NCBI GenBank assembly: GCA_947468275.1
Contig: CANIKO010000005.1
Coordinates: 62,001 to 126,000, forward strand
DNA: 64,000 nt
DNA from: Bacteroidota bacterium
GTDB taxonomy: Bacteria > Bacteroidota > Bacteroidia > NS11-12g > UBA9320
Direction: 5' to 3'
The notes beneath the pieces were generated by a model. It searched no databases. It saw nothing but the letters and a program-made list of their open reading frames with translations, and was not told the DNA's origin. Each line of letters starts with the position of its first letter. The first letter of the stretch is position 1. Positions 1-64,000 of this stretch are shown one piece after another. The translations under genes were made by a program, and so were the position numbers.

Positions 1-1
1 T

Positions 2-787
2 CTTTCTGAATTTAACAAATATGGTTTGAGCTTGGCAATGCGGACTATCCCTCTTGTATTTGCCTCCCGGGACGGTAAGATTTTCATTAATTTGAATAGT
101 AAATACCCTGATAATTATTTATCAAATTATAATATTTCTAAAGTTGCATATAATGGTGAGTATAATATTTATCTCACTTATGAAAAGGATACTCAATCGT
201 ATAAGTATGGTGGAATAACACCAGAAGAAGTTATGGCACATCCAACTCTAAAAAACTATATGGACAGTATGGGGAATTATTATCAAAATATATTTCCTGA
301 AATTGATTCTGTTTTATATGGAAATTATACAGTTGGTACAATTGATTTATATGGGCTAATTGATACTAATGGAAAAATTGTACAACCATTAGTTTATAGG
401 AGTATTGCAATTAGTAACTCAAGTATTTATCCTTTTATCAATCATAACAAAGTAGGGTTTATGGATAGTGCCGGAAAAATAAGTATCAACCCAGTTTATG
501 ACAATTATGAGAAGTGCAATAATGTTTACTATTCATACCGAATGTATTATGAAGGGGATCTGGGAGAGTTTTATAATTTTACTGACAACCTTTGTAAGGT
601 TTTACTAAACTGCAAACTTGGTATTATGGATATTAAGGGAAGCGTTATAATTCCAATTGAATACAAACTTATCAATTATGAATACTATAATTATGATTAC
701 CCTCGAAAAGTATATAAAATTCATACACTTGATTTCAAAGACAACAAACAGGTTTTTGATAGAAATGGAAAAGAAATAAAGGAATAA
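2..787 (+). CDS. WG-repeat-like protein, truncated by window start
   Basis: Frame is open back to base 2 (LSEFNKYGLSLAMRT...), so the listed ORF start is not the true start; repeated GLIDTNGKIV / GFMDSAGKISI / GIMDIKGSVII units typical of WG repeats. Confidence 0.7.
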   Translation, partial: LSEFNKYGLSLAMRTIPLVFASRDGKIFINLNSKYPDNYLSNYNISKVAYNGEYNIYLTYEKDTQSYKYGGITPEEVMAHPTLKNYMDSMGNYYQNIFPEIDSVLYGNYTVGTIDLYGLIDTNGKIVQPLVYRSIAISNSSIYPFINHNKVGFMDSAGKISINPVYDNYEKCNNVYYSYRMYYEGDLGEFYNFTDNLCKVLLNCKLGIMDIKGSVIIPIEYKLINYEYYNYDYPRKVYKIHTLDFKDNKQVFDRNGKEIKE

Positions 788-820
788 AAAAATCCCGAGC
801 CAATCAGCCCGGGATTTTTT
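785..820. terminator. bidirectional intrinsic terminator between convergent genes
   Basis: AAAAAATCCCGAGC-CAATCA-GCCCGGGATTTTTT hairpin flanked by A and T tracts. Confidence 0.8.
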
Positions 821-877
821 TATTAAAATATAGATTAATAGTCTAAAATCTTCTATCTAATAATCTAACATCAATTA

Positions 878-2524
<1,647 letters not shown>

Positions 2525-2592
2525 TTATAAAAATTTTTAAAGGTTTAAGAAATGAAATTATCAATTAATTTAATTTTAATATTTTAGTTTAA

Positions 2593-2615
2593 GGTATTGA
2601 TGAATCTTCGATTTA
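2593..2615 (-). repeat. 23-nt post-stop element, copy 1 (groES stop codon)
   Basis: GGTATTGATGAATCTTCGATTTA; 21/23 identical to 59213..59235; in both cases the final TTA is the complement of the TAA stop. Confidence 0.75.
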
Positions 2616-2882
2616 AACGATTGCCAAAATATCAGACTCACGCATGATAAGGTAATCTTTACCTTCCACTTGAATTTCGGTTCCGGCATATTTACCAAAC
2701 AGTACTGTGTCGCCTGGTTTTACAGTTACAGGCTCATCTTTTTTACCTGGTCCTGCAGCTACTACAGTTCCTTTTTGTGGCTTTTCTTTGGCAGTATCAG
2801 GAATGTAGATACCACCTGCAGTTTTTTGTTCGGCCGGTGCGGCTTCTACTAATACTCTGTCGGCTAATGGTTGTATGTTCAT
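2613..2882 (-). CDS. groS: co-chaperonin GroES
   Basis: [46 protein letters not shown]. Confidence 0.99.
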
Positions 2883-2962
2883 ATAATTTCTAATTTTTAT
2901 TTACTGACTACTGCTTTGCATAAGGTATGCCAACGGAAATTTTAAAGGTTTGATAGTTTTAA

Positions 2963-2977
2963 AAAGTCAAAATGTCA
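2963..2977 (-). promoter_or_regulatory. candidate proteostasis regulatory site (TGAC-N4-TGAC) upstream of groES
   Basis: Minus strand TGACATTTTGACTTT, 13/15 identical to clpB upstream TGACTATTTGACTTT. Confidence 0.5.
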
Positions 2978-3166
2978 TAGAAATGGCAGACGAAATAATA
3001 ATTATAAATAAATTCAAATAATTTTTCTTAAAACCTGCGTTTACCTTTAGGTATTACTTGGTATTGTCTTTGGGTAAAAGTGAGTTGTTTTTCATGATGA
3101 TTTAAAACATTAAAATATTTTTATGGAAATTTTAACCCTGTTGCATCCACCTTTTAAATATAAAAC

Positions 3167-5161
3167 ATGAAATACCTAATAATATTCTTTTTCTCCATTT
3201 GGGGTTTGTTTAGCAAATCACCTGAGCCAAAAATTCTTTTTAAAGGAACTGTAAAAGACAAAGCCACAAAAGAGGCGTTAATAGCTTGCGAAGTTTCGGT
3301 CAAAAATTTAACATCGGGAGCAATTTTTAAAACGTTGACGGATACAAAAGGCAATTTTGAATTAACCCTGACACCGGGCAAGTTTAAAGTTAATTATAGT
3401 TATATTGGGTATACTACTTTTGCCCAATCCTATAATTTAAATCCCAAGAAAGACACCATAATTAGCAAGAAAGTATTTTTAACAGAAAAGAAGAAGATTC
3501 AAAATGACTCAATATCTGTAAAAACAGATGAGAAAAAGCTAAAAGAAACGGATGCTTTAGAGGTTATAAAATTTACCCCAAGCAGAGGAGGAACATTCGA
3601 TTACTATGCAGCACCATCGCTATCCTATTCGGGAACAATATCCAGCAGTGGTTCGGCAACAAGTGCAACCATGTCGTATGAAGATATTTCAACGGAAGGA
3701 GTTTCAGGAGATAGGGTAACTTATGCATCACGTGGTATTGATGGCGATATTAAAGCTGGAACCTTAACGGCCGGTGAAATTAATGATTTTAGCAAATGGA
3801 GTCTTTGGGAGGACTTGAGCAAAGGCGAATTAAATTCATTTATTAGGTATTGGGGCATTTTGCCAAAGCACCGTTTTAGTGTTTTGGTCACCAATGAAAG
3901 CAAGTCGCCTTTGACGGATATAAAGGTAATTCTTAAAGACCCGATTGGAAAAACTATTTGGCAAAGTCATACGGATAATACCGGCAAAGCCGAGTTGTGG
4001 GCCAACTTATATGATTCAACCGATTTGAAAAAGGGGAAATACACTATTGAAGCGGTTTATAATGGAAAAACCTTTACCATTAATGACGCTTCTGCTTTCA
4101 ATCAAGGAATAAATAAGTTTGTAATTCCTGCGGCTTGCAAGCAGCCTTTAAATATGGATATCGTTTTTGCCGTGGATGCCACAGGTTCCATGGGGGATGA
4201 AATTCGATATCTTCAAGCTGAATTGTATGATGTAATAGAAAAAGTTAAGCAAGGAAATCCTGGCTTAAACTTAAATATGGGTAGCGTTTTTTACCGAGAT
4301 AAGGAAGATGCTTATTTAACCGTTCAGCAAGATTTAACTTCTGATATTAGTAAAGTGATGGATTTTATGAAAGCCCAAAGTGCTGATGGGGGAGGAGATG
4401 AACCCGAAGGAGTGGATGCTGCTATGGAAGTAGCCATTGGTAAATTTAAGTGGCGGGAAGATGCCAGGGCAAGAGTGATGTTTTTGGTATTGGATGCCTC
4501 ACCACACCATGATAAGGAAACCATGGAAAAGCTTAATAAATATACCATCATGGCGGCTGAAAAAGGAATTCGGATAGTTCCGATAGTTTGCAGCGGCATT
4601 GATAAAGCCAGTGAATATTTGATGCGAAGCATGGCTTTAGCCACCAATGGAAACTATATTTTCCTTACCGACCACAGCGGAATTGGCGATAAACATATTG
4701 CGCCAAGTACCGATAAATTTGATGTTGAAACCTTAAATATTTTATTAATCCGTTTGTTGCAACAATATATTTTTATGCCGGAGTGTAATCAAACTGTTAA
4801 TACAACCCGAATTGATTCTTTGCAACGCAACCAACCTGATAGTACAAGCAAAGATTCATCGTTTGTTCAAAACCCAAATCCAGCGAAGGATTCAACAGGA
4901 ACGGTGAATAATAAACCCGATGACTGGTTCTTAAAATATTATCCTAATCCTTGCCGTGGAATATTAAAGGTTGAAATAAATGCGAGTATTTCTGAACTTT
5001 ATATTGCCGATATCAACGGGAAATTATTAATGAAAATACCCGTAGCCAGCGATGAACATTACAAAGAAATTGATTTGACCAACTATCCGGCAGGGGTCTA
5101 TTTCCTAAGATATTGTGTGGATGGAAAATGTAAATCGGGGAAATTTGTGTTGGTGCATTAA
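3167..5161 (+). CDS. secreted vWA-domain protein with N-terminal carboxypeptidase-regulatory-like domain and C-terminal T9SS sorting domain
   Basis: Signal peptide; LFKGTVKDKATKEALIACEVSVKN...; vWA DIVFAVDATGSMGDE; C-terminal YYPNPCRGILKVEI...GVYFLRYCVDGKCKSGKFVLVH. Confidence 0.85.
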   Translation: MKYLIIFFFSIWGLFSKSPEPKILFKGTVKDKATKEALIACEVSVKNLTSGAIFKTLTDTKGNFELTLTPGKFKVNYSYIGYTTFAQSYNLNPKKDTIISKKVFLTEKKKIQNDSISVKTDEKKLKETDALEVIKFTPSRGGTFDYYAAPSLSYSGTISSSGSATSATMSYEDISTEGVSGDRVTYASRGIDGDIKAGTLTAGEINDFSKWSLWEDLSKGELNSFIRYWGILPKHRFSVLVTNESKSPLTDIKVILKDPIGKTIWQSHTDNTGKAELWANLYDSTDLKKGKYTIEAVYNGKTFTINDASAFNQGINKFVIPAACKQPLNMDIVFAVDATGSMGDEIRYLQAELYDVIEKVKQGNPGLNLNMGSVFYRDKEDAYLTVQQDLTSDISKVMDFMKAQSADGGGDEPEGVDAAMEVAIGKFKWREDARARVMFLVLDASPHHDKETMEKLNKYTIMAAEKGIRIVPIVCSGIDKASEYLMRSMALATNGNYIFLTDHSGIGDKHIAPSTDKFDVETLNILLIRLLQQYIFMPECNQTVNTTRIDSLQRNQPDSTSKDSSFVQNPNPAKDSTGTVNNKPDDWFLKYYPNPCRGILKVEINASISELYIADINGKLLMKIPVASDEHYKEIDLTNYPAGVYFLRYCVDGKCKSGKFVLVH

Positions 5162-5170
5162 TTTAATTTT

Positions 5171-5204
5171 AACCTTTCGAGGGTTTTTAATCTCTCGAAA
5201 GGTT
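5171..5204. terminator. inverted repeat at convergent gene ends
   Basis: AACCTTTCGAG / CTCGAAAGGTT, 11-bp perfect arms; overlaps the last codons of the minus-strand gene. Confidence 0.65.
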
Positions 5205-5987
5205 TCGTTGCCTTATCACCTCATAAATCACAATCCCAGCTGAGTTAGCCACATTCATGGAATCTACTTTGCCAAATTGTGGAATGATGATATTTTTAAA
5301 ACCACTTTTTAACCAAATATCTTTAATGCCATAAGCCTCTGAGCCCACCACAATAGCTGTTGGCTTGGTAAAGTCTTCTAATGTATAGTTTTGGGCTGAT
5401 TCGAGATAAGTAACAAAGGTGTTTACAGAATTGGTATTAAGCCATTCAATGCAATCTTCAACAGTAGTTACAATTGTTTTTTTTGTAAAAACTGCTCCAA
5501 GACTCGCCCTTATACAATTGGGATTGTAAACATCAGTTTGAGGGTCGCAAACAATTATGGCATCTACTCCGGCGGCATCGCAAGTTCTGAGCATAGCTCC
5601 GAGGTTTCCGGGCTTTTCAACAGAATCAATGATTAAAATTAGAAGATTTCTTGAATTAGTAATATCTTCGAATTGGTAGCTTTTCGGATGTATTAAAGCC
5701 AAGCAGTTGGCAATTCCTTTGCGATAAACTAAACTATCAAAAACATTAGGAACAGTGTCAATACAAAGTGTAGCTGGAGACAAGTTTAGTTCTTTTTTAA
5801 TGTCCTCTTCTGAAATATACTCACTGCAATACATAACCTTTTCAATGGTAAAACCCCCATCCACAGATAATCTGCATTCACGTAACCCTTCTACGGGAAT
5901 AAGGTTTTGTTTGCGCCGTTCACGGTTTTTATCCAACTTTTGAATAAGCTTTATTAAGGGATTTTGTAAACTACTTATTGGTTCCAT
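5187..5987 (-). CDS. TrmH/SpoU family RNA methyltransferase
   Basis: SPOUT motifs: DSVEKPGNLGAMLRTCDAAGVDAIIVC, VVGSEAYGI, IPQFGKVDSMNVANSAGIVIYE. Confidence 0.92.
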   Translation of the reverse strand: MEPISSLQNPLIKLIQKLDKNRERRKQNLIPVEGLRECRLSVDGGFTIEKVMYCSEYISEEDIKKELNLSPATLCIDTVPNVFDSLVYRKGIANCLALIHPKSYQFEDITNSRNLLILIIDSVEKPGNLGAMLRTCDAAGVDAIIVCDPQTDVYNPNCIRASLGAVFTKKTIVTTVEDCIEWLNTNSVNTFVTYLESAQNYTLEDFTKPTAIVVGSEAYGIKDIWLKSGFKNIIIPQFGKVDSMNVANSAGIVIYEVIRQRNLSRD

Positions 5988-5992
5988 TGTAG

Positions 5993-6000
5993 CAAAGATA
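5993..6000 (-). promoter_or_regulatory. Bacteroidota -7 element TATCTTTG
   Basis: TAnnTTTG core about 5 nt upstream of the ATG of the TrmH-family gene. Confidence 0.5.
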
Positions 6001-6014
6001 GAATGATTTGTGGT

Positions 6015-6677
6015 TTAAGTTTTTAACTCCAAAACTCTATTCATATTCATTACCTCATATCCTTTTACTTCTTTAAAATAGTTCATTAGTAAAAGTTGAA
6101 ATTCGGCGAATTGTTGTTTTTGTAATTTCGTGTTCACCACATAGTTTATCAAAATTTTGCCTTTGGGTTCTAATAGGGATTTGATCTGCTCAATGAATTC
6201 TTTAGTGTGAATTTGGGGATGAACGTCTAAATCAATAAATAAATCGACTATTATTAAATCAAAACCATGTTTAAATTTTTTAATAATATCAAAAGCATCA
6301 CCAATTATAATCTCTGTTTTTTTAAGGTCGATATTGTCCCAAAATTTTAAAGAATCAATGATGGCCGGATCTATTTCTACTCCTGTGAATTTTGGATTTA
6401 GTCCATATTGGCGTTGCAAAATATTAATAACGCTGCAGGTCCCTAAGCCTAGCAAGAGAATTTTTTCAGGTGGATTATTTTCAATTTCAATTAATTCAAA
6501 TGCATCTTCAAAAACCTTGTGGCAGCTACCATAACTGTAATTTGCATTAGTGGTGTTAAGCAATAAGCGGCCAGCTTCCATTTGAATACACAATCCCGGA
6601 TTAAAATCGGAGGGAATTTTTTTAATAGTAACCAAATAGAAATATGAAAGTAAATATTTATACCATGGAATTTTCAT
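6015..6677 (-). CDS. SAM-dependent methyltransferase, spermidine-synthase-like fold
   Basis: KILLLGLGTCSVINILQRQYGLNPKFTGVEIDPAII ... IIIGDAFDIIKKFKHGFDLIIVDLF. Confidence 0.7.
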   Translation of the reverse strand: MKIPWYKYLLSYFYLVTIKKIPSDFNPGLCIQMEAGRLLLNTTNANYSYGSCHKVFEDAFELIEIENNPPEKILLLGLGTCSVINILQRQYGLNPKFTGVEIDPAIIDSLKFWDNIDLKKTEIIIGDAFDIIKKFKHGFDLIIVDLFIDLDVHPQIHTKEFIEQIKSLLEPKGKILINYVVNTKLQKQQFAEFQLLLMNYFKEVKGYEVMNMNRVLELKT

Positions 6678-6735
6678 TTTATGGAATTGCTATTATAAAA
6701 TTAAATTGTTTTTAAAATCTGTTTAATTGGTTGTG

Positions 6736-6772
6736 AAAAAAAACAAACCCCGACCGGAAGCTGGCCGAGGTT
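6736..6772 (-). terminator. intrinsic terminator downstream of dcd
   Basis: Minus strand AACCTCGGCCAGCTTCCGGTCGGGGTTTG followed by T8. Confidence 0.7.
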
Positions 6773-6796
6773 CGTATATTTAAAATGGCATCATTA

Positions 6797-7333
6797 TCAA
6801 AATTTGTTCTTCCACATCATGCTTTCTACTGGCTTGATGGTGCGTTTACTGTATTTTGCGTTAGGTTTTTTGTTATACAAAGTTTCAATTTCACCTTCTA
6901 CCATAAAATAAATCAATTGACCAATTGGCATTCCTCTATAAATACGAACTGGCTGCGTGCAAGAAATTTCTAAGGTCCAAGTATTACAAAACCCCACATC
7001 ACCCTTTCCTGCAGTGGCGTGTATGTCAATTCCCAAACGACCTGTACTAGATTTTCCTTCCAAAAATGGAATGTGTTTATGTGTTTCGGTGTATTCTTCT
7101 GTTACACCCAAATAAAGGGTGTCGGGTTGCAATACAAAACCATCCAAAGGGATTTCAAATAAATCAATTTTATTATGCGCTTTTGCATCCAAAACCCTGT
7201 CTTTGTAGCACCCGAGGTGTTTTCCCAAATGTACATCATAGCTATTTGTTCCAAGGCATTCCTTACGAAACGGCTCAATTAAAATAGACCCTTTTTCAAT
7301 CTCATCAAGAATTCTTAAATCACTTAAAATCAT
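6797..7333 (-). CDS. dcd: dCTP deaminase
   Basis: MILSDLRILDEIEKGSILIEPF, GTNSYDVHLG, LEGKSSTGRLGIDIHATAGKGDVGF; internal ATG chosen over the longer ORF. Confidence 0.93.
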   Translation of the reverse strand: MILSDLRILDEIEKGSILIEPFRKECLGTNSYDVHLGKHLGCYKDRVLDAKAHNKIDLFEIPLDGFVLQPDTLYLGVTEEYTETHKHIPFLEGKSSTGRLGIDIHATAGKGDVGFCNTWTLEISCTQPVRIYRGMPIGQLIYFMVEGEIETLYNKKPNAKYSKRTIKPVESMMWKNKF

Positions 7334-7438
7334 ATTTGTTTGGGGCCTGCAAATTAATAAAAGTACTTTCGTTGTTCCTAAGAATTGCAAAGGATTTTTT
7401 TATAAAATTGTCCCCAATTTTTAGGAATCAAAATTTAA

Positions 7439-7446
7439 TATTTTTG
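7439..7446 (+). promoter_or_regulatory. -7 element TATTTTTG upstream of recX
   Basis: TAnnTTTG core 8 nt before ATG. Confidence 0.5.
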
Positions 7447-7454
7447 CGCTAACC

Positions 7455-7907
7455 ATGTCGTTTATTCAACCCGAAATACTTGCCAAAGCTCAGCATTATT
7501 GCGCTTATCAGGAGCGTTGCCATCAGGAGGTTAAAAATAAATTATATGAACTTGGCTGCAATACCGACACAGTAAATGAGGTGATGGTAACGCTTATAGA
7601 AACTAATTTTTTGAATGAGGAGCGTTTTGCTAAAGCTTTTGCCGGTGGAAAATTCAGAATAAAAAAATGGGGACGACTAAAAATTAAAAGAGAATTAGCG
7701 GCCCGTAAAATTTCAGATTATTGCATAAAAGCAGCCATGAAAGAAATTGATGATAAAGATTATTGGGAATGTTTGGTACAATTAATAAATAAGAAATTAC
7801 CGGCTAAATCGGATTGGAAGGAGCAACAAAAAATTACAACCTGGCTTATGAGCAGGGGATTTGAGTTAGATTTGATAAAGGAAGCATTGGTAAATAAAAC
7901 TCCGTAG
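7455..7907 (+). CDS. recX: regulatory protein RecX
   Basis: AQHYCAYQERCHQEVKNKLYELGC, FLNEERFAKAFAGGKFRIKKWGRLKIKRELAARKIS. Confidence 0.9.
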   Translation: MSFIQPEILAKAQHYCAYQERCHQEVKNKLYELGCNTDTVNEVMVTLIETNFLNEERFAKAFAGGKFRIKKWGRLKIKRELAARKISDYCIKAAMKEIDDKDYWECLVQLINKKLPAKSDWKEQQKITTWLMSRGFELDLIKEALVNKTP

Positions 7908-8052
7908 GAGTTAAACGTTTGTAGAAAAAGAATCAAAATATTTTTTTTGCTCCTTAGGAGCTACCAAAAAAAAATAGAAATGTGCTTGCTCCTAAGGAGC
8001 AATTATAAATCAAATGTTTTTTCTACAAACATTTTGTACCTATGGTACAAAA
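7899..8052. repeat. composite nested inverted-repeat element
   Basis: ACTCCGTAGGAGT (7899-7911); GTTTGTAGAAAAA (7917-7929) / TTTTTCTACAAAC (8018-8030); GCTCCTTAGGAGC (7949-7961) / GCTCCTAAGGAGC (7988-8000); TTTTGTACCTATGGTACAAAAA (8032-8052). Confidence 0.85.
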
Positions 8053-8055
8053 AGA

Positions 8056-9198
8056 TTACTCTCCAAAAAACTCAGCCGCTATTCCATCGGCATACAATTT
8101 TCCTTCATTCGTAAGTTTCAAAATAAATTTATTGGTTTCCATTAAACCCATCGAAACGTACATTTCTATCAACTCCTTGTTTTCTTCAAAAAAATTTATT
8201 CCTGAAATTTTATTAGCTGTAGAAATATCCAAACCCCATTGAGTTCTTAGAGATGTTAAAATAAAATCATTCAACTTTTCAGTTGGTGTTAAAATTTCAA
8301 CCTCAAAAGAAGGTTGGTTTTGCTGCCAGCCTTGGATGTACAAATTGTTATCCTTTAAATTCCACCTGCGTTCGCTACTATTATAGGAATGAGCGGATGG
8401 GCCGATTCCTAAATAATATTTTTGTTGCCAATACCCTGTATTGTGTTTTGAATAAAACCCATTTCGGCAAAAGTTTGAAATTTCATAGTGTTCCCAACTA
8501 TTGGTTTTAGCCCAATTTACTAAAGTATTAAAATGTCCGGTGGCAATATCCTCATCGGGGGCTTTATATCGTCCGGTTTCTATCAATTTTTTTAATGGTG
8601 TTTTTTCCTCTACCGTAAGGCAATAGCAGGATAAATGATTAATTGGTAGGTTTTGGGCTTTCTTTAAATTGGCTTCCCATTGGGCATTGGTCAATCCCGG
8701 AAAGCCATAAATTAAATCAATGCTGATGTTTGTAATTCCTGCATCCATCGCATTTTGCACACAATTTTCTGCCTGTGTTGCGTCATGCGAACGATTCATC
8801 CATTTAAGGTGTTCATCATAAAAAGATTGTATACCAATACTCAGCCTATTTATTCCCGCTGATTTAAGTTGGAGGCAATAGTTCTCCGTTAAATCATCAG
8901 GATTTGCTTCTAAGGTAATTTCAGGATTATCGGCAACAATATAGTTTGAGTAAATAGTTTCTAAGATTTTTTCTATATCCTCAATGGGCAATGTAGATGG
9001 GGTTCCTCCGCCAAAATAAATAGTATTAATAGGTTTGGAATTAAAAAAATTATGCTTCCCTTTTTTACCGAAATAAATCACTTCTTGGAGAATAGCCTCT
9101 GTCATTTGAGGCATATTGGTTTTATTAACTGAAAAATGAAAGTCGCAATAAAAGCAAGACTTGGTACAATAAGGGATGTGGATATAGATGCCTGACAA
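8056..9198 (-). CDS. hemW: radical SAM coproporphyrinogen III oxidase-like protein HemW
   Basis: MSGIYIHIPYCTKSCFYCDFHF (CxxxCxxC), TIYFGGGTPSTLP, NRLSIGIQSFYDEHLKWMNR, YLGIGPSAHSY. Confidence 0.93.
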   Translation of the reverse strand: MSGIYIHIPYCTKSCFYCDFHFSVNKTNMPQMTEAILQEVIYFGKKGKHNFFNSKPINTIYFGGGTPSTLPIEDIEKILETIYSNYIVADNPEITLEANPDDLTENYCLQLKSAGINRLSIGIQSFYDEHLKWMNRSHDATQAENCVQNAMDAGITNISIDLIYGFPGLTNAQWEANLKKAQNLPINHLSCYCLTVEEKTPLKKLIETGRYKAPDEDIATGHFNTLVNWAKTNSWEHYEISNFCRNGFYSKHNTGYWQQKYYLGIGPSAHSYNSSERRWNLKDNNLYIQGWQQNQPSFEVEILTPTEKLNDFILTSLRTQWGLDISTANKISGINFFEENKELIEMYVSMGLMETNKFILKLTNEGKLYADGIAAEFFGE

Positions 9199-9230
9199 AT
9201 TGGTATTTTTAATTTTAAAAAATTTTAAAA

Positions 9231-10493
9231 TTATGTTTTTTGCTTCTTCTTTTTAGCCGAAGGAAACAAAATATTATTTAAAATTAACCTATATCCAGGA
9301 GAATTTGGATGTAAAGAAAGTTCTGTTGGCGGCTCACCCACCATGTGTTGGTAATCCTCCGGGTCATGGCCTCCATAAAAAGTCCAGGTTCCTTTTCCCA
9401 TAGTTCCGTGAATGTATTTGGCTTCGCCCAAAGATTGGTTTTGCCCCATAATTAATACATCGCTTTTTATTAATGATTTGCGAAATGCAGTAGTTTGCCC
9501 AAAAAATCCTTTAATAACCCGCTCGTGATTTTGGCAGAGAATAGTTGGCACAACATCGTATTTAGCCGAAAAATCGAACAAAACAAACAAGTCATTTTCT
9601 TCACTCACCGGCCTTTCCGAAACCTGCATATCAATATTTGAATATTCATAAATGTATGGGTTAAGTTCTAATTGAAAATTTTTGAAAGCAAAGGTGTTGT
9701 CAAATTGCAATTTGGATTGGGCGTTAGGATCTACCCCGTCGCCATCATACATGGATTCGCAAATGTCAACTCCATCTGCCGCTAAGGCAATATCATAACT
9801 GTCTGTAGCGCTGCACATGGCAAACAAAAAGCCACCTCCTAAAGTAAAATCCCGTATTTTTTTTACCACCGCCAACTTTAAATCCGAAACTTTATTAAAT
9901 CCGTGTTTAGCCGCAATGGCTTCTGCTTCGGCTACTTGTTCTTTATACCAATCGGCTTGATGGTAGCTGTACCAAAATTTTCCATACTGCCCTGTAAAAT
10001 CTTCGTGGTGTAAATGCAACCAATCGTAAAGCGGCAGCTTTCCTTCCATTACGTCGTCGTCAAAAATGGTCTCATAAGGGATTTCGGCATAGGTTAAAAC
10101 CAAGGTTACTGCGTCGTCCCAGGGTTGTTTTGATTTTGGACTGTAAACTGCAATTTTTGGGGCTTTTAATAGTTTAACCACTTCCATATTTACAGATGGA
10201 TTGGATATTTCGGTGTAAATACCTTGAGCCACAACATCCGTTATTTTTTCATAACTAACGCCTCTTAACAAACATTCTTTTTCGAATTTATCATTGTTTT
10301 CAATCATAAAACTACCTCCGCGGTAATTTAATAACCATTCCACTTCTTTGTCAAATGTTAACACCCAATACGCAATGCCATAAGCCTTGAGGTGGTCTTT
10401 TTGGGCATTATCCATGGGTATCAATATTTTTGAAGCAAAGGCAGAGATCCCGTAAAGGAAAAATAAAAGGAAGACTGTGATTTTAGGTTGCAC
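9231..10493 (-). CDS. conserved Bacteroidota secreted/membrane-anchored protein, class I glutamine-amidotransferase-like fold suspected (family often labelled asparagine synthetase B)
   Basis: ASKILIPMDNAQKDHLKAYGIAYWVLTFDKEVEWLLNYRGGSFMIE; GGGFLFAMCSATDS; GGHDPEDY; start placed at GTG 10493..10491, which overlaps the crcB stop. Confidence 0.6.
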   Translation of the reverse strand: MQPKITVFLLFFLYGISAFASKILIPMDNAQKDHLKAYGIAYWVLTFDKEVEWLLNYRGGSFMIENNDKFEKECLLRGVSYEKITDVVAQGIYTEISNPSVNMEVVKLLKAPKIAVYSPKSKQPWDDAVTLVLTYAEIPYETIFDDDVMEGKLPLYDWLHLHHEDFTGQYGKFWYSYHQADWYKEQVAEAEAIAAKHGFNKVSDLKLAVVKKIRDFTLGGGFLFAMCSATDSYDIALAADGVDICESMYDGDGVDPNAQSKLQFDNTFAFKNFQLELNPYIYEYSNIDMQVSERPVSEENDLFVLFDFSAKYDVVPTILCQNHERVIKGFFGQTTAFRKSLIKSDVLIMGQNQSLGEAKYIHGTMGKGTWTFYGGHDPEDYQHMVGEPPTELSLHPNSPGYRLILNNILFPSAKKKKQKT

Positions 10494-10873
10494 TATATTA
10501 TTGAAGAAATTTTGGTACCTAAATAAACGGCTGCTAGTCCACATATATTGCTCAAAATTACATAAAAAATAGCGGTTTGATGGCGTCCTTTTTCTATGAG
10601 TTGTATGGTTTCATTACCAAAAGATGAAAAGGTGGTGAATCCACCCAAAAGACCCACAATTAGCAATAATCTTAAGGTTTGGTTTTCAATATTTAAAAAA
10701 GAATACAAAAGACCGATAAAAAAACATCCGATTACATTTACCCAAAATGTAGCTAGAGGGAAACCCGAAGGAGAAATTTTAACCAATATGGAAGCGCCAT
10801 AACGCAAAACTGCGCCAGCTCCTCCTCCAATAAAAATTAGTAAAAAATTACTCAGCCCCTTCATAAAATTCAT
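10493..10873 (-). CDS. crcB: fluoride channel CrcB/Fluc
   Basis: IGGGAGAVLRYGAS, TFWVNVIGCFFIGLL, GLLGGFTTFSSFGNE. Confidence 0.93.
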   Translation of the reverse strand: MNFMKGLSNFLLIFIGGGAGAVLRYGASILVKISPSGFPLATFWVNVIGCFFIGLLYSFLNIENQTLRLLLIVGLLGGFTTFSSFGNETIQLIEKGRHQTAIFYVILSNICGLAAVYLGTKISSII

Positions 10874-11723
10874 AATAATAGCGTTTCCAAGAGTTAAGTT
10901 TTCCTTGCATATTATAACTAAGCGTTTGGTCTAAAAGGCCATTGTCTTTGTAAACAAATTCTGTCCAAGTATTATTGCTATATTGGGTTCGACTCAGTTG
11001 AGCATCAAAATTATAATAATTCCAGCCCCGGGTAAAAGTCTCTTGTGGTAACTTTGTTTCTGTTGAAAACTCAAGGATTTTTTTACTTACCGGTGTGATT
11101 TCAAAATTTTGTTTTTGGATAAGTCGCATATCACCTGTATAAAGCCATATTGTTTTAATGTTATCTGCTTTATCATAATCATATTTTGTAATATACTTGG
11201 TGGAATCTGGCCCAATTATTTCAATATTTTTCATTTCACTAACCTTGCCTTTTTTATTATAACTGTATAAATTAAGTACAACAAATGAGTCTGGTTTCTG
11301 GGGGCTTGTTTGCACAATCTTTATAATATCATTATTCGAGTTATAATAATATTTGCTGTATGTTTCTCCGTCTTCCGAGAGGGTTTTAGATGAAATGATT
11401 CTATCTTGGGTGTCGTAAGTATTATAACTTTCAGAAGAACCTCCCCAGCCATAGCAACTCATGGCTTTATTTTGATAAATAATTCGGGCTAATGTGTCTA
11501 AATCATAAATTTCAGATTTGCAACTATCATCCATCGTTCTATGTGGTAAAATTGGTAACTTTACCCAAACCCACATCTTTTTAACTTTATATTGTTTGAA
11601 AAGTGCGGTATCAATTCCATCTTGAGCCTGAGTTTTTGAATTATAGAAAAAGGTAAATAAAATAATTATTAAGGTTTGAAGTGTTTTTGACATTCTGTTA
11701 TGTTTTATCAATTTTTGTTCCAT
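10848..11723 (-). CDS. secreted hypothetical protein with YD/RHS-like aromatic repeats
   Basis: Signal-peptide-like N-terminus; NTYDTQDRIISSKTL, YYNSNNDIIKI, YSYNKKGKVSEM, YDYDKADNIKTI repeated pattern; true start may be the internal Met11. Confidence 0.6.
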   Translation of the reverse strand: MEQKLIKHNRMSKTLQTLIIILFTFFYNSKTQAQDGIDTALFKQYKVKKMWVWVKLPILPHRTMDDSCKSEIYDLDTLARIIYQNKAMSCYGWGGSSESYNTYDTQDRIISSKTLSEDGETYSKYYYNSNNDIIKIVQTSPQKPDSFVVLNLYSYNKKGKVSEMKNIEIIGPDSTKYITKYDYDKADNIKTIWLYTGDMRLIQKQNFEITPVSKKILEFSTETKLPQETFTRGWNYYNFDAQLSRTQYSNNTWTEFVYKDNGLLDQTLSYNMQGKLNSWKRYYYEFYEGAE

Positions 11724-11726
11724 AAT

Positions 11727-12758
11727 TTATTTATTCTTCAATGAGGCAAATGCGGTAATATTTATTTCTGCGGTATCACCAACCAAAAATTTATGGTATC
11801 CAGCCATTGCAATCATTCCTGCATTGTCAGTGCAATATTCAAATTTAGGTATATAAGTAGTCCAATTGTATTTATCGGCCATACTCTTCAAATTATTTCT
11901 TAATCCTGAATTGGCAGCCACGCCACCTGCTATTGCAATATGTTTAATATTGGTTTGCAAGGCAGCTGTTTTTAGTTTTGATAATAAATAGGTTACGATG
12001 GTATGTTGAATAGATGCACAAATATCAGACAGATTAGTATCGATAAAAGTTGCATCCTCTGCCATTTTATCTCTGATAAAATAAAGAACGGCAGTTTTAA
12101 AGCCACTAAAACTAAAATTAAAATCAGGAACTTTACCTGTAGAAAACTTATATGCCAGAGGATTTCCTGTTACAGCATATTTGTCAATAAGTGGTCCGCC
12201 AGGATAGGGGAGTCCCAATATTTTCGCTGCTTTATCAAATGCCTCACCTGCAGCATCATCTATGGTTTTGCCTAATATTTCCATATCTGATACCGAATTT
12301 ACCTTTACAATTTGGGTATGACCTCCTGAAACCAAAAGGCATAAAAAAGGAAATGGAATCTTTGGATTATCAATTAAATGAGCCAAGACGTGTGCATCAA
12401 TATGGTTCACAGCTATCAAAGGTTTATTCAGTGAAAGTGCTAATCCCTTGGCAAAACTATTTCCAACTAACAAAGAGCCTAATAAGCCAGGACCTTGTGT
12501 GAAAACAATTCCATCCAATTCCATCAGTGAAATTTTGGCTTGTTTTAACGCCAAATCAACCACAGGGACGATGTTTTTTTGATGCGATCGAGAAGCGAGT
12601 TCGGGTACAACACCACCATATTTTTGATGAACATCCTGACTGGTAACTATATTTGAAAGTATTTTTCCATCACAAATTATAGCAGCCGCGGTATCATCAC
12701 ATGATGATTCAATAGCTAGCAGGGTAATATTTTGGACAGGTTGAGCGTTGGTATGCAT
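11727..12758 (-). CDS. tsaD: tRNA N6-adenosine threonylcarbamoyltransferase TsaD
   Basis: LLAIESSCDDTAAAI, VNHIDAHVLAHL, LCLLVSGGHTQIV, AIAGGVAANSGLR, CTDNAGMIAMAG. Confidence 0.97.
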   Translation of the reverse strand: MHTNAQPVQNITLLAIESSCDDTAAAIICDGKILSNIVTSQDVHQKYGGVVPELASRSHQKNIVPVVDLALKQAKISLMELDGIVFTQGPGLLGSLLVGNSFAKGLALSLNKPLIAVNHIDAHVLAHLIDNPKIPFPFLCLLVSGGHTQIVKVNSVSDMEILGKTIDDAAGEAFDKAAKILGLPYPGGPLIDKYAVTGNPLAYKFSTGKVPDFNFSFSGFKTAVLYFIRDKMAEDATFIDTNLSDICASIQHTIVTYLLSKLKTAALQTNIKHIAIAGGVAANSGLRNNLKSMADKYNWTTYIPKFEYCTDNAGMIAMAGYHKFLVGDTAEINITAFASLKNK

Positions 12759-12808
12759 ATTGCAATCCTTTTCAAGGTGCAATTTTAGTTAAATTCGCAG
12801 GTTAGCAG

Positions 12809-15800
12809 TTGAAAATACTTAAAAAAATATCAAGAGGGTTTCTTCTCAGCATCTGTTTTGTGGTTTTTCTGATCACTATTGGGTATATTTTATTGCGAAG
12901 TAGGCCCTTTCAAAATTGGGCTGCTCAAAAGACTGTTAACTATTTATCAAAAGAATTAAAAACTAGAGTTACCTTAAAATCTATTGATTTTGAATTAATC
13001 AATAATCTGGTTTTAGAAGGTTTGTATATTGAGGACAGGCATGGCGATACCCTTGCTTATTTCGGTAAACTAAAGACTAATTTTAACTATAAAATAATAT
13101 TTGATAATACACTTCAATTGGCGAGAATAAGCCACGCATCGCTTGAAGATACTAAATTTTATATGGTTGTACATCGAAATGAAAAAGATTATAACTATCA
13201 GTTTTTGGTGGATTATTTTACCGTACCCAGTGTAAAATCAAACAAACCTTTCGTTCCTTTTAAACTATTTATAAAGGATTTGGAATTGAAAAATGTGGAT
13301 TACTGTTTTAAGAATGAAAATGACACCCAAAAAAAAGGTCGAAAATTTGATGAATCTAATATGCTATATCAGCATATCAATTCGGAAATAAGGCCGTTTA
13401 AGCTAATAGGGGATTCATTAAATTTGGGGATAAAAACACTTACATTTAAAGAAAAGTCAGGTTTTCAAGTCAAAGAGTTTTCGGCCAATACAACTATTTC
13501 GAGCACTGTAATGGAATTTAAAGATTTAATTTTCAAAACCCCTTATTCAAAAATTGGGAATTATTTGCAATTCAAATATAAGGATTATGGTCAGTTTTCT
13601 GATTTTATTGATAGTGTAAAATGGGATGCTAATTTGTCGAAATCTGTTGTGAGCATGAAAGATGTTAGCTACTTTTCAGATGAGTTGTTAAAATATAAAT
13701 TTCCTGTCACCATCATGGGGAGTATTTCCGGTACTCTCGCTAATTTGAAAGGCAATAAAATGGATATAACGGTAGGGAAATTAAACCGTTTGCGTGGTGA
13801 TATTTTATTAATAGACCTTACTAATATAGATAAACTTGCTTTTGATTTAAATGTTTATGAATTGATGGCTAATCCCTCGTCCATTCAGGATTTAATCAAT
13901 ACCAAATTTCCTGAGGAACTTTTAAGAATTGGTTCATTGCGATATACAGGATCTTTTAAAGGGGGTATCAAAGATTTTACCACAAAAGGGTTAATTGAAA
14001 CTACCATTGGTAATATAAGAACCGACCTCAATTTGAAGTTTCCAGATGAACAACCTGAAGAATACAAGGGCGAAATAGAAGTCTTTAATTTTAATTTGGG
14101 CAAACTTCTCAATGATGCATCATTTGGTACCACTACCTTTTTTACAGTAGTAAATGGAAAAGGATTTAACATGCAAGATTTGAATACAAAACTACAAGGT
14201 GATATTTTGTCATTAATCTATGATGGATATAATTATTCCAATTCCACTTTTGATGGAGTACTCGAAAAAAAAGTATTTAATGGGAAGTTTGATATTAAAG
14301 ATCCAAACGTAAATCTCAGTTTTAATGGGATGTTTGATTTAAATAAGGAAAGCCCCGGAGGAGATTTTAAAGCAAAGCTTGGGGTTATAAATTTAGCAAA
14401 ACTTGGCTATGGAGATATTAATATAAAGCAAATTGATAATTTAGATATATTGTTTGAAGGTAACGATATTGATAACATGAAAATTGACGCTATACTTAAT
14501 AATGTGGTATTAGAGCGAAAAGATAGTGTTTATCATTTAGGAACAATAGAATTAAATGCTTTTGGGTCATCACAAGAGCGTTCAGTTGTGTTGAATAGTA
14601 TTTTAGGGAATATCAATGTTACTGGTCAATTTAAGGTCAGTCAATTCAAGTCAACAATTGATAATTTGCTTTATGACCTGTTTCCGGAGTATTATACCAA
14701 ATTAAAAACAAAAGTTAATCCGGTTAATATTCGTTTTGATTTAGATATAATTGATTCGCGATTTTTATCAGCTTTGGTTATGCCTGAACTTACTTTTGCT
14801 AGGCTTACCACCTCAGGTGTTTATAATTCTACCTCTCAAAGTATGGATATTTTAGCCAGAGCAGATTATGTAAAATATTTAGACTATTTATTTAAAGAAG
14901 TTGAAATTGAAAGTTCAAAACAACCCGCACAAAGACTTTCACTTAGCACTAAATCAAGCGCACTGTATTTGAGCGATAGCTTTTTAACAGATCATATTGA
15001 CTTAAAGGCTGATCTAGGAGGGAATGATATCAATTTTAGATTAAATACTTCTGATACGCTTCAGGATATTAGTCTTATTTCTGGAGGAAATATTGTTTTT
15101 TCAAAAGGTGCCATTGATTTAAAACTTGATAATTCAGTTCTTTACTTTTATAAAAAACCCTGGTTAATTAATAATCAAAATCATTTGCGCTATGCTCAAT
15201 ATAATCTTACTGTAGATAGTTTTATTATTTCTAATGGTATTCAATCTTTAGCAGTTAATGGTTTAGCTGGCGAAAAAACATTTGAAAATCTTAAATTAAA
15301 AATTTCTAATTTTAATTTAGCGGAAATTAATCCCATCTTGAAAAAATGGGACACCGAAATTCAGGGAATCATTAATGGCGATTTAACATTAAATGGATCT
15401 AATAATCGCCCCATTGTGGAATCAGGTCTTACCATTGACAATTTGGCTTACAATAAGGATTCGGTAGGTGACCTTGTACTAAATTCTCATTCACATGGTA
15501 GTCTTTATAAAATGGATATTGATGGAACAATTAAAAATGGATTAATAAATGATTTGTCCATACTGGGAAATCTTGATTTAACTCCCAATAATGACAAAAT
15601 TGATTTGGTTTGCACTTTGAATGAAACAAATATTAAGCCTTTTGGAATGTTTACAGAAGGGTTGTTTTCAAATGTTACAGGCATAGCAAACGGAGTTATT
15701 AACGTTGAAGGAGCTTTAAGTAATCCAGATATTGACGGGAAAATTATATTAAAGGATGCAGGCTTTTATATGGATTATTTAGGCTTGCCATTAAAAGTTG

Positions 15801-17203
15801 ATTATGCCACTGTAATGATTGATGAGAAAAAAATTGATTTAGGAACTTTTAAGGTGAAAGATAAGTATGGCTCAGTGGCCTTGGCGGGAGGTAAAATTTA
15901 TCATAAAAATTTTAATGACTTCAGATTTGATATTTTTATGAATGACCTTAAAAATTTCAACTGTATGGAACTTACAGAGGATAAAAATGGTATGTTTTTT
16001 GGGACTGCATTTGTGGATGGTAAATTGAAAGTTACAGGCACAATTGATCAGATTTATCTTAGTATTTATGCTAAAACACGGCCTAAAACGGTTATCTCAC
16101 TTCCGCTATCTAGCACTACTGAAAATACTGGTCCCGACTTTATAAAGGTTGTAGATTTAAGAGCCGATATGGTTTCTACCGAAATGAAAAAGTTAAGTGG
16201 TATAACCATGGATTTTAATTTTGATGTTACCTCCGATGCTGAAGTCAATATGATATTTGATGCCAAATTTGATGATGTGATGAGTGTGTCTGGAAATGGT
16301 AATATAAAGATGGAGCTTAATACTTTTGGTGATTTTTATATGTTTGGGAGTTATGTGATTGATAAAGGACGATATAATTTCACGGCTTTAAATAATCTTG
16401 TTAATACTAAGTTAAAGGTTAAAAGCGGCAGCAAAATTACCTGGGAAGGAGATCCCTTGAATGCCATGGTTGATATTGTTGCTATAACTACAATAAAAGC
16501 CGATCCTTCGGTAATATTGCCAAGTACATCGACGTCACAAACTACAAATAATGTGGCCGTAGATTGTGAAATTTATATGAAGGAAAACTTGTTTAAACCG
16601 GATATAAAATTAGGAATTAATCTTTCTAAAGATAACCAATCAACTCTTTTTGCTAATTTGGATTTAAATAACGCCATAAACCAAATACGCACCGATCAGG
16701 AAGAAACGAATAAACAATTTATTAATCTTTTGGTCTTTAATTCATTTGCTCCAATCAATTCGGCTAATACAATTTCAAGTAGCACCAATGCATTAAGCTC
16801 TCTTGAAAATAGTATTGGGGCTTTTGTTACCAATCAGGTGAACAGTTGGCTGAGGCAAATAGATCCCAACTGGGAAGCGGCAGTCAATTATCAATCAGCT
16901 ACCACCACCGATGCCAATAAGCAAATTATTTTATCATTAAAACGAAAGCTTTATAACGACCGTATAGAAATAGGCGGAACATATGGTCAGGCAGGTAACA
17001 CATCCTATGATGTGAATGTTAGTTATAAGGTAAAAAAAGATGGACGGTTATTGATTCGAGGGTTTAACAACCGTGCAAATGATCCAATAAATGTAAATAA
17101 TAAACCAATTAATACTTCAGGATTGGGTTTTTATTATCGCAAAGAAGTGGATTATTTTTTTCCTAAATGGCAGAAAAAAAAGTATGACCGAAAGCATAAA
17201 TAA
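12809..17203 (+). CDS. tamB: translocation and assembly module TamB-like protein
   Basis: 1464-aa AsmA/TamB-like architecture: N-terminal TM, long beta-rich repeats, C-terminal DUF490-like region ending in LKRKLYNDRIEIGGTYG...; TTG start. Confidence 0.85.
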   Translation: MKILKKISRGFLLSICFVVFLITIGYILLRSRPFQNWAAQKTVNYLSKELKTRVTLKSIDFELINNLVLEGLYIEDRHGDTLAYFGKLKTNFNYKIIFDNTLQLARISHASLEDTKFYMVVHRNEKDYNYQFLVDYFTVPSVKSNKPFVPFKLFIKDLELKNVDYCFKNENDTQKKGRKFDESNMLYQHINSEIRPFKLIGDSLNLGIKTLTFKEKSGFQVKEFSANTTISSTVMEFKDLIFKTPYSKIGNYLQFKYKDYGQFSDFIDSVKWDANLSKSVVSMKDVSYFSDELLKYKFPVTIMGSISGTLANLKGNKMDITVGKLNRLRGDILLIDLTNIDKLAFDLNVYELMANPSSIQDLINTKFPEELLRIGSLRYTGSFKGGIKDFTTKGLIETTIGNIRTDLNLKFPDEQPEEYKGEIEVFNFNLGKLLNDASFGTTTFFTVVNGKGFNMQDLNTKLQGDILSLIYDGYNYSNSTFDGVLEKKVFNGKFDIKDPNVNLSFNGMFDLNKESPGGDFKAKLGVINLAKLGYGDINIKQIDNLDILFEGNDIDNMKIDAILNNVVLERKDSVYHLGTIELNAFGSSQERSVVLNSILGNINVTGQFKVSQFKSTIDNLLYDLFPEYYTKLKTKVNPVNIRFDLDIIDSRFLSALVMPELTFARLTTSGVYNSTSQSMDILARADYVKYLDYLFKEVEIESSKQPAQRLSLSTKSSALYLSDSFLTDHIDLKADLGGNDINFRLNTSDTLQDISLISGGNIVFSKGAIDLKLDNSVLYFYKKPWLINNQNHLRYAQYNLTVDSFIISNGIQSLAVNGLAGEKTFENLKLKISNFNLAEINPILKKWDTEIQGIINGDLTLNGSNNRPIVESGLTIDNLAYNKDSVGDLVLNSHSHGSLYKMDIDGTIKNGLINDLSILGNLDLTPNNDKIDLVCTLNETNIKPFGMFTEGLFSNVTGIANGVINVEGALSNPDIDGKIILKDAGFYMDYLGLPLKVDYATVMIDEKKIDLGTFKVKDKYGSVALAGGKIYHKNFNDFRFDIFMNDLKNFNCMELTEDKNGMFFGTAFVDGKLKVTGTIDQIYLSIYAKTRPKTVISLPLSSTTENTGPDFIKVVDLRADMVSTEMKKLSGITMDFNFDVTSDAEVNMIFDAKFDDVMSVSGNGNIKMELNTFGDFYMFGSYVIDKGRYNFTALNNLVNTKLKVKSGSKITWEGDPLNAMVDIVAITTIKADPSVILPSTSTSQTTNNVAVDCEIYMKENLFKPDIKLGINLSKDNQSTLFANLDLNNAINQIRTDQEETNKQFINLLVFNSFAPINSANTISSSTNALSSLENSIGAFVTNQVNSWLRQIDPNWEAAVNYQSATTTDANKQIILSLKRKLYNDRIEIGGTYGQAGNTSYDVNVSYKVKKDGRLLIRGFNNRANDPINVNNKPINTSGLGFYYRKEVDYFFPKWQKKKYDRKHK

Positions 17204-17205
17204 AT

Positions 17206-19305
17206 TTAACTAACCCTACTCCAATCTCCTTTTACACGTTTTAGTTGTTCAAACCAATTTCTCAATCTTATGTTTTCTGGTTTCATTAATAAGGGGTCAT
17301 TTTTAAGGAGTTCGTCAGCTGCTAGTCGGGTTTTTATTAATAAATCCTCATCTTTTACCAAATCTGCAATTTTTAAATCTAATAATCCGCTTTGTCTAGT
17401 ACCCAATAAATCTCCAGGGCCTCGAAGTTTTAAATCTAAATTTGCTATTTCAAAACCATCAGTGGTTCCAAGCATGGCTTTAATTCGTTCTTTGGCCACT
17501 TGTCCAAGTTTTACGGAAGATAATAAAATACAATAGGATTGCTCTGCACCTCGTCCTACTCTTCCGCGAAGCTGATGTAATTGTGATAACCCAAACCGTT
17601 CCGAATTTTCAATAACCATCACACTGGCATTGGGCACATTTACTCCCACTTCAATAACCGTTGTGCTTACTAGCATATTCAGTTCACCACGTTTAAATGA
17701 ATTCATCACAATTTCTTTTTCTTTGGCTTTCATTTTTCCATGAACCATCCCGATTTTATAATTTGTTTCAGGGAAAACTTGTTTGAGTTTGTGAAAACCA
17801 TCAATTAGATTTTGATAATCTAAAGTTTCAGATTCTTCAATTAACGGATAAACATAGTAAGCTTGCCGATTGTTAGCTATTTCAGATTTTAAAAAATCAA
17901 AAATTTCATGTCGTTTGGTTTCATAGCGATGAACGGTTTTTATTGCTTTCCTGCCTTCGGGCATTTGGTCAATTTTTGAAACATCCAAATCGCCATAAAC
18001 GGTCATGGCTAACGTTCTTGGAATTGGGGTGGCAGTCATTACCAAAACATGTGGAGGCGTTTGCTGTTTGTTCCATAATTTAGCTCGTTGGGCCACACCA
18101 AATCGGTGTTGTTCATCAATAATTACCAACCCCGGATTTTGAAAAACCACATCATTTTCTATCAATGCATGAGTGCCCACCATAATATCAATTTGTCCTT
18201 CAGTTAAAGCTTCCAGAATTTTGGTCTTAGCTGCTTTTTTAGTATTGCTAGTCAGCATTCCTATTCTTAATCCTAGGCCAGAAACCATTTGACTTATATT
18301 TTCAAAATGCTGATTGGCCAAAATTTCGGTAGGAGCCATAATAGCCGTTTGGGTTCTATTGTCAATTGCTATAAGCATTGAAAGCAAAGCCACTATTGTT
18401 TTTCCACTGCCCACATCGCCCTGCAACAGGCGGTTCATTTGCTTGCCGGTAGCCATATCGGCCCGTATTTCTTTCAGTACTTTTTTTTGGGCTTCGGTTA
18501 ATTCAAAGGGTAAGTGAAATTTATAAAAGGTGTTAAAATTATAATCAATCTTGCTAAACACAAATCCTTTCACATCGCGTTTTCGCTTGTTTTTAAGGCC
18601 AGCTATTTTTACGTTTAAAAAAAATAGTTCTTCAAATTTAAACCGCATTTGTCCTTCGACAAATTCGGCATTGGTAGCCGGTAAATGCACCATTCGGTAA
18701 GCAATTCCTCTCGGTTGCAATTGGTATTTGGCCAATAAATAATCAGTCAATACTTCCTCAATGCTCATGGCTTTATTTTCAAAAAGCACTTGTATCATTC
18801 TGTAAATAGCCTTTGAATCTATCTTATGACTTTTTAGCTTTTCGGTGGTGGCATACACTGGTTGCATACCTTTGGGTGGTTTGTCGTTTTCAATCCATTC
18901 CACTTCCGGATGAACCATGTTATAAGTGCGGTTAAATAAAGAAGGTTTGCCGAAAATGATACAGGTTTTGTTTATGGAAATGGTGTCTTTAATCCATTTT
19001 ATATGCTGAAACCACACCAGTTCCATTTCGCCCGTTTGGTCCTTAAATGTTCCCGAAAGTCTTTTGCCACGTCCTTCTCCAATTTCGTGTATTTCAGTAA
19101 TTATTCCTTTGAGTTGAACAAAAGGCATGTCTTCATTCAGTTCAGTTATGGTAAAAAATTTGGAGCGGTCCACATACCGGAATGGAAAATGATTTAACAA
19201 ATCTCCAAAAGTAAAAATCCCCAATTCCGTTTTCAATACTTCCCCCTTTAAAGGGCCAACGCCTTTGAGATATTCTATGGGAGTGAGGAGAAATTGGTTT
19301 TCCAT
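17206..19305 (-). CDS. recG: ATP-dependent DNA helicase RecG
   Basis: LLQGDVGSGKTIVALL, IIDEQHRFGVAQR, MTATPIPRTLAMT, RGRVGRGAEQSYC, KLRGPGDLLGTRQSG. Confidence 0.97.
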   Translation of the reverse strand: MENQFLLTPIEYLKGVGPLKGEVLKTELGIFTFGDLLNHFPFRYVDRSKFFTITELNEDMPFVQLKGIITEIHEIGEGRGKRLSGTFKDQTGEMELVWFQHIKWIKDTISINKTCIIFGKPSLFNRTYNMVHPEVEWIENDKPPKGMQPVYATTEKLKSHKIDSKAIYRMIQVLFENKAMSIEEVLTDYLLAKYQLQPRGIAYRMVHLPATNAEFVEGQMRFKFEELFFLNVKIAGLKNKRKRDVKGFVFSKIDYNFNTFYKFHLPFELTEAQKKVLKEIRADMATGKQMNRLLQGDVGSGKTIVALLSMLIAIDNRTQTAIMAPTEILANQHFENISQMVSGLGLRIGMLTSNTKKAAKTKILEALTEGQIDIMVGTHALIENDVVFQNPGLVIIDEQHRFGVAQRAKLWNKQQTPPHVLVMTATPIPRTLAMTVYGDLDVSKIDQMPEGRKAIKTVHRYETKRHEIFDFLKSEIANNRQAYYVYPLIEESETLDYQNLIDGFHKLKQVFPETNYKIGMVHGKMKAKEKEIVMNSFKRGELNMLVSTTVIEVGVNVPNASVMVIENSERFGLSQLHQLRGRVGRGAEQSYCILLSSVKLGQVAKERIKAMLGTTDGFEIANLDLKLRGPGDLLGTRQSGLLDLKIADLVKDEDLLIKTRLAADELLKNDPLLMKPENIRLRNWFEQLKRVKGDWSRVS

Positions 19306-19309
19306 TTTT

Positions 19310-20245
19310 CTATAAAATTTTATGAAGGAGTGCCGTAAATTCCATCAACCAAGCTACACCCAAATGTACAATAATTCCTCCCGCTACTGAGCCCGTTCGT
19401 ATAGCTAATATTCCTAAAATAGTTCCTCCAAAAAAGGAGCTGATGGTTTCGCCCAGTGGTTTTCCAAAATGGATGCTTACATAAAAACAAGCCATGGGTA
19501 ACAAGCATCCCCAACCAAAATGACGGAAGAAGGCCAACAATAAAAAACCTCTAAAAAAGTATTCAATAAAAATAAAATCAAAGCCATAAAATAGTTCATA
19601 GATAAAGAAATATTTTTGGTCTTTCGGGTTGTCTATACTCAAGGGGTCAAGGTTAAATCCTTTAGGATATTGATGTAAAAAATCACCTTGATAGGATGCT
19701 AAAACTACTATAGGAATCATAATGCCAAGCATCACAAGGTAGGGTTTGGTGTCATAATTTTTAAGAGTAAATCCATAAAAAGGCATTTTATTTTTGTCCA
19801 TTATCCACCAATAAAAAAAAACAGGTATAACAATTACCAAATCGCGAACTACGACAGCAGTGCAACGATAGTAAAAAAAAGCCGTTCGCCCTGTGGGCAA
19901 AAGGGAATAAATTTCGTTGCTGAAATAATTAATAAACGAGCGAAGACTAAAAACCAAAGGAGCAAATAGCAATAGAAACCAAAATAATGGTTTGTGCCAC
20001 AAGCCCCAATCGTTATAAAAAGAGCTGTAAAGCAAGTAGCCAACGGTAAATGGAAATAAAAAAATCAGGTATTGAATGATAGTGTCAGTAATGGTATCAT
20101 GATATTTCAAATCTAGCCAATTGGTGCATTTATAACGGTATTCAATAAAAACGTATGCTACCATAAAAATAAGGATGCTAAAAAGAAACCCGGGTTTCAA
20201 TTCGTTTCTTAAATAGTCTTTAAGGGATCCAATTATTTTTTTCAA
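19310..20245 (-). CDS. CPBP-family membrane protein with degenerate protease motifs
   Basis: Multi-TM; FIEYFFRGFLL, FYVSIHFGKPLGETISSFFGGTILGILAIRTGSVAGGIIVHLGVAWLM. Confidence 0.75.
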   Translation of the reverse strand: MKKIIGSLKDYLRNELKPGFLFSILIFMVAYVFIEYRYKCTNWLDLKYHDTITDTIIQYLIFLFPFTVGYLLYSSFYNDWGLWHKPLFWFLLLFAPLVFSLRSFINYFSNEIYSLLPTGRTAFFYYRCTAVVVRDLVIVIPVFFYWWIMDKNKMPFYGFTLKNYDTKPYLVMLGIMIPIVVLASYQGDFLHQYPKGFNLDPLSIDNPKDQKYFFIYELFYGFDFIFIEYFFRGFLLLAFFRHFGWGCLLPMACFYVSIHFGKPLGETISSFFGGTILGILAIRTGSVAGGIIVHLGVAWLMEFTALLHKIL

Positions 20246-20342
20246 ATCAGTGGCAAATTAAAATGAAAGTTAATAGTTAAAAACTAAAAGTTATTAATAA
20301 ATGATGAGTTGTTATATAAATTCCTAATTCCCAATTCTTAAT

Positions 20343-20350
20343 TATCTTTG
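20343..20350 (+). promoter_or_regulatory. -7 element TATCTTTG
   Basis: TAnnTTTG core only 4 nt before ATG at 20355. Confidence 0.55.
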
Positions 20351-20354
20351 CGCA

Positions 20355-21329
20355 ATGAGTCAAAAACCAATCACCGAGTTTATTGAAAAATACTTTTTGC
20401 ATTTTAATGCCGCTTCATTAATTGATGCTGCCAATGGATATGTCACCCATTTGGATGAAGGTGGAAAAATGATGATAACCCTTGCTGGAGCTATGAGTAC
20501 AGCAGAGTTAGGTAAGATTTTAGCCGAAATGATTCGTCAGGATAAGGTGCAAATAATTTCTTGCACTGGTGCCAATTTGGAAGAAGATTTAATGAATTTG
20601 GTAGCTCATGACCATTATGAAAGAATACCTAATTATCGCGATTTAACCCCACAAGAAGAATGGGGATTGTTGGAAAGAGGATTGAATAGAGTTACAGATA
20701 CCTGTATTCCTGAAGAAGAAGCTTTCAGAAGGTTGCAAGGTCAAATTTATAAGCTTTGGAAAGAAGCTGACACCAATGGTGATAGACTTTTACCCCATGA
20801 GTTTATGTATAAAATGATTTTGAATGGTTCTTTAAAGGAATTTTATCAAATAGACCCAAAAGACAGTTGGATGATTGCAGCGGCTGAAAAGAATTTACCA
20901 ATCATTTGTCCGGGATGGGAAGACAGCACCATGGGAAATATTTTTGCTTCCTATTGCATAAAAGGAGATTTAAAACCTACCACCATAAAATCGGGCATTG
21001 AATATATGATTTGGTTGAGTGATTGGTACCGTAAAAATTCATCCGGTAAAGGAGTAGGGTTTTTTCAGGTTGGTGGCGGCATAGCTGGCGATTTTCCAAT
21101 TTGTGTAGTGCCTATGATGTATCAAGATCTAGAATGGCATGATGTGCCGTTTTGGAGTTATTTCTGCCAAATTAGTGATAGCACTACTAGTTATGGTTCA
21201 TACTCAGGAGCAGTACCAAATGAAAAAATAACCTGGGGAAAATTGGATATAAATACCCCAAAATTTATAATTGAATCTGATGCTACCATTGTAGCGCCTT
21301 TGGTTTTTGCCAAGGTGTTGGGTTGGTAA
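20355..21329 (+). CDS. deoxyhypusine synthase family protein
   Basis: MITLAGAMSTAELGKILAEMI, SCTGANLEEDL, ICPGWEDSTMGN, YSGAVPNEKITWGKLDI with the active-site-type Lys conserved. Confidence 0.9.
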   Translation: MSQKPITEFIEKYFLHFNAASLIDAANGYVTHLDEGGKMMITLAGAMSTAELGKILAEMIRQDKVQIISCTGANLEEDLMNLVAHDHYERIPNYRDLTPQEEWGLLERGLNRVTDTCIPEEEAFRRLQGQIYKLWKEADTNGDRLLPHEFMYKMILNGSLKEFYQIDPKDSWMIAAAEKNLPIICPGWEDSTMGNIFASYCIKGDLKPTTIKSGIEYMIWLSDWYRKNSSGKGVGFFQVGGGIAGDFPICVVPMMYQDLEWHDVPFWSYFCQISDSTTSYGSYSGAVPNEKITWGKLDINTPKFIIESDATIVAPLVFAKVLGW

Positions 21330-21342
21330 TATGGATTGTTAA

Positions 21343-21362
21343 AGACGCAATATTTTGCGTCT
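21343..21362. repeat. short perfect inverted repeat between convergent genes
   Basis: AGACGCAA-TATT-TTGCGTCT. Confidence 0.75.
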
Positions 21363-21371
21363 CCACGACAT

Positions 21372-21890
21372 TCAATATCCTAATGCTATCCTGATATGCG
21401 CCAAATGGTGCTTCCCATGCCAACTGTATAACGCAATCAAATCCGTAATCCGTGAAGTGCGTTGATATTGCGGATGAAAAAAGGTTCTCGATAATTCCTG
21501 TTCGGTTAGAGTTTCCAAGAGCGTTACCAGCTTGGTATGCATGGCTTCAATGAGTTGAAGAGAAATAGAAATTGGCAACATCTCATTTTCTTTCGTTTTT
21601 ACCCAAAGGTTTTCATCATACGGTTTGATGGTTGGGTGTTCTTCCGTCAAAGCCAATTTAAGTCGAATGTAGCAATTGGTGTGGCTTTCACCAATATGAT
21701 GCACTAGTTGCTTTATGGTCCAGCTTCCTTCGCGGTAGGTTTTGGTAAGGTCGGTTTCTGAAAGGTTACTTACCACTTTTTTTAAAGTTTCCGGAAAAAT
21801 TTTCAGGTCATTAATTTTTTCTGTTATTAGTTCTACGGTGTAGTGCTCTGTTAAAACTAGTCTTCCGATCGGATATTTAAGATTTTCCAT
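21372..21890 (-). CDS. DinB/YfiT family putative metal-dependent thiol transferase
   Basis: GSWTIKQLVHHIGESHTNCYIRLKLAL, WHGKHHLAHIRIAL; YPIGRL N-terminus. Confidence 0.85.
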   Translation of the reverse strand: MENLKYPIGRLVLTEHYTVELITEKINDLKIFPETLKKVVSNLSETDLTKTYREGSWTIKQLVHHIGESHTNCYIRLKLALTEEHPTIKPYDENLWVKTKENEMLPISISLQLIEAMHTKLVTLLETLTEQELSRTFFHPQYQRTSRITDLIALYSWHGKHHLAHIRIALGY

Positions 21891-22000
21891 AATGATATTT
21901 TAGAATCTAACCTCAAATTTATTGCTTTTGTTTTTAAAATTAAACTTAAATTTTCCTTCCCCATCTTATCCACTCCAATAAAAAATCCCTCTCTGTCATT

Positions 22001-22008
22001 TAACTTTG
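22001..22008 (+). promoter_or_regulatory. -7 element TAACTTTG upstream of dnaE
   Basis: TAnnTTTG core 28 nt before ATG. Confidence 0.5.
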
Positions 22009-22035
22009 TGGTTCATCCATATTGTTTAAAAACCA

Positions 22036-25000
22036 ATGCCCGATTTTGCCCACCTCCATTGCCATACCCAGTTTAGTTTGCTCGATGGAGCTAGCAGTAT
22101 AGAAGGTATGGTAAAAAAAGCAGTGGCAGATGAAATGAAAGCCATTGCCATTACCGACCACGGCAATATGTTTGGGGCCTTTAAGTTTGTGTCGGAGTGC
22201 AATAAAAAAGGTATAAAACCGATTGTTGGCTGCGAATTTTATGTGGTGGAGGACCGGTTTAAAAATAAGTTTTCGCGTGAAGCGGGAGATGTGCGCCACC
22301 ATCAATTGCTATTGGCCAAAAATGCTGAAGGGTATAAAAATCTTTCAAAATTATGTTCGCTCGGATATATAGAAGGTTTGTATGGTAAGTATCCCAGAAT
22401 TGACAAACAACTAATTCTAAAATACCACGAAGGCCTGATTGCAACCACCTGTTGTATAGGGGCCGAAGTTCCTCAGGCCATATTGAAAGAAGGGGAGGCA
22501 GTCGCAGAAGAAAAATTCAAATGGTGGCTGGACTTATTTGGGGAGGATTACTACATCGAACTTCAACGCCATAAACTGGACGATCAAGAAAAAGTGAATG
22601 AGGTGTTAATGCGTTTTTCTAAAAAGTATAATGTGAAAATGATTGTGTCCAACGATTCACATTATTTGGATAAGGAAAATGCCAATGCCCATGATATTTT
22701 ACTTTGTATAAATACCGGCGATGTGCAAAGTACGCCAAAAGGTGATTTTAAAGGAATGCGGTTTGGTTTCCCAAATGATGAGTTCTATTTTAAAACCAAA
22801 GAGGAAATGTCAACCTTGTTTATTGATGTTCCTCATGCGGTAGAAAATACCATTGAAATAGTAGACAAAATTGAAAAACTGGATTTAAAAAAACAAGTGA
22901 TGTTGCCAGCATTTCCTTTGCCATCAAAGTTTACTGATGCCGATGATTTTTTGCACCACCTGACATTTGAAGGAGCTAGAAAACGCTATAATGAAATAAG
23001 TTCAGAAGTTCAGGAACGTCTCGATTTTGAGTTGTCGGTGATTAAAAAAATGGGTTTTGCTGGCTATTTTCTTATTGTTTCCGATTTTTGCGAAGCGGCT
23101 ATTAATATGAATGTGGCTGTTGGACCTGGTCGTGGTTCGGCAGCAGGTTCAGCAGTAGCCTACTGTATAGGTATTACTAATATTGACCCTGTAAAGTACC
23201 AATTGCTTTTTGAAAGGTTCCTTAATCCAGAACGTGGGAGCATGCCCGATATTGACACGGATTTTGATGATGCCGGGCGGCAGAAAGTGATTGATTACGT
23301 GATTGATAAATATGGCCAAAATCAGGTGGCACAAATTATCACCTACGGTTCTATGAAAGCCAAATCGGCCATAAAAGACGTAGCCCGTGCTTTGGAATTA
23401 CCTTTGGATGAATCGAATATGTTGTCAAAATTAGTTCCTGAATCACCAGGGGTAACTTATGAACAGGTGTTTAATTTACCGGAGGCCAAGTTAAAAGAAA
23501 TTTATAATCCAGATGATATTACCGGGATTTTAAAACTTCGTGAAATTATAGGTACCAATAGTTTACAAGGACGCGTACTAAAGGAAGCCCGCCTTTTAGA
23601 AGGATCTGTAAGAAATGCGGGTGTTCATGCTTCTGCGGTAATTATTGCTCCAAGTGATTTAACAGAAATTCTGCCAGTTTGTACGCTTAAAGACTCTGCC
23701 ATGTGGGTTACTCAATTTGATGGCAAAGTAGTGGAAGATGCAGGGTTACTGAAAATGGACTTTTTGGGATTGAAAACCCTTACTATTATAAAGGATGCCA
23801 TTGAATTAATTAAGCAAAACTACGATATACAAATAGTTCCTGACGAAATCCCTTTGGATGACCTTAAAACTTTGGAATTATTTCAACGGGGGGATACAAA
23901 TGGCGTGTTTCAGTTTGAAAGTGACGGGATGAAAAAGGTGCTTCGCGATTTAAAACCAACGCGATTGGAGGATTTGATTGCAGTAAATGCCTTGTATCGT
24001 CCGGGGCCTATGGAATACATTCCAAACTTTGTAGCTCGTAAGCATGGTCGTGAAAAAATTACTTACGACATTGAAGGAATGTCAGAATTTTTGGAAAGCA
24101 CCTATGGGATTACTGTTTATCAAGAACAAGTGATGTTGTTATCTCAAAAGTTGGCTAATTTTAGTAAAGCTGATGCAGATACCCTGCGAAAAGCTATGGG
24201 TAAAAAAGACAAAGGCACATTGGACAAAATGAAATCATCCTTTATGGAAGGGTGCACAGCTAATGGCCATGATCTTAAAGTTTGTGAAAAAGTGTGGACG
24301 GATTGGGAAGCTTTTGCCCAATATGCCTTTAATAAATCACATGCTACTTGTTATGCTTATTTAGCAAATCAAACTGCTTATTTAAAAACCCATTATGCCC
24401 CTGAATTTATGGCTTCCATACTTACACATAATAGTGGAAATATTGATCAGATAACCTTCTTTATGGACGAATGCAAACGCATGGGTTTGGTAGTAAAAGG
24501 ACCGGATATAAATGAAAGCATTGTGAATTTTTCTGTTAACAAAAATGGTGAAATTCGATTTGGATTAGGAGCGATAAAGGGCCTTGGAGATTCTGCAACG
24601 GTTGAAATTATAAATCAGCGAGAAATAGGGGGGGCATATTCCAGCATTTTTGAATTAACCTCAAGGGCTAATTTAAGAACAGTAAATAAAAAGTCAATTG
24701 AAGCATTAGCTTTGGCAGGAGCATTTGATAGTTGGGGCGTTTACAACCGTTCACAGTACATGGAAAAAGCTTCGGGTTCCTTAGTTAATGGAATAGAAAT
24801 CGCTATTAAATATGGGGGTCAGATTCAGGATAATAAAGTCAGTAATCAAAACAGTTTGTTTGGAGAATCAAGTGGTGGAAGTATCCAGGAACCAAAACTT
24901 CCATACATAGAGGAATGGAATCCGATTGAAAAATTGAATAAAGAAAAAGAGGTTGCTGGAATGTTTATTTCAGGCCACCCATTGGACAATTTTAAATTAG

Positions 25001-25563
25001 ATATGGAGTTGTTTACCAATACCAAAATTTCTGACCTAAATGACTTGAATCTACTTAAAGGAAAGGATATTAAAATAGGAGGTATTGTAACATTTTTTGA
25101 AGAAAAAGTAACCAAGACAGGAAAGCCTTGGGCTAAGTTTGTCTTGGAAGATTATAGTGGTGCCAAAGACTTTGCCCTTTTTGGAAAGGATTTTGCCACT
25201 TTTCGTCCGTTTCTGCAACTCAATGCAATGTTATATGGCTTCCTATCTACCTCAACAAGCTATAGAGACCCAAACGAGTTGGAATTGAAGTATAATAAAT
25301 TGTCATACTTAGCTGATTTGCGTGAAACAAACTTGAAGAGTATTCAATTTCAATTAAAATCTAGTCAGATAAACAAAGAGACTCTTGAAAAACTAATCGA
25401 ACTAACGAAGGGTAATAAAGGGCCAGCAACTCTTAAAATTTCGGTGCAAGATCCAGTTTCGAAGCATTTAACCGAATTATTTAGCCGTCAAATAAAAATT
25501 GATTGGAACCAAACTATGCGGCAGGAGTTGGAGTTAATGGATATTGCAGTAAAGGTTAATTAG
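22036..25563 (+). CDS. dnaE: DNA polymerase III subunit alpha
   Basis: PHP HLHCHTQFSLLDGAS; GPGRGSAAGSAVAYCIGITNIDP; PDIDTDFDD; FNKSHATCYAYLANQTAYLKTHY. Confidence 0.98.
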   Translation: MPDFAHLHCHTQFSLLDGASSIEGMVKKAVADEMKAIAITDHGNMFGAFKFVSECNKKGIKPIVGCEFYVVEDRFKNKFSREAGDVRHHQLLLAKNAEGYKNLSKLCSLGYIEGLYGKYPRIDKQLILKYHEGLIATTCCIGAEVPQAILKEGEAVAEEKFKWWLDLFGEDYYIELQRHKLDDQEKVNEVLMRFSKKYNVKMIVSNDSHYLDKENANAHDILLCINTGDVQSTPKGDFKGMRFGFPNDEFYFKTKEEMSTLFIDVPHAVENTIEIVDKIEKLDLKKQVMLPAFPLPSKFTDADDFLHHLTFEGARKRYNEISSEVQERLDFELSVIKKMGFAGYFLIVSDFCEAAINMNVAVGPGRGSAAGSAVAYCIGITNIDPVKYQLLFERFLNPERGSMPDIDTDFDDAGRQKVIDYVIDKYGQNQVAQIITYGSMKAKSAIKDVARALELPLDESNMLSKLVPESPGVTYEQVFNLPEAKLKEIYNPDDITGILKLREIIGTNSLQGRVLKEARLLEGSVRNAGVHASAVIIAPSDLTEILPVCTLKDSAMWVTQFDGKVVEDAGLLKMDFLGLKTLTIIKDAIELIKQNYDIQIVPDEIPLDDLKTLELFQRGDTNGVFQFESDGMKKVLRDLKPTRLEDLIAVNALYRPGPMEYIPNFVARKHGREKITYDIEGMSEFLESTYGITVYQEQVMLLSQKLANFSKADADTLRKAMGKKDKGTLDKMKSSFMEGCTANGHDLKVCEKVWTDWEAFAQYAFNKSHATCYAYLANQTAYLKTHYAPEFMASILTHNSGNIDQITFFMDECKRMGLVVKGPDINESIVNFSVNKNGEIRFGLGAIKGLGDSATVEIINQREIGGAYSSIFELTSRANLRTVNKKSIEALALAGAFDSWGVYNRSQYMEKASGSLVNGIEIAIKYGGQIQDNKVSNQNSLFGESSGGSIQEPKLPYIEEWNPIEKLNKEKEVAGMFISGHPLDNFKLDMELFTNTKISDLNDLNLLKGKDIKIGGIVTFFEEKVTKTGKPWAKFVLEDYSGAKDFALFGKDFATFRPFLQLNAMLYGFLSTSTSYRDPNELELKYNKLSYLADLRETNLKSIQFQLKSSQINKETLEKLIELTKGNKGPATLKISVQDPVSKHLTELFSRQIKIDWNQTMRQELELMDIAVKVN

Positions 25564-25596
25564 AGTGATTTATAGGGATTACTAAGTTGATATCTT

Positions 25597-26880
25597 TTAA
25601 TACATATCCTTTAAAGTACTCATCTCGGTGGATCGAGTTGCATCAAGTCGAATAAGGGTAAACAGTAAAACTGTAAATCCAATAAGTGAAGAACCTCCAT
25701 AACTGAAGAAAGGCAAGGGTATTCCTATTACAGGTACCAACCCGATAGTCATTCCTATGTTGATTGTGAAATGGAATAAGAGTATGGAACCTACACAATA
25801 GGCATAAATACGATTGTATCGATTTTTCTGTCGCTCTGCTAAATAATATACCCGGCCAATAAGGGTTACAAAAAGTATCAGAATAACCATTGTTCCTAAC
25901 CAGCCCCATTCTTCACCTATGGTGCAAAAAATAAAATCGGTATGTTGTTCTGGTACATACCTCAACTTGGTTTGAGTGCCTTGCAAAAAGCCTTTACCAA
26001 TTAACCCTCCTGATCCTATAGCGATCTTAGATTGATGAACATTGTAACCTTCCTTTTTTAAATCTTCTAATAATCCGAAAGTAACGAGAATACGTTTTTT
26101 CTGATGGTCCTTAAGCACATTATCCATTATTAGATTAATACTAGAACTAAATCCTACAACTGCTATTGTTACTAATAAAACAGGCCAAGTAAGATATTTT
26201 CGCCGGGAACTAAATATGTAAAATAATAAGGCTACGGCTGCAAAAATTCCTGAGACCCAAATAGACCCAAAATAAAGTGTTAGGATAAATATTATTATAG
26301 CACATAAAGCCATTATAAACCAAATACCTGAAAGACCCTCCCGATATAGTACCAATGTAAATGATAAAAAAACCAAGGCTGAACCAGTGTCTTTTTGAAT
26401 CAAAATAAGTGCCATTGGAATTAAAAAAATGGCTAAAGCGATTCTTAAAGTGTTCTTGTCTTTTAACCGTGCATCGGGAGTTCCTAAAAATTTTGCCAAT
26501 GCTAATGAAACCCCATATTTAGCAAATTCAGCCGGTTGAAGATTAAAACTTCCAATTGGGATCCAATTCTTGTTACCTGCCACTTCTTTACCCAAAACAA
26601 AAACACTAACTACTAGTGCAACAAGGATTCCATAAACTCCATATGAAAAAAGGTTAAAAATTTTATAATCAAGAAATAACCAAAAAATAGCTATAAAGGC
26701 CGATATGCAAATAAATAAAAATTGTTTTCCATAATTTTTAGTTAAATCAAAAATAGTCCCGGTAGATTCATTCCATGAGGCTGAATAAATATTGAACCAA
26801 CCAAATAATACCATTACTAAATAAATAAGTATTATTGGCCAGTCAAAAGTATTTGTATCAATTATTTTCTTCTCTCTCAT
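25597..26880 (-). CDS. rodA: rod shape-determining protein RodA
   Basis: SEDS-family TM pattern; FNLQPAEFAKYGVSLALAKFLG, EQHTDFIFCTIGEEWGWLG, PVIGIPLPFFSYGGSSL. Confidence 0.95.
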   Translation of the reverse strand: MREKKIIDTNTFDWPIILIYLVMVLFGWFNIYSASWNESTGTIFDLTKNYGKQFLFICISAFIAIFWLFLDYKIFNLFSYGVYGILVALVVSVFVLGKEVAGNKNWIPIGSFNLQPAEFAKYGVSLALAKFLGTPDARLKDKNTLRIALAIFLIPMALILIQKDTGSALVFLSFTLVLYREGLSGIWFIMALCAIIIFILTLYFGSIWVSGIFAAVALLFYIFSSRRKYLTWPVLLVTIAVVGFSSSINLIMDNVLKDHQKKRILVTFGLLEDLKKEGYNVHQSKIAIGSGGLIGKGFLQGTQTKLRYVPEQHTDFIFCTIGEEWGWLGTMVILILFVTLIGRVYYLAERQKNRYNRIYAYCVGSILLFHFTINIGMTIGLVPVIGIPLPFFSYGGSSLIGFTVLLFTLIRLDATRSTEMSTLKDMY

Positions 26881-28849
26881 CCTTGTTTAATACCAAATCT
26901 CGGTTAAGGGGCAAATTTCCGGTTGGGTTATTTTTGTTTTTTCTATTGCGTTCAGCAGAATCATTTTTTACTTTTCGAGTCGAATCTTTTATATATTTAA
27001 TTCTAATAGTATCAATTGGTTTGGGTTTTGGTAAAATATAAGCTTCAAAAAGTCGTTTTTCCATTTCTGGTTTTGATGAAATAGTATCCCTTCTAATATA
27101 TTTTTCAATCATTAAGTTCGCTACTGGTGCGGCCCAAGTTGCACCATATCCTGCATTTTCTACAATACATGCTATTGCTATTTTAGGATTATCTTTTGGT
27201 GCAAAACACATAAATACAGAGTGATTTTTTCCATGAGGATTTTGAACAGTTCCGGTTTTTCCGCATATTTCAATACCATCAATACCTGTTCTGGCTGCAG
27301 TACCATTTATTAAAGTCATGGCCATTCCTTCCACGACAGTTTCGAAATGTTGGCGCTGAATTTTTATTTTATGTTTTTCTTTAAATTTCTTAGGAATTGC
27401 TGGTCTGTCGTCAACCATCCTTATACAATGTGGGGTATAATAATAGCCACGATTAGCTATAGTGCTAATCACATTTGCCATTTGTAAAGGGGTAATAAGA
27501 ATCTCACCCTGGCCAATGGACAACGAAATTAATCGGGAAAAGCCCCATTTCCCATTGTGCATTTTATCGTAAAACTCAGGACTTGGTATATTGCCTTTCG
27601 ATTCAAAATTTATATCAGAACCTAATTTGCTGGCTAACCCAAATTGAAGCATAAAATCTTTCCAATGCGTATAGGCCTCCCGAGTAGATTTATACTTTGG
27701 ATTTTCTAATATTTCACGAAATGTATTACAAAAATAAGCGTTGCAACTATTAGCTACGGCTCCTCTAAGGTCGAGGTTTTGAGGATGTGGATGGCAAGCA
27801 ACATGAAGATGACCTATATTGAAGCCTCTGTAGCAAGGGTATGTAGTTTCAGGGTATATAACCCCTTCTTCTAAACCTATCAATCCGTTTAATAATTTAA
27901 AAACTGAACCTGGTGGATAGGCTGCAGTTACAGCTCTATTAAAAAGTGGTTTTGTTGGGTCCGTTAATAATCTTCCATAATTTTTTCTTTTATTGCGAAT
28001 GGACAAATCATCAGGATTATAACTTGGGCTGGAAATAAGCGCTAGAATCTCACCAGTTGAAGGTTCAATCGCCACAACACTCCCCATTTTATTTTGCATT
28101 AGCTTTTCGGCATATTCTTGAAGGGTTAAGTCTAGGGTCGTTGAAACCTTTTGGCCTGCTATTGGTTGTTTATCATATTTACCCTTCGAGTAGTTTCCTT
28201 GCTGCCTGCCGCGACTATCTACTAAAATTACTTCTTCTCCTTTTTTGCCTCTCAATTCTTTTTCGTAATATTTTTCTATACCAGTAAGTCCCACAAAATC
28301 ACCTTTTGAATAATAGTTTTCTTCATCTTGTGCTTCCAATTGTTTTTTGGATATTTCTCCGATATAGCCTAAAACATGGGCTCCAGCAGTTGTTTTGTAT
28401 TTTCTGTCTGTTTTTACATCAATATAAAATCGTTCATAATCATACATTCTTTCTTGTAGTGCAGCATATTTATTTTGCTCCAAATTTTTATAGAATACAG
28501 CACTTCCTCTATAAACGGTTTTATCTGCCTTTTTTAATCGTTTAATAAAATCGGTTTTGGGAATACCTAAAATTTCACAAAATCCAGAGGTATCAAAATT
28601 TTTAAGATTAAATGGATAGGAAATCATTAAATCATAAAAATTATCATTAAATGCAATCAATTTATTATTTCTATCATAAACCAAACCTCTATTTGGGTGA
28701 ATTGTTAAAATTTTCTTTGAATTAGCATTAGCAAAATCGACGTAAGAAGTATCAATGACCTGCAAATAAAAGAGTCTTATTGCAAATACAAATCCGATAG
28801 CTATTACAGCTATCATCAATGATTGATTGCGGCTGCTTCCCTCAGACAT
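26858..28849 (-). CDS. mrdA: penicillin-binding protein 2
   Basis: NRGLVYDRNNKLIA, TAAYPPGSVFKLLNGL (SxxK), SLSIGQGEILITPLQMAN, EICGKTGTVQNPHG; start moved to MSEGSSRNQ. Confidence 0.95.
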   Translation of the reverse strand: MSEGSSRNQSLMIAVIAIGFVFAIRLFYLQVIDTSYVDFANANSKKILTIHPNRGLVYDRNNKLIAFNDNFYDLMISYPFNLKNFDTSGFCEILGIPKTDFIKRLKKADKTVYRGSAVFYKNLEQNKYAALQERMYDYERFYIDVKTDRKYKTTAGAHVLGYIGEISKKQLEAQDEENYYSKGDFVGLTGIEKYYEKELRGKKGEEVILVDSRGRQQGNYSKGKYDKQPIAGQKVSTTLDLTLQEYAEKLMQNKMGSVVAIEPSTGEILALISSPSYNPDDLSIRNKRKNYGRLLTDPTKPLFNRAVTAAYPPGSVFKLLNGLIGLEEGVIYPETTYPCYRGFNIGHLHVACHPHPQNLDLRGAVANSCNAYFCNTFREILENPKYKSTREAYTHWKDFMLQFGLASKLGSDINFESKGNIPSPEFYDKMHNGKWGFSRLISLSIGQGEILITPLQMANVISTIANRGYYYTPHCIRMVDDRPAIPKKFKEKHKIKIQRQHFETVVEGMAMTLINGTAARTGIDGIEICGKTGTVQNPHGKNHSVFMCFAPKDNPKIAIACIVENAGYGATWAAPVANLMIEKYIRRDTISSKPEMEKRLFEAYILPKPKPIDTIRIKYIKDSTRKVKNDSAERNRKNKNNPTGNLPLNRDLVLNKDEREENN

Positions 28850-29360
28850 TGGTAGTTTTGCGGCTAAATAAAAATCCAATAAGCAACATAATAAAGGTGG
28901 CAATTATTGCGCTTGATAAGGATTTTAGAGTTAATAAACTTAACCCCGTAAATGTGAAGGCTTCCAAGAAAAACACTACCCAATGATAGATCAATGAACA
29001 AATTAGAAGATAAAAAAAGTGCCAGCTTGTTGGCATATTTTTTATGTTGGGCGACATACCCCTTTCAATTTCTTCTTTGTCTAATGAGAATTTTATATAA
29101 AAGTATCGAAAGTAACCTAAAGCCGTTCCTGCAAAGGCATGAATACCGCTTGTATTTGATAACCCATCTACAATAGCGCCACTAAAAAATCCAGCAATAA
29201 GGCAAAACCAAATTTCAGAATTAACCGGAAGTAACAGTAAAAAAAGAATAAAGACTTGAGGATTGATATAACTGTTTATATCAAGTCCATTCAATACTAG
29301 AACCTGCAAGCCAGCAAGTAAAATAAAAGCGATTATATGTTTAAGTATACTAATTGCCAT
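28842..29360 (-). CDS. mreD: rod shape-determining protein MreD
   Basis: Small multi-TM protein between mreC and mrdA; VLVLNGLDINSYINPQVFILFLLLLP. Confidence 0.85.
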   Translation of the reverse strand: MAISILKHIIAFILLAGLQVLVLNGLDINSYINPQVFILFLLLLPVNSEIWFCLIAGFFSGAIVDGLSNTSGIHAFAGTALGYFRYFYIKFSLDKEEIERGMSPNIKNMPTSWHFFYLLICSLIYHWVVFFLEAFTFTGLSLLTLKSLSSAIIATFIMLLIGFLFSRKTTNV

Positions 29361-30183
29361 TTATAATTTGATCTTCTATGGTTTCTATTTCTTCTTTTTG
29401 TAAATTGTTTATTATATATACACTTCTTAGGTTTGTGAAATTGGTAGATAATTTAACTTTCACTTCCAAAAATGAACCTCCTGGCGCTGGTTTAACCTCA
29501 GATACAGTTCCAATCATTACATTTTCAGGAAAAAGAGAAGAGTATTGGCTTGTTTGCACAATATCTCCTTTTTTTAAAATATTAAATTTGTTAATTCCTT
29601 CAATGGTGGCATAATATGGTGAATTGTTTTTCCAAACTAAACGACCAATGGATGTATTTCCTTTTAATTTTGGGGTTACTTTAAATTTACTGTTTAAAAC
29701 CGACATTGCAATACTGAAGTTTTCGGAAGTGGCAACAATGATTCCTACGATACCATCGGGATTTATAACCCCCATATTTTTTTTAATTCCATGCCTTGCA
29801 CCCTTGTCAATAGTTATATAATTATTAACTAAATCCGTTGAATTTTGAATGACATTTCCAGGGATATATGTAAATTTTTGGCGGAAGGTGGTGTCCGTAT
29901 TTCTGATTGTGTCACCTTTATCGATGTAATAGGATTCTAGCAACTGTTTACGAAGGGCGTTGTTTTCTTGTTGAAGTTTTTCATTTTCTTCACTCAAGGT
30001 AAAATATTTCGTTATGTTTGAACGCTGTGTAAGAATATACCCATTTACATTATTCGAAGTATTTAATAAAACTGCATGGTGGTAATTATTGAATGAATAA
30101 ATGGCATAAAAGGCCACAGATTCAAGAATTAGGAATAAAAAGAAGTGTGAATAACGTTGTATGAAGAGGAAAAAATCACGCAT
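29350..30183 (-). CDS. mreC: rod shape-determining protein MreC
   Basis: N-terminal TM, coiled coil, YITIDKGARHGIKKNMGVINPDGIVGII. Confidence 0.93.
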   Translation of the reverse strand: MRDFFLFIQRYSHFFLFLILESVAFYAIYSFNNYHHAVLLNTSNNVNGYILTQRSNITKYFTLSEENEKLQQENNALRKQLLESYYIDKGDTIRNTDTTFRQKFTYIPGNVIQNSTDLVNNYITIDKGARHGIKKNMGVINPDGIVGIIVATSENFSIAMSVLNSKFKVTPKLKGNTSIGRLVWKNNSPYYATIEGINKFNILKKGDIVQTSQYSSLFPENVMIGTVSEVKPAPGGSFLEVKVKLSTNFTNLRSVYIINNLQKEEIETIEDQIINGN

Positions 30184-30206
30184 TTAGTTTCCCCGATGGG
30201 TTTTAT

Positions 30207-31229
30207 TTATTGCATTATAGATTTAAAGGATTCGAGATTCTTTAACGTATAAGCAGTTCCTCTTACAACTGCACGAAGTGGATCTTCTGCCACATAAACG
30301 GGTAGTTTTGATTTTATAGAAATACGTTTATCCAAACCTCTCAATAAAGCGCCACCACCGGTGAGATATAAGCCTGTTTTGTATATATCCGCACTAAGTT
30401 CAGGTGGGGTAAGTTCCAAAGCCTTTAATACGGCTTCTTCTATTTTAGAAATTGATTTATCGAGTGCCAATGCTATTTCCGAATAGGAGATAAAAATTTG
30501 CTTTGGAATTCCTGTCATAAGATCGCGTCCGTTAACGGGGTAGTCTTCAGGTGGATTATCTAATTCCGGAAGTGCAGATCCAACTTCTATTTTTATCATT
30601 TCTCCTGTTCTTTCACCAATTAATAGATTGTGCTGACGACGCATATACTCAATAATATCTTCGGTAAAATCATCTCCCGCTACTCTGATACTTTGGTCAC
30701 AAACGATTCCTGATAAAGCAATTACAGCAATTTCTGTAGTACCACCTCCAATATCAATAATCATATTTCCCATTGGCTCTGCCACATCAATTCCAATGCC
30801 AATAGCTGCAGCCATAGGTTCATGTATTAAATACACCTCTTTAGCCCCAGCTCTTTCCGCTGATTCTTTGACAGCTCGTTTTTCAACCTCAGTTATGCCA
30901 GAAGGTATACAAATTACCATTTTTAGTTGAGGTTTAAAAAAGGTTTTGTTAGGGTTAATGAGTTTAATCATTCCCCTAATCATTTGCTCGGCGGCTTCAA
31001 AATCAGCAATAACACCATCTTTTAATGGCCTTATAGTTTTTATGTTTTCATGGGCTTTACCATGCATTTTTTGAGCTTCTTTGCCTATTGCAATTATTTC
31101 ACCTGTAGTTCTGTTTTTAGCAATAATGGATGGTTCGTCCACTACTACTTTGTCTTTATAAACTATTAAGGTGTTTGCTGTGCCTAAGTCTATAGCTAAT
31201 TCTTGTGTTAAAAAGTTAAAAATGCCCAT
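30207..31229 (-). CDS. mreB: rod shape-determining protein MreB
   Basis: ELAIDLGTANTLIVYKDK, DIGGGTTEIAVIALSGIV, GLYLTGGGALLRGLDKRI. Confidence 0.98.
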   Translation of the reverse strand: MGIFNFLTQELAIDLGTANTLIVYKDKVVVDEPSIIAKNRTTGEIIAIGKEAQKMHGKAHENIKTIRPLKDGVIADFEAAEQMIRGMIKLINPNKTFFKPQLKMVICIPSGITEVEKRAVKESAERAGAKEVYLIHEPMAAAIGIGIDVAEPMGNMIIDIGGGTTEIAVIALSGIVCDQSIRVAGDDFTEDIIEYMRRQHNLLIGERTGEMIKIEVGSALPELDNPPEDYPVNGRDLMTGIPKQIFISYSEIALALDKSISKIEEAVLKALELTPPELSADIYKTGLYLTGGGALLRGLDKRISIKSKLPVYVAEDPLRAVVRGTAYTLKNLESFKSIMQ

Positions 31230-31256
31230 TAAAGCGAATTCTGTTTAAAAATCTTA

Positions 31257-31264
31257 CAAATTTA
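31257..31264 (-). promoter_or_regulatory. -7 element TAAATTTG upstream of mreB
   Basis: CAAATTTA on plus strand, 27 nt upstream of the mreB start. Confidence 0.45.
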
Positions 31265-31329
31265 TTGTGATTTGATGTGTTTTGTTACTAATTGAAAAAA
31301 AAAAATATTTAATTAGGCTTATTACACTA

Positions 31330-32820
31330 CTAATGCTTGAAATGACGGTTTCCCGTTATAACCATTGTCATATTATTTGCGTTGCAATAATCAATGGAAA
31401 GGTTATCTTTTATTGAACCACCTGGCTGAATAACTGCATTTATTCCAGCATTATGTGCAATTTCTACACAATCTGGAAATGGGAAAAAAGCATCACTCGA
31501 CATTACAGCACCTTTAAGAGAAAATCCAAAATGATTTGCTTTATAAATGGCTTGGTTTAATGCATCTACTCTACTAGTTTGTCCAGTGCCGGAGGCAAGT
31601 AATTGGTTGTCCTTAACTAAAATTATTGCGTTTGATTTTGTATGTTTTACTAAGATATTGGCTACTACCATATCCATTTTTTCTGCATTTGTTGGCAGTA
31701 AATTTGTTACAACACTAAAATCTGATATGGTTTCTGTTTTTGAATCACGGTCCTGAGTAAGTGTTCCATTCAGTATCGTTCTTGAAAGTTTATTCGGTAA
31801 TTCATTATCTATAATTTCTAGAATATTTCTATTCTTTTTGCTTTGTAAAATTTGAATAGCCTCAGCTGTGTAGGATGGAGCCATAATTATTTCAAAAAAC
31901 AACTTGTCTATTTCCAAAGCTGTTTCAGTATCTACTTCTGTATTGCAACATAAAATGCCGCCAAATGCAGAAACTGGATCACCCGCAAGTGCAGCTAAAT
32001 AGGCTTCTCGAAGAGTTGGTCTTATAGCTAAGCCACATGCATTATTATGTTTAATAATGGTAAAAACCGGTTCGGTTTTTGGGAAATCAAGAACTAATGA
32101 TAGCGCAGCATCAATATCTAAAAGATTGTTATATGATAATTCTTTCCCTTGATGCTTTTTGAAAAGTTTTTCTAAATTTCCTGTAAATGTTGCAGTTTGA
32201 TGTGGATTCTCCCCGTATCGTAATTGGTAATTCTTTTTACCTTCAAAAAAGTTATGAATAGCCTTGTCATAATGAGATGTAGTTGCAAAGGCTTGTTCAG
32301 CGTAATATTTACGGGTTTCGAGAGAGGTATTTCCTGCGTTTTCGGTTAAATGTTTTAATAATTGAGGATACAAATTTTTATTGGCTACAATAACTGTATC
32401 GCGAAAATTTTTAGCTGTAGCTCTTATTAATGAAACTCCTCCAATATCTATTTTTTCGATTATTTCATCTTCTGAAGCATCGCTATTTAAAGTTTCTTCA
32501 AAAGGGTATAAATCAACAATTACCATATCAATAGATGGAATTCCAAATTTTCCAATTTCATCAATATCCTGCTGATTTTCCCTTCTATACAAAATTCCTC
32601 CAAATATGGCTGGGTGTAATGTTTTAACCCTCCCTCCAAGTATGGAAGGAAACCCTGTTAGTTCTTCAACGGGTGTAACTTCCATTTTTAGGTTTTCAAT
32701 AAAAGTTTGTGTGCCACCTGTTGAATAGATTTTAACACCCAAACCTTGAAGTACCTTTAGTATAGGTTGAAGACCCTCTTTATAGTAAACAGAAATTAAT
32801 GCTGATGAAATTTTTTTCAT
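31330..32820 (-). CDS. purH: bifunctional AICAR formyltransferase/IMP cyclohydrolase PurH
   Basis: ALISVYYKEGL, GGRVKTLHPAIFGGILYRR, LRYGENPHQTATF, KHNNACGLA. Confidence 0.97.
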   Translation of the reverse strand: MKKISSALISVYYKEGLQPILKVLQGLGVKIYSTGGTQTFIENLKMEVTPVEELTGFPSILGGRVKTLHPAIFGGILYRRENQQDIDEIGKFGIPSIDMVIVDLYPFEETLNSDASEDEIIEKIDIGGVSLIRATAKNFRDTVIVANKNLYPQLLKHLTENAGNTSLETRKYYAEQAFATTSHYDKAIHNFFEGKKNYQLRYGENPHQTATFTGNLEKLFKKHQGKELSYNNLLDIDAALSLVLDFPKTEPVFTIIKHNNACGLAIRPTLREAYLAALAGDPVSAFGGILCCNTEVDTETALEIDKLFFEIIMAPSYTAEAIQILQSKKNRNILEIIDNELPNKLSRTILNGTLTQDRDSKTETISDFSVVTNLLPTNAEKMDMVVANILVKHTKSNAIILVKDNQLLASGTGQTSRVDALNQAIYKANHFGFSLKGAVMSSDAFFPFPDCVEIAHNAGINAVIQPGGSIKDNLSIDYCNANNMTMVITGNRHFKH

Positions 32821-32826
32821 TTAGTG

Positions 32827-32834
32827 CAAAGGTA
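32827..32834 (-). promoter_or_regulatory. -7 element TACCTTTG upstream of purH
   Basis: CAAAGGTA on plus strand, 6 nt upstream of the purH ATG. Confidence 0.5.
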
Positions 32835-32887
32835 GTAATTAGAAAATGACAAGAATTAGACGTGCTTAAGATGTGTATATCTGATTT

Positions 32888-33868
32888 TCAAATTTTAAGC
32901 TTGTTGATTTCATCTAAAAGTTCTTGACGATTAATTGGAACGACACCTACTTTTTGACAAACCAAGCCTCCTGCAATATTGGCTAATTCTGCTGATTTGT
33001 CCAATTCCATGCCAGAAGCTAAACAAAGTGCTGCAACACTTACCACCGTATCTCCAGCTCCACTCACATCAATAATAGTTCGATCGTGGGCTTTAATATG
33101 TGACGTTTCTTTTGCGGATTTTACAAATACCCCATCTTCAGAAAGAGTAACCATAATATTTTTACAACCCAAAATATGCATCAATTCATCTGCTACTTTT
33201 TCAACATTAGTCGTTAACCTTAAATCTAAATCTGTTTTCAATCCTTCTCTGATTTCTTTTCGGTTGGGTTTAAAAAGAGTGCAATTTTTATAAGCAAAGA
33301 AATTTTCTTTTTTGGGGTCAACCACACTTGGAATATTATTATGGTTAGCAATAGATATAACTTCTGAAATTAATCGTTCGGTTAATAAGCCTTTATTATA
33401 ATCTTCAATAATAATGGCATCAATTGAATGGATTGATTTCTTGACAAAACTAATAAGAAAATTTTCGGTTTCAGCCGAAATAGATTCTGTAGATTCATGG
33501 TCAATTCGCATTAAATGGTGAGTGCCTGAAATTACACGAGTCTTCATCGTTGTAGGACGTGATTTGTCGATATAAATTCCGTCAGTGTAAATTTTTTCAT
33601 TACTTAAAAGTGACAATAATTCTCGGCCTTCTTCATCCAAACCAATAACAGCACATAATGAAACTTTAGCTCCTAAACTTATTAAATTTAAAGCAACATT
33701 TGCAGCTCCTCCAAGTCTATGATCTTTTTTAGATACAGAAATGATTGGTACTGGAGCTTCAGGTGAAATTCTATCCACCGCCCCAAAGTAATACGCATCA
33801 ACCATTATATCTCCAATTACTAGAATTTTTAATTCTGAAAAGGATTCAATTTGAGACGTGATTGACAT
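32888..33868 (-). CDS. rfaE1: D-glycero-beta-D-manno-heptose-7-phosphate kinase-like PfkB family kinase
   Basis: LVIGDIMVDAYYFGAVDRISPEAPVPIISV, LGGAANVALNL, IDVSGAGDTVVSVAALCLASG. Confidence 0.85.
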   Translation of the reverse strand: MSITSQIESFSELKILVIGDIMVDAYYFGAVDRISPEAPVPIISVSKKDHRLGGAANVALNLISLGAKVSLCAVIGLDEEGRELLSLLSNEKIYTDGIYIDKSRPTTMKTRVISGTHHLMRIDHESTESISAETENFLISFVKKSIHSIDAIIIEDYNKGLLTERLISEVISIANHNNIPSVVDPKKENFFAYKNCTLFKPNRKEIREGLKTDLDLRLTTNVEKVADELMHILGCKNIMVTLSEDGVFVKSAKETSHIKAHDRTIIDVSGAGDTVVSVAALCLASGMELDKSAELANIAGGLVCQKVGVVPINRQELLDEINKLKI

Positions 33869-33884
33869 TTTTTTAATGATAATT

Positions 33885-35075
33885 TTATAATGTTAAAGCT
33901 TCTTTTATCCTGTCGAAAGCAAAATTTAAATCAGCTTGATTTAATGAATAGGAAATACGGATACATTCAGGATTGCCAAATGCCTCACCGGATACTGCAG
34001 AAACATGAGCTTCTTCAAGTAAATAATAGCATAGCTCACGGGTTGAATTAATTGTTCTTCCTTTTAAATTTTTACCAATAAAATAGCTAAAATCCGGAAA
34101 AACATAGAAGGCTCCGTCGGGTACATTGGATTTAATACCTGGTATTTCTACTAATCTTTTTAAAACAAGATTTCTTCGATTCAAATATTCAGAAGCCATA
34201 GCCTTTGTGGGTTCTAAAGAACCTTGCAAAGCTGCAAGAGTAGCTTTTTGAGCAATACTATTTGCCCCACTTGTAAACTGACCTTGTAATTTTTCACATG
34301 CCTTTGCAATAAACTCGGGTGCACCAATATAACCTATTCTCCAACCGGTCATGGCAAAGGCCTTCGCAACACCATTTACTGTAATTACTCTATCAGCCAA
34401 GGATTCAAACTGACCTATACTTTCATGTTTTGATATAAAATTTATATGCTCATATATTTCATCTGATACGATATAAATATTAGGATATTTTGCAAATACG
34501 TCCGCAATCTCCTTTAACTCTTCTTTACTATATACCGAACCGCTTGGATTACATGGTGATGAAAAAAGAAACATTTTTGTTTTGGATGTTATAGCTGCTT
34601 CAATAGCATTTGCAGGTGATTTATAATTAGTTAATACATTGGAAGGAACAAAAACTGGTGTACCTGATGCCAACTTTACCATTTCACTATAACTAACCCA
34701 GTATGGATTTGGGATGATTACTTCGTCTCCTGGGTTTATCAATGCGAGTATAACATTCATAATTGAATGTTTAGCACCTGTAGATACTACAATTTGGTTT
34801 ACAGAATAATGGAGACCATTATCTCTTAAAAATTTATCTGAAATAGCTTGCCTTAAATCTACAAATCCTGCAACTGGCGTGTATTTTGTAAAGCCATCAT
34901 CCATGGCTTTTTTTGCTGCATCAATGATATGTTTGGGAGTTGCAAAATCTGGTTCGCCAAGGCTAAGATTAATTACTTTTACACCTTTAGCTGAGAGTTC
35001 ACGAGCTTTTTTGGCCATCTCCAGGGTTTGTGATTCTTCAAAGAAATATACCCTGCTAGCAAGTCTGTTGTCCAT
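33885..35075 (-). CDS. class I/II pyridoxal phosphate-dependent aminotransferase
   Basis: VINLSLGEPDFATPKHI, SSPCNPSGSVYSKEEL, VNGVAKAFAMTGWRIGYIGAPEF. Confidence 0.95.
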   Translation of the reverse strand: MDNRLASRVYFFEESQTLEMAKKARELSAKGVKVINLSLGEPDFATPKHIIDAAKKAMDDGFTKYTPVAGFVDLRQAISDKFLRDNGLHYSVNQIVVSTGAKHSIMNVILALINPGDEVIIPNPYWVSYSEMVKLASGTPVFVPSNVLTNYKSPANAIEAAITSKTKMFLFSSPCNPSGSVYSKEELKEIADVFAKYPNIYIVSDEIYEHINFISKHESIGQFESLADRVITVNGVAKAFAMTGWRIGYIGAPEFIAKACEKLQGQFTSGANSIAQKATLAALQGSLEPTKAMASEYLNRRNLVLKRLVEIPGIKSNVPDGAFYVFPDFSYFIGKNLKGRTINSTRELCYYLLEEAHVSAVSGEAFGNPECIRISYSLNQADLNFAFDRIKEALTL

Positions 35076-35184
35076 TAAGGTGCAAATAACACCTTTAAAA
35101 ATAAATTTTAAACGATAATTTAATAATTTATAAAAAAAAACAGTTTAAGTGGCAAAGGAGATTTTAAATAATTTTAGTTACAAC

Positions 35185-35214
35185 AAAAAAGCCACCTATT
35201 TAGGTGGCTTTTTT
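35185..35214 (-). terminator. intrinsic terminator downstream of gldJ
   Basis: AAAAAAGCCACCTATTTAGGTGGCTTTTTT. Confidence 0.88.
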
Positions 35215-35232
35215 AAAATGTTTAAAAATATC

Positions 35233-36660
35233 TTATTTACTTGAACCAACGCGGTGCATAGCACAACGGAATCCAAGTGTAGATAAATCTTGTTCTTCAT
35301 CTAAAAAACGACGAGTACCAGGACTCATCCAATAGGCACGATCATTCCAACTAGCACCTTTGTAAACTCGTGCTTTATTGTTGATTAATGAAGTAACCCC
35401 ATATTCATATCCTTGTTCACCATCAGCATAAACATCCTCATCTAGATAACCCATATTATCAGATTTTTTATAATTTCGGCGCATTTTATTTTCTTCTTCA
35501 TTAACTGGCACGTAAGTTAAACGACCTAAACTATCTTTTACATCAATAACTCCGTCGGCATCCAATTTTTTCTTCATGTAAACGTTTCCTCTTACTGCAT
35601 TGAAATCAGTCATATCTTGGTAGGATAAAGGACGGTAAACATCCATTACCCATTCGCTTACGTTTCCACTCATGTTGTATAATCCAACATCATTAGGCCA
35701 GTATGAGTGTACTTCAGTTGTAATAAAAGCACCATCATTCAATCTGCCAGCTATACCAGCTTGATCACCTTTATCACGCTTAAAGTTAGCCATAATATAG
35801 CCACGGTTTTTTTCTTTGCGACCTTGATTTCTTGTTGTTAAACCACCCCAAGAATATATTTTTTTTGCATTAACGTTTTCATAAGTTGATTGACCAAGAT
35901 TTGCTAAAGCTGCAAATTCCCATTCGGCTTCTGTAGGAAGTCGATAGTCAGGAAGCATAATTCCATCTTCCATTCTTACCTTACGAGTACCTTTCTTGTT
36001 TTTTATATCTTTTATTGGTTTTTTGCCTTTTTTTCCTTCAAACTGACCAGCTAAATAGGTAGTAGTATTGAAATTTTCCTCATTTACCTGTCCGGCATCT
36101 GGAATCAAAATACCTTCTCTAATCAAAATGTATTCATTTACCCTATCTGTCCTCCAAGCTGCATAAGCAGTAGCTTGCAACCAATTAACACCCACTACTG
36201 GATAATTTTTGTAAGCTGGATGACGGAAGTAATATTCAACATAAGGCTCATTAAAGGCCAACTTATCACGCCAGCATAAAGAATCTGGTAATGCTTGTTT
36301 GTATACTTCTGGGTAATCTACGTAAACTCGGCTAAGCCAATGAAGGTATTCAAGATAATGTAGGTTACTTACTTCTGTTTCATCCATATAAAAGGAAGGA
36401 ACAGTAACTTTTCGCTCAATATTATTGTGTTCATAAGTTACATCTTGTTCGCTGGAACCCATAGTAAAAGCTCCACCTTCTACAATAACTAAACCAGGAC
36501 CAGTTTCCTGCCCTGCATAATCATGCGTTTCGAATCCACCCCATTTAGCGTCATTATATTTCCATCCTGTAGTGGATGAACGTTCTTTTTTACTACATGA
36601 TGTAGGTAATAAAAACGCTGCAGCTAATGCAGCTAAGGTTATACTTCTTTTTAAACTCAT
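35233..36660 (-). CDS. gldJ: gliding motility/T9SS lipoprotein GldJ (FGE-sulfatase domain)
   Basis: Lipobox LLPTSCS; VIVEGGAFTMGSSEQDV, YRLPTEAEWEFAA, SGNVSEWVMD; adjacent to porP/porU/porV. Confidence 0.88.
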   Translation of the reverse strand: MSLKRSITLAALAAAFLLPTSCSKKERSSTTGWKYNDAKWGGFETHDYAGQETGPGLVIVEGGAFTMGSSEQDVTYEHNNIERKVTVPSFYMDETEVSNLHYLEYLHWLSRVYVDYPEVYKQALPDSLCWRDKLAFNEPYVEYYFRHPAYKNYPVVGVNWLQATAYAAWRTDRVNEYILIREGILIPDAGQVNEENFNTTTYLAGQFEGKKGKKPIKDIKNKKGTRKVRMEDGIMLPDYRLPTEAEWEFAALANLGQSTYENVNAKKIYSWGGLTTRNQGRKEKNRGYIMANFKRDKGDQAGIAGRLNDGAFITTEVHSYWPNDVGLYNMSGNVSEWVMDVYRPLSYQDMTDFNAVRGNVYMKKKLDADGVIDVKDSLGRLTYVPVNEEENKMRRNYKKSDNMGYLDEDVYADGEQGYEYGVTSLINNKARVYKGASWNDRAYWMSPGTRRFLDEEQDLSTLGFRCAMHRVGSSK

Positions 36661-36747
36661 AGTGAGGTTGGTTGTCTGTTTTTAACGTTAAGATTGCAAT
36701 ATTATTGTATTTTTTTTTAAAAGAAAATATTTATTTTGAGTAGTTAA

Positions 36748-37734
36748 CTAAAAATCAGGGCAAGTTAGCTTTTTGTAACGCAATGCACGCTTAGATGCAC
36801 ACCACTCAATTGATGCTGATACTTCATGACTACCTGGTGCCGCTTGACGGGCAGAGGAAACAGTTAAATCATAACTGTAACCAAATTTAAATCTTTCTTT
36901 ACGAAACCCTACTAAAAGCATAAGTGCATCTGAGTTGGCATACGTGCCAAATGTTTGACGGTACCACATACCTGTTACTAATGGTCCTTTATTAAAATAA
37001 AATCCTAAATTTAATTGTGTGAATTTATTTTGAACCATCAATAACATATTAGGCGAAAAAGTCATGTCAGGATCGTAAGTATTACCTATAGGAATAACTA
37101 ATCCTGAATGAAGAGTATACCTTCTAGGAAGTTTAGAATCCTGTGTACCTAAAAAAGATTGAATAGGTTCTATAATGTTATGAACCGCTAAACCAAAATA
37201 AAATCTTTCAGTATAACCTAAAACGCCTGTACTGAAATTTGGGTAAGTTATCTTATTAGGACTTAGTGGTTCTTGAGTTGGATTTACAAAACCTTTAGTT
37301 GGATCAATTTGATCAGGAAAACGAAGTTTTTTCCAATCCAATGAACGACTTACAACTTGGGCTTCAAGACCAAAACGCATAGTGAATTTTCGGTTGACTA
37401 TTAATTGATAAGAATAAATCCCTGCCAAAGTATTGGAAGTTAACTTTCCTTCACCAGCTACGTCATTCATAGCTATGATACCAATTCCACCACCTATTTT
37501 GTCGAAATGTTGATCATAGGAAGCTAAAGTAGTAACAAATGTTCCAGGTAAACTTGGCCATTGATTACGATAATTAATATTAATCCTTCCTCCACCATCA
37601 CAACTTCCAGTACCTGCCATAGCAGGGTTTGTGTAAATTGGAGCTGCATAGAACTGAGTCATCTCGGGGTCCTGTGCTTTTGCAAAACCTATACTTAATA
37701 ATGCCGCGCAGATTGATAAATAACGTTTGATCAT
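36748..37734 (-). CDS. PorP/SprF family type IX secretion membrane protein
   Basis: AQDPEMTQFYAAPIYTNPAMAGTGSC, NYRNQWPSLPGTFVTTLASYDQ. Confidence 0.92.
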   Translation of the reverse strand: MIKRYLSICAALLSIGFAKAQDPEMTQFYAAPIYTNPAMAGTGSCDGGGRININYRNQWPSLPGTFVTTLASYDQHFDKIGGGIGIIAMNDVAGEGKLTSNTLAGIYSYQLIVNRKFTMRFGLEAQVVSRSLDWKKLRFPDQIDPTKGFVNPTQEPLSPNKITYPNFSTGVLGYTERFYFGLAVHNIIEPIQSFLGTQDSKLPRRYTLHSGLVIPIGNTYDPDMTFSPNMLLMVQNKFTQLNLGFYFNKGPLVTGMWYRQTFGTYANSDALMLLVGFRKERFKFGYSYDLTVSSARQAAPGSHEVSASIEWCASKRALRYKKLTCPDF

Positions 37735-37845
37735 CTTTTCTCTTTTATGGTTTAAAACTTGTTTGCTAAATTAATGATTATGTAATCATCCGTATTATTT
37801 TACAAACATTCAACTTTTTATCGAATTTACATAATAAAATTACGA

Positions 37846-37853
37846 TAATTTTG
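37846..37853 (+). promoter_or_regulatory. -7 element TAATTTTG upstream of porU
   Basis: TAnnTTTG core 14 nt before ATG. Confidence 0.5.
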
Positions 37854-37867
37854 TTTTCAATATACAT

Positions 37868-40800
37868 ATGACGCACAATCTTATTAAAATGTTGCTCTCA
37901 GCAATATTATTTTTATCATTTTTTGCCAATACATTTGCTCAATCCCAACATTATATTATTTCATGGGAAAAGGAATTATCCGGGTTCCCAGGCAATTTTA
38001 AGGGAGCTCAAGCAGATTTTTATGCTCGAGATAAATATTATCCAATTTGGACCTATTCTGAATTGATAGGTCAAAATACGTTTGATGTATATTTATCAAA
38101 TGAAACCTATGAATCTATTACGGCTAGTCCAAAAGTTATTGAATATTTGAAAAATGTTAAGCAATTGGAAGTTGCAAATACTGAAGAACGTGGTCAAATT
38201 AGACTAAAAGTGAAATTAGTTCCATTTAGGGTAAAAAATCAAACGATTGAGCGACTTGTAAGTTTTGATATGACTTTAAAAGCAAGTGGAATCTTAGAAG
38301 CGCGCTTAAACAAAAAAGGGAACAAATCGGAATCTGTATTGGCAAATGGGGATTGGTATAAACTTAGAATAAAAGAAGATGGAGTATATAAATTAGATAA
38401 GTCTTTTTTTGCAAAAAACGCGATCAATACAGATAATATAAATCTTTCAACCTTTAAAGTTTTTGGAAATGGCGGTCAAATGTTGCCCGAGGTAATTGCT
38501 GAATCAAGAGTGGATGACCTTGCGGAAAATGGTATAAATGTAAATGACATCAATGGGAATAATAAATTGGACGATGGGGATTTTATTTCATTTTATGGCA
38601 AAGGACCTGATAGTTGGGCAGAAAATGAAATTGATTATTCGCACGTGAAAAATATTTATTCGGACTATTCTTTTTATTTTTTTACTTGGGGTGGAATTAG
38701 TGGTAAAAGGATTTCGGAAAGTGGAGATGGTGGATCAAGTAGTTTTACTAATATTATTAATGAGTCAGACTATTTATATGTTCATGAAGATGAAACCCTT
38801 AATTTGCGAAATAGTGGAAGAGAATGGTTTGGGGAGGTTTTAACCATTGAAAAAAAATCATTTGATGTAACTATTCCTGATTTGATGGCTACTACAAAAA
38901 GTATAATAAAATCTGAAGTAGCCATTCGCACAGCAATTCCCACTTATGTTAGTGTTTATCTAAATAATTCTAAAGATCCATTCATTACCCACTATGGAGG
39001 AGCGGTAAATTTTGATACGGATGATGATTTTGCAGATATTAATAATAGTCAACTATTATTTGATGCTACCTCTACCTTTAGATTGACATATGATTTTTAT
39101 AGGCCCCAATTGGGTTCGGAAGCATGGCTTAATTATTTTGAGATTCAATGCAAACGAAAGTTAAAAACTATTGATGGACAAATACATTTCTTTAATTTGG
39201 ATTCAAAAATTACAGGTAATGTGAAATTTCAAATTGAAGATTTTACTAGTGATTATATGGTTTGGGATGTTACTAATCCTTTAGATGTAAGTATTCAAAA
39301 GACTTTTAGTGATGGGGGTAAGGGAGCGTTTGTGATTAATGCTAAAAGTAACCTAATGCATTATTTGCTTTATAAAAACGGCTCTGAAAAAACTCCGGAA
39401 ATGGTTGGCAAAGTTGAAAATCAAAATTTGCATGCGCTTAATTCCGTCGACTATATTATTATTACCCATCCCGATTATAAAGCACAGGCTGAAAAACTAG
39501 CTAAATTTCATGAGGAAAAAGAAGGTTATTCCTATTTAATTACTTACCCAGAAAAAATATATAATGAATTTTCCAGTGGAGCTTTAGATATTACAGCTAT
39601 TCGCGATTTTGTAAAAATGATATATGACAGAGGTGATATTGCAAGAAAACCAAAGGCTTTATTACTATTTGGTGATGCAAGTTTTGATTTTAAAAACAAG
39701 CTTGGCAATGGAAATATGGTTCCAACCTTTGAAAGTTACGAATACAATAACTCAGTTAGCAGCTACTGTTCGGATGATTATTATGCGATTTTAGGTGATA
39801 TGGAAGGTTTCTGGACTAAAGATCCAGGTTCATTTAAATCTATGGAATCAATGGACATGGGAGTGGGGCGTTTGCCAGCTAAAACATCTTATGAGGCCGA
39901 TGTTATGGCAGATAAATGTATTCATTATAAAACCAATTCAAATAAAGGTGAATGGCGAAGCTCCCTTACATTTTTGGGAGACGATGAGGATGGGAATGTT
40001 CATTTTTTTGATTCAGAAAAGTTAACGGGACTCTGCGAAAAGGAGTTTCCCCCGGCCAACATTAATAAAATTTATCTAGATGCCTTTAAGCAAGTATCTT
40101 TAGGTAATGGTAATGCTTATCCCGAAGTAAATGAAGCCATTAATAATGCTATTGCCAAGGGTACATTGCTTTTTAACTATCTTGGTCATGGTGGTGGCAG
40201 TGGCATGGCACATGAAAGAGTAGTGACTCGACCTCAAATACTTGCGTGGAAAAACTATGACAAGCTGACTTTTTTTGTAACGGGAACTTGTGATTTGGCC
40301 CAATATGACAATCCTAAAGAGGAGTCGCCAGGTGAACTAATGATGATAAATAATGAAGGTGGGGCGATTGGCATGATGACTACCACGCGCAAGGTCTATA
40401 TTGGCTTAAACACGGCATTTTCAGAAACACTTTTCAGGAATAATTTGTATAAGCGCGATGGGAATCATTTTACCAACTTTGGGCAGGCTTATTTAAATGT
40501 TAAAAATGTGATGGTGGGGTCAGCTAATGTTAGAAACTACGTGATGTTTGGCGATCCCTTGCTAGATCTTAATTTGCCTATTCAAAAAACCATGATAACT
40601 TCTATTAATGGCAATACCATCACCTCAATTTCAAAAGACACATTAAAAGCTTTATCTAAAGTTGAAATAAAAGGAATTGTCACTGATCTTTCAGGAAGTG
40701 TGTTGTCAGATTTTAACGGTGATGTATCAGTAACTCTATTTGATAAAAAACAAACTTTTAAAACCTTGGCCAATGACCCTGAAAGTTATGTTGCTCCTTT

Positions 40801-41671
40801 CGAGGTGCGCAATAATGTACTTTACCGAGGCAAGGCATCAGTAGTGGCTGGTAATTTTAAAGTGTCTTTTATTTTACCCAAAGATATTGATTATTCAATT
40901 GGGAAAGGGAGGATATTTACTTATGCATATAATGATAAAACCGATGCTGTAGGTGTTTATGACAGCGCATTTGTTGGAGGTACAGCTTCAAATTTAGCTT
41001 CTGATAATAAGGGGCCAGCTATTGAAGTGTTTTTGGAAGATAATAAATTTATAAACGGTGGTATAGTTTCTAAAAACCCTCTATTGTTAATCAATCTCTG
41101 GGATGAAAACGGCATCAATACCGCAGGTAATGGAGTTGGAAGGGAAATTTTAGGAATATTGGATAAAGGTAAAGAAACCTCTAAAAATTATATACTTAAC
41201 GATTTTTATTCAACAACTCTTGATAGTTTTCAAGGGGGCGAGGTTAGATTTAGGTTGGCCGATATTGCTCCAGGACCCCATACTTTAACTGTTAGGGCTT
41301 GGGATGTATATAATAATAGTGCCGAAAATCAGGTGGAATTTTTAGTGGCCTCCAATGAAAATATGGCCATCCGCAATTTATTGAATTATCCCAATCCATT
41401 TACAACGAAAACTAATATACACTTCGACCACAATAAAGCCGGTCAGGAATTAAATATTGCTGTGAATATATTTTCAATAAGCGGCAGGGTGGTGAAAACC
41501 TTATTTGCAAAGATTCCAAATTCAGCCTCGCATATTGATCAAATTGAATGGGATGGCAAGGATGAATATGGACAAACCCTAGCTAGAGGCGTATATTTAT
41601 ATAAAATAAAAATAAAATCGGAAGATGGAAAAACCGAAGAACAATTTCAAAAAATGGTATTGTTAAAATAG
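37868..41671 (+). CDS. porU: type IX secretion system sortase PorU
   Basis: Gingipain-like fold motifs FNYLGHGGGSGMAHERV and FVTGTCDLAQYDNP; GVGRLPAKTSYEADVMADK; C-terminal NYPNPFTTKTNIHF...GVYLYKIKI. Confidence 0.93.
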   Translation: MTHNLIKMLLSAILFLSFFANTFAQSQHYIISWEKELSGFPGNFKGAQADFYARDKYYPIWTYSELIGQNTFDVYLSNETYESITASPKVIEYLKNVKQLEVANTEERGQIRLKVKLVPFRVKNQTIERLVSFDMTLKASGILEARLNKKGNKSESVLANGDWYKLRIKEDGVYKLDKSFFAKNAINTDNINLSTFKVFGNGGQMLPEVIAESRVDDLAENGINVNDINGNNKLDDGDFISFYGKGPDSWAENEIDYSHVKNIYSDYSFYFFTWGGISGKRISESGDGGSSSFTNIINESDYLYVHEDETLNLRNSGREWFGEVLTIEKKSFDVTIPDLMATTKSIIKSEVAIRTAIPTYVSVYLNNSKDPFITHYGGAVNFDTDDDFADINNSQLLFDATSTFRLTYDFYRPQLGSEAWLNYFEIQCKRKLKTIDGQIHFFNLDSKITGNVKFQIEDFTSDYMVWDVTNPLDVSIQKTFSDGGKGAFVINAKSNLMHYLLYKNGSEKTPEMVGKVENQNLHALNSVDYIIITHPDYKAQAEKLAKFHEEKEGYSYLITYPEKIYNEFSSGALDITAIRDFVKMIYDRGDIARKPKALLLFGDASFDFKNKLGNGNMVPTFESYEYNNSVSSYCSDDYYAILGDMEGFWTKDPGSFKSMESMDMGVGRLPAKTSYEADVMADKCIHYKTNSNKGEWRSSLTFLGDDEDGNVHFFDSEKLTGLCEKEFPPANINKIYLDAFKQVSLGNGNAYPEVNEAINNAIAKGTLLFNYLGHGGGSGMAHERVVTRPQILAWKNYDKLTFFVTGTCDLAQYDNPKEESPGELMMINNEGGAIGMMTTTRKVYIGLNTAFSETLFRNNLYKRDGNHFTNFGQAYLNVKNVMVGSANVRNYVMFGDPLLDLNLPIQKTMITSINGNTITSISKDTLKALSKVEIKGIVTDLSGSVLSDFNGDVSVTLFDKKQTFKTLANDPESYVAPFEVRNNVLYRGKASVVAGNFKVSFILPKDIDYSIGKGRIFTYAYNDKTDAVGVYDSAFVGGTASNLASDNKGPAIEVFLEDNKFINGGIVSKNPLLLINLWDENGINTAGNGVGREILGILDKGKETSKNYILNDFYSTTLDSFQGGEVRFRLADIAPGPHTLTVRAWDVYNNSAENQVEFLVASNENMAIRNLLNYPNPFTTKTNIHFDHNKAGQELNIAVNIFSISGRVVKTLFAKIPNSASHIDQIEWDGKDEYGQTLARGVYLYKIKIKSEDGKTEEQFQKMVLLK

Positions 41672-41756
41672 TTGAATATCGAAAATTAATTTTAATTTTG
41701 TAGGGATTAACTTAAATAGTTACGAATGGTAATACGGTTACTTAAATTTTACAATC

Positions 41757-42989
41757 ATGCTTAAAAATAATTTATTAATTATCGGTTTACTAGCCTTAGT
41801 AGGGAATGCTTTGGGTCAATCCAAGATTACCTCAAAAGATCAGTTGGTTGGCCAACGTAATGTTATTACAACGGCTGTTCCGTTTTTAACAATAACACCG
41901 GATTCGCGCAGTGCGGGAATGGGTGATGCTGGAGTGGCTCGGGATGGAGATGCAAATTCAATGCATTGGAACGTGGCTACTATGGCATTTATTCAAAAAA
42001 AGGCAGGTGTGTCGCTTAATGCGGCTCCTTGGCTTCGCCAGTTAGTTCCTGATGTTTGGTTTTATGATATGGCCGGCTATACCAAAGTTGGAAGCAGAAA
42101 TCAAAGTGTGGTTACAGCTTCCATTCGCTATTTTTCCTTAGGTGAAATACAATTTACCGATGATTTTGGAAATTCAAATGGTAATGCTACACCTTATGAA
42201 ATGGCTTTAGATGTTGGGTATGCTACTCAATTATCAGAGCATTTTTCATTAGGAGGTGCTATGCGTTTTGTCAATTCATGCCTTACCTGCGGCTCAACTG
42301 GTACCATTGGTTCCCAATTTAAACCTGGTCGTGCAGCTGCTGGTGATATAGGTGTTTACTATAAAAAGCCTATAAAAATTGGAGGTACAGACGTGAAATG
42401 GGCCACTGGTGCTACCATTACTAATATTGGTAATAAGGTTACCTATTCCACCTCCGCCGAAAAAGATTTTCTTCCTGCCAATCTTCGTTTAGGTACAAAT
42501 TTTGGATTTAAAATTGATGATCATAATGAACTTAATTTTAATTTAGATATCAATAAGCTTTTGGTACCTACTTATCCTGTATACTTTACAAACGCAGGTG
42601 GTGGAGATAGTATTAATACGGATGGTAACAAAGTGGTTCAGTATGGTAAAGACAGTAAAGATGTCCCCGTTATTTCAGGGATTTTTCAGTCGTTTTATGA
42701 TGCACCAGGCGGATTTAAAGAAGAATTAAAAGAGTATAATATAGCTACAGGATTTGAATATTGGTATGATAAGCAATTTGCGGTTCGTGCAGGATATTTT
42801 AATGAAGCAGCTACCAAAGGCGGACGGAAATATGCTACATTTGGTATTGGTTTGCGTTACAATGTATTTGGAATTGATGCTGCTTATTTGCAACCATTTA
42901 CTCAGCGTCACCCTTTGCAAAATACCATTCGATTCTCATTATTGTTTGATATTGATGCTTTCAAAAAGCAGCAAGACGCTAAAAAATAA
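41757..42989 (+). CDS. porV: type IX secretion outer membrane channel shuttle protein PorV
   Basis: VPFLTITPDSRSAGMGDAGVARDGDANSMHWNVA and beta-barrel pattern; follows porU. Confidence 0.92.
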   Translation: MLKNNLLIIGLLALVGNALGQSKITSKDQLVGQRNVITTAVPFLTITPDSRSAGMGDAGVARDGDANSMHWNVATMAFIQKKAGVSLNAAPWLRQLVPDVWFYDMAGYTKVGSRNQSVVTASIRYFSLGEIQFTDDFGNSNGNATPYEMALDVGYATQLSEHFSLGGAMRFVNSCLTCGSTGTIGSQFKPGRAAAGDIGVYYKKPIKIGGTDVKWATGATITNIGNKVTYSTSAEKDFLPANLRLGTNFGFKIDDHNELNFNLDINKLLVPTYPVYFTNAGGGDSINTDGNKVVQYGKDSKDVPVISGIFQSFYDAPGGFKEELKEYNIATGFEYWYDKQFAVRAGYFNEAATKGGRKYATFGIGLRYNVFGIDAAYLQPFTQRHPLQNTIRFSLLFDIDAFKKQQDAKK

Positions 42990-43007
42990 TTATCCTTTAT
43001 AAGATAT

Positions 43008-43045
43008 AAAAAGAAAGGCCGCTAATCTTAGCGGCCTTTCTTTTT
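43008..43045. terminator. bidirectional intrinsic terminator porV/lon
   Basis: AAAAAGAAAGGCCGCTAATCTTAGCGGCCTTTCTTTTT. Confidence 0.9.
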
Positions 43046-43062
43046 ATATCTCAATTAATATT

Positions 43063-45534
43063 CTAGTTTTTACCGTTTGCGGTTTTTTCGGTTAATTCAA
43101 AAACGGTTGGTTTATCTACTTTTTCTTTTAATAAAGCCAAATCCAACACTTGAAGCATATTTACAGCATAATGAAATTTAAGGTCTTTGGTGTAGTTATT
43201 GCCTATATCTTCGACATCCTTACTGTTGTTTTCGCACATTATTACTTCATTAATACCAGCTCGCTTAGCGGCCAATATTTTTTCTTTAATTCCGCCTACC
43301 GGTAATATTTTTCCACGCAAGGTTATTTCGCCGGTCATGGCCAAATTAGGTTTTACCTTTCGTTGGGTAAACCATGAAGCTAAGGCTGTAAGAATAGTAA
43401 TACCTGCCGATGGCCCATCCTTAGGAATAGCCCCTGCTGGAAAATGGATATGAACATCGTATTGGTCAAAAACCTTTGGATCAATATCAAGGTAGTCGGC
43501 ATTTGCTTTTAAAAATGTAAGAGCAGTAATGGCTGATTCTTTCATCACGTCACCCAATTGGCCCGTAAGAGTGAGTTTGCCATTGCCCTTAGTGGTCTTA
43601 CATTCAACAAATAATATTTCGCCACCTACAGATGTCCAGGCTAAACCAGTAACAACACCTGCGAAGCTATTGTCCTGATACATTTCTTTATCAACCCGCT
43701 GGCGACCTAATACTTTTTTTACATAATCTGAATCAATTTTGGCTTCAAATTTTTCTTCACCTACTATTTGTTTAGCACGGTATCTGGCTAAGGAGGCGAT
43801 GCGTTTTTCCAATGCTCTAACTCCTGATTCGCGGGTATAATTTTCGACAATCAATTCAAGGACCCTGTCCGTAAATTTTAAATCTGATGATTTTAAACCA
43901 TGCTCCCCTAGTTGTTTTTTTACTAAATGGTTCTTTGCTATCTGAACTTTTTCTTCTACCGTATAACCGTTAATTTCAATAATTTCCATTCGGTCTAATA
44001 AAGCCGGTTGAATCGTATCTAAAGAATTTGCAGTGGCAATGAACATTACTTTAGATAAGTCAAATTCATGCTCCACGTAATTATCGTAAAAGGCGGTGTT
44101 CTGCTCAGGGTCTAATATTTCTAATAATGCTGAAGAGGGGTCGCCTCTAAAATCTCTTCCAATTTTATCTACTTCATCCAATACAAATACTGGATTAGCT
44201 GTTCCAGCTTTTTTTAATGCTTGAATTATTCTTCCTGGCATGGCACCAATATAGGTTTTACGGTGACCACGAAGTTCGGCTTCATCGTGCATACCTCCGA
44301 GGGACATTCTGGCATATTTTCTGCCAATAGATTGGGCTATGCTTTTTCCTAAAGATGTTTTACCAACTCCTGGAGGACCATATAAACAAAGTATAGGGCT
44401 TTTAAAATCACCTTTAAGTTTTAAAACTGCGAGATATTCTAAAATTCTATCTTTAACTTTCTCTAATCCAAAATGGTCGTTATCCAATACTTTTCTAGCT
44501 TTTTTAAGATCAATAAAATCCTTGCTATATTCGTTCCATGGTAGTTCAAGTAATAGTTCACAGTAATTGTAAGTAATTGAAAAGTCAGGTGCTGCCGGAT
44601 TGGTGCGCATTAATTTATCCAATTCTTTATTAAACACTTTTGCAAGTTTTTCGTCCCATTTTTTGGCTATTGCTTTAACCCTTAAGGCTTCAATATCCTT
44701 ATCTGGAGAGTCTTGTCCCAATTCTTCCTGAATGGCACGCATTTGCTGATGCAAAAAATATTCACGTTGCTGTTTATCAATATCCACCTTTGCTTTGCTT
44801 TGAATTTGGTTTTTAAGCTCCAAATGTTGCAATTCATTATTTAAGTAGGTAAGCATTAAGGCTGCTTTATCACTAAACGACGTCGTATTTAATATCGTCT
44901 GTTTTTCGTTTACAGAAATATTAAGATTGGATGAAATAAAATTAATAAGAAAATTAGGGCTTTCGATATTTTTTAAAGCGAAATTAGCTTCACTGGGAAT
45001 ATTAGGCGAAAGTTCAATTATTTTGCCCGACATTTCCCGAATAGAAGCCAAGATGGCTTTGCTTTCCTTATTTTTCTTAGGCTTTTCATCTATCACCGGG
45101 TGGGCAACACAAATCAAATAGGGTGAATTTTTAACCGTCTCCTTAATTTCTATTTTTCTTCTGCCTTGCAAGATAGCAGTCGTATTTCCATCGGGCATTC
45201 GAAGCATTCTAATGATGATAGCTTCAGTACCTATGGCATATAGGTCTTCAAAAGCAGGGTCATCATTGTTCGGATCTATTTGAGAGATTACCCCAATTAT
45301 TTTATCTTTTTTATAGGCATCTTTAATAAGTTTTACCGACTTATCTCTTCCAACTGTAATAGGAATTACAACACCCGGAAAAAGTACAGTGTTTCGTAAA
45401 GGTAAAATTGGTAATTCTTTTGGTTTATGATTTTTTTCAGACTCATCATCTCCTTCAGGTGACATCAGTGCGATAAAATCCGCATTGTCATTTTCAGGAT
45501 CTGTTTCGCTAAATTTAAATATATCATTTTTCAT
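43063..45534 (-). CDS. lon: ATP-dependent protease Lon
   Basis: [50 protein letters not shown] at 45534 preferred to TTG at 45540. Confidence 0.97.
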
Positions 45535-45535
45535 G

Positions 45536-45547
45536 GTCAAGATGTCA
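45536..45547 (-). promoter_or_regulatory. candidate TGAC-N4-TGAC site at the lon start
   Basis: Minus strand TGACATCTTGAC, 11/12 identical to the groES upstream site. Confidence 0.4.
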
Positions 45548-45678
45548 GTTTATATGTTTTATTGGATTGGCTTCATACAAGGCAATTGATATGCCATAAA
45601 TATTTCCTGATTGTACTTTCATCAGATTTAGCATAAACCTTGTTTATCAAAAAAAATGGTTATTAATTTGCATAAATT

Positions 45679-46566
45679 ATGATAAAAAAAATTATGAAAA
45701 TTAAACAAATTCTTGGATTCTCAATTTTGGCTATTTCATCAGCCTTTTTGCTAAACTCGTGTGGCGACGGAACCCCAAATCCTGCACCAGGTATTGATTT
45801 TATTGCTGAGGGAGGGTCACTTACAAGTGACGTATCTATGGATGGTGATAAGGCCTTTACATTGGTTTTTAATGTAACAGACGATTCTAAAGTGAAAACT
45901 GTAGAAGTTAAATCCGTTGTTAATGGAAGAATATCTCCTCAATTAGATACAACAATCGATAAAGCAAGTGCTAAAATAAAATTAAGCAGAAAGTCTTATG
46001 CTGCCATCGCTACTGAAGTATGGACTATTACCGTGACTGACGATAAAGGTTCATCTACTAGTAAGTCAATTACTATTACCACGACTTCAGCCGCATCAGG
46101 CGACCCTTTATCTTCCTTTGATAAGGATAATTTAGGGGATCCGTTTAAAGTTTGGAATTTTTTAGGACCAAAACCAGGTGCATTTAATTTATTAGATGGC
46201 GTACCTTTAACTGCTAGTGATCCTGTTTCTGAGAAGGACATACAAGATTCATGTATTTTAGCAGAAGTGTCACAATGGCCAGCAAGATGGACTTCAAAAA
46301 ATGGTACTACTTTCAAAAAAGTAACTGGTTATACTTTTGATGGCGTTTCAAACACAGGTCAATTGGATGCAGTTTGGAATGCTTCAGGAAGTGCTTCAAA
46401 ATCAATGGTTGTATCTGTAGGTGATTTGTATATTGCAAATATTCTTGCTAAATCTTCACCTGTTAGATTAGCAGGTAAAGTATTAATATATATCATGGAC
46501 GTGAAAAAAACTGCTGGCGATAACTTGGATTACGTTCAATTCAAGTTTAAAAAGAAAACACTTTAG
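45679..46566 (+). CDS. hypothetical lipoprotein
   Basis: Signal peptide with lipobox LLNSCGDG; beta-rich Ig-like region then unique C-terminal domain. Confidence 0.75.
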   Translation: MIKKIMKIKQILGFSILAISSAFLLNSCGDGTPNPAPGIDFIAEGGSLTSDVSMDGDKAFTLVFNVTDDSKVKTVEVKSVVNGRISPQLDTTIDKASAKIKLSRKSYAAIATEVWTITVTDDKGSSTSKSITITTTSAASGDPLSSFDKDNLGDPFKVWNFLGPKPGAFNLLDGVPLTASDPVSEKDIQDSCILAEVSQWPARWTSKNGTTFKKVTGYTFDGVSNTGQLDAVWNASGSASKSMVVSVGDLYIANILAKSSPVRLAGKVLIYIMDVKKTAGDNLDYVQFKFKKKTL

Positions 46567-46587
46567 TAATAAAATTTTATAAGACGG

Positions 46588-46612
46588 GCCTCGCTTCGGC
46601 GGGGCTTTTTTT
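46588..46612 (+). terminator. intrinsic terminator with TTCG loop
   Basis: GCCTCGC-TTCG-GCGGGGC followed by T7. Confidence 0.82.
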
Positions 46613-46619
46613 ATTTTTG
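46612..46619 (+). promoter_or_regulatory. -7 element TATTTTTG upstream of pfkA
   Basis: TAnnTTTG core 4 nt before ATG, abutting the upstream terminator T-tract. Confidence 0.45.
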
Positions 46620-46623
46620 AAAA

Positions 46624-47592
46624 ATGAAAAAAATAGCGGTATTTACATCAGGTGGAGATTCTCCCGGAATGAACGCTTGTATACGAGCAATAGTTAGAAC
46701 TGCTATTTATCATAATATTAAAATAGAGGGAATTGTGGCGGGCTATGAAGGTATGATTAATAACGATTTCATAAATCTTAATGCTGCCTCGGTTGCAAAT
46801 ATTATTCAAAGAGGAGGTACAATACTTAAATCATCCCGAAGTGAAGAATTTAAAACAACGGAGGGAAGAAAAAAGGCTTATGAAAATATCAAAAAACACA
46901 ATATTGATGGCATTGTTTGCATTGGAGGAAATGGAACTTACACCGGAGCTGGTGTGTTTTATGAGGAATATGGAATACCAAGTATAGGAGTTCCGGGAAC
47001 TATAGACGATGATCTTTTTGGAACTGACCACACTATTGGCTATGATACCGCAATCAATACTGCCATGGAGGCCATTGATAAAATAAGGGATACTGCCGAT
47101 TCGCATAATCGCGTTTTCTTAGTCGAAGTGATGGGACGAGATACCGGATTTATTGCTTTGGCCGTTGGAGTTGCTGGTGGCGCAGAGGCCATTTTAATAC
47201 CTGAAGACCAAAAAGATGAGACCAAACTTTTTGATATTTTTACCAGAAATAAGGATAGAAAAAAATCTTTTTCAATTATAGTGGTTGCCGAAGGTGAACA
47301 TGGAGGAGCAATAAATGCGGCATTAAAGCTTAAAGAAAAGTTTCCTGAATTGGATATTAGAACAACTATTTTAGGACATATTCAAAGGGGTGGAAGTCCG
47401 ACAGCTCGCGACAGGATATTGGCCACACGACTTGGCGTATCTGCTGTTGAACGATTATTGGAAGGTGGGAAAAATGAATGTGTTGGGATGATTAACAATA
47501 AAATTCATTTCACATCATTTAAAGAAGCTGTAGAAAAACATAAGCCATTACCTGCATATATTTATGGAATGACCGATAAACTTTCAGTTTAA
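46624..47592 (+). CDS. pfkA: 6-phosphofructokinase
   Basis: TSGGDSPGMNACIRA, GGNGTYTGA, PGTIDDDLFGTDHTIGYDTA, VEVMGRDTGFIAL, GHIQRGGSPTARDR. Confidence 0.95.
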   Translation: MKKIAVFTSGGDSPGMNACIRAIVRTAIYHNIKIEGIVAGYEGMINNDFINLNAASVANIIQRGGTILKSSRSEEFKTTEGRKKAYENIKKHNIDGIVCIGGNGTYTGAGVFYEEYGIPSIGVPGTIDDDLFGTDHTIGYDTAINTAMEAIDKIRDTADSHNRVFLVEVMGRDTGFIALAVGVAGGAEAILIPEDQKDETKLFDIFTRNKDRKKSFSIIVVAEGEHGGAINAALKLKEKFPELDIRTTILGHIQRGGSPTARDRILATRLGVSAVERLLEGGKNECVGMINNKIHFTSFKEAVEKHKPLPAYIYGMTDKLSV

Positions 47593-47599
47593 ATTTTAA

Positions 47600-47633
47600 A
47601 ACTTTTCCAAAGTTTAGGAACTCTGAAAAAGTT
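47600..47633. terminator. imperfect inverted repeat at convergent gene ends
   Basis: AACTTTTCCAAAGTT / AACTCTGAAAAAGTT (13/15 complementary). Confidence 0.5.
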
Positions 47634-47635
47634 AA

Positions 47636-49060
47636 TTAATGTTTAACTATTAACTTTTTATTCTCACTCATAAATTGAGAAGTATAAACCTTATAAAAAT
47701 ATAGTCCTTCTGTTAAACCAGTAATATCAATTTCAAAATTGCCTGAAGTACTTTCCAACTCAAATTGTTTAACAATTTGCCCGTTGATATTTGTAATTTC
47801 AAAGATGGGTCGTTCAGTTGAATTGGTTTTTATATCATAAATAATCCTAAAATTAGTTGCAGTTGGGTTGGGCATTTCTGCAAAGGAATTTTCAATTGTT
47901 TTAGAATTCGAAATAGGAGTTATTTGGTTATCATCAGGTTCAAAAGATAAAGTGTCTTTTCCTCTGAGTTCAACATCAAAATCCCCGTAGCCAAATTTGC
48001 AGTTAGATGTCCAAGCTAACAATGTGCTATCAATTGTTGAAGAATCAAAAGCTTCAAAATTCCAAACATAATTAATTGATTGAGTTGTGGAATCAACAGC
48101 CACATTTTCCAATTCTTCTTTGTAAACAACTTCTTCAGATTTAGTTGATTCAATAGTTGGCGGGATAAAAACTATATTTTCATCATATACAATTTTTTGC
48201 GTTGGAAGTTTAATAATTGCCAAATTGTTACTTTCCCAAGTGCCCAACCCATAAGTAAGTGAAATTATCCCTAACTCAGTATTTACAAAGGGTTGGTAAT
48301 AATTTTTATCAGAATTAATTGTTGAGTCAAGAATAAAATATTCAGGGTTGCCGAATTCTGAGTTAAGATTTGGGCGAGTTAGTTTAACCAATAAATTATT
48401 TTCATCTCTTAATGTAAGATAATAGGATAGGCCCTCATCTGCTAAACTTCCGGGGCAATAGTTTTCCGCGTTATTCATAAATGAATTAAAAGAATAATTT
48501 ATACCATCGGTGGTAGTGAAAAAAGCAATACGTTCAATTGAATGTTCATCATTATAATAAACGAATAGTTGGCTTAAGTCTGCAGTTAATGAAGGCCCTG
48601 AAATAAAAACACTTGAAGTTTCTGAAATTTCTCCACCTGTTAAATTTATTTTTATAGGATTATTAAAACTTTTACTTGTTTCGTCATAATTGGCCTTATA
48701 AAGAGTAGTCATAAAACCATCTGAATTTTTATGGGTTACAAAAAATACAGTTTGTTCATCCTCAGTTAACCAGCAAGAAAATACATCATAATCGCCAACC
48801 ATCCCATTAATAGCAACGGTTTTCGGATTTATAAATTCATCTTTAAGGCGTTTTCGTTCAGCTTTCCAAATTTCATCCGATGACTTATCCCGAGTAAAAT
48901 AAAGCCGCAAACCATCTTTTGAGAGCCAAGAATAAGCATCCGCTTTTTCCTCCTGATTAAGCGGCATATTTTGAGGTTCATAAACTATTCCATCTGCCGG
49001 TTGAGCCATGGTAGCTAGGCTGCAAATTAAGCTTAGAGTAAATGCGAAAATTGATTTCAT
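47636..49060 (-). CDS. secreted PD40-like protein with T9SS sorting domain
   Basis: Signal peptide; DAYSWLSKDGLRLYFTRDKSSDEIW beta-propeller-like repeats; C-terminal EMPNPTATNFRIIYDIK...GLYFYKVYTSQFMSENKKLIVKH. Confidence 0.8.
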   Translation of the reverse strand: MKSIFAFTLSLICSLATMAQPADGIVYEPQNMPLNQEEKADAYSWLSKDGLRLYFTRDKSSDEIWKAERKRLKDEFINPKTVAINGMVGDYDVFSCWLTEDEQTVFFVTHKNSDGFMTTLYKANYDETSKSFNNPIKINLTGGEISETSSVFISGPSLTADLSQLFVYYNDEHSIERIAFFTTTDGINYSFNSFMNNAENYCPGSLADEGLSYYLTLRDENNLLVKLTRPNLNSEFGNPEYFILDSTINSDKNYYQPFVNTELGIISLTYGLGTWESNNLAIIKLPTQKIVYDENIVFIPPTIESTKSEEVVYKEELENVAVDSTTQSINYVWNFEAFDSSTIDSTLLAWTSNCKFGYGDFDVELRGKDTLSFEPDDNQITPISNSKTIENSFAEMPNPTATNFRIIYDIKTNSTERPIFEITNINGQIVKQFELESTSGNFEIDITGLTEGLYFYKVYTSQFMSENKKLIVKH

Positions 49061-49198
49061 AGAATTGATTTTTGGTTAAACGAAGTTCTTATTAAAAAAA
49101 GTATTCGTAGTCCAATACTTTATTACCGGTTAAAAGTAAATGATTAAAGGAAAATAAGTCAAATTGACTTTTGTATTAAACTAAACCTTCTGATAATG

Positions 49199-49213
49199 TG
49201 ACTATTTGACTTT
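49199..49213 (+). promoter_or_regulatory. candidate proteostasis regulatory site (TGAC-N4-TGAC) upstream of clpB
   Basis: TGACTATTTGACTTT, 68 nt before ATG; preceded by inverted repeat AAGTCAAATTGACTT at 49156-49170. Confidence 0.5.
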
Positions 49214-49281
49214 GGATGAATTTTTTTAAGGTCATTTCGGCATTTTTAAAAACAAGGAATTCTTTTTGACAAAACAGAAGC

Positions 49282-51882
49282 ATGAACTTGAACCAATTTA
49301 CAATAAAATCACAAGAAGTTGTTCAAAAGGCCCAGGAATTGGCTTTTGAAGCAAAAAATCCTTCTATAGAAACTGGCCACTTACTTAAAGGCCTTTTTAT
49401 AGTGGATGAAAATGTTTTGAGTTATGCTTTAAAAAAAATAAATGCTAACCAAACCCGGATTGAATCTGCTTTGGATGCTGTTTTAAAATCCTACTCCGTG
49501 CAGCATGGAGCCAATGATAAACTATATTTGAGTAACGATGCAAATACCGCCTTGATGAAAGCTCAAAGTTTGCTAAAATCATTTGGCGATGAGTTTGTAA
49601 CCATCGAGCACATTTTTTTAGGACTATTAGATGGTCGCGACCAAGTCGCCAATTTATTAAAAGATGCCGGGGTAAAAACGGATGATATCAAAAAAGCTTT
49701 TATAGCCTTGAGAGGTAATAGCAAAGCTACTAGCCAAAGTGCCGAAGAGCAATACAATGCTTTGGGTAAATATGCTAAAAATTTGAATCAATTAGCCCGT
49801 GAAGGGAAACTGGATCCTGTAATCGGAAGGGATGATGAAATAAGAAGAGTTTTACAAATTTTAAGCAGAAGAACTAAAAATAATCCAATACTTATTGGTG
49901 AACCTGGCGTTGGTAAAACAGCTATAGCAGAGGGTTTGGCCCATAGAATAATAAATGGAGACATCCCTGAAAATCTGAAATCCAAAACTATTTTTTCATT
50001 GGACATGGGTTCATTAATTGCCGGTGCTAAATACAAAGGGGAGTTTGAAGAACGATTAAAAGCCGTTATCAAAGAAGTGATAGGAGCAGAGGGAGATATT
50101 GTTTTATTTATTGATGAAATACATACCCTTGTAGGTGCCGGTGGTGGGGGAGAAGGAGCTATGGATGCCGCCAATATTTTAAAACCAGCTTTGGCCCGTG
50201 GTGAGTTAAGAGCCATTGGGGCTACCACTTTAGCCGAGTATCAAAAATATATTGAAAAAGACAAAGCCTTGGAACGCCGTTTTCAATCGGTGATGGTGGA
50301 AGAACCTGATACACAGGATGCAATTTCTATTTTGCGTGGATTAAAAGAACGTTACGAAGTGCATCATAAAGTGAGAATAAAAGATGAAGCTATTATTGCT
50401 GCGGTTGAGTTATCGCAACGCTATATTTCTGATAGGTTTTTGCCGGATAAGGCTATTGACTTAATGGATGAGGCGGCTTCAAAATTGCGTTTGGAAATTG
50501 ATTCCGTTCCTGAAGAACTGGATGAGTTGGAACGCAGAATTATGCAACTTGAAATAGAAAAGGAAGCCATCAAACGTGAAGGAGATGATAAAAAAGTTGA
50601 TGATATTAATAAGCAACTCAGCAAACTTGGCGAGGAACGCAACGAACTGAAAGCAAGTTGGCAAAGTGAGAAGGCTATTGTTGAAGGTATTCAAACCAAA
50701 AAGACAGCTATTGAAAACTTGAAACACGAGGCTGATTTGGCGGAGCGTTCAGGCGACTATGGCAAAGTAGCGGAAATTCGTTATGGCAAAATGAAAGAAG
50801 CCGAAGAAGCTTTAAATAAATTAAATACCGAATTGCAGGAAAAGCAAATTCGCGGTGCATTGGTAAAGGAGGAGGTAGACAGCGAAGATATAGCGGATGT
50901 GGTGAGCAAATGGACAGGGATTCCCGTAAAAAGTATGTTGCAGGGGGAACGTGAAAAGCTTTTAAATTTAGAAGCTGAACTTCATAATCGGGTTGTAGGG
51001 CAAGAGGAAGCTATTACAGCTATTTCAGATGCAATACGAAGAAGTCGTGCCGGATTAAGTGACCCTAAAAAACCTATTGGCTCGTTCATATTTTTAGGAA
51101 CTACCGGGGTTGGGAAAACCGAATTAGCCAAAGCCTTAGCCGAATATCTTTTTGACCAGGAAAGTGCCATGATACGAATAGATATGAGTGAGTATCAGGA
51201 AAAACATACCGTGAGCCGCTTAATTGGTGCCCCTCCGGGATATGTGGGATATGATGAAGGAGGCCAGTTAACCGAAGCCGTTCGTCGCCATCCGTATTCA
51301 GTCATATTATTGGATGAAATAGAAAAGGCTCACCCCGATGTGTTTAATATTTTGTTGCAGGTATTGGATGACGGCCGATTGACGGATAATAAAGGCCGAA
51401 CAGCAAACTTTAAAAATACCATCCTCATTATGACTTCAAATATTGGAAGCCATATAATTCAGGAAAAATATGATAATTATAATGAAGCTAATAAAGACGA
51501 AGTAATGGCTTCAGCCAAGCTGGAAGTGTTTGATTTATTAAAACGAACAATTCGTCCTGAGTTTTTAAACCGTATTGACGAAGTGATAATGTTTACTCCA
51601 CTAAGCCGCGAGGAAGTTAGGAAGATAGTAGAATTGCAGTTTAAAAATGTAACCAAATCCATGCTGGCTTTAGGGTTTGAATTGCAAGCCACCGATGAAG
51701 TTATGGATTGGCTGGGCGAACTGGGGTATGATCCTCAATTTGGGGCACGACCATTAAAACGTGTGATGCAACGCGAAGTTTTAAATGAATTATCAAAACA
51801 AATTATAGCAGGAACCGTTAATAAAGAAAAGCCCATCCTTTTAAAATTGGATAAGCACCAATTGATATTTGAAAATAAATAA
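49282..51882 (+). CDS. clpB: ATP-dependent chaperone ClpB
   Basis: [54 protein letters not shown], middle-domain coiled coil. Confidence 0.97.
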
Positions 51883-51915
51883 GATTTTAGTTTTTCATAG
51901 GTTTGATTTACAGAG

Positions 51916-51946
51916 AGGACGTTGAAAAACGTCCTTTTCTGTTTTT
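51916..51946 (+). terminator. intrinsic terminator of clpB
   Basis: AGGACGTT-GAAA-AACGTCCT followed by T-rich tract. Confidence 0.8.
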
Positions 51947-51965
51947 ATTGTTAAATAAAAAAACG

Positions 51966-51990
51966 CTTCAAGGGTTTCAAACCCTTGAAG
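51966..51990. repeat. 25-bp perfect palindrome
   Basis: CTTCAAGGGTTT-C-AAACCCTTGAAG. Confidence 0.85.
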
Positions 51991-52014
51991 AGGTGGGTAG
52001 GATTTTTTTAAGAA

Positions 52015-54345
52015 TTATTCCTTAATCAAAATCCGTTCATTAAATATATCTCCTTTATCGGTTGTAATTCTTAATAAATACAAACCGGCAGTTATACCGG
52101 CCGACGAGAGTTCTTTTTGGCTGATGCCTTGTTTCATTTTGCCTATCGGAAATTGTTTAACTTCGGCACCGTTTAGGGCAAACATATAAACCAATACTGA
52201 GCATTCTTCCTTCAAATCCAGTTTAAGGTTAAAGTTATCCTTAGCCGGATTGGGAAATACGGAGTACTTAGTAATGGCTTTGCTTTTGGTATTTTGGCAA
52301 GCTTCAAAGTAATTGCATGAAACTACACTTTTGCCATCGCAGGTTGAATCGGTGGTAAAGGTTATTTTAGAACGGTTGCATGTCAAGGCCACAATATCCT
52401 TTCGTATTTCATTGGCAGTTTTGGTATCCAGTATTTTTAGGAATTTTTCAGTGGGTTTATACCAAAATATAATATTAGGACGATTTTTTTTAGTTAGTGC
52501 ATCCATCGTTGAGTAAGTTTGCCCTGATTTTACCAACACAGGAATTAGGTCGTAACTAGAAATTTTATCGATGACATATGTGATTGAATCAAACGAAGCT
52601 CTTGACCATGTTCCCAAATCATCTGATAACCAAGAAGGCTTTATGTAGCTGGACGAATCAAAATTATCAAGGGGAATATCCAGTTTTATTTCAGTCGCAT
52701 ATTTTTTAAATATTAGTTCTGCGGCCAATTGTTTACCTGATTTTTTGTCAAGTTTATAAGGGATAGGTATTCTTTGAAGGATTGTACTATCAACAACACG
52801 TATTAAAAGTTTTGCTAATTGGGCTTCACTTAATGTTATGGTTTTGATAGAAGATGAATTTGGGGTTTTGCTATTTGCTACCTCCTCAAATGATTTTTCT
52901 TCGGGTAATTTTGTGTTTAAATTAATCCCTTTTAGCTTATCTTTATTGTCCTCGGCATACTTCGCAATTCTAATTCGGTCTTCCGTATTTAGCTCATTTA
53001 AGATAGCCTTATTTATTGTGTACCAAAATATATTATTTGTGGTGTCTCCTGTTATCCAAAGTCCAACTAAACCAAATTTTTTGTTATTGAAATCTTGAAG
53101 TTCATTTAATTTATTGTAATCCGGGGTCAATTCTCTAATTGCTCTTAGATAATTAATGCTTTGTTTGGAGGGGTTATAGGATGCCCAAAATTCAGGAAAC
53201 ATTGTAGAAATAGATTGTTTAGAATTATCCTGATTGGCTATACCAATGGTTATTCCTCCATTATCATTTCTATAATCTATAGAAAGTTGACCTCCTTTTT
53301 CTGTATGCCGGAAATAAACAATTGGCTTAGAAGACTGAAACCCTAACTTTTTTAAAAGGCTTTCATCTGCAATCACAATTTGGTTTTTATCAATTGGAAT
53401 AGCTTCAGGTGTATATTTAATTTCTTCCTTCCTTTTGTTTTTATCAGTTAGCGTATGTGAATAATAGTTTTTATCAAAGTTTAGATTCTTTTGGATTCGG
53501 CTTGGTAAAAAATTATGTAACGTATCATTCATCTCAAACCAAGCTATGTAAGGCTTTCCTTCTTTTGATGTTTCATCTTTTACCCATACCGGTAATAATT
53601 TTTTAGAAATTTTAATAATATAATCATCCGAATATTTTTTTGAAATATATATAGGTTTTATAATATCTCCTTTTGAATCGGTAACAAATTCAGCTAGTGG
53701 ATTTTTGCGTCCTGGACGATCACATGTTGACATGCTACTTATATAATTGATATTATCTGTGGTTTTATAACCTACACTAAATTTAATATTTCCAAGTCTA
53801 GTATTATCCATTTCATACATAAAAACATCATCCTTAATATAAATTCCTAGCTTTTTAAGTTCTTCCTTAGTTAGGACGACAAAAGTGTTCTTGTCAAAAG
53901 AATTGGTGGTGCTATTGGTATTAATTATTTCCGGTCCTACTTGGCTTTTCGCAATTATTTTCTTCTTTTTTCCCTTGTCATAAGCCACAGGTTTGGACTT
54001 GGCACTATAAGTAATTTCAGGCGGAGAAATTGGTGTCTGCTTGACTTCCTCTATTTCGGGTAACGAATTTTTTAAAGGTTCAATAGCTGTTTTTGCAATT
54101 TGTAATGGTGGTTTTTTATAGGTTTCTTGGTTTGAATTAGCATAAAATACTATGGTGGCAGCTATGCCTATTAGTGTTGAAATTGTCATGGCTTTAATTT
54201 TTAGGTTTATAAACTTTTGATAGTTATCGGTTGGTGTCTTCACCAGTCGACCATTAATTAATCCCTGAATTTCGTTAGAATTCAATAAAACTTCCTGTTC
54301 TCTGGCCAGATTGAAAAGCTTGTTTAATTGTTCTTCATTTTGCAT
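52015..54345 (-). CDS. single-pass membrane anti-sigma-like protein with triplicated module and C-terminal T9SS sorting domain
   Basis: Short cytoplasmic N-terminus, TM AMTISTLIGIAATIVFYAN (aa 52-70), three diverged repeats, C-terminal YSVFPNPAKDNFNLKLDL...GLYLLRITTDKGDIFNERILIKE; ATG 2 nt after the ECF sigma stop. Confidence 0.75.
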   Translation of the reverse strand: MQNEEQLNKLFNLAREQEVLLNSNEIQGLINGRLVKTPTDNYQKFINLKIKAMTISTLIGIAATIVFYANSNQETYKKPPLQIAKTAIEPLKNSLPEIEEVKQTPISPPEITYSAKSKPVAYDKGKKKKIIAKSQVGPEIINTNSTTNSFDKNTFVVLTKEELKKLGIYIKDDVFMYEMDNTRLGNIKFSVGYKTTDNINYISSMSTCDRPGRKNPLAEFVTDSKGDIIKPIYISKKYSDDYIIKISKKLLPVWVKDETSKEGKPYIAWFEMNDTLHNFLPSRIQKNLNFDKNYYSHTLTDKNKRKEEIKYTPEAIPIDKNQIVIADESLLKKLGFQSSKPIVYFRHTEKGGQLSIDYRNDNGGITIGIANQDNSKQSISTMFPEFWASYNPSKQSINYLRAIRELTPDYNKLNELQDFNNKKFGLVGLWITGDTTNNIFWYTINKAILNELNTEDRIRIAKYAEDNKDKLKGINLNTKLPEEKSFEEVANSKTPNSSSIKTITLSEAQLAKLLIRVVDSTILQRIPIPYKLDKKSGKQLAAELIFKKYATEIKLDIPLDNFDSSSYIKPSWLSDDLGTWSRASFDSITYVIDKISSYDLIPVLVKSGQTYSTMDALTKKNRPNIIFWYKPTEKFLKILDTKTANEIRKDIVALTCNRSKITFTTDSTCDGKSVVSCNYFEACQNTKSKAITKYSVFPNPAKDNFNLKLDLKEECSVLVYMFALNGAEVKQFPIGKMKQGISQKELSSAGITAGLYLLRITTDKGDIFNERILIKE

Positions 54346-54347
54346 AA

Positions 54348-54893
54348 TCAGGATATTGCTGTGTTTGTTTTTAATACATTTATAGGGTTACTCAAAATGT
54401 CGCGATCCGGCTGCAGCATGGTTTCCAACTTTTTTCGTCCTCTGTAAACATTGGTTTTGGCCGTGTTCAGGTTTATTTGCATTATCTCCGAAACTTCAAC
54501 AAGGGTGCACCCCGAAATTTCAAATAAAACAATGGCCTCGGCCTCGTCAGGCTTTAGTTTACCAATGCAGCGATAAAGCATGTTTAAAGAAATGGCGTCG
54601 TCTGTTTTTATGAAGCTTTCCTTGTCATGTGCTTTTTCCAAGCCGGTAAACTGAAGTATTTTCTTTCGTCTCAATTTCTTTTTGAACAATCGGCCGGCTA
54701 TGCCAAACAAAAAATATTTAAACTTTTCAGGTTCACGCAACTTCTCAAATCCCTCAAATGCTGCCAACACCGTTTCACTCATCAAATCTTTAGCATCCTC
54801 TTCATCCACCATCAGTGCACGACAGTAATTACTCAATTCGCATTTTAAGTTTTCGTAGAGTAATGTAAAGTGTTCCTTTTTGTCCTGCTGCAT
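54348..54893 (-). CDS. ECF-type RNA polymerase sigma-70 factor
   Basis: LCELSNYCRALMVDEEDAKDLMSETVLAAFEGFEKLREPEKFKYFLFGIAGRLFKKKLRR (region 2) and EAIVLFEISGCTLVEVSEIMQINLNTAKTNVYRGRKKLETML (region 4). Confidence 0.92.
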   Translation of the reverse strand: MQQDKKEHFTLLYENLKCELSNYCRALMVDEEDAKDLMSETVLAAFEGFEKLREPEKFKYFLFGIAGRLFKKKLRRKKILQFTGLEKAHDKESFIKTDDAISLNMLYRCIGKLKPDEAEAIVLFEISGCTLVEVSEIMQINLNTAKTNVYRGRKKLETMLQPDRDILSNPINVLKTNTAIS

Positions 54894-55035
54894 TCAGTGT
54901 AACTACATTTTTTCTAGCTTGTTCAATTGTATCAGTTCCCTGAAGGATTTAAAAAGTTTCAAAAATTTTATAAAAAAATTTAAAGTATTGAGAAGCAATG
55001 AGAATGAAAATTTATACTACGAATGTAAATCTTAT

Positions 55036-55076
55036 AAAAACAAAAACCCCTCACAATTTTTGAAACTGTGAGGGGT
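55036..55076 (-). terminator. intrinsic terminator downstream of gyrB
   Basis: Minus strand ACCCCTCACAGTTTCAAAAATTGTGAGGGGTTTTTGTTTTT. Confidence 0.85.
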
Positions 55077-55099
55077 GAAATTATTTTTTATGCTAATAT

Positions 55100-57079
<1,980 letters not shown>

Positions 57080-57177
57080 TTACATTAAAATGCCTGTATT
57101 GTCAGGTAACTAAAGAGGTGTTGTTTTCCACATTTAATTAACGTAGAAAGATGAATAGGGTAACTGGAATTCGGTTT

Positions 57178-58227
57178 CTAGTTAAGTGAAAGTTCACCTT
57201 TAAGATTTTTTAGAAGTGAAAAATTTAAATCTTTTTCATTTGCCAATAACCACATCATCTTCGCTGTGGCGGCTTCTAATGTCATGTCAGCACCGCTTAT
57301 TATGCCACATAAAAAAAGATTGTTTCCTGTTTTGTATGCTTTCATATTTACAAAACCTTCTTGGCATTGGGAAATATTTAATACCGTTTTGCCATTATCC
57401 ACCAATAATTTTATAGCACGGATAAAAGTTTCGGATGATGGGGCATTGCCACTTCCAAAGGTTCTTAAAATTACACCTTTTAATTGTTTGTCATTGGCCA
57501 ATCGACTCAGTATTTCAGGATTAAATCCCGGGAAAAGAGTTATGATTATTATATTGGTTTCAAAATTTGGCAATACCCTGAAAGGCGCAATGGGAAGGGG
57601 TAAAATGTATTTATCCCAAATTTGAATAGCTTGCTCTAAACTTCCTAAATCAGGGAATGATGGAGATTCAAAACCTGAAAAATCTTTAGAACTGGATTTT
57701 GTGGAGCGGTTACCTCGTAATAGTTTATCGTTAAAGCAAATTAATACTTCAGGAATCATTGGAAGGTTGAAAACTTTGGCAGCTGCAATATATATTGCAT
57801 TACTTAGATTACTTATGGCGTCTGTTCTGGGGTGAAATATTGGTAATTGACTTCCTGTAATTACCACAGGTTTGCCTAAGTTTTGCAAAGCAAAACTTAG
57901 AGCTGAGGCAGTATAAGCCATAGTATCTGTTCCATGAATTATAATAAAACCATCAAAATGCTCATAGTTTAAAGATAGAATATCTAAAATATCAGCCCAA
58001 TGAGCTGGGGCAAATTCTGAACTGTCAATAACATGTTCAAATGATTTGTAGGTAAATTCAATGCCTTTTTCTTTAGTGAAAAATCCATCAAAAGAAAGTG
58101 CAGGCATTGCTTTTTGCAGAAATTCCCATCCTTGCGGAATTAATGGACTACTTGAATCTCCGGGTATTTCATGACCCATCCCAATGGTACCACCTGTGTA
58201 TAATATTAGGATTTTAGCTGAGGGCAT
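57178..58227 (-). CDS. ansA: type I L-asparaginase
   Basis: ILILYTGGTIGMGHEI, FIIIHGTDTMAYTASALSFALQNLGKPVVITGSQLPI. Confidence 0.93.
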   Translation of the reverse strand: MPSAKILILYTGGTIGMGHEIPGDSSSPLIPQGWEFLQKAMPALSFDGFFTKEKGIEFTYKSFEHVIDSSEFAPAHWADILDILSLNYEHFDGFIIIHGTDTMAYTASALSFALQNLGKPVVITGSQLPIFHPRTDAISNLSNAIYIAAAKVFNLPMIPEVLICFNDKLLRGNRSTKSSSKDFSGFESPSFPDLGSLEQAIQIWDKYILPLPIAPFRVLPNFETNIIIITLFPGFNPEILSRLANDKQLKGVILRTFGSGNAPSSETFIRAIKLLVDNGKTVLNISQCQEGFVNMKAYKTGNNLFLCGIISGADMTLEAATAKMMWLLANEKDLNFSLLKNLKGELSLN

Positions 58228-58249
58228 TTGTAGTAAATATTTAAATACT

Positions 58250-59185
58250 TTACGCTCGTTTCATAGCCAAAAGGTAAAGGACAGCCATTCTTATAGCTAC
58301 TCCATTTTCTACCTGATCCAAAATTATGGACTGGCTGTGATCGGCCACATCGCTAGTAATTTCTACACCTCGGTTAATAGGTCCGGGATGCATAATTGTT
58401 ATTTCCTTTCCAAGGCTTTCCAATATTTTTCGGTTCAAGCCATATTGCATGGTGTATTCACGTAAGGTGGGGAAATATTTTATATCCTGACGCTCTAATT
58501 GGATGCGAAGCATATTAGCTACGTCGCACCATTCAAGTGCTTTCTTTAAGTTGTATTCTACTTTTACGCCTAAATGTTCGATGTGTTTAGGAATTAATGT
58601 GGCTGGGCCGCAAACCATTACTTCAGCGCCTAATTTTTGAAGACAAAAAATATTAGATATTGCTACTCGTGAGTGCATGATGTCACCAACAATTGCTATT
58701 TTCTTGCCTTTCACCTCGCCTAATTTTTCACGTATTGAAAATGCGTCAAGTAGGGCTTGAGTAGGATGTTCGTGAGTTCCGTCACCTGCATTTATAACTT
58801 GGGTATCGGTGTTTTTCGCTAAAAAAATGGCAGCACCGGGAGCCGGGTGACGCATCACTACCATATCCACCTTCATGGCTAAAATATTATTAACTGTGTC
58901 AATTAAGGTCTCACCTTTAGTAACAGATGAAGAAGATGATGCAAAATTTACAACGTCAGCGGATAATCTTTTTTCTGCCAGTTCAAACGACACACGGGTA
59001 CGTGTTGAGTTTTCAAAAAAAATATTGGCAATTGTAATGTCTCGTAAGGTAGGAACCCTTTTTATAGGGCGGTTAATAACAGTTTTAAAATTATCAGCTG
59101 TCCTAAAAATCAACTGAATATCCTCGTAGGTTATTTCTTTAATTCCAAGCAGATGGTTTACACTTAATGATTCTTCCATTAACAA
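58250..59185 (-). CDS. pyrB: aspartate carbamoyltransferase catalytic subunit
   Basis: FFENSTRTRVSFELAEKRLSADVVNF, VMRHPAPGAA, DGTHEHPTQALLDAFSI, MHPGPINRGVEI. Confidence 0.97.
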   Translation of the reverse strand: MLMEESLSVNHLLGIKEITYEDIQLIFRTADNFKTVINRPIKRVPTLRDITIANIFFENSTRTRVSFELAEKRLSADVVNFASSSSSVTKGETLIDTVNNILAMKVDMVVMRHPAPGAAIFLAKNTDTQVINAGDGTHEHPTQALLDAFSIREKLGEVKGKKIAIVGDIMHSRVAISNIFCLQKLGAEVMVCGPATLIPKHIEHLGVKVEYNLKKALEWCDVANMLRIQLERQDIKYFPTLREYTMQYGLNRKILESLGKEITIMHPGPINRGVEITSDVADHSQSIILDQVENGVAIRMAVLYLLAMKRA

Positions 59186-59212
59186 TTAATTTTATTTATA
59201 ATTTTATTTAGC

Positions 59213-59235
59213 GGCATTGTTGAATCTTCGATTTA
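59213..59235 (-). repeat. 23-nt post-stop element, copy 2 (pyrR stop codon)
   Basis: GGCATTGTTGAATCTTCGATTTA; 21/23 identical to 2593..2615. Confidence 0.75.
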
Positions 59236-59772
59236 TTCAGTTATTATCCAAACTTCGGGAGTTGATTTATTCTCAAGCCAAACTACTTCAACCCTGTCGT
59301 GGGTTCGTGTATCTACTTCTTCGCCTATATAATCAGGTTGTATTGGCAATTCGCGGTTAAATTTCCTGTCTACCAATGCCATTAATTCAATTTTCAAAGG
59401 TCTTCCAAAATCGGCTAAAGCATTGAGTGAAGAACGCACTGAACGCCCTGTATATAGCACATCATCTACAATTATAACGTTTTTATTTTCAATCAAAAAA
59501 TCGATTTTAATAGTATTGGGTACTAGCATTTTATCGCCTTTTCTAAAATCGTCGCGATAAAAAGTGCTGTCAAGTTCGCCATACAAAATGGTCTTATTGC
59601 CGGAAATACGGGTTATAATTTCTACTAATTTTCGAGCCAGCATTATGCCGCGTGGTTGCATACCTATAATGGCAACATTATTCATATCACCATAATTTTC
59701 AGTAATTTGCAATGCAATCCTTTCTAGGATTATCCGGGTTAGTCCGGAATCAAGTATTAAACGTTTTTCCAT
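59233..59772 (-). CDS. pyrR: bifunctional pyr operon regulator/uracil phosphoribosyltransferase PyrR
   Basis: IIGMQPRGIMLARKL, GELDSTFYRDDF, VIIVDDVLYTGRSVRSSLNAL, VDRKFNRELPIQPDYIGEEV. Confidence 0.95.
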   Translation of the reverse strand: MEKRLILDSGLTRIILERIALQITENYGDMNNVAIIGMQPRGIMLARKLVEIITRISGNKTILYGELDSTFYRDDFRKGDKMLVPNTIKIDFLIENKNVIIVDDVLYTGRSVRSSLNALADFGRPLKIELMALVDRKFNRELPIQPDYIGEEVDTRTHDRVEVVWLENKSTPEVWIITE

Positions 59773-60179
59773 TAGCGTTCCGACATTTCTAAAATAAAAT
59801 CAAACTCTTCATTTTTCAATTTGCTAACCGATAATCTTCCAATTCTTATCAAATCTATATTTTGAAGCATGGATTCTTTTTTCATTTGCTCCAAAGTAAC
59901 CGGTTTTTTAAGCTTTTCTAGTGGTTCAATATCAACAACTACCCAAGCAAGGTCAGGTGTTGTAGGGTCTTGATAGGATTCTTTAATAACTTTGGCCAAA
60001 CCTACAATTTCCTTGCCTTCATTGCTATGATAAAAACAACAGATGTCGCCATTTTTCATTTCGCGCAGATTATTTCTGGCGGTATAATTTCTTACTCCGT
60101 CCCACATTGTGGAGCCATCTTTTACTAGTTTTTCCCAGGGGTATTTTACCGGTTCTGATTTAATAATCCAATAGTTCAT
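59772..60179 (-). CDS. EVE domain-containing protein
   Basis: MNYWIIKSEPVKYPWEKL, TMWDGVRNYTARNNLREMKNGDICCFYHSNEGKEIVGLAKV. Confidence 0.93.
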   Translation of the reverse strand: MNYWIIKSEPVKYPWEKLVKDGSTMWDGVRNYTARNNLREMKNGDICCFYHSNEGKEIVGLAKVIKESYQDPTTPDLAWVVVDIEPLEKLKKPVTLEQMKKESMLQNIDLIRIGRLSVSKLKNEEFDFILEMSER

Positions 60180-60193
60180 TTAATTGAGATTGC

Positions 60194-60229
60194 AAAAAAA
60201 AATCCCATTTCAAAAATGGGATTTTTTTT
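60194..60229. terminator. intrinsic terminator downstream of rpsA
   Basis: AAAAAAAAATCCCATTTCAAAAATGGGATTTTTTTT. Confidence 0.88.
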
Positions 60230-60261
60230 GTGAGTTATAAAAATAAGTTTTTCAAATGTTC

Positions 60262-62742
60262 TTAACTATTTCCTAATTCTTTAGCTTGACCTACCCAATT
60301 TTCACGTTCTACACGGCCTGGAGATTTTGTTAAAGCTTCAATAGCTTCAATCCCCGCTTCGTTAAGTTTGCTCAATTGTTCGTAATTATGGATTCCGATT
60401 TTTTGAAGATCTTTTTCAAATTTTGGACCTATTCCTACGATTGCCTTTAGATCGTCTTTTTTATCGCCAGCTTCACCTACAATGCTCATTAAAGTTTTAA
60501 GTGTTTCGGCAGAGTTGTCGTCAGATTTTGCAGCTTCTTTTTTTGGAGCTTTTTCGGCTTTAGCAACTTTAGCAGGTTTTTCTTCAGTTTCAGCTTTCTC
60601 AGCTTTTACTTTTTTAGTTGGTTTCTCTTCAACTAATGCTTCTGCCTTTTCAGCTTTAGGAGCTTTTACTTCTTTAACTTCCGCTTTGTCTTTTTTGTTT
60701 TTTGCATCTTTAGCGTTTGAATCCATCAATGCTTTAAGACCTGAAAGTGCCTCTATTTCACCTAAAGTAGAACGTTCTGTTTGTTGATTAAAACGTTTTA
60801 CATTTTTAGTAGTAGACTTTTCATTCTTTACTAGTTCATTTTTTTCATCATCTTTTTTAGCTCTTTCAGCATCTTTCCAAATATCAGTATGTGAAAGTAT
60901 GATACGCTTTTGGTCTTTGTTGAATTCAATTACACGGAATTGTAATTCATCATCAGCTTTAGCATTACCTGCTTTCAAACCTTCTTTCTTCATGTGTTTG
61001 GTTGGAGCAAATCCTTCAACACCATAAGGTAAGGCAACGGTAGCACCTTTGTCGTTAACTTCAGTTACTGTACCTGTATGTTCAGAACCTTCAGTGAAAA
61101 TACCTTCGAAAGTTTCCCAAGGGTTTTCATCCAATTGCTTATGACCTAAACTTAATCTTCTGTTTTCACGGTCAATTTCCAATACCATTACATCCATTTC
61201 TTCACCTTTTTTGGTGAATTCAGCCGGATGCTTAATTTTCTTGCTCCATGAAAGGTCAGAAACGTGAACCAATCCATCCACTCCTTCTTCCAATTCTATG
61301 AATAAACCATAGTTGGTAAGGTTGCGAACGATTCCTTTATGTTTAGAACCAATTGTATATTTAGCTTCAATATTTTCCCAAGGATCAGGAGTAAGTTGTT
61401 TAATACCCAAAGACATTTTTTGTTCGTCTTTGTCAAAAGATAAAATAACAGCTTCCACTTCATCACCCACTTTCATAAAGTCTTGTGGGTTTTTAAGGTG
61501 TTGGCTCCAACTCATTTCTGAAACGTGAATCAATCCTTCAATTCCAGGTGATAGTTCAACAAATGCACCGTAATCGGCCACAGTTACTACTTTCCCTTTT
61601 ATTTTAGAACCTACTTCTAATGAAGCAGTCAATTCATTCCATGGATTTTCAGTAAGTTGTTTTAATCCTAATGAAATACGTTTTTTCTCATCATCAAAAT
61701 CAAGAACTACCACGTTAATTTTTTGCTCAAGGTGCAATACTTCTTCAGGATGATTTACACGTCCCCAAGATATATCGGTGATATGCAATAAACCGTCAAG
61801 ACCTCCAAGGTCAATAAATACTCCGAAGTTGGTCATGTTTTTAACAACACCTTCAAGTACCTGGCCTTTTTCCATACGAGATAATATTTCACCTTTTTGG
61901 GCTTCAATATCATCTTCAATAAGGGCTTTATGTGAAATTACTATATTTTTAAATGCTTGATTAACTTTTACCACCTTGAATTCCATGGTTTGGCCAACGT
62001 ATACATCGTAATCTTTAATTGGTTTTACGTCAATTTGTGAACCTGGAAGGAATGTATCCATTCCCATGATATCTACTACTAATCCACCTTTTGTACGAGA
62101 TTTAATAAATCCTCTTACGATTTGGTTTTCATCTTTAGCAGCAATGATTTTATCCCAAGCACTTTCAGCTATCGCTTTTCTGCGCGATAAAATTAGTTGA
62201 CCTAAAGAATCTTCAGTTTTTTCTACAAATACTTCAACTTCATCACCAACTTTAAGGTCAGTAAATTCTCTGAATTCAGTACGGTTAACAATACCGTCAG
62301 ATTTGTAGCCTACATTTACTACAACATCTTTGCTGTTTAAGGCAACAACAGTTCCTTTTACAACTTGGTTTTCGGCTAATTGGTTGAATGTACCTTTGTA
62401 CATGTCAATCATTGATTGTCTTGATCCGTCATCATAACTTGCAAAACCTTCTTTGTCCATACTCCAATCGAAGTCACTTGATGGTTCAGGTGTTGCGGTT
62501 GTTTCAGTTTTTGATTTGTGGTTTTTGGGAGCGACTTCGGCAATAGGTGCAGTCTGTGGTGCCTCAACTTCAGAAATAATTTCTTCTGGCGTTGATTCTA
62601 CTAAGGCTTCTGGTGATTCTGTTTCTGCAGTTACTTCGATTGTTTCTTCTGCAATTGGTGTTTCAGTAGTGGGTACTTCCTCGTTGTGAGTAGATTCCGG
62701 GGCTACATTCCCCTCTTCGATTTCTTGTGTGTTTTCGGTCAA
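60262..62742 (-). CDS. rpsA: 30S ribosomal protein S1 with acidic N-terminal extension and C-terminal Lys/Ala/Glu linker plus HhH-like domain
   Basis: Six S1 repeats (e.g. VKNMTNFGVFIDLGGLDGLLHITDISW); C-terminus DDLKAIVGIGPKFEKDLQKIGIHNYEQLSKL. Confidence 0.95.
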   Translation of the reverse strand: MTENTQEIEEGNVAPESTHNEEVPTTETPIAEETIEVTAETESPEALVESTPEEIISEVEAPQTAPIAEVAPKNHKSKTETTATPEPSSDFDWSMDKEGFASYDDGSRQSMIDMYKGTFNQLAENQVVKGTVVALNSKDVVVNVGYKSDGIVNRTEFREFTDLKVGDEVEVFVEKTEDSLGQLILSRRKAIAESAWDKIIAAKDENQIVRGFIKSRTKGGLVVDIMGMDTFLPGSQIDVKPIKDYDVYVGQTMEFKVVKVNQAFKNIVISHKALIEDDIEAQKGEILSRMEKGQVLEGVVKNMTNFGVFIDLGGLDGLLHITDISWGRVNHPEEVLHLEQKINVVVLDFDDEKKRISLGLKQLTENPWNELTASLEVGSKIKGKVVTVADYGAFVELSPGIEGLIHVSEMSWSQHLKNPQDFMKVGDEVEAVILSFDKDEQKMSLGIKQLTPDPWENIEAKYTIGSKHKGIVRNLTNYGLFIELEEGVDGLVHVSDLSWSKKIKHPAEFTKKGEEMDVMVLEIDRENRRLSLGHKQLDENPWETFEGIFTEGSEHTGTVTEVNDKGATVALPYGVEGFAPTKHMKKEGLKAGNAKADDELQFRVIEFNKDQKRIILSHTDIWKDAERAKKDDEKNELVKNEKSTTKNVKRFNQQTERSTLGEIEALSGLKALMDSNAKDAKNKKDKAEVKEVKAPKAEKAEALVEEKPTKKVKAEKAETEEKPAKVAKAEKAPKKEAAKSDDNSAETLKTLMSIVGEAGDKKDDLKAIVGIGPKFEKDLQKIGIHNYEQLSKLNEAGIEAIEALTKSPGRVERENWVGQAKELGNS

Positions 62743-62770
62743 ACTTTTTGTTCCTCCTTTGATTGGGCGG

Positions 62771-62778
62771 CAAATCTA
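62771..62778 (-). promoter_or_regulatory. -7 element TAGATTTG upstream of rpsA
   Basis: CAAATCTA on plus strand, 28 nt upstream of the rpsA start. Confidence 0.45.
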
Positions 62779-62896
62779 AAATTTTATCCCCAAATAAACA
62801 ATTATAAATTGTGGTTTTATTTGAGGTTTACTCACTTTTTATAATAAGTCTAAATAAATTATATATTAGATATTTTTTTTATACGTATTACTCCTT

Positions 62897-62904
62897 TATT
62901 TTTG
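62897..62904 (+). promoter_or_regulatory. -7 element TATTTTTG
   Basis: TAnnTTTG core 23 nt before ATG at 62928. Confidence 0.45.
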
Positions 62905-62927
62905 TTTAATAATATTTTCTTGAATTT

Positions 62928-64000
62928 ATGAATAAACTATTCTTTACAACCCTTTTATGTACCGTATCAATTGTTGCTTTTTCTCAACCAACTAAAGCAA
63001 TTATATCTAATGGTGCCTTTTTGCAAATGGGAGATTTTAATCCTGGCAATGGCACTTTTGCGGGTTTACAGGATATTGGCTATTTGCCTACCCCGCCACA
63101 TGATTTTATTTACGATGCCAAAAATGGAAAAGCAATTTATCAAAATTCTATGAATGGATTTGTAGTTAGCACCTTTAACGGAAAATCAATTGATTCAAAA
63201 GATTATGACTTATTAAATAACCTGATTGCCCCAACTTTTATGCCTGCTAACAAAAAAATAGCATTTTTTAGCGTTCAAAAAGAATTTAATGGATATGGAA
63301 GCAACGAGGAAACTTTGACCTTTTCAACATTTGATGTAAATAATGGTGAGACCAATACGCTTCTAAAATTTAACGACCTTTCTTTTGATAATGTTTCAGC
63401 CCCATTTTATGGAAAAGTAACCATGTTGGATCGTTTCACAAACAGTAATATTGAAAAGGAAGTAGCCATCAGCAAACCATTATATATTGCTCAAAAGGAT
63501 TTATATATAATTATGATTCGTGATGTAACGGGCACCAACCGATTGTATAAAATTCATGTAAACTCGCCTAATCCTAATTTTACCAGTACCCGTTGTGAAT
63601 ATAATATTATTGATATGACTAGTGTGGCGGGAACCGATATTGTAAAAGCATTGTATTTTGAAAAATCAGGTTCTTTGATTCTTTTAAAGGTTGGTGATTT
63701 TAATATTGCGAATAATACAATGACTAATAGTTCGGATATTTCTTCTTTTAATGCGTCTTCCATTGATAATGGGTCATTGAAGTTTAATACCGACCAATCC
63801 AAGCTTTTTGTTACCCGTTTTGATGGAAGTAAAACAAATATTTATAGCCTGAATGTGGAAAGTAATCTGTTGAATTCTGCAGCCACTTATTCAGGAAATA
63901 TTCAATTTGATTATGGTTTTAATGAATCCTATTATATTCCAAAAACCTATTTAGATTATTTGGGATTGTATCCAAACCCATCTACTGGATTGGTTTATTT
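62928..64000 (+). CDS. secreted protein with T9SS sorting domain, truncated by window end
   Basis: Frame absent from the ORF track because it has no stop in the window: MNKLFFTTLLCTVSIVAFSQPTKAIISNGAF...; ends in ...YLDYLGLYPNPSTGLVY, the start of a T9SS CTD. Confidence 0.85.
   Translation, partial: MNKLFFTTLLCTVSIVAFSQPTKAIISNGAFLQMGDFNPGNGTFAGLQDIGYLPTPPHDFIYDAKNGKAIYQNSMNGFVVSTFNGKSIDSKDYDLLNNLIAPTFMPANKKIAFFSVQKEFNGYGSNEETLTFSTFDVNNGETNTLLKFNDLSFDNVSAPFYGKVTMLDRFTNSNIEKEVAISKPLYIAQKDLYIIMIRDVTGTNRLYKIHVNSPNPNFTSTRCEYNIIDMTSVAGTDIVKALYFEKSGSLILLKVGDFNIANNTMTNSSDISSFNASSIDNGSLKFNTDQSKLFVTRFDGSKTNIYSLNVESNLLNSAATYSGNIQFDYGFNESYYIPKTYLDYLGLYPNPSTGLVY

Follow-up and report, generated by a model that had tools for sequence, protein, structure and literature searches.

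An ECF sigma factor gene and its co-inherited partner, a predicted single-pass membrane protein ending in a type IX sorting domain, form a candidate trans-envelope sensor in Bacteroidota

The genes studied here lie in a 64,000-nucleotide stretch of DNA from a Bacteroidota bacterium (assembly GCA_947468275.1), which is referred to as the window and whose positions are used throughout. All features of the pair are on the minus strand. The first gene (54348..54893) encodes an ECF sigma factor of 181 aa with regions 2 and 4 as identified by Pfam/NCBIfam; Sigma70_r2 (8.8e-10) and Sigma70_r4_2 (1.4e-12) both scored above the Pfam gathering scores. The protein is small and possesses only Sigma-70 regions 2 and 4, as is the definition of ECF sigma factors, and its profile matches in the PDB were SigW, SigH, CnrH and RpoE. 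The second gene (52015..54345) follows after a gap of 2 nt and encodes a 776-aa putative anti-sigma partner, for which the open reading frame, family searches and a structural model indicated a transmembrane (TM) helix with the N-terminus inside (N-in) and, at the end, a C-terminal sorting domain (CTD) of the type IX secretion system (T9SS). A terminator-like hairpin of 14 pairs, then a T run, is located between gyrB and the sigma gene (55046..55076), and a second one of 11 pairs, also with a T run, lies 3' of the partner gene (51966..51990); these hairpins would mark out a two-gene unit consisting of sigma gene and partner gene. The original prediction, which had been made from the letters alone, had placed the sigma stop codon 2 nt from the next ATG, and both genes were found exactly at its coordinates and on the minus strand.

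The partner protein starts with a cytoplasmic module of two short helices (aa 1-49; 54199..54345), which span residues 4-15 and 23-32 in an AlphaFold2 model built on a 37-member alignment. N-terminal alignments revealed the motif LxxLFxxAR...L...E(I/V)xxLI within this module, which is presumed to be the sigma-binding part. The subsequent hydrophobic segment, the predicted N-in TM helix (aa 52-70; 54136..54192), is contained in a modelled helix of residues 41-71, in agreement with the N-terminus of about 50 aa and the single helix that had been predicted for the 776-aa protein. A periplasmic tether (aa 74-149; 53899..54126) is disordered, with a pLDDT below 50 throughout, and leads to three periplasmic repeats. 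Repeat 1 (aa ~151-300; 53446..53895) was recognized as a second match of the repeat profile within the same protein (E 4.1e-5 and 3.2e-7), and the degenerate repeat 2 (aa ~316-480; 52906..53400) was recognized by inspection from its LLKKLGF ... IFWY pattern. Repeat 3 (aa 498-660; 52366..52854), a domain with the pattern 'LGI...LIPVLVK...FWYxPTxxFL', was modelled with a pLDDT of 87 and a pTM of 0.83, while the repeats overall were moderately predicted. This confident model of repeat 3 gave no PDB fold match with E <0.001, and a search of the PDB with the partner sequence gave no match either. Just N-terminal of the CTD, the alignment shows a C-x-Y-x3-C motif (C677-C683; 52297..52317). Both cysteines are invariant among 11 Bacteroidia members, and phylum-wide C-x5-C is present in 10 of 37 members.

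The T9SS type A sorting domain itself (aa 696-776; 52018..52260) is indicated by family profiles, substitution rates and fold. Por_Secre_tail PF18962 (2.5e-8, aa 696-773) and TIGR04183 (2.1e-8, aa 696-775) both matched above their curated cut-offs, and the canonical type A CTD earlier placed at aa ~694-776 is thus confirmed; no known domain besides the CTD was found in the partner with Pfam/NCBIfam. At 37 bits the domain ranks near the low end of the CTDs of its own genome. It was modelled as a beta-sandwich with a pLDDT mostly above 90, and matches of the full-length model in a structure search were dominated by Ig-like matches to this domain, among the many of which were the CTDs of PorU and mirolase. 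With TIGR04183/PF18962 at its C-terminus the partner resembles a T9SS type A substrate. However, a cleavable Sec signal peptide was not found, as the hydrophobic segment follows a 50-aa N-terminus and is devoid of a conserved cleavage site.

For the role of the partner as a membrane anti-sigma factor, as had been proposed, gene order, predicted topology (a cytoplasmic N-terminus and one TM helix) and co-inheritance with the sigma gene all speak in favor, but kinship of the N-terminus with solved anti-sigma domains did not emerge: the N-terminal profile had no relative among these in the PDB. In addition, no anti-sigma domain was matched in the window partner by Pfam/NCBIfam, and the model NF052375 'anti-sigma factor' matched 1 of 37 family members (9.5e-4). 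The predicted binding of the sigma factor therefore rests on gene order and topology.

The original prediction had called for a search of other Bacteroidota for sigma genes followed by N-in TM plus CTD proteins, and the outcome was strongly positive. The profiles used to find distant members did not depend on the CTD, as profile A1 ends before it and profiles A3 and A5 comprise neither CTD nor TM nor N-terminus. In 38 of 40 loci an ECF sigma gene was located directly upstream of the partner gene, with a gap of -20 to +64 nt and most commonly -4 (ATGA overlap). One of the two exceptions (G387, L057) is cut by a contig end; in the other (G367, L056) the partner is not adjacent to the sigma gene, possibly due to a broken assembly. 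All 37 intact partners adjoin a sigma gene, and in all of them a hydrophobic TM segment starts between aa 37 and 81 (median 51), with positive-inside charge in 34, compared to a median start at aa 5 in 14 ordinary CTD proteins of the window genome. Although the profiles excluded the CTD, Por_Secre_tail was found in 36 and TIGR04183 in 35 of the 37 intact partners; the partner of G239 adjoins a sigma gene but lacks the CTD. Family members are only 15-24% identical overall to the window protein and are homologous to each other, so that these counts do not represent independent events. In a genome of the same genus the pair likewise lies in the clpB-gyrB setting, with a sigma factor 80% identical and a partner gene frameshifted beside an A9 tract.

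Twelve further places were found with the wider profile A5. Seven of these have an adjacent sigma gene, in one case with a GTG as start codon that overlaps the stop codon of the sigma gene; another (G721:C128) has a sigma gene about 1 kb upstream, and one (G553:C15) is a degenerate locus. The remaining three have no sigma gene on the stretch read, and all three encode proteins with a classical signal peptide, the same domain and a CTD. The contrast is telling: without a sigma gene the homologue looks like ordinary cargo, whereas next to a sigma gene a predicted two-helix N-terminus and an apparently uncleaved TM helix take the place of the signal peptide. The family is patchily distributed, occurring in 8 of 108 genomes of the order and, in successive profile searches, in 16 and 19 of 396 genomes of a phylum sample, and one genome (G819) contains six paralogous pairs. 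Members of G713 and G721 possess TonB_C domains, and one protein (G613a) has a CTD in its interior as well as at its end. Of the loci tested with Pfam, the next gene encodes a VIT-domain protein in six, 12-17 nt downstream, and a YCF48/BNR-like secreted protein in three; these neighbors are likely operon partners or targets.

In a phylogenetic tree the 38 pair-linked sigma factors formed one clade (SH-aLRT 99) when compared to 14 other sigma factors of the window genome and 11 from relatives whose partners end in a type B CTD; the 38 had been picked via their partners, and the tree was a quick one with some long branches. Selection on the pair was estimated by comparison with its ortholog in G004, and the resulting pairwise dN/dS values are approximate due to the short segments. 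They were lowest for the TM helix (0.05), the CTD (0.08) and the sigma factor (0.09), intermediate for repeat 3 (0.14) and highest for the tether and repeats 1-2 (0.35-0.41); repeat 2 is the fastest evolving part, with 48% identity to the ortholog. The low value of the CTD indicates that it is kept for a function, and a domain that is both conserved and under purifying selection is not decoration. The original prediction had held that a CTD on a protein anchored in the inner membrane cannot be an ordinary cargo signal unless the protein is proteolysed; in the family studied here the domain is conserved and under selection in proteins with a predicted N-in TM helix.

As had also been stated, the T9SS core genes gldJ, porP, porU and porV lie within the window, at 35.2-43.0 kb and about 9-19 kb from the pair. 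These genes were not seen near the pairs of other genomes, where the stretches read mostly spanned only 5-16 kb, and the closeness in the window is probably coincidental. SprA was present in all 29 family-carrying genomes tested, but 42 of the 47 genomes without a known pair have it as well. Co-occurrence with the T9SS is therefore uninformative and was dropped as evidence for the family.

Among known systems, the closest likeness is to the dual membrane-spanning (Dma) anti-sigma factors, which occur only in Bacteroidota, are encoded next to ECF21 sigma factors and consist of an N-terminal anti-sigma domain, a TM helix, a disordered tether and a C-terminal beta-barrel (PMC13088901). Related pairs respond to envelope stress (PMC9308784), and the presumed cues of such barrel-ended proteins are envelope stress or surface glycans. 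Dma and the similar EcfO and BcpT-responsive pairs (PMC13088901; PMC9308784) share with the window pair the adjoining ECF sigma gene, one TM helix in the inner membrane, a long disordered tether, a C-terminus addressed to the outer membrane and the occurrence in Bacteroidota, as well as an N-terminal anti-sigma part, which is only predicted in the window partner. In contrast to Dma, the window partner ends in a T9SS sorting domain preceded by folded periplasmic repeats: no OMP_b-brl match to a C-terminal beta-barrel was obtained, PF18962 occupying this position in 36 of 37 members. Its sigma factor also falls outside the clade to which the sigma factors of the genome's barrel-ended partners belong. 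Membership in Dma was rejected on these two grounds, and Dma was kept as a model of mechanism. The best reading is that the family would be a counterpart of the Dma anti-sigma factors with a CTD in place of the barrel.

Comparable pairs occur in the window genome itself. Three other ECF sigma genes (L142, L146 and L147) are followed by genes for single-pass proteins with weak-to-moderate OMP_b-brl_2 matches, and a further one (L143) by a gene whose product ends in a type B CTD (PF13585, 4e-13; TIGR04131, 2.4e-7, below cut-off). Further type B pairs were found within the order, with sigma factors that nest with those of the barrel type (SH-aLRT 95). Judged from these arrangements, T9SS tags seem to have provided anti-sigma-like proteins with an outer-membrane address on at least two occasions.

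Other systems are less similar. T9SS type A cargo shares the CTD of TIGR04183/PF18962 but has a cleavable N-terminal signal peptide, where the sigma-linked family has an extension of 36-80 aa and an N-in TM helix. In Porphyromonas gingivalis a CTD protein, PorA, and an ECF sigma factor, SigP, belong to one signaling path, PorA-PorXY-SigP (PMC7712824). However, PorA has a signal peptide, acts upstream of PorY/PorX and is not described as the anti-sigma factor of SigP, whereas the window partner is predicted to be membrane-anchored and is encoded with its sigma factor. The predicted N-terminal part of the latter invites comparison with the class II anti-sigma factor CnrY of Cupriavidus metallidurans. 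CnrY is short, with a single TM helix and, to our knowledge, without an outer-membrane-directed domain. Its two helices wrap the sigma factor (PMC7406223), and two helices are also predicted for the window partner, but the N-terminus of the latter has no detected sequence similarity to solved anti-sigma domains.

The pair is co-inherited, the partner has a predicted N-in single-pass topology and a tether, and its CTD is real and constrained. On this basis we consider it probable that the partner is the single-pass anti-sigma factor of the adjoining ECF sigma factor, with its C-terminus addressed to the T9SS, and that it serves as a trans-envelope sensor. The two-helix cytoplasmic N-terminus would hold the sigma factor at the inner membrane, where the single TM helix would anchor the partner, and the long disordered tether would cross the periplasm to the sensor repeats, whose terminal CTD may direct the far end to the outer-membrane type IX machinery. 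Upon a change of state of the docked end, which might be caused by a ligand on the repeats, by loss of docking or by removal of the CTD, regulated proteolysis would most likely cleave the partner and release the sigma factor.

The original prediction had favored a sensor of secretion status, in which the CTD acts as a decoy substrate that the T9SS engages, jams on or cleaves, and thereby reports secretion load or health, perhaps within a feedback loop. The strong constraint on the CTD suits this idea, as does the case of PorA, which acts upstream of PorXY-SigP in controlling T9SS genes and for which such feedback has been proposed (PMC7712824); however, PorA carries a signal peptide and occurs only in Porphyromonas (PMC7712824). 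Long and varied sensor domains would also be needless for a pure decoy, and the six paralogous pairs of G819 fit a diversity of ligands better than the readout of one machine's status. A readout of secretion status is a minority option in our view. Given the length, variability and paralogy of the sensor part, a sensor of the outer membrane or surface, anchored through the T9SS, is favored over a pure secretion gauge, and the varied domains fit the sensing of ligands or of the surface no less well than that of secretion status. A bolder version, which we put forward tentatively, is that the partner is a permanently tethered T9SS substrate, the repeats and CTD of which pass through SprA to the surface while the N-terminus holds the sigma factor in the cytoplasm, so that docking, PorU cleavage or an outside ligand would switch transcription. 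If true, one polypeptide would span the cytoplasm, the inner membrane, the periplasm, the T9SS channel and the surface.

Alternatively, the CTD may merely be an Ig-like periplasmic domain that stems from captured T9SS cargo and is kept for folding or dimerization without contact to the T9SS. The homologues with signal peptide, same domain and CTD indeed make the periplasmic part look cargo-derived, the internal CTD of G613a would be in line with a structural role, and an anchor in the inner membrane seems at odds with export. Yet the CTD is still recognizable and C-terminal in all but one of 37 members that otherwise share about 15-24% identity with the window protein, and the type B and barrel-ended pairs of the window genome suggest that an outer-membrane address in general is selected for, which renders an inert domain unlikely. 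Even less support exists for the hydrophobic segment being a signal peptide with a long n-region and the partner being ordinary T9SS cargo whose gene is just a target of the adjoining sigma factor. Homologous cargo with classical signal peptides exists, but the extension of about 36-80 aa with its conserved two-helix motif goes along with the sigma gene and a normal signal peptide is found where no sigma gene is present. Moreover, the TM helix is nearly invariant, as its dN/dS shows, and the G004 ortholog has Val in place of the Ala that follows the segment (FYA/NS), so that a signal-peptidase site is not conserved. This highly improbable reading was rejected based on the N-terminal motif, the positive-inside charge and the missing conserved cleavage site. 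Finally, with at least 150 CTD proteins and 16 sigma-70 genes above the family cut-off in the 3.3-Mb window genome, about one sigma-CTD neighborhood is expected by chance according to our own estimate, but the pairing across families and beyond the class, the frequent frame overlap and the monophyletic sigma clade leave a chance juxtaposition with virtually no probability, and it was ruled out.

A trans-envelope anti-sigma factor of this kind would bear on sigma factor control in the phylum more generally. Only about 6% of Bacteroidetes ECF sigma factors have a recognized class I anti-sigma domain nearby (PMC7406223), and the family is a recurrent candidate for the control of those that have none. 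No earlier description of a sigma gene paired with an N-in TM/CTD protein was found in the open-access literature. The family shows that predicted inner-membrane proteins can bear T9SS sorting domains, an arrangement not anticipated by the standard cargo model, and some of the proteins annotated as 'T9SS substrates' would form a class of probable regulators. Taken with the type B CTD and barrel versions of the window genome, this suggests a general rule by which anti-sigma factors of Bacteroidota often carry an outer-membrane address, be it a barrel, a type A CTD or a type B CTD. As it recurs across the phylum Bacteroidota, the pairing looks like a real and previously undescribed means of connecting the cell surface with gene expression, and it offers a link from surface or secretion state to transcription that can be put to the test.

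The LGI/FWY repeat domain of the window's putative anti-sigma partner (window positions 52366-52854) yielded a confident AlphaFold2 model, and a search of the PDB for similar folds returned no match at E < 0.001; as modelled, the domain possibly represents an undescribed fold. The combination of this repeat domain with a C-terminal T9SS sorting domain (CTD) was also found in three proteins that carry an ordinary signal peptide and are encoded without a nearby sigma factor gene (L244:1753-2580, L247:1582-2475 and L248:1659-2759; L-numbers denote loci), and these relatives are likely to be true T9SS cargo. Just past clpB, the window also encodes a secreted protein of the ordinary kind (47636-49060), which bears both a signal peptide and a type A CTD.

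CTD anti-sigma-like proteins from genomes G721 (L118:1479-3482) and G713 (L119:1397-3331) contain a TonB C-terminal domain in their periplasmic part, and a partner from G613 (L121:2150-4483) has an internal CTD at about aa 400-477 in addition to its terminal one. In the same-genus genome G004, a frameshift next to an A9 tract splits the ortholog of the window partner (L038:6519-8856); this frameshift may reflect a sequencing error or phase variation. Downstream of the putative CTD anti-sigma gene, a gene for a VIT-domain protein, in two cases with an additional VWA domain, begins 12-17 nt 3' at L111, L112, L115, L124, L125 and L129, and probably also follows at L128; at L120, L126 and L131 this position is occupied by a gene for a YCF48/BNR-like secreted protein.

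In the window's own genome, three further ECF sigma factors are followed by single-pass proteins with a predicted C-terminal outer-membrane beta-barrel, resembling the dual membrane-spanning Dma anti-sigma factors (L142:25-1374, L146:1967-3280 and L147:224-1453; PF13568, E = 2.5e-4, 6e-7 and 6.2e-4, respectively). In a second sigma/anti-sigma-like pair of this genome, the anti-sigma-like protein has a T9SS type B CTD at its C-terminus (L143:624-1478, equivalent to G000:C6:21787-22641, minus strand). Such a type B CTD protein and its sigma factor were found repeatedly across the order (L184-L200, L203, L207, L208 and L210), and in the tree the sigma factors of these pairs nest with the sigma factors whose partners are Dma-like and end in a barrel.
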